From Candidatus Magasanikiibacteriota bacterium (GTDB lineage Bacteria > Patescibacteriota > Patescibacteriia > Magasanikbacterales > 2-02-FULL-50-9b), in assembly GCA_023246755.1 (NCBI GenBank), contig JAHFHU010000005.1, forward strand, positions 1-35,070: a stretch of 35,070 nt of DNA, in the 5' to 3' direction. Under the pieces are notes generated by a model. That model was given only the letters and a program-made list of their open reading frames with translations. It was not told the DNA's origin and did no database searches. Below are positions 1 to 35,070 of this stretch, piece by piece. Every line of letters begins with the position of its first letter. The stretch's first letter is position 1. The position numbers and the translations under genes were made by a program.

Positions 1-620
1 GGGGCGAGGCAGAAGCGGAAGGTAAATACGTGAAGCAGTCCGGTGGTCGCGGTCAGTATGGCCATTGCTGGATTAAGGTTGAGCCCAATGAGGCGGGCAA
101 GGGCTTTGAATTTATCGATGCGGTGAAGGGCGGTTCGATTCCGAAAGAATATATCGCGCCGATTGAAAAAGGTATCAAAGAGACGATGGATCGCGGTGTT
201 TTGGCTGGTTATCCGATGCTTGATATCAAGGCAACTGTGTTTGATGGGTCGTATCACGAAGTTGATTCGAGTGAAGCTGCGTTTAAGATCGCGGGTTCGA
301 TGGCATTTCGTGAGGCGTGTACGAAGGCTGGTTTGATGTTACTCGAACCGATCATGAAAGTTGAAGTTTTGACACCGGAGGCAAATATGGGTGATGTGAT
401 CGGTAACATTTCGTCAAAACGCGGCGTGGTCAAAGAAATGCGCGATCGTGTCGGGGTCAAAGTTGTTGATTCCGAAATTCCGCTCGCGTCGATGTTCGGC
501 TACGCGACCGAGTTGCGTTCGATGACGCAAGGCCGCGCGTCGTACTCGATGGAATTTGGGCACTACGCCGAAGTTCCGCAGAACGTCGCGAAGGAAGTTG
601 TGGAGGGGAGGAAGAAGTAA
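1..620 (+). CDS. fusA: Elongation factor G, C-terminal part (gene starts upstream of window)
   Basis: Frame open from nt 3 ([28 protein letters not shown]...), EF-G domain IV/V motifs ([35 protein letters not shown]). Confidence 0.97.
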
Positions 621-641
621 AATTGGATTTATCGGTAATAT

Positions 642-665
642 AAAACCGCCCGAGAGGGCGGTTTT
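642..665 (+). terminator. Rho-independent terminator after fusA
   Basis: AAAACCGCCC-GAGA-GGGCGGTTTT perfect 10-bp hairpin ending in T-run. Confidence 0.9.
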
Positions 666-666
666 A

Positions 667-694
667 TTTGCATAAAATTATGTATGAGTATAAT
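667..694 (+). promoter_or_regulatory. Promoter of FkbM-like gene
   Basis: TTTGCA/TTGCAT with perfect TATAAT at 689-694, 15-16 nt spacing. Confidence 0.6.
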
Positions 695-720
695 ATTTAT
701 ACGAATATAAACACAAAAGT

Positions 721-1569
721 ATGTTTCAACTTTTTTTTAATATTACCTTGAATATTGCTGCGCTGTTGCGTGTACCAATAAGTCGTTCGCGCAAGGGGTT
801 TATTCTGTGGAACTATTTTTTGTTGACAACTCGACATTTTTTTAAAAGTAATGCAAAACGACAGATTTTCATGGGCTTTGAATTAGAATCCTTTTCTTTT
901 CAGACAGCCTATTTTTTGTTTTCTGAAATTTTTGTAAAAAATGAGTATTTTTTTCAAACTAATTCTAAAGCACCAATAATTTTTGACTGCGGATCAAATA
1001 TTGGTGTATCCGTATTTTATTTTAAGTGGCTTTATCCGAAGTCTATAATTCATGCTTTTGAGGCTGATCCCATAACGGTGGAACTGTTGAAAAAAAATAT
1101 TCAACGTAATCGTCTTGAAAACGTCTTTGTACACCACGTCGCCTTATCTGAAAAAGATGGTTCAGTTGATTTCTATACTGACCCAGAACATGCGGGTTCG
1201 TTAAAAATGTCAATGTTACAACGGGGAAGTGGATGTGCGCCTGTTCAAGTTCCGGCTCGAACGCTCACTTCATTTTTTAAAGAAAATGAATTAATTGTCG
1301 ATTTTCTTAAAATGGATATTGAAGGCGCTGAACAAACGGTTGTGCGTGAAGCGTTTTCATCCGGTGTATTAAAGAAGGTGCGTGCAGCAACGATTGAATT
1401 TCATCATCATATTAGCGATAAAAATGCGCACCTTGCTGATTTTTTGCAGATTCTTGAACAGGCGAATTTTGATTATATAATATCAGCAAGGCACGCTCCG
1501 GGGTATAGAACAAAATTATTTCAAGATATTCTTCTGGTATGTAGAAGTATGGATGAGTTAGATAATTGA
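721..1569 (+). CDS. FkbM family methyltransferase
   Basis: SAM-binding FDCGSNIGVSVFYFK..., HAFEADP, VDFLKMDIEGAE motif typical of FkbM. Confidence 0.92.
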   Translation: MFQLFFNITLNIAALLRVPISRSRKGFILWNYFLLTTRHFFKSNAKRQIFMGFELESFSFQTAYFLFSEIFVKNEYFFQTNSKAPIIFDCGSNIGVSVFYFKWLYPKSIIHAFEADPITVELLKKNIQRNRLENVFVHHVALSEKDGSVDFYTDPEHAGSLKMSMLQRGSGCAPVQVPARTLTSFFKENELIVDFLKMDIEGAEQTVVREAFSSGVLKKVRAATIEFHHHISDKNAHLADFLQILEQANFDYIISARHAPGYRTKLFQDILLVCRSMDELDN

Positions 1570-1594
1570 CATATTAAAATAGTTGCGTTAGAAT
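1566..1594 (+). promoter_or_regulatory. Distal tuf promoter
   Basis: TTGACA (1566-1571) - 17 nt - TAGAAT (1589-1594). Confidence 0.75.
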
Positions 1595-1606
1595 AGATCC
1601 GTAGTT

Positions 1607-1642
1607 CCTAATGTTGTTTGGTACCCAACCAGCAGAACATTG
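1607..1642 (+). other. Hairpin in tuf leader
   Basis: CC(T)AATGTT ... AACATTGG with inner TTGG/CCAA. Confidence 0.5.
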
Positions 1643-1697
1643 GAAAAGCACACAAGTCGGACCCAGAAGAGCTCTAAAAAACTCGAATTATCCCCAC

Positions 1698-1726
1698 TTG
1701 CATGTTTTTTTAAGTTCTGCTATAGT
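1698..1726 (+). promoter_or_regulatory. Proximal tuf promoter
   Basis: TTGCAT (1698-1703) - 17 nt - TATAGT (1721-1726). Confidence 0.75.
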
Positions 1727-1780
1727 ACTGCTCACTTTCGAACAACGAAAATTTCCCTTAATTAAGCCGAATAAAAGCAT

Positions 1781-2971
1781 ATGGCAAAATTCGAACGCAC
1801 AAAGCCTCACGTCAACGTCGGTACAATCGGCCACGTTGATCATGGCAAGACAACACTCACCGCTGCTATTTTGGCAGTGGCAAATGCAAATGGTTTCGCA
1901 GCAACCAACAAGAAGGTTGACGAAATCGATGGCGCACCTGAAGAAAAGGCGCGCGGTATTACCATTTCAACGGCACACGTTGAATACGAATCTGTCGCAC
2001 GTCACTACGCGCACGTTGACTGTCCGGGTCACGCTGATTATGTGAAGAACATGATCACCGGTGCTGCTCAGATGGATGGCGCTATTCTCGTGGTTTCAGC
2101 GACGGATGGTCCTATGCCTCAAACGCGTGAGCATATTTTGCTCGCTCGTCAGGTTGGCGTGCCACATATCGTTGTTTTTCTCAACAAAGTTGACATGGTT
2201 TCAGATCCTGAACTTATCGACCTCGTTGAAGAAGAAGTACGCGATCTTCTCAAAAAATACGAATTTCCGGGCGACACAACCCCAATTATCCGTGGTAGCG
2301 CGCTCAAAGCACTCGAAAATCCGGGTGACAAAGAAGGTGCGGCAAAACCAGTCATGGATTTACTTGCAGCACTCGACTCCTTCATCCCAACTCCAGAACG
2401 TGCAACCGACAAGCCATTTCTCATGCCAATTGAAGACGTCTTCTCAATTGAAGGCCGTGGTACGGTGGTAACCGGTCGTATCGAACGCGGAACAATCAAT
2501 ATTAACGAAGAAGTTGAAATTGTTGGTCTCGGTGAAACTCGTAAAACAGTTGTCACCGGTATTGAAATGTTTAACAAGCAGCTTGATCAGGGTTTGGCAG
2601 GTGATAACGCAGGTCTTTTGCTTCGCGGTATCAAAAAAGAAGATGTTGAACGTGGCATGGTTCTTTCAAAAACCGCCTCAATTAAGCCTCACACTGAATT
2701 TAGCGCATCCGTTTACTGCTTGACAAAAGAAGAAGGTGGTCGTCACAAACCATTTTTCAATGGGTACAAACCACAGTTCTACATTCGCACAACGGATGTG
2801 ACCGGTGAAGTTACGCTTCCTGCAGGAACCGAAATGGTTATGCCGGGCGATCGCATCGAAATGATCATCAAGCTCATTACCCCTGTTGCTATGGAAGACC
2901 AGATGCGCTTCGCGATTCGCGAAGGTGGTCGTACCGTTGGTGCAGGTGTTGTGACAAAAATTATTAAATAA
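1781..2971 (+). CDS. tuf: Elongation factor Tu
   Basis: [30 protein letters not shown]..., [23 protein letters not shown]. Confidence 0.99.
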
Positions 2972-2983
2972 TGGTTTAGAGTT

Positions 2984-3011
2984 AGCGAGCCAAAGGAAAC
3001 TTTGGCTCGTT
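2984..3011 (+). other. Stable hairpin between tuf and rpsJ
   Basis: GAGCCAAAG-GAAA-CTTTGGCTC perfect 9 bp with GNRA-type loop, extendable to 12 bp; no T-run follows. Confidence 0.7.
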
Positions 3012-3046
3012 GTACTCCACATCAGTGGAGAGTAAGTAATACGCAC

Positions 3047-3397
3047 ATGACTACCGTCGTCGCAGAAGAAAAAAAGAAAGTGGAAGAGGCAAGCGGTCAA
3101 CGCATTCGTCTTAAAGTTCGCGCGTTCGATCACAAGATCATTGATGCTGCAACACGCACCATCATTGAAACAGTGGAACGTTCAGGAGCAAAGGTTCGTG
3201 GCCCTGTGCCACTTCCGACACTGATCAAAAAGTTCACCGTTAATCGGTCAACGTTTGTTCACAAAGATGCTCGCGAACAATATGAAATGCGTACGCACGT
3301 TCGTTTGCTTGACATCCTCGAGCCAACCGCAAAAACGGTTGACTTGCTCATGTCACTCGCACTTCCTGCAGGCGTTGATGTAGAAATTAAAATGTAA
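3047..3397 (+). CDS. rpsJ: 30S ribosomal protein S10
   Basis: [39 protein letters not shown]; start taken at MTTVV inside the longer ORF. Confidence 0.97.
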
Positions 3398-3423
3398 GAG
3401 ATCGGTTTCTTTTGGGGGGAAGG

Positions 3424-3487
3424 AAATCAGAAGCTAGCCACGGCACGTCCTTGCACGGATACGACCGTAACTGACTTCTGGTTTTTT
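3424..3487 (+). promoter_or_regulatory. Structured leader with terminator-like hairpin upstream of rplC
   Basis: AAATCAGAAG (3424-3433) pairs CTTCTGGTTT (3475-3484), with nested ACGG/CCGT and CGTCC/GGA(ta)CG helices; TTTTTT at 3482-3487. Confidence 0.6.
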
Positions 3488-3576
3488 GTTACCGCGAGCT
3501 CGAGTAATATCGAATTCACAGCTCCGCTGGCCACTTTTGCGCCATGAGCTCTATAACCACGGCTAACGTAACTGGT

Positions 3577-4278
3577 ATGAAATTTATTCTTGGACGAAAA
3601 CTCGACATGACGCAGGTGTTCCGCCCGGATGGACAGGTGGTTCCCGTGACCCGCATTCAGGCAGGTCCTATTACGGTTACTCAAATTAAAAAACAGGGCG
3701 ATACACAAATCGCTGTGCAAGTTGGTTTTGAAACAACGCGCAATGCAAATAAATCAATCGAAGGGCATCTTAAGGGCCTTCCGATTTTTCGCGTGCTCAA
3801 AGAATTTCAAACAGCACAAGCAGTGAACCGTGGCGATGTAATCGCGGCGGACACATTTGTTGCGGGTGAAATGATTGATGTGGTTGGAACGTCAAAAGGT
3901 AAGGGTTTTGCTGGTGTGGTTAAGCGCCATCATTTCCGTGGTGCTCCAAAAACACACGGTCATAAACATGATCTTCGTGCGCCGGGTTCGATTGGTGCGG
4001 GCGGTGTGCAGCGTGTTTTTAAAGGCATGCGCATGGCAGGCCACATGGGCGACGAACAGGTGACGGTCAAAAATTTAGAAATTGTTGCGGTTGATGCTGA
4101 AAAGAACGAAATTCTTGTTAAAGGCGCGGTTCCCGGTGCTCGCAACTCATTGGTTGTTTTAAAAACCAATGCAGGCGACCTTCTTGTTAAGGTTTTGTCG
4201 TCAGTAGCTTCACCAGAAGTGGTTGTCGTAGAATCAGAAACAACTCCCGTAGAGGAAGCTGAAGTAACCACCGCATAA
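3577..4278 (+). CDS. rplC: 50S ribosomal protein L3
   Basis: MKFILGRKLDMTQVF..., GTSKGKGFAGVVKRHHFRG...; start MKFIL chosen. Confidence 0.97.
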   Translation: MKFILGRKLDMTQVFRPDGQVVPVTRIQAGPITVTQIKKQGDTQIAVQVGFETTRNANKSIEGHLKGLPIFRVLKEFQTAQAVNRGDVIAADTFVAGEMIDVVGTSKGKGFAGVVKRHHFRGAPKTHGHKHDLRAPGSIGAGGVQRVFKGMRMAGHMGDEQVTVKNLEIVAVDAEKNEILVKGAVPGARNSLVVLKTNAGDLLVKVLSSVASPEVVVVESETTPVEEAEVTTA

Positions 4279-4279
4279 T

Positions 4280-4912
4280 ATGTCAATCAAACTTACGACA
4301 TACAATGTAAAAGGAGAAAAAGTTGGTGAATTCAAAACCGACAGTGCTTTGTTTACTGAGACGGTAAAGCCGGGTGTGGTTCATGAAGCGTATACGATTC
4401 TCACCTCAAACATGCGGCAGGGTGGCGCACACACCAAAACACGCGGCGAAGTTCGTGGTGGTGGTGCAAAGCCGTGGAAACAAAAAGGCACGGGTCGCGC
4501 GCGTCACGGTTCGATTCGTTCCCCGATTTGGGTTGGTGGTGGTGTGACTTTTGGTCCGCGCAAAGAAAAAAGCTATAAACGTGATATCAACAAACAGGCG
4601 ATGCGCAAAGCGTTGCGCATGGTGTTAAGCAATCGTGCTGCCCATGAACACATTTTTGTGATGAATGATTGGAATACCGCGGGTAAGACCAAGGGTTTTT
4701 CTGAGCTTATCAAAGGGCTTGGCATCGCAGGCCGTAAGGTTTTGGTCGTAACCCCCGCAAAAGATGAAATCACCTATCGTGCGGCGCGCAATGTTGCTCG
4801 CGTAGATGTTTTGCCGGCAAATGAGGTCAACATCGCAGAGCTTCTTGAGCATACCTATCTCGTGATCAACGAAGAGACCGTGAAATCGCTTGAACAACTT
4901 TTCGTGAAATAA
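4280..4912 (+). CDS. rplD: 50S ribosomal protein L4
   Basis: GEVRGGGAKPWKQKGTGRARHGSIRSPIWVGGGVTFGP. Confidence 0.98.
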   Translation: MSIKLTTYNVKGEKVGEFKTDSALFTETVKPGVVHEAYTILTSNMRQGGAHTKTRGEVRGGGAKPWKQKGTGRARHGSIRSPIWVGGGVTFGPRKEKSYKRDINKQAMRKALRMVLSNRAAHEHIFVMNDWNTAGKTKGFSELIKGLGIAGRKVLVVTPAKDEITYRAARNVARVDVLPANEVNIAELLEHTYLVINEETVKSLEQLFVK

Positions 4913-4913
4913 T

Positions 4914-5429
4914 ATGGGAATCTTAAAGAAAGTTAAAAGTCTCGTCGGTGTCGACGACACAAAAGAAGAGAAGCCAAAAGCAAAGCGTGCTCCAGCAGCA
5001 AAAAAGAAGATTGCTGAACCCACGGCTATTGTTGAGGCTGCGCATGATCATGCAGGACACGACCATCGCGATCATGCACACGAAGAAACCGCGCCTGCTA
5101 CTACTACGATGGCGAAACCACAATCGATTGATGGTGCGACGCAGGTGGGTGCAACAAAATATATTCTCCGCCCATTGATTACAGAAAAGGGTACATACGC
5201 GGCTGCGAACAACACGTACATGTTTGCAGTTTTGCCACACGCAAGTAAGCCTGCGATTAAACAAGCGATTGAAAAACTTTATAGTGTTCGGGTGATCAAA
5301 ATTCGCACTTCGCGCTATGACGGTAAAAAAGTTCGTTCGGGGCGCATCGAAGGTCAGCGGTCGAATTTCAAAAAAGCATTTGTGACGGTTGCACAAGGGC
5401 AATCGATCGCATTACATAAAGGTGTCTAA
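4914..5429 (+). CDS. rplW: 50S ribosomal protein L23 with N-terminal His-rich extension
   Basis: ILRPLITEKGTYAAANNTYMFAVLPHASKPAIKQAIEKLYSV. Confidence 0.96.
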   Translation: MGILKKVKSLVGVDDTKEEKPKAKRAPAAKKKIAEPTAIVEAAHDHAGHDHRDHAHEETAPATTTMAKPQSIDGATQVGATKYILRPLITEKGTYAAANNTYMFAVLPHASKPAIKQAIEKLYSVRVIKIRTSRYDGKKVRSGRIEGQRSNFKKAFVTVAQGQSIALHKGV

Positions 5430-5434
5430 AACAT

Positions 5435-6283
5435 ATGGCAGTCAAACGTTATAAACCAACAACTAATGCCCGCCGACAAAGCAGTGTCGACACCTTTTCG
5501 GATATCACCAAATTTGAACCAGTCAAAGCGTTGACTATATTTCGTTCATCAAAAGGTGGTCGCAACAACACGGGTAAAATTACCGTGCGTCACCGAGGCG
5601 GTGGTGCTCGTCGTTACACACGTATCGTTGATTTTATTGGAAATAAATTCGACATGGTTGCAACGGTAAGCGCAATCGAATACGATCCAAATCGTGGTGC
5701 TCGTCTCGCGCTTCTCAAATATGCAGACGGCGAAATGCGTTACATGATCATGCCAAGCGGTCTCGTTGTCGGTGAAACGGTGATGTCGTCACAACAACTG
5801 ATCGAAGCAAAACCGGGCAATCGTATGCCGCTCAAACACATTCCAACCGGTAGTGTTGTGCATAACATCGAGATTAAACCGCTGCAAGGTGGTAAAATGG
5901 TACGCGGCGCAGGCAATGGTGCGCAACTCATGGCTATTGAAAATGGGATGGCAACACTTCGTATGCCTTCCGGTGAAGTGCGCTTGGTTGTTGCTGATGC
6001 TTCAGCGACGGTGGGTCAGGTTGGCAACTCGGATCATAATTTGATTCGGTGGGGCAAAGCGGGCCGCACACGTTTACGTGGTATCCGCCCAACAGTGCGT
6101 GGTAAGGTTATGAATCCAGTGGATCATCCACACGGTGGTGGTGAAGGCCGCAATCCGATCGGTATGAAATTTGCAAAAACCCCGTGGGGCAAACATGCAC
6201 ATGGTGTAAAAACCCGTGATCCAAAAAAATACAGCAGCAATTTTATTGTGAGTCGTCGCGTGAGTAAAAAGAAGAAGAAATAA
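5435..6283 (+). CDS. rplB: 50S ribosomal protein L2
   Basis: [15 protein letters not shown]..., [23 protein letters not shown]. Confidence 0.99.
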
Positions 6284-6291
6284 ACCACACT

Positions 6292-6618
6292 ATGTCACGA
6301 TCAAGCAAAAAAGGACCATACACAGACGTGAAGCTCATGGAAAAGGTTTCAAAACTCCGACCGGGAGATAAAACCGTCATCAAAACATGGGCGCGCGCAA
6401 GCACGATCACACCATCAATGGTTGGGTTTACGTTTGCGGTGCATAACGGTAAGGATTTTCTTCCGGTATACGTGATTGAAAACATGGTTGGTCACAAACT
6501 TGGCGAATTTTCATCATCACGCAAATTCATTCGTCATGGTGGTAAGCTCGCGAAAGACGAGAAGGGTGCAGCAGCCGGTCCGAAACCAGCGGCAGCTCCC
6601 GCAGCTAAGAAAAAGTAA
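6292..6618 (+). CDS. rpsS: 30S ribosomal protein S19 with Ala/Pro/Lys tail
   Basis: [19 protein letters not shown]..., [23 protein letters not shown]. Confidence 0.98.
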
Positions 6619-6621
6619 TGT

Positions 6622-6981
6622 ATGAAAACTAAAGCAAGCGTCAATACAATCCGAATGTCCGTCCGCAAAGTGCGGCTCATCATCGATATGGTTCGCGGCA
6701 TGAACGCGCTTGAAGCAATCACGCGTCTCCAATTTGTTCGTCGTGATGCAGCGGAACCGGTGATGAAACTCATCAAATCAGCGATGGCAAACGCAGAACA
6801 CAACAACAAATCAGAGCCTGAAAAATTGTGGATCTCGGGAATCAGCGCGGATAACGCGGGTTTTATCAAGCGTTTTCGCCCACGTGCAATGGGTCGGGCT
6901 GCTGAAATTCATAAACATCTGGCGCATATCAATGTTGAGTTAAATGATGAGCCAAAGACGACTAAGCGCGGTAACGCATAA
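6622..6981 (+). CDS. rplV: 50S ribosomal protein L22
   Basis: VNTIRMSVRKVRLIIDMVRG...KRFRPRAMGRA. Confidence 0.97.
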   Translation: MKTKASVNTIRMSVRKVRLIIDMVRGMNALEAITRLQFVRRDAAEPVMKLIKSAMANAEHNNKSEPEKLWISGISADNAGFIKRFRPRAMGRAAEIHKHLAHINVELNDEPKTTKRGNA

Positions 6982-6986
6982 CCACT

Positions 6987-7682
6987 ATGGGTCATAAAGT
7001 ACATCCAAAAATTTTCCGCATGTCTCAGTTGTGGACATGGGACTCACGCTGGTTTCGCGCAAAAAATAAATTCGCTGAAAGCCTTGAGCTGGATCACAAC
7101 ATTCGTCAATATCTTAAAAAAGAATTGAAGGGTAGTTCTGTTGATTCGGTAAAAATTGAAATGTCACCACGCGACGTTACCATCACCATCATGACCGGCA
7201 AACCGGGTATGATTATTGGTCGTGGCGGGGCGGGAATCGAGGATCTTCGTAAAAAAGTTCAGAAAACATTTTTTAAGAACAGTAAAGATAAGACAATTCG
7301 TTTGAATGTTCTCGAGCTCGCAAATCCAAGTCTTTCATCAACAATCGTCGCAGAGCAAATGGGGATGGATCTTGAAAAACGTATGCCGTTTCGTCGTGTG
7401 CTTAAAGGCACGATCGAACGTGCGCAACGTGCAGGCGCTCTCGGAATCAAAGTTGCGGTTTCTGGCCGATTGAACGGTGCTGAAATTGCACGTCGCGAAT
7501 GGTTAACATGGGGCAAAGTGCCACTTGCAACTATCCGCAGCGATATCGAATTTGCACAAGCTGTCGCGCACACCATCTATGGTGCGATTGGTGTCAAAGT
7601 TTGGATTTACAAAGGTGAGCGCTTTGGTCGAAAAGACCGTTTCACCGACGAAGCAAAAGAAAAAACTTCTTACAGCAAATAA
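6987..7682 (+). CDS. rpsC: 30S ribosomal protein S3
   Basis: MGHKVHPKIFRM..., GKPGMIIGRGGAGIEDLRKKV. Confidence 0.98.
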   Translation: MGHKVHPKIFRMSQLWTWDSRWFRAKNKFAESLELDHNIRQYLKKELKGSSVDSVKIEMSPRDVTITIMTGKPGMIIGRGGAGIEDLRKKVQKTFFKNSKDKTIRLNVLELANPSLSSTIVAEQMGMDLEKRMPFRRVLKGTIERAQRAGALGIKVAVSGRLNGAEIARREWLTWGKVPLATIRSDIEFAQAVAHTIYGAIGVKVWIYKGERFGRKDRFTDEAKEKTSYSK

Positions 7683-7692
7683 GTAGACATAT

Positions 7693-8109
7693 ATGTTGAT
7701 TCCACGAAAGGTCAAACATCGTAAGTGGCACAAAGGACGCCGTCGTAATACCGGAGTTGCAACCAGCAAAATCACGGTTGCATTTGGTACGTACGGTCTT
7801 AAAGCAACTACCTACGGATGGGTGACGTCACGCCAAATCGAATCGGTTCGTAAGGTTTTGACCCGCTACACAAAAAAGACGGGAAAAATCTGGATCCGTA
7901 TTTTTCCGGACAAGCCAATTACTCAAAAAGGTGCACAAACCCCAATGGGTAAAGGTAAGGGCTCGGTTGATCACTATGTGTGCATCATCAAGCCGGGAAC
8001 GGTCATGTTCGAAATGGATGGCATCACGGAACCACAAGCACAAGAAGCGTTTAATTTTGCTGGTTTCAAGCTTCCGGTGAAAACCACCCTGATGAAACGC
8101 CACGTGTAA
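7693..8109 (+). CDS. rplP: 50S ribosomal protein L16
   Basis: MLIPRKVKHRKWHKGRRR..., RIFPDKPITQKGAQTPMGKGKGS. Confidence 0.98.
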   Translation: MLIPRKVKHRKWHKGRRRNTGVATSKITVAFGTYGLKATTYGWVTSRQIESVRKVLTRYTKKTGKIWIRIFPDKPITQKGAQTPMGKGKGSVDHYVCIIKPGTVMFEMDGITEPQAQEAFNFAGFKLPVKTTLMKRHV

Positions 8110-8113
8110 TTAT

Positions 8114-8314
8114 ATGAAAGTAGCAGAACTCCACGATAAAACAGTAGAACAGCTCGAACAGTTGGCTGCCGAACTCGCTGAACAGCTTCGCGCAACAAAA
8201 ACTGCCCTGCGCTCTCAAAGTTACACACGTTCGCACGAACTCAACGCGGCTCGCAAGACGCGCGCACAGGTATTGACGATTCTCGCGAAAAAGCGTACAC
8301 TAACACGTCCGTAA
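8114..8314 (+). CDS. rpmC: 50S ribosomal protein L29
   Basis: Short ORF between L16 and S17; ELHDKTVEQLEQLAAELAEQLRATKTALRSQ...NAARKTRAQVLTILAKK. Confidence 0.93.
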   Translation: MKVAELHDKTVEQLEQLAAELAEQLRATKTALRSQSYTRSHELNAARKTRAQVLTILAKKRTLTRP

Positions 8315-8315
8315 T

Positions 8316-8564
8316 ATGGAAAAAACATCAACACACAAGCGATCGTTTTTGGGTACGGTGGTCTCTACCGCAATGAATAAGACCATCGTTGTTCGGATTG
8401 ATAGTATCAAGACCCATCCAAAATACGGCAAACAATATACACGTTCAAAAAAATATCACGTTCACGACGAAAAAGGTGTCGCGAAGGTCGGTGAAAAGGT
8501 GAATTTTGTCGAATGTCGTCCGCTTTCAAAAACAAAGCGCTGGCGTCTCGTCGTAGCTGCATAA
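8316..8564 (+). CDS. rpsQ: 30S ribosomal protein S17
   Basis: [41 protein letters not shown]. Confidence 0.97.
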
Positions 8565-8568
8565 TTAT

Positions 8569-8940
8569 ATGGTACAACATCGTTCAATGCTTAAAGTCGC
8601 AGATAACACCGGAGCAAAAAAGCTCTATGTTATTCGCGTACTCGGCGGCTACAAAAAACGGTATGCAACGATCGGCGATTTTGTTGTGTGCAGTGTGAAA
8701 ATTGCTGAACCACATGGACAGGTTAAAAAAGGTGATGTGGTGACGGCGGTGATCGTTCGTCAGCGCAAAGAAACGCGTCGTGCGGATGGAACATACGTTC
8801 GTTTTGACGAAAACGCAGGCGTCGTCATTGATAAGAAGTCGAAAGAACCAAAAGGCACACGTATTTTTGGACCGGTCGCGCGCGAATTGCGCAATCTCGG
8901 TTTTCAAAAAATCGTGTCGCTCGCACCTGAAGTTTTGTAA
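8569..8940 (+). CDS. rplN: 50S ribosomal protein L14
   Basis: [27 protein letters not shown]...[13 protein letters not shown]. Confidence 0.98.
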
Positions 8941-8945
8941 GCACT

Positions 8946-9269
8946 ATGGAAAATCGCAAAATTAAAACTGGAGACACCGTGCAAGTGATGGCGGGCAAAG
9001 ACAAGGGCAAGATTGGTAAGATCTTGCAGGTTTTTCCCGATCGTTCTCGCGTTGTTGTTGAAGGTGCAAATTTCATGAAAAAGCATATTCGTGCACGCAG
9101 TGGTAAAGGCGGAACAGCAAAAGGACAAATCCTTCAGCTTTCAGCGCCGATGCACATTTCAAATGTTATGCTCATCGACCCAACTACGAACAAACCGACG
9201 CGGGTGAAATATGAGATGCAGGGCGACAAAAAAGTTCGTGTTGCAAAGAAAACTGGAACTGTAATTTAA
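8946..9269 (+). CDS. rplX: 50S ribosomal protein L24
   Basis: KIKTGDTVQVMAGKDKGKIGKILQVFPDRSRVVVEGAN. Confidence 0.97.
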   Translation: MENRKIKTGDTVQVMAGKDKGKIGKILQVFPDRSRVVVEGANFMKKHIRARSGKGGTAKGQILQLSAPMHISNVMLIDPTTNKPTRVKYEMQGDKKVRVAKKTGTVI

Positions 9270-9270
9270 T

Positions 9271-9819
9271 ATGAAGCGAATGCATGAGGTCTACAAAACA
9301 GAAATTGCGCCGGTGCTCCAAAAAGAGCTCGGTGTTAAGAATGTCAATGCAGTTCCAAAAATTGTTAAAATTGTTATTTCGGTTGGTGTTGGTAAGCTCA
9401 CCAAAGACAGCAAAATGATCGAAGCGGTTGAAAGCACCTTGACGCGCATCACCGGCCAAAAGCCGGCGCAAACAAAAGCGCGCGTGTCGATTTCAAACTT
9501 CAAACTCCGTGAAGGTCAGGTTGTTGGGTACAAAGTTACGATGCGCGGCGCTCGTATGTGGGATTTTCTCGATAAGCTCGTCCACATCACCTTCGCGCGT
9601 GTTCGTGATTTCCGCGGTATCTCAATTAACAGCGTTGATGATAACGGCAACATCTCTCTCGGATTCAAAGACCAGCTCGCGTTTCCGGAAATTCGTAATG
9701 ATGAGCTTGATAATGTTCACGGTCTTGAAGTGACAATTCACTCAACGGCGGATAATAAAAAGAACGGACAGGCACTGTTTCGTGCGCTCGGCTTCCCATT
9801 TAAGGAAGGTGTGAAATAA
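9271..9819 (+). CDS. rplE: 50S ribosomal protein L5
   Basis: [19 protein letters not shown]...[21 protein letters not shown]...[14 protein letters not shown]. Confidence 0.97.
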
Positions 9820-9823
9820 CTAT

Positions 9824-10009
9824 ATGGCAACAGAAGGACAGATCGCAATGACAAAAAAGAAACCAAAGTTCTCGAGTCGCAAAGTGAATCGTTGTTTTCG
9901 CTGCGGCCGTAAACATGGTTATATGCGCCTCTTTAATCTCTGCCGTATTTGTTTCCGCGAATTAGCGAACCGCGGTGAGATTCCTGGTGTGACCAAATCA
10001 AGCTGGTAA
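9824..10009 (+). CDS. rpsN: 30S ribosomal protein S14, zinc-binding type
   Basis: [27 protein letters not shown] (CxxC...CxxC), IPGVTKSSW. Confidence 0.96.
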
Positions 10010-10015
10010 AGCCCT

Positions 10016-10411
10016 ATGACTACAGATCCAATCGCAGACATGCTCACTCGAATCCGTAACGGCTACATGGTTAAAAAACATGAAGTATCGTTGCCGTATT
10101 CAAAAATTAAAATGGCAATCATTGAAATTCTCGTGCAGGAAGGTTTTGTTGCATCGGCTGAAAAAGTTGATGGCAAAGATGGCTTTCCAGAAATTAAAGC
10201 ACGTTTGAAATACAGTGCAGGTCGGCCAGCAATCACGGAAGTAACGCGTGTTTCACGCCCCGGTCTTCGTGTCTATAAAAAGAAAGACGAATTCAGAGCG
10301 GTGCAAAGCGGCTACGGTGTTGCAATCATCTCAACCCCCAAGGGTGTCATGACAAATCGCGCGGCGCGTGCAAGCGGGCTCGGCGGTGAACTCATGTGTA
10401 CCGTTTGGTAA
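10016..10411 (+). CDS. rpsH: 30S ribosomal protein S8
   Basis: [32 protein letters not shown]...[26 protein letters not shown]. Confidence 0.98.
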
Positions 10412-10421
10412 TTTAAACCCT

Positions 10422-10967
10422 ATGTCACGTATCGGAAAAAAACCAATCGAAATTCCCGCAGGTGTTGACGTAAGCATCAACGGCCAAACCGTCTCGGTTA
10501 AAGGCCCGAAAGGCAAACTCGCAACGACTTTGCATCCGCATATCACCATCGTCAAAGACGGTTCGATTATGAATGTAAGCATTGCGGATGAAAAAGAAAA
10601 AAGCGATCGTGCATTGTGGGGACTTTCTACGACACTGGTGAACAACATGATTATTGGTGTTACCAAGGGTTATGAGAAAAAATTAGAGCTTGTTGGTGTT
10701 GGTTATCGCGCGGCAATGCAGGGTGCAGATCTCAAAGTTGAGGTTGGTTATTCACATCCGGTGATTTTCAAAATGCCAGCAGGGATCACCGTCACCGCAG
10801 AAAAAACAATGATCACGATTTCAGGTTTTGATAAACAATTGGTTGGTGAAATGGCGGCGCAGATCCGTCGCATTCGCCCGCCAGAGCCTTATAAAGGCAA
10901 AGGTATTAAATACGAAGGTGAGCAGATTCGTCGTAAGGCGGGTAAAGCTGCTAAGTCAGCTAAGTAA
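10422..10967 (+). CDS. rplF: 50S ribosomal protein L6
   Basis: MSRIGKKPIEIPAGVDV...RRIRPPEPYKGKGIKYEGE; start MSRIGKK chosen. Confidence 0.98.
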   Translation: MSRIGKKPIEIPAGVDVSINGQTVSVKGPKGKLATTLHPHITIVKDGSIMNVSIADEKEKSDRALWGLSTTLVNNMIIGVTKGYEKKLELVGVGYRAAMQGADLKVEVGYSHPVIFKMPAGITVTAEKTMITISGFDKQLVGEMAAQIRRIRPPEPYKGKGIKYEGEQIRRKAGKAAKSAK

Positions 10968-10973
10968 ACCACT

Positions 10974-11345
10974 ATGAAGAAAGATACCGCAATCTATAAA
11001 CAACAACTTCGCACACGTCGTCATACAAAGATTCGTGCAAAAGTTTCAGGAACTGAAACGTGCCCACGTCTTTCGGTGTATCGCGCGTTAACGCAAATTC
11101 ATGCGCAGCTTATTGATGATGTGAGCGGGAAAACGCTCGTCGCGGTAACAACCGAAGGTTTGACCGGGGATGCAGGGGAGCGCACGGGTAAAGTTGCTGA
11201 AAGTTATCTCGGTGGTTTGAAACTCGCAGAGCTTGCGAAGGCAAAAAATATTAGCACCGTTGTTTTTGATCGTGGTGGTTTTCGCTACCATGGTCGCGTG
11301 AGCGCATTTGCTGAAGGTGCACGCACAGGGGGTCTTCAATTTTAA
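10974..11345 (+). CDS. rplR: 50S ribosomal protein L18
   Basis: TRRHTKIRAKVSGTETCPRLSVYRALTQIHAQLIDD...VVFDRGGFRYHGRVSAFAEGAR. Confidence 0.97.
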   Translation: MKKDTAIYKQQLRTRRHTKIRAKVSGTETCPRLSVYRALTQIHAQLIDDVSGKTLVAVTTEGLTGDAGERTGKVAESYLGGLKLAELAKAKNISTVVFDRGGFRYHGRVSAFAEGARTGGLQF

Positions 11346-11350
11346 AGTTT

Positions 11351-12037
11351 ATGTCTGACGAATTACAAGTACAAACGCAAGGACTGGTTAAAGATGCGAT
11401 GACTGCGGCGCCAACGGATGCGATTCCAGCTGATGTTGAAATCATGGTTCGCGGCTCACTCGGCGGGGACGTCGGGACGGGCGGTGATCGTGGTGGACGC
11501 GGCGGAGCAGGAGGTCGTGGCGGTGGTGGACGCGGTGGACGTCGCGATGATCGCGGCGGTCGTGGAGAGCGAGAAAAAAGCGAGTTTAATCAGGTAACCC
11601 TTGATTTAGCTCGTGTTACTCGTGTGACCAAAGGTGGAAAACGTATGCGTTTTCGTGCAACGGTTGTTATCGGTGACGGCAAAGGCCGTGTTGGTTTTGC
11701 AACAAGCAAGGGTGTAGATGTGCAGGCTTCGGTTATGAAAGCGACGAACAAAGCAAAAAAACATCTCATCACGATTCCAATGCAAGATGAAACAATTCCC
11801 CACAAAGTACACGCAAAAGCGGGTGCAGCTCAAGTGATCATCATGCCAGCGCCAAAAGGTTCGGGAATTATCGCGGGTGGGCCGGTTCGTATCGCGCTGC
11901 AACTTGCGGGCGTTCCGAATGCATCGGCAAAATTACTCGGTTCAAACAATAAAATTAACAATGTGCGTGCGACGATTGATGCATTAAAAATGCTCAAGCC
12001 GATTCGTGTACGTGCTTCAAAAGAAAAGGCTCAATAA
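11351..12037 (+). CDS. rpsE: 30S ribosomal protein S5 with Gly/Arg-rich N-terminal extension
   Basis: VTRVTKGGKRMRFRATVVIGDGKGRVGFATSKG...PAPKGSGIIAGGPVR. Confidence 0.97.
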   Translation: MSDELQVQTQGLVKDAMTAAPTDAIPADVEIMVRGSLGGDVGTGGDRGGRGGAGGRGGGGRGGRRDDRGGRGEREKSEFNQVTLDLARVTRVTKGGKRMRFRATVVIGDGKGRVGFATSKGVDVQASVMKATNKAKKHLITIPMQDETIPHKVHAKAGAAQVIIMPAPKGSGIIAGGPVRIALQLAGVPNASAKLLGSNNKINNVRATIDALKMLKPIRVRASKEKAQ

Positions 12038-12048
12038 TTTTTCGTCGT

Positions 12049-12486
12049 ATGTTGCTAGGACACTCAATCAAATCAAAACACGGAGCACGTCGTACATCGG
12101 CTGCTGTTGGTCGTGGCCACGGTTCAGGTCTTGGAACAACTGCAGGTCGCGGTCAAAAGGGTCAGCGCGCTCGTTCTGGCGGTCGCCACAAATTGAAATT
12201 TTTTGGTAGCAAAGGACTCATCCAGAGCATGCCAAAAATGCGTGGGTTTAAGTCGCCGCATGTAAAAATCGTGACCATCACCACGGCGCAATTGCAGCGC
12301 GAGTTCGCGGATGGTACAATCATCACGGCTGCAGAATTAAAAAAAGTTGGCCTTATCGCGCGCGTGAGTGTCAAAGCTAAAATTGTTGGCAACACCAAAC
12401 TTGAGAAAAAATTTACACTTACGGGCATTCCAACAACTGCGGGTGCGAAAGCTGCGCTTGAGGCAGCGGGCGGCGCGGTAAAATAA
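12049..12486 (+). CDS. rplO: 50S ribosomal protein L15
   Basis: GHSIKSKHGARRTSAAVGRGHGSGLGTTAGRGQKGQRARSGG. Confidence 0.97.
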   Translation: MLLGHSIKSKHGARRTSAAVGRGHGSGLGTTAGRGQKGQRARSGGRHKLKFFGSKGLIQSMPKMRGFKSPHVKIVTITTAQLQREFADGTIITAAELKKVGLIARVSVKAKIVGNTKLEKKFTLTGIPTTAGAKAALEAAGGAVK

Positions 12487-12496
12487 CCTTCCTCCT

Positions 12497-13771
12497 ATGT
12501 GGGAACGATTGAAACAGATCTGGATGATTCAAGATCTCCGGAAAAGCATTCTTTTTGTCATTGCATTGCTCGTGCTCGTCCGGCTCGCTGCGCATGTTCC
12601 GATTCCGGGAATTAACGCCGCCGCTCTTCAAGGTTTTATCGCGCAAAACCAAATTATTGGTTTGCTTAATATTTTTTCCGGCGGTACACTCCAGAGTTTT
12701 TCAGTTATCATGATGGGTGTGGGTCCATATATCACCGCATCAATTATTTTTCAGTTGCTCGGCATGATCGTTCCGTCGATTGAGGAGCTTCAAAAAGAAG
12801 GTGAGTCAGGTCAGCAGCGTATCAATCAGTGGACGCGTCTCGCGACCGTTCCGCTCGCGCTCTTGCAATCATTTGGTACGATCAACTTACTTCGTCAATC
12901 GCAAGCAAATATTTTTGTTGACCTTACCGTCTTCAAACTTATCACGATCATGATTACGGTTACCGCGGGCACACTGTTTTTGGTGTGGCTTGGCGAACTG
13001 ATCACGGAAAAAAATATTGGCAACGGCGTTTCGATTCTGATTTTTACTGGCATCATCTCGAGTTTGCCAACCGCGGTTGAGCGAATGATTTTGACATTTG
13101 ATAAATCACAGCTGATTCAATTAATCGCACTTGCGGTACTTGCGGTGATTACGATTGTGGGCGTTGTCTTTATCACCCAAGGTCAACGCATCATTCCTGT
13201 CCAATATGCCCGCCAGATGCGTGGCAGTCGTATGTTTGGCGGTGTCTCAACGCATTTGCCGATTAAAGTCAATATGGCCGGTGTGATTCCGATCATTTTT
13301 GCGATTTCGCTCGTTTTGTTTCCACCGCTTATCGCGCAATTTTTTGTGCGTGCGCGAACGGCATGGATTGCGAGTGCGGCCGAGCGCGTCATACAAATTT
13401 TTAACGATCAACTCATTTACGGCATTTTGTATTTCGTGCTTGTATTCGGGTTTACATTCTTCTACACATCAATCGTGTTTCAGCCAGAAAAAGTCGCTGA
13501 AAATTTGCAAAAACAGGGTGGGTTTATTCCCGGTATTCGTCCCGGAACTGCAACGGCGGAATATCTTTCACGCGTGACCAACCGTGTCATGCTTGCGGGC
13601 GCGCTGTTTCTTGCGGTGATCGCGGTGTTGCCACTCGTCGTGCAAAAAATGATGGGAACGGGGACACTGCTTATTGGCGGAACAAGTCTTCTCATCGTTG
13701 TTTCCGTTATCATCGAAACAATGGGTAAACTTGAATCGCAAGTTACCATGCACGAGTACGATAAGCTATGA
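12497..13771 (+). CDS. secY: Preprotein translocase subunit SecY
   Basis: Polytopic membrane protein; RLAAHVPIPGIN, MMGVGPYITASIIFQLL, LGELITEKNIGNGVSILIF. Confidence 0.99.
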   Translation: MWERLKQIWMIQDLRKSILFVIALLVLVRLAAHVPIPGINAAALQGFIAQNQIIGLLNIFSGGTLQSFSVIMMGVGPYITASIIFQLLGMIVPSIEELQKEGESGQQRINQWTRLATVPLALLQSFGTINLLRQSQANIFVDLTVFKLITIMITVTAGTLFLVWLGELITEKNIGNGVSILIFTGIISSLPTAVERMILTFDKSQLIQLIALAVLAVITIVGVVFITQGQRIIPVQYARQMRGSRMFGGVSTHLPIKVNMAGVIPIIFAISLVLFPPLIAQFFVRARTAWIASAAERVIQIFNDQLIYGILYFVLVFGFTFFYTSIVFQPEKVAENLQKQGGFIPGIRPGTATAEYLSRVTNRVMLAGALFLAVIAVLPLVVQKMMGTGTLLIGGTSLLIVVSVIIETMGKLESQVTMHEYDKL

Positions 13772-14412
13772 GTCAAGAACTCGAGGGGCAGCACCGGTTA
13801 ATTTTGATCGGCCCTCAAGGTTCTGGCAAGGGTACACAGGCAGAGCTTTTGTCTGTGTATTTGCAAATTCCGACCATATCAACCGGACAGCTTTGTCGAA
13901 GCGAAATTGAGCACGGAACAGAGCTCGGAAAAAAAATCGAACAGTGGGTGCGGGGTGGAGAACTTGTTCCGGATGATGTTATAACGGCGATGCTTAAAAA
14001 ACGCATCGCAGATTATGATGCGCAAGATGGTTTTATCCTTGATGGTTTCCCGCGTACCGTTGCGCAAGCCGAAGCATCCGAATCATGGATGCGACCAACA
14101 AAAGTTATCGTACTCGAAATTAATGATAAGGTTGCGGTTGCGCGCATGACGAGCCGCCGCGCGTGTACGCAATGCCGTTTTAAAACGACAGCTGAGTATG
14201 TTGCAAAACATGGCGATGAATGTCCGCGTTGTTTTGGAAAAATTGTTCAACGAGACGATGATTCGCCCGAGGTAATTCAGACGCGTCTTGATATGTACCA
14301 TCGGGTGACACAGCCCGTGATAAATTTTTATCGAGATCGCGATGAGTGCGAGCGTTTTAATGGCGCGCTGTCGATCCCACTTGTTTTTATGGAAATTGCA
14401 CACGTGCTATAA
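13768..14412 (+). CDS. adk: Adenylate kinase (zinc-type LID), 4-nt overlap with secY
   Basis: LILIGPQGSGKGTQAELL, GFILDGFPRTVAQAE, LID CTQCRF...CPRC. Confidence 0.96.
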   Translation: MSQELEGQHRLILIGPQGSGKGTQAELLSVYLQIPTISTGQLCRSEIEHGTELGKKIEQWVRGGELVPDDVITAMLKKRIADYDAQDGFILDGFPRTVAQAEASESWMRPTKVIVLEINDKVAVARMTSRRACTQCRFKTTAEYVAKHGDECPRCFGKIVQRDDDSPEVIQTRLDMYHRVTQPVINFYRDRDECERFNGALSIPLVFMEIAHVL

Positions 14413-14413
14413 T
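14408..14413 (+). promoter_or_regulatory. Candidate extended -10 of map
   Basis: TGCTATAAT, ATG 10 nt downstream; no good -35. Confidence 0.45.
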
Positions 14414-14423
14414 TTGTTTTGCC

Positions 14424-15233
14424 ATGAAAAAAAAATTTATAAAATCTGATGACGCGCTTGTCGCAATTCGTACGGGCGGAAAATTGCTCGGCGAAATTTT
14501 AGAAAAAGTTTCGTGTGCGGTGAAGGTGGGTGTTACAACAAAATCTCTCGATGATTATGCATGTGAGTTGATTGTTGCCGCAGGTGGACGCCCTGCTTTT
14601 TTGGGGTATCAAATTTCTCCACGCTATCCGGCATATCCGGCGGGCCTTTGTGTTTCCGTGAATGATGAAGTGGTACACGGCATTCCGAAATCAACACAAG
14701 TGCTTGTGGCGGGTGATATCGTTGGTCTCGACATCGGCATGGAGTGGCCGTACAAAAAAAATGGTCCCGCCGGATTTTATACGGATACGGCGATGACGGT
14801 GAGTGCGGGGACGGCGAGCGCTGAAGATAAAAAATTGATGGACCGAACGTATGCGGCGCTCCGCGCTGGAATTAGTGCGGCGCACGATGGTGGGGAGGTT
14901 CGTGATATTAGTCGAGCGATTGAAGGTTCGCTCAAACCATTTGGTTACGGAATCGTCGAAGATCTTGTTGGCCATGGCGTTGGATATAGCGTCCACGAAG
15001 ATCCGCAAATTCCAAATTTTTTATATCGGGGCGCGCCTGTTATCCCGCTCAAATCTGGGATGGTGTTGGCGCTGGAGCCTATGGTCAATCGGGGCGGCTC
15101 GGAGGTTTACACTGATCGCGATGCGTGGACCATTAAAACATCGGATCGCTCACGGAGCGCTCATTTTGAACACACGATTATCATCACCGACACAGGGGCG
15201 GATATTGTCACATTGCGTCCCGGTGAATTATAA
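14424..15233 (+). CDS. map: Methionine aminopeptidase type I
   Basis: VNDEVVHGIPKSTQVLVAGDIVGLDIG, GHGVGYSVHEDPQIPNF, GMVLALEPMV. Confidence 0.97.
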   Translation: MKKKFIKSDDALVAIRTGGKLLGEILEKVSCAVKVGVTTKSLDDYACELIVAAGGRPAFLGYQISPRYPAYPAGLCVSVNDEVVHGIPKSTQVLVAGDIVGLDIGMEWPYKKNGPAGFYTDTAMTVSAGTASAEDKKLMDRTYAALRAGISAAHDGGEVRDISRAIEGSLKPFGYGIVEDLVGHGVGYSVHEDPQIPNFLYRGAPVIPLKSGMVLALEPMVNRGGSEVYTDRDAWTIKTSDRSRSAHFEHTIIITDTGADIVTLRPGEL

Positions 15234-15234
15234 T
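15205..15234 (+). promoter_or_regulatory. ruvX promoter embedded in 3' end of map
   Basis: TTGTCA (15205-15210) - 18 nt - TATAAT (15229-15234). Confidence 0.7.
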
Positions 15235-15241
15235 AAATCAT

Positions 15242-15649
15242 ATGCCTATTTTGGGTTTTGATCATGGTGGTCGTCGCATCGGCGTCGCAATCGTTCCGGA
15301 TGATACAAGTTTTGCGTTGCCTCTTCTGACAATTGACGGCACGGAAGACGAACAGTGGCAGCAGCTCGACGTGTTGATTCGCAAACAGTCACCACGATCG
15401 GTTGTGATTGGTTTGCCGGTCACGATGGCGGGCACCGAAGGTGATCAGGCAAAAATCGTGCGTGATTTTGGCGCACAATTTTTTGAACGATACAATGTGC
15501 CGGTGAATTATATTGATGAGCGCATGTCTTCGCAACAGGCAGCAGCTGCGGGCGCAACAGATATCGACGCATCATCCGCCGCGATTATTTTGGATTCATA
15601 TCTTGCAAAAACGGGCGCAAGCAGCGTTGATGATTTATTTGATTTGTGA
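15242..15649 (+). CDS. ruvX: Putative Holliday junction resolvase / pre-16S nuclease YqgF family
   Basis: ILGFDHGGRRIGVAI...VVIGLPVTMAGTEG...VNYIDERMSSQQA. Confidence 0.92.
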   Translation: MPILGFDHGGRRIGVAIVPDDTSFALPLLTIDGTEDEQWQQLDVLIRKQSPRSVVIGLPVTMAGTEGDQAKIVRDFGAQFFERYNVPVNYIDERMSSQQAAAAGATDIDASSAAIILDSYLAKTGASSVDDLFDL

Positions 15650-16269
15650 CGATAACGGACAGCGCGATTATTTTATCGCGCGAATCGTGGCGCGAAGCAG
15701 ATAAACGCGCGTGTTTTTTTACGTTGCATCATGGGAAATTGGAAGCGATCGCGGTTGGTGCGCATAAAATTAAAAGCAAACTCGCGGGGCATCTTGAGCC
15801 GCTTCGTGCCGTTGAGGTTATGTTCGCAGAGGGTGCTCGTGGATTTAAAATCGCGCAATGTGTAACGCGCCACAATTTTTTTGATGCTGCGTCGGCAAAT
15901 TTTTTTCGTGCGCGGGCACTCGGGACGCTTGCGCGGTTTGTTAATCGGGTGATGGAATTTCATCATTGTGATGCGATCATGTATGAGTTTTTATTTCGAG
16001 CACTTGCTGAAATTCAATCGGTTCCGGTTGATGCTATTGATCAGGCGGTCGGGCAACAACTATACAAACTTGCCGAACATTGTGGGTATGCTCCCGAGTT
16101 TAATCAGTGTGTTGTGTGTGGGAAGCGGGAGCGTTTAACCCGGTTTTGTGCAGCGCTCGGCGGTGTAATTTGTGCTGATGAGCGCGTTAATGACCGTGTC
16201 GCACATTTTGATGGTGCGAAATCATATGAGCATGTGTACACATTTTTAAAATGGCGGCACCTTGTGTAG
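15646..16269 (+). CDS. recO: DNA repair protein RecO (GTG start, 4-nt overlap with ruvX)
   Basis: N-terminal OB-fold-like start, HKIKSKLAGHLEPL, Cys-cluster CVVCGKRERLTRFCAALGGVIC. Confidence 0.88.
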   Translation: MTITDSAIILSRESWREADKRACFFTLHHGKLEAIAVGAHKIKSKLAGHLEPLRAVEVMFAEGARGFKIAQCVTRHNFFDAASANFFRARALGTLARFVNRVMEFHHCDAIMYEFLFRALAEIQSVPVDAIDQAVGQQLYKLAEHCGYAPEFNQCVVCGKRERLTRFCAALGGVICADERVNDRVAHFDGAKSYEHVYTFLKWRHLV

Positions 16270-16290
16270 TTTTTGAATGCTCGTTATAAT
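16262..16290 (+). promoter_or_regulatory. Promoter of small acidic ORF
   Basis: TTGTGT - 17 nt - TATAAT (16285-16290). Confidence 0.55.
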
Positions 16291-16318
16291 TTTATCTGTT
16301 ATTAATTTATTTTTTTGT

Positions 16319-16405
16319 ATGGCGTTAGATGAAGAAAATGAAGAAGAGGTAGAAGACGTGACGGGATCTGATGCAGATTTTGACGATGAAGAAGCGAGCG
16401 CGTGA
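16319..16405 (+). CDS. Small highly acidic protein (28 aa), uncharacterised
   Basis: MALDEENEEEVEDVTGSDADFDDEEASA*; TATG start context, own perfect -10; below the ORF-track length cut-off. Confidence 0.6.
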   Translation: MALDEENEEEVEDVTGSDADFDDEEASA

Positions 16406-16993
16406 TTATTGCTTATTTGCGAGTAGCTTTTTTTTCGAAAAATACGAAATCACGTGACTTGAAACGAGTAAGATGAGAACTCCAATTCCGAGTCCAATTT
16501 CAGCGTACCGCAACGATCGATGCAGATAATGAACGGAACGCCATGAACCATAGGCGAGCCCCGCGATAACCAAAATCCATAGCGCCGATGTTATTATGTC
16601 GATGCGGATAAATTTTTTTAGTGGAATTCGGAGCATGCCGGATCTGATCACAACTGCGCGATGCAATCCGTACGTAAATTTTGAAATTAAAAAGAAGGTG
16701 AACGATATGCGGTTGAGCCGATGATCAAATGGATGCATGATGCGTTCATAAAATCGAGCGATGCGGGGGAATTTTTGCGTACCGTAATAGCCAATCGCGT
16801 AGGAGCTCATGTCCGTTAAGATAACCGTAAGGCAAATTGTTGCAACTGCAGCGTAAATGTTGAGTGTTCCGTGGTACGACAAAAACATGACCGAGTAGAT
16901 GACACCCTCGCCTTCTAAAAATATTAAAATTGCGATGAGTGGATAGATAATCCAGCCCAATTGCGCAATATAGTGTGCGAAAAAAATATGCAT
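16406..16993 (-). CDS. DedA/VTT-domain family membrane protein
   Basis: LGWIIYPLIAILIFLEGEGVIYSVMFLSYHG..., GYYGTQKFPRIARFYERIMHPFDHR...SKFTYGLHRAVVIRSGMLRIPLKKF; start set to MHIFF because the upstream ATG overlaps the -10. Confidence 0.8.
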   Translation of the reverse strand: MHIFFAHYIAQLGWIIYPLIAILIFLEGEGVIYSVMFLSYHGTLNIYAAVATICLTVILTDMSSYAIGYYGTQKFPRIARFYERIMHPFDHRLNRISFTFFLISKFTYGLHRAVVIRSGMLRIPLKKFIRIDIITSALWILVIAGLAYGSWRSVHYLHRSLRYAEIGLGIGVLILLVSSHVISYFSKKKLLANKQ

Positions 16994-17003
16994 GGTATGA
17001 ACC

Positions 17004-17032
17004 ATTAAACCGGTCGCGACCGCGTTTGTCAA
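17004..17032 (-). promoter_or_regulatory. Promoter of DedA-like gene
   Basis: minus strand TTGACA (17032-17027) - 17 nt - TTTAAT (17009-17004). Confidence 0.7.
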
Positions 17033-17054
17033 ACGCCCGTGTTTTCGCTATACT
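17026..17054 (+). promoter_or_regulatory. asnS promoter
   Basis: TTGTCA (17026-17031) - 17 nt - TATACT (17049-17054). Confidence 0.75.
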
Positions 17055-17081
17055 GCCGAAACGGCAATGAGCCGATTTTAT

Positions 17082-18374
17082 ATGGTTGATATCACAGAAC
17101 TTACACAAAAAGTTGGTGAAGAGGTTGAGCTATCCGGCTGGGCGTTCAATGTGAGATCGTCTGGAAGCATCTTTTTTTTGCAGCTGCGCGACGGAACGGG
17201 CCGCGTGCAAATCGTGTTTTCAAAAAGTGAGGTTGACGCGCCAACGTGGGACGTTTTGCAGGCGCTCACGATGGAGGCGTCGATTACGGTTGTGGGAGTG
17301 GTCAAAGCCGAGCCACGCGCCCCGAGTGGAATTGAGTTGACCGGAATTTCATGCGTGCTTATCGCGGCGGTTGTTGGTGAATTTCCCATTTCAAAAAAAG
17401 AGCATGGCGTTGATTTTTTAATGGACCATCGGCATCTGTGGCTTCGGTCGTCGCGACAAGAAGCGATCATGCGCGTACGAAGCGAAATCGAATTTGCGAT
17501 GCGCGAATTTTTGTATGAACGAGGTTTTGTGACGGCGGATTCCCCGATTTTTACGCCGAATGCATGTGAGGGAACGAGCGATTTGTTTGAAGTCAAATAT
17601 TTTGATGAGATTGCGTATTTGTCGCAAAGTGGACAGCTCTATCAAGAGGCAACTTCGTCGGCGCTCAAGCGTACGTATTGTTTTGGTCCGACGTTTCGGA
17701 GCGAAAAATCCAAAACACGTCGACATTTAACTGAATTTTGGATGCTTGAGGCTGAAGCGTCATTCATGGATCAGGAACAAAATATGCAGCTGCAAGAAGA
17801 TTTGACGGTGTATGTTGTGCGTCGTGTGCTTGAGCGTCGCGCCGATGATCTGAAAACATTGGAACGTGATGTTGCGCCGCTTCAAAAAACGGTGGAAGGC
17901 GGGTTTCCGCGCATTCGGTATACCGACGCGATTGCAGCGTTGCAAAAATTGGGGAGCGATATCAAAGACGGCGATGATCTTGGCGCGGATGATGAAACGG
18001 TTTTGACGAAACAATATGATCGGCCGATTTTTATCACGCATTATCCGGTCGGAGTCAAGGCGTTTTATATGAAGCCGGATCCGGCAGACGCGCGTTTTGC
18101 GCTCAACGCCGATATGCTCGCGCCCGAAGGATACGGTGAGGTGATTGGGGGTTCGCAACGTATCGATGATCTTGCGCTCCTTGAAGCGCGCATTAAAGAA
18201 CATGGTTTGCCGGCGGCGGCGTTTGAATGGTATTTAGATTTGCGTCGCTATGGTTCGGTTCCGCATTCGGGTTTTGGGATCGGATTAGAGCGCAGTGTCG
18301 CATGGATTTGCGGACTCGAGCACATCCGCGAGGCGATTCCATTTGCGCGAACATTAAATCGACTGAATCCATAA
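17082..18374 (+). CDS. asnS: Asparaginyl-tRNA synthetase
   Basis: OB-fold N-term; YLSQSGQLYQEA, FGPTFRSEKSKTRRHLTEFWMLEAE, GFGIGLERSVAWICGLEHIREAIPFART. Confidence 0.95.
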   Translation: MVDITELTQKVGEEVELSGWAFNVRSSGSIFFLQLRDGTGRVQIVFSKSEVDAPTWDVLQALTMEASITVVGVVKAEPRAPSGIELTGISCVLIAAVVGEFPISKKEHGVDFLMDHRHLWLRSSRQEAIMRVRSEIEFAMREFLYERGFVTADSPIFTPNACEGTSDLFEVKYFDEIAYLSQSGQLYQEATSSALKRTYCFGPTFRSEKSKTRRHLTEFWMLEAEASFMDQEQNMQLQEDLTVYVVRRVLERRADDLKTLERDVAPLQKTVEGGFPRIRYTDAIAALQKLGSDIKDGDDLGADDETVLTKQYDRPIFITHYPVGVKAFYMKPDPADARFALNADMLAPEGYGEVIGGSQRIDDLALLEARIKEHGLPAAAFEWYLDLRRYGSVPHSGFGIGLERSVAWICGLEHIREAIPFARTLNRLNP

Positions 18375-18378
18375 TGAT

Positions 18379-19038
18379 ATGATGCGGCGTTTTTTGTCGA
18401 TCGCAGCTGCAATATTTTTTTTAGGAGTTGGGTGTGGTCGCGCGACGCAGCCGGAGTTTTTTTTGCGTACCGTGAACAGTGTCTCGCCGGATGAAGTTGA
18501 TCAGGCATTGTATGTGCGTGGCGCCGATGGTGTTGTAAAGATGCTCGTGCCGAGTGTTCATGCGGCGCTTGGCGACTGGTTGCAAGATGGGCGATTTTTG
18601 GTTTTGGAAAAAAAATCGTCGGGCGGCAATCAGCTCGTGTTTGGTGTTGGGTGTAATGAAGTATGTGTTGGTGATGCGGCGTATGTGTTTGATGTCGTCG
18701 CACGACAATTCGTGAAGAATGGGGCGACAGAGCTCATGTCAAATTATGATGGCTCACCCCTATTTTTTTCTGTTGATGGTCGTTTTCTCGCATTGCTGCG
18801 GACGCCCCTTAAATCGCCGCAATCCGTTTCGCTTATCGATCTCGCGCAGTTGCGTGTCGTGAAGCGGGCCGATCTTGATGCGGTCGAAAATTATTTTCAT
18901 CGCGCGTCGAGTTCTGAAACTTTGGTTGTGTCATCGGAAACACGGTGGATTTCAGCAACGGATTTTCAAGTCGCCTTGTTTGAGGATGATGCGGCGAGTA
19001 TACAGCCGATTAAACGATATTTAAAAATTTCATTATGA
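18379..19038 (+). CDS. Predicted lipoprotein, unknown function
   Basis: Signal peptide with lipobox FLGVGC. Confidence 0.75.
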   Translation: MMRRFLSIAAAIFFLGVGCGRATQPEFFLRTVNSVSPDEVDQALYVRGADGVVKMLVPSVHAALGDWLQDGRFLVLEKKSSGGNQLVFGVGCNEVCVGDAAYVFDVVARQFVKNGATELMSNYDGSPLFFSVDGRFLALLRTPLKSPQSVSLIDLAQLRVVKRADLDAVENYFHRASSSETLVVSSETRWISATDFQVALFEDDAASIQPIKRYLKISL

Positions 19039-19523
19039 AAAAATTAATTGTTGCGTCGTTATTGATTGTTTTGACGGGAGGAGGGTGTGCACCAATTTCA
19101 AAACCGCCTCAACAGCCCACGCAGTTACCACTCAAACCATTGGCGCTGCCGGCAAAAAATGTTTTTGTGCATCCGAAATTTAAATTTCATTTTGAAATTC
19201 CAGCAGGTGTGCTCGCGCAGATTGACAAAAATGGGAGTGGGGTGAAATTTGTTGATGCGGTTGATGGCGTGGAATATGCAACGCTGACCGTGCAAGCGGG
19301 GATTCCCGGAATTGCGTTACCCGATAACAAAATCGAGTTTATCAAATTGAATGGTATGGCCGGACATTTATTTCATGATACGGACGCGAAAACGGGCACG
19401 CAGCAGATTGACAAGTTGATCGTCGATATGCCAAAGTCTGTAGAGACAATTTACCTCGCGGTACCGGTTGAATTTGGCCCAAAATTTAATATAAAGGACG
19501 TCATCAAAACGTGGAAATGGTAG
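19035..19523 (+). CDS. Predicted lipoprotein, unknown function
   Basis: [28 protein letters not shown] lipobox; 4-nt overlap with previous gene. Confidence 0.75.
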
Positions 19524-19528
19524 AAAAT

Positions 19529-20929
19529 ATGTTGAAACAGCGAACGCTTACAATTGAAACAGTTGGAAAAATTGGGGAAACTGTTACGTTATTTGGCTGG
19601 GTACACGGCCGCCGCAACATGGGGAAATTGGTGTTTTTTGATCTGCGCGATGCATCGGGGTTGCTCCAGATTGTGGGCGTGCCTGCGGAATTGATTGATG
19701 ATGCGGCGCGTACAGCCTTGGATTCTTTGCGTCCTGAGTTTGTGGTTTCCGTGACCGGCGTGGTGCAAGCGCGCGGCGCCAAGCAGCAAAAACCAGATGA
19801 ACCAACGGGGATGGTTGAGTTACTCGCGAAAAATGTTGCGGTGTTAAACGAATCAAAAACGCCGCCGTTTGAGATTGATAACGAAGAGCGCCAAGCCGGG
19901 GAAGAGCTTCGTTTGAAATATCGATATTTGGATTTGCGGCATGAGCGCATGGCGCGCAATATGCGTTTGCGCGATCGTGTCGTTACGTTTTTTCGTGACT
20001 ACATGCATGCGCACGGGTTTGTTGAAATTGAAACACCGATTTTGATGAAGGGAACACCCGAAGGGTCGCGTGAATACATTGTCCCATCGCGATTGCACGC
20101 GGGAGATTTTTATGTGTTGCCACAATCGCCGCAACAGTTCAAACAATTATTGATGGTCGCGGGATTTGAAAAATATTTTCAGATCGCGCGATGTTTTCGT
20201 GATGAAGATCAGCGCGGTGATCGTCAGCCGGAATTTACGCAGTTGGATTTTGAAATGTCATTTGTTGAGGCCGAAGATATTTATGCGTATACCGAAGCGA
20301 TGATGATTGAGTTGGTGCGTAGTGTAGCACCGGAGAAAAAAATTACGCAGATTCCATTTCCGCGCATGACCTATGCGGAGGCGATGGAAAAATATGGAAA
20401 TGATAAACCGGATATTCGGGTGGACAAAAATGATCCGAATGAATTGGGTTTTGCGTGGGTGGTGGATTTTCCGATGTTTGAGATGGACGAAGAAGGGCGG
20501 ATCGCCGCAAAACACCATCCGTTTTGTGCGGTGCATCCGGATGATGAAAAATTGTTGGACACAGAACCGATGAAAGTGCGTGCGAACGCGTATGATTTGG
20601 TGATGAACGGATTCGAGTTGTCGAGTGGCAGCATTCGAATTCATCGACGTGATCAGCAGAAAAAGATTTTTGACATTTTGAAAATTTCTGCCGAGGAACA
20701 AGAATTACGTTTTGGTCACATGCTTGAGGCGTTTGAATTTGGTGCGCCGCCGCATGGTGGATTTGCGCCGGGGATCGATCGCCTCGTGATGTTGCTTGCG
20801 GGTGAACCGAACATTCGTGAAGTGATTGCATTTCCAAAAACCGGCGACGCGCGTGATCCGATGATGAATGCACCGAGCACGGTAAGTCAGCGCGCGCTTG
20901 ATGAGGCACATATCGCGATCAAAAAATAA
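19529..20929 (+). CDS. aspS: Aspartyl-tRNA synthetase (bacterial type, lacking GAD insertion domain)
   Basis: [90 protein letters not shown]. Confidence 0.96.
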
Positions 20930-21616
20930 ATGTTCACCTTCACCGACGAAAAATTTAGCGGCCCACTCGATTTGTTGCTTCAGATGATTGAAGGCGACAC
21001 GGTTAAGATTACCGACGTGTCGTTGATGCATGTGACGGATGCGTACATTCAACACATCAACGCGTCCGCAACCATTGATGAGTCTGAGATGGCAGATTTT
21101 TTGATTGTCGCGGCGAAGTTGCTCTATCTTAAATCGAAAGAGCTGTTGCCGCAGCTTGTTGTCGACGAGGAGGGCGGCGAAGATTTGGCGCGTCAGCTCA
21201 AAATGTATGAACAGTTTGCGCGCATGGCTGAAGAGGTGAAAGAAATGTTACTGCGTCGGCGATTCATGTATGCACGCGAGCCGATTACGATCAAAGCGAC
21301 TGGTTTTCAACCGCCAAAAACGTTGAGTGCACACAAGCTGGGTGTGGTGATGACCGACATAGCAGCGCGGTTTAAGCCGATGAAACTTGACGAAGTTCGT
21401 GTGCAAAAAATAATGTCGATCAAAGAGAAAATCGACGCGGTGCAGGATTTGTTGCAGACGTTTAAGAAAGCCACGTTTAAAGATTTAATCGCGGATACAA
21501 AGTCGCGTGCGGATATCGTTGTAACATTTTTGGCGCTGCTCGAGCTTGTAAAAACCAGAAATATTCGGCTTGATCAGCGTGAACATTTTGATCATATCTA
21601 TGTTGAAACAACTTGA
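20930..21616 (+). CDS. scpA: Segregation and condensation protein A
   Basis: FSGPLDLLLQMIEGDTVKITDVSLMHVTDAYIQHI...AAKLLYLKSKELLP. Confidence 0.95.
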   Translation: MFTFTDEKFSGPLDLLLQMIEGDTVKITDVSLMHVTDAYIQHINASATIDESEMADFLIVAAKLLYLKSKELLPQLVVDEEGGEDLARQLKMYEQFARMAEEVKEMLLRRRFMYAREPITIKATGFQPPKTLSAHKLGVVMTDIAARFKPMKLDEVRVQKIMSIKEKIDAVQDLLQTFKKATFKDLIADTKSRADIVVTFLALLELVKTRNIRLDQREHFDHIYVETT

Positions 21617-22133
21617 GGCCTTACTGTTTGTCTCTGCAAAACCATTTACGATTAAATCGCTTGCGCAATTATTGCGTGCGGACGAAAGTCGTGTCGATGC
21701 ATGGATTGATGAGCTTGCTGAAATTTATAACGATGATGCACGTGGGGTGCGGATCGTGCGCAATGGGAATGAGGTTCAGTTAATGAGTTCGCCGGATTGT
21801 CGTGCGCTGGTTGAAGAATTTTTGAAAGAAGAAATCACGGGCGAGCTTACGCGGCCACAGCTTGAAACACTCACCATCGTTGCGTATCGGGGGCCGATTA
21901 GTAAGCCGGACATCGAACAAATTCGTGGAATTAATTGTACGTTGATTTTGCGCAATTTGGCGTGGCGGGGGCTCATCGAGGAAACCGATATGTCAACACC
22001 CGAAATTCCCGCGTATCGGGTGAGTATGGATTTTGTGCGCTACCTTGGACTAACTTCGATTGAACAATTGCCTCAGTTTGAGGCGCTCAATATATGCGAA
22101 ATTTCGTCGCCATTATCGCAATCGCAGCAGTAA
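21600..22133 (+). CDS. scpB: Segregation and condensation protein B
   Basis: LEALLFVSAKPFTIKSLAQLL...LSRPQLETL-like TRPQLETLTIVAYRGPISKPDIEQIRG; overlaps scpA by 17 nt. Confidence 0.94.
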   Translation: MLKQLEALLFVSAKPFTIKSLAQLLRADESRVDAWIDELAEIYNDDARGVRIVRNGNEVQLMSSPDCRALVEEFLKEEITGELTRPQLETLTIVAYRGPISKPDIEQIRGINCTLILRNLAWRGLIEETDMSTPEIPAYRVSMDFVRYLGLTSIEQLPQFEALNICEISSPLSQSQQ

Positions 22134-23077
22134 TTGGCGTTGCAACCGCGCGCGAACATTTTTTGGTGCGTGCCGCCACATCTTCGGATGCAGCGAATTC
22201 GACCATCGATCGACTTTCTGATATTGCTGCGCGCCCCTTGCAGCGGGTGTTGCCCGCACTACCGCCACCACCTCCGGAACCACCGGTGAATGTGCGTGGT
22301 TTTATTTTTGAAAAAGAATTGACGGCCGAGGGCGCGATTGCAGTTGATCATGTGACTGACAAAATTTTGTTTGAAAAAAATGCACACGTCGCGCGTCCGC
22401 TTGCTTCGGTAACAAAGTTGATGAGCATGCTCATCATTTCAGAATATATCCAAAATTGGAACGCAACAACGACGATCACGTCGGATGAAATCGAAGAAGG
22501 GAATCAAACAATTTTGAAGGGCGAAGTGTACACGATGAGTGATTTGTATGCGGCTGCGCTTGTTGGTTCTTTTAACACGGCGGTGAGTGCGCTTGTTAAT
22601 GCGACGGGTTTGACGCAAGAGCAATTCGTTGCGGAAATGAATCGGCGGGCGCGTGACTTTGGAACGGAGCAGATGAGTTTTGTTGAGCCAACGGGCTTGT
22701 CGCCGGATAATTTAGGGACGCCGCACGATGTCGCGATACTGGTTAAAATTACGCTGTCGCATCCACGAATCAAAGTTACGAGCATGCTTCCGCGCGTTGA
22801 AATTACTGATCGTCAAACATTGCAAAAAAAAGTCGTCAAGGCGACGGACTGGTTGTTAACACGAACCGTCGCATTGAGCGGAGCGCACGTTGAAGGCGGG
22901 AAGACTGGTTATATTCCGGAGTCTGGTTATAATTTTGCGGGGCAAATTAAGAATGATTCGGGCCACGAAATTCGCGTCGTTGTTTTGGGAACGCAAAATG
23001 TTTTTGCACGATTCACGGAGACGGCGTCAATTGCGGAATGGGTGTTTGAGAATTTTGAGTGGATTACCCGAAAATGA
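22094..23077 (+). CDS. D-alanyl-D-alanine carboxypeptidase, peptidase S11 family
   Basis: SxxK (ASVTKLMSML), SxN (VGSFNTAVSAL), KTG (HVEGGKTGY) motifs; signal anchor; overlaps scpB. Confidence 0.93.
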   Translation: MRNFVAIIAIAAVIGVATAREHFLVRAATSSDAANSTIDRLSDIAARPLQRVLPALPPPPPEPPVNVRGFIFEKELTAEGAIAVDHVTDKILFEKNAHVARPLASVTKLMSMLIISEYIQNWNATTTITSDEIEEGNQTILKGEVYTMSDLYAAALVGSFNTAVSALVNATGLTQEQFVAEMNRRARDFGTEQMSFVEPTGLSPDNLGTPHDVAILVKITLSHPRIKVTSMLPRVEITDRQTLQKKVVKATDWLLTRTVALSGAHVEGGKTGYIPESGYNFAGQIKNDSGHEIRVVVLGTQNVFARFTETASIAEWVFENFEWITRK

Positions 23078-23101
23078 AGTGATCTTGTGTGATAAATGTG
23101 C

Positions 23102-23107
23102 TATTAT
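23102..23107 (+). promoter_or_regulatory. Candidate extended -10 of DUF2339-like gene
   Basis: TGCTATTAT with ATG 8 nt downstream. Confidence 0.45.
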
Positions 23108-23115
23108 GATTGTAT

Positions 23116-24984
23116 ATGGAATTTTTTATTTTAATAATTGGAATACTTGTTTTAGTTTTGGTGCTCAATTTGCGTGGTCGCGTTCAAAAACTGGAAAAAT
23201 ACATTAAAACCGGATCAACGGAACCCGCAGTAGAAGCGAATCATCAGCGACAACAGGCGGCAGCCGTCGTACCAGTTTCTTTGCTTGATTATATAAAGCA
23301 ACAGCTCAAACAAGGTGTTGACAGAGAGGAGATAAAAAACTCTCTTACGCGTAACGGTTGGCAAATGCCTGATATCGAAGGAGCGTTCAACTCGTTGCTT
23401 ACCGTGGTTCCATCTGATCGGCTGACAACCTCCATCGTTCAGGGCGAGCCAATGATGCTCGATAAATTTATTGCATGGTTCAAAGAAGACTGGTTATTGA
23501 AACTTGGCGCACTTCTTTTGCTTATTGGATTTGGTTGGCTTGCGTCATATGCATTTCTTAATAATTGGATTGGCCCGATGGGTCGCATTACACTCGGCAT
23601 TGTTGCTGGGGCATTCTTCATTTTGCTTGGATGGTGGAGGATCAAAAGCTATCTTCATCAGGGTGGAATTTTTCTGGTTCTTGGATCGACAACGATTTTG
23701 TTAACCGTTTTTGCAGCCCGTGAAATTTATGATTTCTTCACCCCATTTTCAGCGCTTGCTGTGATGTTTTTGAGCACAGCCTTTGTCGCACTTGCGAGTG
23801 TCAAGTACAACAATCGTGCTCTTGCTTTCACCAGCTTGATACTCGCAGGTATTGCCCCATTGTTTACTAATTCACCAACAGATGACGTCGGATTATTCTC
23901 TTACCTACTTGTTGTCACACTCGGCACGATTTGGATCGTAGTTTTAACCGGAAGACGAGAGTTGACAATGGCCGCTCTCTTGATAATCACCGCCTATAGT
24001 TTGCCGTATCTTCTTTATTCTCCATCGACAGAGAAAGGAACGTTACTGCTTTTTGTTTATGCATTTGCGGCAGTATTTTTTCTGACAAACACCGCAGGTA
24101 TTTTGAAGTCAAAAAGTAAAGATATTCTACCTGATTTGGTAACCGCTGCGAGCAACGGATTATTTTTGCTTGCATGGATAATGGTTGCTGCTCAAGACGA
24201 GTGGAAGAGTTTGATAATTTCCGAATGGATGCTTACGTTTACCGTTGGGGCGTTTTTGATATTTAGAATTACGCGAAGACGTGAGCCATTTTATGTTTAC
24301 GCAGGTGTTGGTGTTGCGATGTTGGCGGCGGCGACATCGGCTGAATTAAACGGTGCGACACTCACCATTGCTTATATCATTGAAAGTGGAATTATTGCGC
24401 TCACTGCTTTTGCAGTGATGCGAGATATTAAAATAGCGGAACGGATCAGCTTCCTTTTAATTTGTCCAGCTGCTTTATCTATCAATAGTTTCACATCGGA
24501 ATTGTGGCTCACGAGTGTTTTCCATAAAGATTTTTTTGTATTTTTGATGATGAGTTTGGTACTTTTTGGACTCGGCGTATTTTTTCTACGTCATGTTAGA
24601 GAGGTCGAAGATGATGAACCGCGGCAACTCAACGCAATCTTGTTGATTGCTGGATCAGCGTACGCATACGCGCTCTTGTGGCTTTCCTTGCACGCAGCGC
24701 TTGAGAGTGATGGAACTGCAGTAATGATCTCACTTCTCATTTATACAATCGTCGGTCTCGTGACTTATTTTTACGGATTGACGAATAATAAAAAAGGATT
24801 TCAGTTCTATGGAGGTGTCTTAGTTGGGTTTGTTGTTGCACGCCTGCTCTTGGTTGATGTGTGGAGCATGGAGCTCGCGGGTAAGATTATTACGTTCTTT
24901 CTCATTGGTACACTCTTGGTGAGCACCGCATTCTTAGGAAGAAAAAATAAGCATAAAACTTTTTCTGATACTACACAAACATGA
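23116..24984 (+). CDS. Multi-pass membrane protein, DUF2339-like
   Basis: Many TM segments with LLKLGALLLLIGFGWLASYAFLNNWIGPMGRITLGIVAG...; DUF2339 architecture recognised by pattern only. Confidence 0.75.
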   Translation: MEFFILIIGILVLVLVLNLRGRVQKLEKYIKTGSTEPAVEANHQRQQAAAVVPVSLLDYIKQQLKQGVDREEIKNSLTRNGWQMPDIEGAFNSLLTVVPSDRLTTSIVQGEPMMLDKFIAWFKEDWLLKLGALLLLIGFGWLASYAFLNNWIGPMGRITLGIVAGAFFILLGWWRIKSYLHQGGIFLVLGSTTILLTVFAAREIYDFFTPFSALAVMFLSTAFVALASVKYNNRALAFTSLILAGIAPLFTNSPTDDVGLFSYLLVVTLGTIWIVVLTGRRELTMAALLIITAYSLPYLLYSPSTEKGTLLLFVYAFAAVFFLTNTAGILKSKSKDILPDLVTAASNGLFLLAWIMVAAQDEWKSLIISEWMLTFTVGAFLIFRITRRREPFYVYAGVGVAMLAAATSAELNGATLTIAYIIESGIIALTAFAVMRDIKIAERISFLLICPAALSINSFTSELWLTSVFHKDFFVFLMMSLVLFGLGVFFLRHVREVEDDEPRQLNAILLIAGSAYAYALLWLSLHAALESDGTAVMISLLIYTIVGLVTYFYGLTNNKKGFQFYGGVLVGFVVARLLLVDVWSMELAGKIITFFLIGTLLVSTAFLGRKNKHKTFSDTTQT

Positions 24985-26153
24985 GATTAAAAATTTTATC
25001 GTCAACATATATTTTTGCATTAGTTTTTGGTTTTATTCCTATTATAAATGCACAAGGCATATCACCAGATACTACTGCGTCGATAACAAGCGCATTCCGT
25101 TTCTATAAGGATTTTGATAATCTTTCAGTGAAGGTGCCAACTGTTGTAGAAATTCCATTCGGTGTTGATTATATGGAGCGATCCGATTTTGCTGTACTTG
25201 ATAAAACTGCTGGTATTTTTGAGCCGCACTTTTTTAAACAAGAGACATTGGTGAATGAAATTCCCTTATTGGTGAGCACCAATCCGAGCCATGGAAACAC
25301 AGACAGAATGATTGATAAAGATGTTAAAACATACGTTGATTTTACCTTGCCAGAAAATAAGGAAGGGCGTGTACAAATTACTTTATCGAGCGATAAAGTA
25401 ATAACCTCATCTTTTTTAACTATTTTGCTTGATAGCAATGTTGCTCTGCCAACTTCTGTAGAAATTCATGCGTTTGTAGACGGTCAAAATAAGATAGTCG
25501 TCGCAAATCGCACGGTTGATCAGTCGGTAATTAATTTTCCACAAACGACATCGGGTAGGTGGGAAGTTATGTTTAGTTATGGTCAGCCACTTCGTATTAG
25601 TGAATTTCGATTGAATCAAGATAATGCAACAAAATCTGGCGCTCGCGCGGTAAGATTTTTGGCGCAGCCAGATCATATTTATCGTGTTTATTTTGACGCA
25701 GACAGATCAACGGTTGCTCCGGTTGGGGAAGCGGGCAACTTAGTTTCTGCCCGTGAGGTTCTTGTGGTTCCAATAGCAACAGCACACGTTAATCCAAATT
25801 ACATCGTTGTTGACACGGATAGTGATGGCGTGCCAGATGTTAGAGACAATTGTATTTTAGTTAGCAATTCAGATCAGAAGGATATAGATAAGAATGGAAG
25901 AGGAGATTTTTGTGATGATTTTGATCAAGATGGTGTGATTAATTCAAAAGATAATTGTCCTAATAAGCCTAATCAAGATCAAGGAGATGTTGATGCTGAT
26001 CATCTAGGTGATGTTTGTGACGGCAAAGAAAGTAGAATCACCGAGCAGCATAAATGGATTCCTTGGTTGGGCGTTGGATTTGCTGCCGTCATTTTGATAG
26101 TACTTTTTATTTTTACGGCTCGAGCGACAATGACAAAAAATCTTGATAGCTAA
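24981..26153 (+). CDS. Surface protein with discoidin-like region, thrombospondin type-3 Ca-binding repeats and C-terminal TM
   Basis: Signal peptide; DTDSDGVPDVRDNCILVSNSDQKDIDKNGRGDFCDDFDQDGVINSKDNCPNKPNQDQGDVDADHLGDVCD; C-terminal TM. Confidence 0.8.
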   Translation: MRLKILSSTYIFALVFGFIPIINAQGISPDTTASITSAFRFYKDFDNLSVKVPTVVEIPFGVDYMERSDFAVLDKTAGIFEPHFFKQETLVNEIPLLVSTNPSHGNTDRMIDKDVKTYVDFTLPENKEGRVQITLSSDKVITSSFLTILLDSNVALPTSVEIHAFVDGQNKIVVANRTVDQSVINFPQTTSGRWEVMFSYGQPLRISEFRLNQDNATKSGARAVRFLAQPDHIYRVYFDADRSTVAPVGEAGNLVSAREVLVVPIATAHVNPNYIVVDTDSDGVPDVRDNCILVSNSDQKDIDKNGRGDFCDDFDQDGVINSKDNCPNKPNQDQGDVDADHLGDVCDGKESRITEQHKWIPWLGVGFAAVILIVLFIFTARATMTKNLDS

Positions 26154-26173
26154 CAGTAGTTTATATAAAAATC

Positions 26174-26190
26174 TCCACCGAGATGGTGGA
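26174..26190 (+). terminator. Weak candidate terminator
   Basis: TCCACC-GAGAT-GGTGGA followed by AATCTTT. Confidence 0.35.
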
Positions 26191-26200
26191 AATCTTTAAG

Positions 26201-26218
26201 TGTCAGAGGGCGGATTTG
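26201..26218. repeat. 18-bp direct copy of tRNA(CAU) 3' end
   Basis: TGTCAGAGGGCGGATTTG identical to 26361-26378. Confidence 0.9.
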
Positions 26219-26307
26219 CTCTCCTCGCGAACCGTGTCGCTCGTCGAGGCCTGTCAGTTCACTATGCATGCTGCGCGCGCTCGCATACGTGAACTTGCTT
26301 CAAATCC
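26212..26307. repeat. Structured inverted-repeat element A (three-way junction)
   Basis: GGATTTG/CAAATCC closing stem; CCTCG/CGAGG hairpin; AGTTCACTATGC/GCATA(c)GTGAACT hairpin. Confidence 0.6.
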
Positions 26308-26318
26308 TCTCATCCATT

Positions 26319-26360
26319 GACATAATAAAATCCCCATCGTTAAAGATAGGGATTTTATTA

Positions 26361-26364
<4 letters not shown>
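26319..26364 (-). terminator. 20-bp stem-loop at tRNA(CAU) 3' end, probable transcription terminator
   Basis: GACATAATAAAATCCCCATC-gttaaa-GATAGGGATTTTATTATGTC (one G.U-type pair). Confidence 0.65.
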
Positions 26365-26432
<68 letters not shown>

Positions 26433-26433
26433 A

Positions 26434-26520
26434 TGGTGCCCGGAGAGAGAATCGAACTCTCATGACCTTGCGATCGCAGGATTTTGAGTCCTGTGCGTCT
26501 ACCAATTCCGCCATCCGGGC
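26434..26520 (-). tRNA. tRNA-Leu (CAA), CCA encoded
   Basis: GCCCGGA/TCCGGGC acceptor, loop CTCAAAA, long variable arm, T-arm GAGAG-TTCGATT-CTCTC, ACCA. Confidence 0.94.
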
Positions 26521-26523
26521 TTG

Positions 26524-26539
26524 TTTTTCATGTGAAAAT
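26524..26539. promoter_or_regulatory. Degenerate parS-like site (tentative)
   Basis: TTTTTCATGTGAAAAT, 12/16 to the canonical parS TGTTTCACGTGAAACA; about 250 nt from parA. Confidence 0.25.
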
Positions 26540-26573
26540 TTTAACAGTGTTTGGTGCTGTTTGTTTGCACACA

Positions 26574-26716
26574 TATTGTTCCAAATCTCCATGAAGGAGC
26601 GTCTCGGAGGCGATGCGGGCCGGTGTCGTGAATGCACGACGAGCATCGCCGAGAGACAGCGCGATTTTCTGCTGGGAAAATCGACGCGTGCTCCTGAGCG
26701 GAGATTTGGAACAATA
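26574..26716. repeat. Structured inverted-repeat element B (143 bp, perfect 17-bp terminal inverted repeats)
   Basis: TATTGTTCCAAATCTCC ... GGAGATTTGGAACAATA; internal GGAGC/GCTCC, GGCGATGC/GCATCGCC, GTCGTG-aatg-CACGAC, GCGCGATTTTC/GAAAATCG(a)CGC. Confidence 0.85.
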
Positions 26717-26747
26717 ATTGCCCATATGATAGCAATTCTTGACGCCG

Positions 26748-26777
26748 TTGTCAAAGCTGCGATGCACCATGTATAAT
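26748..26777 (+). promoter_or_regulatory. parA promoter
   Basis: TTGTCA (26748-26753) - 18 nt - TATAAT (26772-26777); ATG 9 nt downstream. Confidence 0.75.
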
Positions 26778-26786
26778 GCTTCTACT

Positions 26787-27593
26787 ATGGGTAGAATTGT
26801 TGCGGTGGTTAATCAAAAAGGTGGTGTGGGGAAGACAACGACGGCTGTTAATTTGGCTGCGTATTTGGCTGAAAAAGGAAAAATTGTTTTATTGGTTGAT
26901 GTTGATCCACAAGCAAATGCGACGAGTGGCGTCGGCCATAATTATCGTGAGCTTGCGCATGGGTTGTATGATGCACTTGTTGGCGCAAAAACATTTCGAG
27001 AGATTATTCACTCGACGGTCATTGATGGTTTTCGGATCGCGCCGGCGACGCCCGCGCTTGCGGGTGCGAACGTCGAGCTGGTGAATGTTGAGCGCCGCGA
27101 ATTTCGGTTGCGCGACATGCTTGAAGAAATGGTTCCGTCATACGATTACATCATCATCGATTGTCCGCCTTCGCTTGGTCTACTTACCGTCAACTCGCTC
27201 GTCGCTGCACACGAAGTTTTGATTCCGGTGCAAGCCGAATACTACGCGCTCGAAGGTCTCGGGCAACTTCTTGAGACACTCGATCTTGTGCGTGAAAGTA
27301 TCAACCCACATCTTAAAGTTTTGGGCGCGGTGATTACGATGTTTAGTGGCGCAAATAAATTATCAAAAGATGTCGAACAAGAGTTGCGCAAATTTTTTCC
27401 GAGCAAAATTTTCGATACGATTATTCCTCGCAATGTAAAACTTGCGGAGGCGCCGAGTTTTGGAAAAGTGATTATGCATTACGATAAATTTTCGCGCGGT
27501 GCAACCGCTTACTCATCACTCGCGGATGAAGTTATCGAAATTCATAAAATCGAAGATGCGGCACATCAGCCGGTCAAAGAATTTGTTCTTTAA
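26787..27593 (+). CDS. parA: Chromosome partitioning ATPase ParA/Soj
   Basis: MGRIVAVVNQKGGVGKTTTAVNLAAYLA..., VDVDPQANATSG, YIIIDCPPSLGLLTVNSL. Confidence 0.97.
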   Translation: MGRIVAVVNQKGGVGKTTTAVNLAAYLAEKGKIVLLVDVDPQANATSGVGHNYRELAHGLYDALVGAKTFREIIHSTVIDGFRIAPATPALAGANVELVNVERREFRLRDMLEEMVPSYDYIIIDCPPSLGLLTVNSLVAAHEVLIPVQAEYYALEGLGQLLETLDLVRESINPHLKVLGAVITMFSGANKLSKDVEQELRKFFPSKIFDTIIPRNVKLAEAPSFGKVIMHYDKFSRGATAYSSLADEVIEIHKIEDAAHQPVKEFVL

Positions 27594-27598
27594 TTTAT

Positions 27599-28477
27599 AT
27601 GGCACTTGGACGCGGACTTCAATCAATCATTCCTTCATCGTCGGGCGGCGCTGTAAAATCACCACAACAAATTCCGGTTTCATCGGCCGCAGTTAAAGCA
27701 GATCTTGATTCAGATAAAATTTGGCATATTCCCGTCGGGGATATTTCGCCTAATCCACATCAGCCGCGTCGCATTTTTAATGAAGAAGAGCTCGCTGAAT
27801 TGGTCGAGAGTATTCGTGAGCATGGTGTCTTGCAACCGCTTATTATTTCAGAACGCAAAGATGGTACCTACGAATTGATTGCAGGAGAACGTCGGTGGCG
27901 TGCGTCACGCCGCGCGGGGCTTGCAACGGTTCCGGCGATCGTACGCAGCACAACGGAGCATGGAAAATTGGAGCTCGCAATTATTGAAAATGTGCAGCGT
28001 GTCGATCTGACACCGATTGATGAGGCGTTTAGTTACAAACGATTGCGTGACGAATTTGGTTTGCAGATGGATCAAGTTGCAGAGCGCGTTGGAAAGAGTC
28101 GGCCGCACGTTTCAAATATGATTCGTTTGCTTGATTTGCCCGAAGAGGCGATGCAGGCGCTTGGACAAGGGAAAATTACGATGGGCAAAGCGCGCGCGCT
28201 TCTAAGTCTCGCAACCGATGATGAGCGTCTGCTCGTTTTGCGTAGCATGCTCGGTGAGGGGATGACGACGCGTCAAGTTGAAGCCGCGGTACAGATGCGT
28301 TCGGCGCGCAAATCAAAAGCGAAAGCCGCGGATGTGCAATATCTTGAATCTGAGTTACGTTCAACGCTGGGCACCAAAGTTTCGATTGCAAAGCGTGGTG
28401 AAAAAGGAACAATCATCATCGATTTTTATTCAAATGAAGAGCTCGAGAATCTTGTTGCGCGATTAAGAAGAATGTAA
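27599..28477 (+). CDS. parB: Chromosome partitioning protein ParB/Spo0J
   Basis: MALGRGLQSIIP, NPHQPRRIFNEEELAELVESIREHGVLQPL, AGERRWRASRRAGL, HTH VAERVGKSRPHVSNMIRLLDLP. Confidence 0.97.
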   Translation: MALGRGLQSIIPSSSGGAVKSPQQIPVSSAAVKADLDSDKIWHIPVGDISPNPHQPRRIFNEEELAELVESIREHGVLQPLIISERKDGTYELIAGERRWRASRRAGLATVPAIVRSTTEHGKLELAIIENVQRVDLTPIDEAFSYKRLRDEFGLQMDQVAERVGKSRPHVSNMIRLLDLPEEAMQALGQGKITMGKARALLSLATDDERLLVLRSMLGEGMTTRQVEAAVQMRSARKSKAKAADVQYLESELRSTLGTKVSIAKRGEKGTIIIDFYSNEELENLVARLRRM

Positions 28478-28481
28478 AATT

Positions 28482-29981
28482 TTATCTGCTTCGCGTTGGT
28501 AAAGCCGATTTAATCCAATCTGCGATTGATCGTTTTGAAAATTGTTTGATACACGATTTTGCGTGATTTGTTTTTACAAATTTAATCCAGTCGGCAGAGG
28601 GTCCTTTTTTTGATTTATCAACGACGATTTCAATCACATCGCCCGATTTAAGCGGTTGATCCAAGCTGACGATGCGATCGTTGACTCGTGCACCCGCACA
28701 CTGATTGCCGATGTGCGTGTGAACAGCGAACGCAAAATCGACCGGTGTTGCATTTTCCGGTAGATCGATCACGTCGCCTTTCGGCGTAAAAACAAAAATT
28801 CGATTTTGAAAAATATCGATTTTAAGATTTTCTAAATCTTTGAGTCGTTGCATGGCGTCTCCAACAGCCGCGAGTTCGCGCACCCACTTAAGTTGACGTG
28901 ATTGATTTTTTGTTGCGTCATGTTCGTCGTATGACCAGTGTGCCGCGATACCATATTCTGCGTTAAGATGTTGTTGATGATCACGAATTTGAAATTCAAC
29001 AATCTGCCCTTGTTCGCAAAAAACGCTCGTATGCAAGGATTGATAGCCATTCGGCTTCGGTTGCGCGATGTAGTCTTTGATGCGGCCGGGAAGGGGACGC
29101 CATAATTTGTGGATGATGCCGAGCGCCGCGTAACAATCGGTCATGTCATCGACAATGACGCGCAACGCAATGAGATCATTAATTTTCTCAATATTTTTAT
29201 CGTGCTTGAGTAATTTTAAATATAAACTGTATAGACGTTTGAGGCGACCATGAACGGATTGATATTTAATGCCGGCCGCAGTCAATTCTTTTTCAAGTGT
29301 TGCTCTGACTTCGTTGATGTATGCTTCCTTTTTTTCATAACGTTCTTCGACGAGCCCGCGTGTCCATGCGTATTCTTTTGGAAAAATATATTTGAACGAT
29401 AAATCCTCGAGCTGACCTTTCATCTCGCCCATGCCGAGTCGATTCGCGATTGGTGCATAAATTTCGAGCGTTTCGAGCGCAATGCGATATTGTTTTTTAG
29501 GCGCCAAGTGGTCGAGTGTGTGCAGGTTGTGGAGACGGTCCGCAAATTTGATAATCACTACGCGAATGTCCTCGGCCATCGCAACAAACATTTTGCGGAG
29601 ATTTTCGATGTAACGTTCGATGCCGCGATATTTAATTTTTCCAAGTTTGGTTACACCCGCAATTAAATTTGCAATTTCTTTTCCAAAATTTTTTTCAACA
29701 TCTTCGATAGTTATGGCTGTGTCTTCCGGAACATCATGTAATAATCCTGCGATAATTATCGTCGGATCCATGTTCATCTGCGCGAGCGTGATTGCGGTGC
29801 ACAACGGATGAATGATGTAGGGTTCACCCGATTTTCGCACCTGTCCGTTGTGTGCGTCTGCGGCAAATTCATATGCCAATTTTACCATGGTGAGGTCTGC
29901 CTGTGGGCGACGCTCACGAATAGTATCGAGTAGTAGGCCGAGTGTTGGATTTGATGGGGGCGGATCCTCAAAAGGGTACAT
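28482..29981 (-). CDS. RelA/SpoT-type (p)ppGpp synthetase/hydrolase, ends after TGS domain
   Basis: HD hydrolase AGLLHDVPEDT, FADRLHNLHTL, synthetase RVIVDDMTDCYAALGIIHKLWRPLPGRIKDYIAQPKPNGYQSLHT, TGS FVFTPKGDVIDLPENATPVDFAFAVHTHIGNQCAGARVN. Confidence 0.96.
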   Translation of the reverse strand: MYPFEDPPPSNPTLGLLLDTIRERRPQADLTMVKLAYEFAADAHNGQVRKSGEPYIIHPLCTAITLAQMNMDPTIIIAGLLHDVPEDTAITIEDVEKNFGKEIANLIAGVTKLGKIKYRGIERYIENLRKMFVAMAEDIRVVIIKFADRLHNLHTLDHLAPKKQYRIALETLEIYAPIANRLGMGEMKGQLEDLSFKYIFPKEYAWTRGLVEERYEKKEAYINEVRATLEKELTAAGIKYQSVHGRLKRLYSLYLKLLKHDKNIEKINDLIALRVIVDDMTDCYAALGIIHKLWRPLPGRIKDYIAQPKPNGYQSLHTSVFCEQGQIVEFQIRDHQQHLNAEYGIAAHWSYDEHDATKNQSRQLKWVRELAAVGDAMQRLKDLENLKIDIFQNRIFVFTPKGDVIDLPENATPVDFAFAVHTHIGNQCAGARVNDRIVSLDQPLKSGDVIEIVVDKSKKGPSADWIKFVKTNHAKSCIKQFSKRSIADWIKSALPTRSR

Positions 29982-29987
29982 ACGTAC

Positions 29988-30016
29988 ATATTACGGGGGT
30001 TCGCCTGCGACGTCAA
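29988..30016 (-). promoter_or_regulatory. Promoter of rel/spoT gene
   Basis: minus strand TTGACG (30016-30011) - 17 nt - TAATAT (29993-29988), 6 nt before ATG. Confidence 0.65.
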
Positions 30017-30019
30017 TCG

Positions 30020-32155
30020 TTATTCGGCAGATGGATTTTTTTCATCACCTTCGCTCTCAGTTGATTTGTCGATTTTTTTCTTGAAGCGCCCACCGCGACC
30101 CGTCGCAGCTTTTCCTTCATTCGTTTTGCACTCTTTGTTTGAGCATTTTGCGTCACCGCGGAGTGGTTGAACCATCATCGCCTCACAGGCAACGCATAAT
30201 TTTCCGGTCGGCTTATCCCAATATGCATTTTTGCAATCGGGGTAACGATTGCATGAATAAAAAGCCTTACCTTTTTTAGATTTACGTGGCACGATGTCGC
30301 CTTCACCACAGAGCGGACACTTTACATCGCTTGTTTCGTGAATTGGTTTTGCGTTTTTGCACGTTGGATATCCTGAACACGCCATGAATTTTCCAAAACG
30401 TCCGACTTTGATCACCATCGGCTTCGCACATTTATCGCACACTTCGTCGGTTGGTTCGTCAGGTGCTTTTTGCGCGACAACAGATTTTATTTTTTCTACT
30501 AAATTTTTTTTGAATGGATCGTAAAAAGCGTGCAGCACCGGCACCATTTCTTTTTCACCATCCGCAATTTCGTCCAACTGATTTTCTAAATCTGCGGTAA
30601 ATTCGTAATTGGTGATCTGCGGAAAATGTTCCACGAGCATGTCGTTCACAATGAACGCAATTTCAGTCGGCTTTAATCGACGTTCTTCGCGTTCAACATA
30701 GCCGCGATCAATTACCGTAGCGATCGTTGGCGCGTATGTAGATGGGCGGCCGATGCCATGCTCTTCCAAAATTTTGACAAGCGTTGCATCGTTGTAACGC
30801 GCCGGCGGTTCGGTGAAATGTTGCACGCTCAAAATTTCGCGCGCATCAACCGCGTCACCAACTTGTACTTCAGGGACGATTGTTTCTTTTTGTGCATCCG
30901 GATAGACCGCCATGAAACCTGCAAATTTAATCACTTGTCCATTTGCGCGAAATGTATATGTTTTTTTGTCGACAGCACTCGTTGCTTCGATATCAATACC
31001 GGTTTGGTTGAATTCGACACCTGCCATTTGCGACGCAAGCGCGCGACGCCAAATGAGATCGTACATCTTCATCATTTTTGGTTCCATGCCCGTCGACGCC
31101 AATAATTCTGGAATTTGACGGATATCGGTCGGACGAATTGCTTCGTGCGCTTCTTGCGCTCCCTTTGATTTATTTGTGTAGGCGCGTGGTCCGGTTGTGT
31201 AATCGGCGCCAAATTTTTCGCGCGCGAACGCAACTGCATCTGTCTGAAAATCCGCGTTTAAATTCACGGAGTCCGTACGCATGTAGGTGATGTAACCCTG
31301 TTCGTATAATCGTTGCGCAAGCATCATCGTTACTTTTGCGGTCGCGCCGAGACGTCGGTTCGCTTCTTGTTGCAGCGTTGATGTGGTGAACGGAGGCGCG
31401 GGCTGACGCGTGGCAGATTTTTTTTCAACATCAGCAACCAAAAATTTTGCACCACTCAAATTTTTTTCAATCGCGTGCGCAGCGCTCGCGTCCGTGATCG
31501 AAAATTTTTCTAATTTTTCACCGGCAATTTGCGATAATTTTGCGTCAAACTCTTTTCCATCCGCGGCCATTTTTGCGTCGATGGTCCAGTATTCTTCTGG
31601 TTTGAATGCCAAAATTTCACGCTCGCGTTCAACAATTAAACGAACTGCAACACTTTGTACGCGTCCGGCTGATAAACCACCGCGAACTTTTTTCCACAAA
31701 AATGGCGAGAGTTCGTATCCAACAAGACGATCAACGATGCGGCGTGCTTGTTGCGCGTCGACCAGATGCAAATCTAACGTTCGTGGATTTTCAACCGCGT
31801 GTAAAATTGCCTTCTTCGTGATTTCATGAAAAGTGATGCGTTTGATTTTTTCCGGTTTTTCACCGAGCACTTCGGCCAAGTGCCACGAAATCGCTTCTCC
31901 TTCACGGTCTTCATCAGTCGCAAACAAGATTTCCGTCGCATCAGCTGCGAGCGCCTTCAGTTCTTTAACGCGTGCTTTTTTTTCACGCGGAACGAGGTAT
32001 GTTGGTGTAAAATCATTTTCCACATCGACACCGGTTTTGCTTTTTGGGAGGTCACGAATATGGCCGAATGATGATTCGACCACGTATCCTTTACCGAGGA
32101 ATTTGCTAATAGTTTTTGCTTTTGTGGGGGATTCCACGATAACGAGTCGCGACAT
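30020..32155 (-). CDS. topA: DNA topoisomerase I with C-terminal zinc ribbons
   Basis: MSRLVIVESPTKAKTISKFLGKGYVVESSFGHIRDLP, ATDEDREGEAISWHL, YITYMRTDS, GIGRPSTYAPTI, C4 zinc motifs. Confidence 0.98.
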   Translation of the reverse strand: MSRLVIVESPTKAKTISKFLGKGYVVESSFGHIRDLPKSKTGVDVENDFTPTYLVPREKKARVKELKALAADATEILFATDEDREGEAISWHLAEVLGEKPEKIKRITFHEITKKAILHAVENPRTLDLHLVDAQQARRIVDRLVGYELSPFLWKKVRGGLSAGRVQSVAVRLIVEREREILAFKPEEYWTIDAKMAADGKEFDAKLSQIAGEKLEKFSITDASAAHAIEKNLSGAKFLVADVEKKSATRQPAPPFTTSTLQQEANRRLGATAKVTMMLAQRLYEQGYITYMRTDSVNLNADFQTDAVAFAREKFGADYTTGPRAYTNKSKGAQEAHEAIRPTDIRQIPELLASTGMEPKMMKMYDLIWRRALASQMAGVEFNQTGIDIEATSAVDKKTYTFRANGQVIKFAGFMAVYPDAQKETIVPEVQVGDAVDAREILSVQHFTEPPARYNDATLVKILEEHGIGRPSTYAPTIATVIDRGYVEREERRLKPTEIAFIVNDMLVEHFPQITNYEFTADLENQLDEIADGEKEMVPVLHAFYDPFKKNLVEKIKSVVAQKAPDEPTDEVCDKCAKPMVIKVGRFGKFMACSGYPTCKNAKPIHETSDVKCPLCGEGDIVPRKSKKGKAFYSCNRYPDCKNAYWDKPTGKLCVACEAMMVQPLRGDAKCSNKECKTNEGKAATGRGGRFKKKIDKSTESEGDEKNPSAE

Positions 32156-32164
32156 ATGTATTTG

Positions 32165-32193
32165 AAAATATCAGTTTTAGGCCAAATTGTCAA
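32165..32193 (-). promoter_or_regulatory. topA promoter
   Basis: minus strand TTGACA (32193-32188) - 17 nt - TATTTT (32170-32165), 9 nt before ATG. Confidence 0.65.
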
Positions 32194-32195
32194 AC

Positions 32196-33236
32196 CTATG
32201 GCTGATTTTCTATCGCGTTTTGATAGTGACGCCAGACATTGTTCACATAATCGGGATTGCCAGTTTTCCATGCGCCTCCATTATAAAAACTCGCAAATCT
32301 CTCAAGTTTTGCCGGCGTAAATGGGAAAAAATCGGCAGGATCTATCGTCGATCGGTTGCTTTTTTGGACGATGTACGCTAAGAATAATTTTGTCGCGTTT
32401 GCAACATTATAGGTTTGCCCCTCGGTCATTCCGAGTTCGCGCCGAACTTTGAGTCCGATACCGCTCATCAAAATATGGAATATTGAGAATGAAAATTCAT
32501 GGTGTCCGTCATGGCCCTCCCATCGATGAAATTCGAATTGTCCGAGCGGTGCTCCGCCGGATTCTTGCTTCGCAATTACAAGAAGCGCGGCAACGAGCTG
32601 ATCTTTGTCCATGCCCGTTTTGTCTAAAATATGTTGAACAGTTGGTCCATACAGCGGTTCATTTAAAATCTCATCAATACCGATGATTGTTTGTTTGATA
32701 AAATCAGATTTTTCTATAATCCGTGTCGTGCGCTCGAGCGGAATCGGGATCCACTGCGCGAGATGAAGGTCATGTGCGGGGATGCTGAATGTTTGCAAAT
32801 GACCGGTTTGGTTTTTGAGGTACGAAAATTCTGAAAATTGCGCTAATTTTTCACGAATCGACGATATCGTATCTTCAGGACACACCTTGTAAAAAAAAAT
32901 TCCGGCATCTTCTAAAACAGTTACATCGTGTGCGAGATGAATTGTGCGGTCGTGTAACTCTTTGGGAGTGTACATGCCATTTTTATGGAATGCAAAAATT
33001 TCTGGATCAACAAGTTGGTCGGATGGTTTGGTCTCGAATCGAATACTTGGCGCTGGTTTAACCGCAGGTGCTATTATTTCTGGCCGATCGATTTTTGCTT
33101 GTGGTGTGCACGCATTCAACGCAACCGTGCTGAATAAAAATTTGTTCAATAACGATGATCGAATTTTTTCAAACGCAGTTCGTTCGTCGGGTTCATGTGG
33201 CCACGGAGCGGGCGGTGTAAAAAATTTTTCTGGCAT
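32196..33236 (-). CDS. Lytic-transglycosylase-like predicted lipoprotein
   Basis: LVAALLVIAKQESGG..., FYNGGAWKTGNPDYVNNVWRHYQNA; hydrophobic stretch with lipobox-like ALNAC. Confidence 0.65.
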   Translation of the reverse strand: MPEKFFTPPAPWPHEPDERTAFEKIRSSLLNKFLFSTVALNACTPQAKIDRPEIIAPAVKPAPSIRFETKPSDQLVDPEIFAFHKNGMYTPKELHDRTIHLAHDVTVLEDAGIFFYKVCPEDTISSIREKLAQFSEFSYLKNQTGHLQTFSIPAHDLHLAQWIPIPLERTTRIIEKSDFIKQTIIGIDEILNEPLYGPTVQHILDKTGMDKDQLVAALLVIAKQESGGAPLGQFEFHRWEGHDGHHEFSFSIFHILMSGIGLKVRRELGMTEGQTYNVANATKLFLAYIVQKSNRSTIDPADFFPFTPAKLERFASFYNGGAWKTGNPDYVNNVWRHYQNAIENQP

Positions 33237-33243
33237 GCCGATA

Positions 33244-33249
33244 ATTATA
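33244..33249 (-). promoter_or_regulatory. Extended -10 of transglycosylase-like gene
   Basis: minus strand TGCTATAAT, 7 nt before ATG. Confidence 0.5.
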
Positions 33250-33255
33250 GCAGAC

Positions 33256-34125
33256 TTACATAGATCGTGCAGATAAATTATTTGTACTCCGTGTGATAAT
33301 TCCGCGCAGTTCTAATTCTGAAACGATCATAATTGCTTCGCTTGGCGTCAAACCGGCAAGCGTGATGAGATCGCTCAGTGAACATGATGTTCGCGCGATG
33401 ATGTCATAGACATGACGTTCAGATCGTGAGAGTAATAGAGATTGTTGGGTGGGTGCGTGATCAATTCCAAAGACAGTTAAAATATGCGCAGAGCAGGTAA
33501 CGACATGTGCACCCTGATGCAATATTTCATTGGTGCCGGCGCATAATTTTGAAAAAATCGATCCGGGCACCGCAAACAATTCACGATTGTAGTCGAGCGT
33601 GAGGCGCGCGGTAATCATGGTTCCTGAGTCGCGCGCAGCTTCGGCAATCAATACGCCGAGTGACATGCCCGCGACGATGCGATTGCGCGCCGGAAAATAT
33701 TCGGGGCGGGCGCGTTCACCAATCGGATATTCTGAAACGATGCAACCACCAGAATCTAAAATGCGTCGTGCCAGCGCTATGTGCGAGCGCGGATAAATTG
33801 ATTCGTCATCAACGCCACAACCGAGCACCGCGATGGTTGGTCGGTTATTTTCGAGTGCAGCGCAATGAGCAGCCGCGTCAGCACCGAGGGCCATGCCGGA
33901 TACAATGGTGAGGTGTTCTGCAACAGGCGGCACGATCGTTTCAATTGCACGACGGCCATAATCGCTGACATCGCGCGATCCGACAACGGCAAACATTTTG
34001 GTTTGCAGAAGCGTTGAATTGCCCCGCACAAAAATTTTTGCGGGTGGATCGTTAATTTGTGCAAGTAGCGGAGGATACGCGTGCTCGCCTCGATGAATTA
34101 TGGTCCAGTCAGTCAGGTCATTCAT
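33256..34125 (-). CDS. dprA: DNA processing protein DprA/Smf
   Basis: FAVVGSRDVSDYGRRAIE, IVSGMALGADAAAHCAAL, AVLGCGVD, EYPIGERARPEYFPARNRIVAGMSLGVLIAEAARDSGTMITA; start MNDLTDW. Confidence 0.95.
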   Translation of the reverse strand: MNDLTDWTIIHRGEHAYPPLLAQINDPPAKIFVRGNSTLLQTKMFAVVGSRDVSDYGRRAIETIVPPVAEHLTIVSGMALGADAAAHCAALENNRPTIAVLGCGVDDESIYPRSHIALARRILDSGGCIVSEYPIGERARPEYFPARNRIVAGMSLGVLIAEAARDSGTMITARLTLDYNRELFAVPGSIFSKLCAGTNEILHQGAHVVTCSAHILTVFGIDHAPTQQSLLLSRSERHVYDIIARTSCSLSDLITLAGLTPSEAIMIVSELELRGIITRSTNNLSARSM

Positions 34126-34181
34126 ATATACACTGGGTTCCACATTTTGTTTTGCGTGTCAAGGGGTAGGTTATCCACCAT

Positions 34182-34210
34182 TTGTTCGCAGCTGTATTGT
34201 TGTGTACAAT
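34182..34210 (+). promoter_or_regulatory. murI promoter
   Basis: TTGTTC (34182-34187) - 17 nt - TACAAT (34205-34210). Confidence 0.6.
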
Positions 34211-34225
34211 TCTGCCTACATATAT

Positions 34226-34939
34226 ATGATTGGAATTTTTGATTCGGGTAGCGGCGGATTGTCAGTTTTGGCTGCGCTCCATGCGCGCGCGCCCGAGCTC
34301 GACGTCGTTTATTTTGGTGATCTCGCACATGTGCCGTATGGATCACGCGCGCAAGCCGACGTTCGGCTGCTGACGATCGCGGGTTTTAAAATTTTGCGCG
34401 ATGCCGGAGCAGACCACCTTGTCAGCGCATGTAACACCGTTTCGACCGCAGTGATTCGGCCGTACATGCGGGGAGACGGAATTATTGAGATGGTGGGTGC
34501 AGCGGTTAGTGCGGTTCAAAAATTCAGCACACCGCACGTTGCAGTTGCGGCGACGCCCGCAACAATTGAATCGGGGATGTATCAAAAAGAGTTTCAGCGT
34601 GCAAATATTCGTGCTACGATGATCGCGTGTCCGAATCTTGCGGCAGCGATTGAATACGAGGATGTGGCGGCGACACGAACTGCGGTTGATGCCGCGGTTG
34701 CTGCGATGCATGCGGCGGGTGCCGACGTTCTTTTGCTTGCGTGCACGCATTATGCACGTGTTCGCGAGATGTTTGCCTGTTCGACGATTGATCCTGCTGA
34801 TGCAGTTGCTCAACAAATTATTGCGAGTTGGGGGAGCGTCGGGAATGGTACAAAGAAATTTATCGCTTCAAAAGATTCGCCAATTTTTGCGACGCGCGTT
34901 CAAAAATTGTTCGGGCCGCGAGAAATTATTTTAAAATAA
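34226..34939 (+). CDS. murI: Glutamate racemase
   Basis: MIGIFDSGSGGLSVLAAL, YFGDLAHVPYG, SACNTVS and LACTHY catalytic-Cys motifs. Confidence 0.95.
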   Translation: MIGIFDSGSGGLSVLAALHARAPELDVVYFGDLAHVPYGSRAQADVRLLTIAGFKILRDAGADHLVSACNTVSTAVIRPYMRGDGIIEMVGAAVSAVQKFSTPHVAVAATPATIESGMYQKEFQRANIRATMIACPNLAAAIEYEDVAATRTAVDAAVAAMHAAGADVLLLACTHYARVREMFACSTIDPADAVAQQIIASWGSVGNGTKKFIASKDSPIFATRVQKLFGPREIILK

Positions 34940-35070
34940 TTTGTTGAACGAGTTCGCGCGCGGCCGCACATGATTTTTTCATCTCGATCAGCTCGTCGCT
35001 CGAAAATTTTTCCAGCACAAAATCGCGCCCATCAATTTGTTTCGGACCAATGCCGATGCGAACGCGGTGG
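34926..35070 (-). CDS. pth: Peptidyl-tRNA hydrolase, C-terminal part (continues beyond window)
   Basis: HRVRIGIGPKQIDGRDFVLEKFSSDELIEMKKSCAAARELVQQIILK*. Confidence 0.85.
   Translation of the reverse strand, partial: HRVRIGIGPKQIDGRDFVLEKFSSDELIEMKKSCAAARELVQQIILK

Follow-up and report, generated by a model that had tools for sequence, protein, structure and literature searches.

What is the 143-bp inverted-repeat element that lies beside the partition gene parA, and does it belong to that locus? The element occupies positions 26574–26716 of the window, the 35,070-nucleotide stretch of DNA analysed here, and sits between a tRNA pair and parA. ARAGORN places tRNA-Met at 26360–26433 and tRNA-Leu at 26434–26520, both on the minus strand. 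The parA gene starts with an ATG at 26787, matches Pfam AAA_31 (E 1e-62), has its closest match in the Parcubacteria group (56%) and is followed by parB. The original prediction, made from the letters of this DNA, had offered three proposals: a structured non-coding RNA, a MITE-like element or a DNA cruciform near the partition locus.

The element forms a three-way junction whose closing stem comprises 17 perfectly matched base pairs. All pairings originally claimed for it are present, in a fold with a z score of about −10 on either strand. Folded as RNA, the plus strand has a minimum free energy of −82.4 kcal/mol, compared with −46.0 in shuffles (z −9.6), and the minus strand gives z −10.8; folded as DNA, the element reaches −49.4 (z −9.3). 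The original list of pairings was correct for the helices it gave and had missed both a further helix (GTCTC 26601–26605 with GAGAC 26653–26657) and a GA/GA-type internal loop that separates the outer stem from GGAGC/GCTCC. The element and the promoter-like sites next to it comprise the following parts.

26574–26590, plus strand: 5′ arm of the outer stem, copy-specific, TATTGTTCCAAATCTCC; pairs perfectly with 26700–26716, its letters not common to other copies.
26591–26600, plus strand: GA internal loop (26591–26594), then the 5′ strand of P1b, AGGAGC (26595–26600); P1b covaries across 87 copies.
26601–26605, plus strand: 5′ strand of helix P2, GTCTC, partner of GAGAC at 26653–26657; C26605 is kept in 86 of 87 copies.
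26609–26650, plus strand: branch P3/P4, GGCGATGC/GCATCGCC, with the cap GTCGTG-AATG-CACGAC and an asymmetric internal loop, GGGCCGGT / GA; P3 and P4 covary.
26651–26658, plus strand: GA junction (26651–26652), 3′ strand of P2 (GAGAC) and a joining A; the GA/G at 26651–26653 is kept in 81–86 of 87 copies.
26659–26687, plus strand: branch P5, GCGCGATTTTCT-GCTG-GGAAAATCGACGC; covaries.
26688–26699, plus strand: GT linker, then GCTCCT as the 3′ strand of P1b, then the GA-type internal loop GAGC.
26700–26716, plus strand: 3′ arm of the outer stem, copy-specific, GGAGATTTGGAACAATA; elsewhere in the family, the side that abuts gene or tRNA 3′ ends.
26726–26754, minus strand: promoter-like site TTGACA-17-TATCAT, by consensus match only (11/12).
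26748–26777, plus strand: promoter-like site of parA, TTGTCA-18-TATAAT, downstream of the element, by consensus match only (11/12).

Judged by their letters, the minus-strand site would set a start point at the right edge of the element, which would then be transcribed towards tRNA-Leu, and the plus-strand site is likely to be the parA promoter. Besides the element, only two hairpins in the window score at least 12. One of them is a core-less, near-perfect 21-bp hairpin at the 3′ end of tRNA-Met (26318–26365, TGACATAATAAAATCCCCATC gttaaa GATAGGGATTTTATTATGTCA), whose arms extend into the final bases of the tRNA. Downstream of tRNA-Met, at about 26200–26220, gtgtcagagggcggatttg duplicates the 3′ portion of this tRNA and looks like a truncated copy of it.

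The element is one of many. A search for further copies, which the original prediction had suggested, returned 8 in the 0.92-Mb home genome by BLAST and 14 with R1, a covariance model built from five home-genome copies; with R1, four congeners also yield 11–18 copies, and a second genus of the same family yields 4. Neighbours of the other copies include gyrA, secA, smc, dnaX, an rnj-like gene and several tRNAs. The element is thus only incidentally linked to the partition locus, and copies at so many other genes rule out a role as a partition site. With R2, a broader model, we identified 29 carriers among the 381 class genomes and 34 among the 380 sampled across the phylum, in a patchy distribution that leaves most relatives with none. 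Carrier genomes all measure 0.5–1.4 Mb, a size typical of patescibacteria; together with the parA match, this suggests that they belong to the Patescibacteria. Specificity of R2 was gauged on 24 named loci that had been retrieved by similarity to parA, mostly from unrelated bacteria; one weak match resulted (18.9 bits, E 0.07).

The family also appears to be new to the catalogues. In the window and 20 other loci, Rfam release 15 returned only tRNAs at the gathering threshold, and the best match at a relaxed threshold was P37, with 13.1 of 50 bits; no Rfam family matches the element. A phage or plasmid origin was rejected, since neither blastn nor a pattern scan matched the element to phage and plasmid records. 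Our searches of the open-licence literature, at the level of abstracts, gave no description of such a family. We conclude that the element belongs to a previously unlisted family of dispersed, folded repeats, and we regard both the family and its structure as firmly established.

What the copies have in common is a three-way-junction core of approximately 100 nt, which recurs in many genomes and is present in every copy. Across 87 copies, 94.2% of base-pair cells hold standard pairs, double changes affect 46 of 47 pairs (1374 cells), and covariation reaches a score of 0.817, compared with 0.202 in shuffled and about 0.1 in slid controls; fitting the alignment to the model inflates these covariation figures somewhat, although not to the observed degree. 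Because the same architecture recurs with other letters in 87 related copies, the fold at 26574–26716 lies far beyond chance. Pairing is thus strongly conserved in relatives, the opposite of what the original prediction had named as grounds for abandoning a structured element.

The core also indicates which strand folds. Read in the window's plus orientation, its helices contain many more G.T than A.C pairs (17:1 in P1b, 15:2 in P3 and 26:4 in P5), which points to the plus strand as the functionally folding one. By this compositional argument, the plus strand appears to fold functionally, as RNA or as single-stranded DNA. In the outer arms, symmetric scoring lowers the G.T excess to 38:22 (p 0.05), and to 17:13 at gene ends, and we do not rely on it for the home genus; in other class members, it amounts to 16:1.

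The outer stem behaves differently from the core: its sequence varies from copy to copy while its pairing stays almost perfect. It has a median of 17 pairs, is free of mismatches in 36 of 83 copies and has at most one mismatch in 62 of 83, and the outer ten pairs contain zero conserved letters among the 87 copies. Three same-genome pairs (C44/C61 in genome G011, C82/C89 in G003 and C2/C1 in G010) have cores that are 93–95% identical and carry different arms, each of which pairs; about five bases adjacent to the core are common within the G011 pair and within the G010 pair. Slow compensatory change cannot yield unlike arms on such cores, because the core would have changed too. However alike two cores are, the identity of their arms remains at background, except in G005 and at the G003 loci that adjoin a co-duplicated neighbour, gene 43. 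The distant genomes G640 and G458 likewise have copy-specific arms, of roughly 18–27 bp. In G121, G724 and partly G005, by contrast, arms are alike between copies and resemble ordinary terminal repeats; the G121 copies are 95–98% alike, including imperfect terminal repeats of ~25 bp. These shared arms look like recent expansions of one copy.

Arms also change after insertion. At the tRNA-Leu/rnj site of two congeners, the orthologous copies have cores that are 85% identical and are mutual best matches, and their arms have diverged and are still paired. Upkeep of pairing after insertion is therefore needed.

Copies are placed strictly with respect to transcripts. In the home set, a gene or tRNA 3′ end lies within 20 bp of the element's 3′ side in 38 cases, of its 5′ side in 4 and of both in 4 (p 6e-8); for tRNA 3′ ends within 20 bp, all nine of nine are on the 3′ side. 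The other genomes gave 33 on the 3′ side versus 2 on the 5′ side (p 4e-8), a count for which loci were first oriented and genes were called simply by codon usage. Most copies share a fixed orientation: the element's minus strand runs in the same direction as the upstream gene. Coding sequences end within the 3′ arm in 14 copies and within the 5′ arm in 4, and the 3′ arm often includes the neighbour's stop codon, sometimes with its last codons. At gyrA in G000, the clearest case, one arm consists of the conserved coding end (..CTC ATT TAA), which recurs in inverted form in the far arm, with one bulge and one mismatch. Three gyrA relatives with nearly the same terminal peptide have neither element nor palindrome, and orthologues of secA, smc and dhh that lack the element have no hairpin at the site. 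Element-free relatives of gyrA and rnj have ordinary terminators there. In these comparisons, the native arm was deduced from divergent orthologues rather than near-identical strains.

Unlike arms on near-identical cores, arms that match the local flank and palindrome-free empty sites fit a mobile core with locally made arms. With moderate confidence, we read the family as a dispersed, probably mobile structured repeat, in which the core moves and each site gains its arms through inverted copying of one flank. Mobility of the family is likely; the arm-copying mechanism, the direction of copying and the nature of the intermediate are what we infer from these patterns. The moving unit would be the core alone, ~100 bp. 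On landing, the strand that bears the 3′ end of the gene would be joined to the core, the core would fold back, and synthesis would copy the adjacent flank, leaving an inverted copy of ~15–20 bp of the target on the far side. Template switching, selection or both might later keep the arms paired. We put forward more tentatively a bolder version, in which the branched hairpin core would be a mobile element of a new kind: it would insert next to transcript 3′ ends and use snap-back synthesis to copy its target into its own terminal inverted repeats, so that each insertion acquires different, perfectly matched ends.

The strong orientation bias could also reflect a function in transcripts. The element might be a cis-acting structured RNA, found where transcripts end and in some leaders, whose role is to protect, process or terminate RNA; any closing stem that pairs would do, copies would spread by ordinary duplication, and function would preserve them. 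Such an RNA would account for the strict placing and orientation of copies where genes and tRNAs end, and it is in line with the gyrA copy of G000, where the element takes the place of the terminator, the orthologous retention of the tRNA-Leu/rnj copy in several congeners and the minus-strand promoter-like site at the window copy. However, the strand with the G.T excess is antisense to the upstream gene, cores that are 93–95% identical carry unrelated arms, and presence is patchy, with gene sets that differ between species. We therefore consider such an RNA rather unlikely, while ranking it first among the alternatives. A further explanation keeps the mobile core and has it insert into the loop of an existing intrinsic terminator or hairpin, the old terminator stem becoming the outer stem. 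The location of the copies suits this, and so do the A-rich/T-rich arm pair of the G000 rnj copy, which resembles a split bidirectional terminator, the terminators at the site in gyrA and rnj relatives, and the core-less hairpin at the tRNA-Met 3′ end in the window. Against it, the gene-side arm at gene ends is AT-rich beside the core, with no bias between A and T (A 244, T 217), and the empty sites at secA, smc and dhh are free of hairpins. Arm composition and empty sites rule out such insertion as a general rule and make it an improbable account of the family, but it may explain a few copies, such as that at rnj.

Of the three original proposals, the MITE-like one came closest: the element is a dispersed repeat, but its 17-bp ends are not conserved terminal inverted repeats, as they differ per copy. 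A conventional MITE whose conserved terminal repeats had decayed would accommodate the G121 copies, which are alike up to and including their terminal repeats, and the similar arms of G724 and G005. In the home genus, G458 and G640, however, arms are near-perfect yet unrelated, and decay would abolish pairing, not preserve it. An unsystematic look at the copies read revealed no direct target repeats, and we judge this origin very improbable.

The mobile-core reading can be set against known systems. Integron attC sites lie straight after stop codons, fold on the template strand of the upstream gene and conserve pairing above sequence. Our family resembles them in all three respects, but attC sites have conserved R boxes at their ends and a variable middle, whereas here the middle is conserved and the ends vary; attC sites neighbour cassettes, and this family adjoins housekeeping genes. 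As the outer ten pairs hold no conserved letters, there are no terminal R boxes, and we rejected identity with attC. Identity with intrinsic terminators, in which a U tract follows a GC-rich stem, was likewise rejected: the arms are AT-rich and A/T-symmetric at gene ends, and no terminator-like site was called at the window element. Correia/NEMIS, ERIC and Coxiella MITEs are similar in being ~100–150 bp, intergenic, non-coding, foldable and dispersed. In MITEs, the terminal inverted repeats are conserved and direct target duplications are usual, whereas the ends here differ per copy in most lineages; terminal inverted repeats common to copies were found in G121 and G724 only, and the arms are unrelated in the home genus, G458 and G640. 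REP/BIME repeats, which are mobilised by RAYT/TnpA_REP, are also intergenic, located at gene 3′ ends, formed of strand-specific hairpins and sometimes arranged as inverted pairs. REPs are, however, simple palindromes of 20–40 bp (PMC3733652), whereas this family is ~140 nt long, forms a three-way junction, occurs in 1–18 copies per genome and has copy-specific arms. In further contrast to REP/RAYT systems, the home family lacks a Y1 transposase. Template switching at quasipalindromes homogenises inverted-repeat arms, according to PMC8604942 and PMC7202029, and could both create and maintain the arms seen here, but it is known as a mutational process that has no tie to any repeat family or to insertion where genes end. 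Among bacterial structured dispersed repeats, it is a real possibility that this mode of insertion is new.

The family represents a large, uncatalogued group of structured repeats in bacteria whose genomes are very small. If the mobile-core reading is true, inverted repeats that are copy-specific and derived from the flank would be a new insertion signature, unlike the direct target duplications of transposons, and would offer a way to study mobility or repair in organisms for which cultivation is seldom possible. Should the element instead be a regulatory RNA, it would define a new RNA class marking the 3′ ends of housekeeping genes and tRNAs.

No mobilising enzyme emerged from the domains and flanking genes examined, and the candidates are unevenly distributed. 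The Y1 (HUH) transposase domain PF01797 is absent from the home family, G000–G005 and G010, and present in G011, G121 and G114. The reverse transcriptase domain RVT_1 occurs in G000, G002, G003, G005, G010 and G114 and was not found in G001, G004, G011 and G121, three of these four being less than 90% complete. No transposase was recognised among the flanking genes read. Gene 43, a multi-copy gene for an unknown protein of ~370 aa, adjoins the element in G003 (loci L112, L114, L125 and L127), where the loci have the 5′ arm of the element in common, as if gene and element had been duplicated together. It was rejected as a mobiliser because it has no Pfam match and lies beside elements only in G003.

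Some copies form larger arrangements. In G724, represented by one contig (L348–L379), ten of ten matches lie on the same strand with arms and flanks in common; these look like one recent expansion, and we therefore discarded a replication-strand bias drawn from them. Inverted pairs of elements 35–150 bp apart are found at L083 5103–5485, L096 2998–3410, L106 3057–3419, L115 3035–3364 and L134 2950–3281. Several such pairs separate a tRNA 3′ end from the following gene, and the arrangement at tRNA-Leu(CAG)/rnj-like is kept in three congeners.
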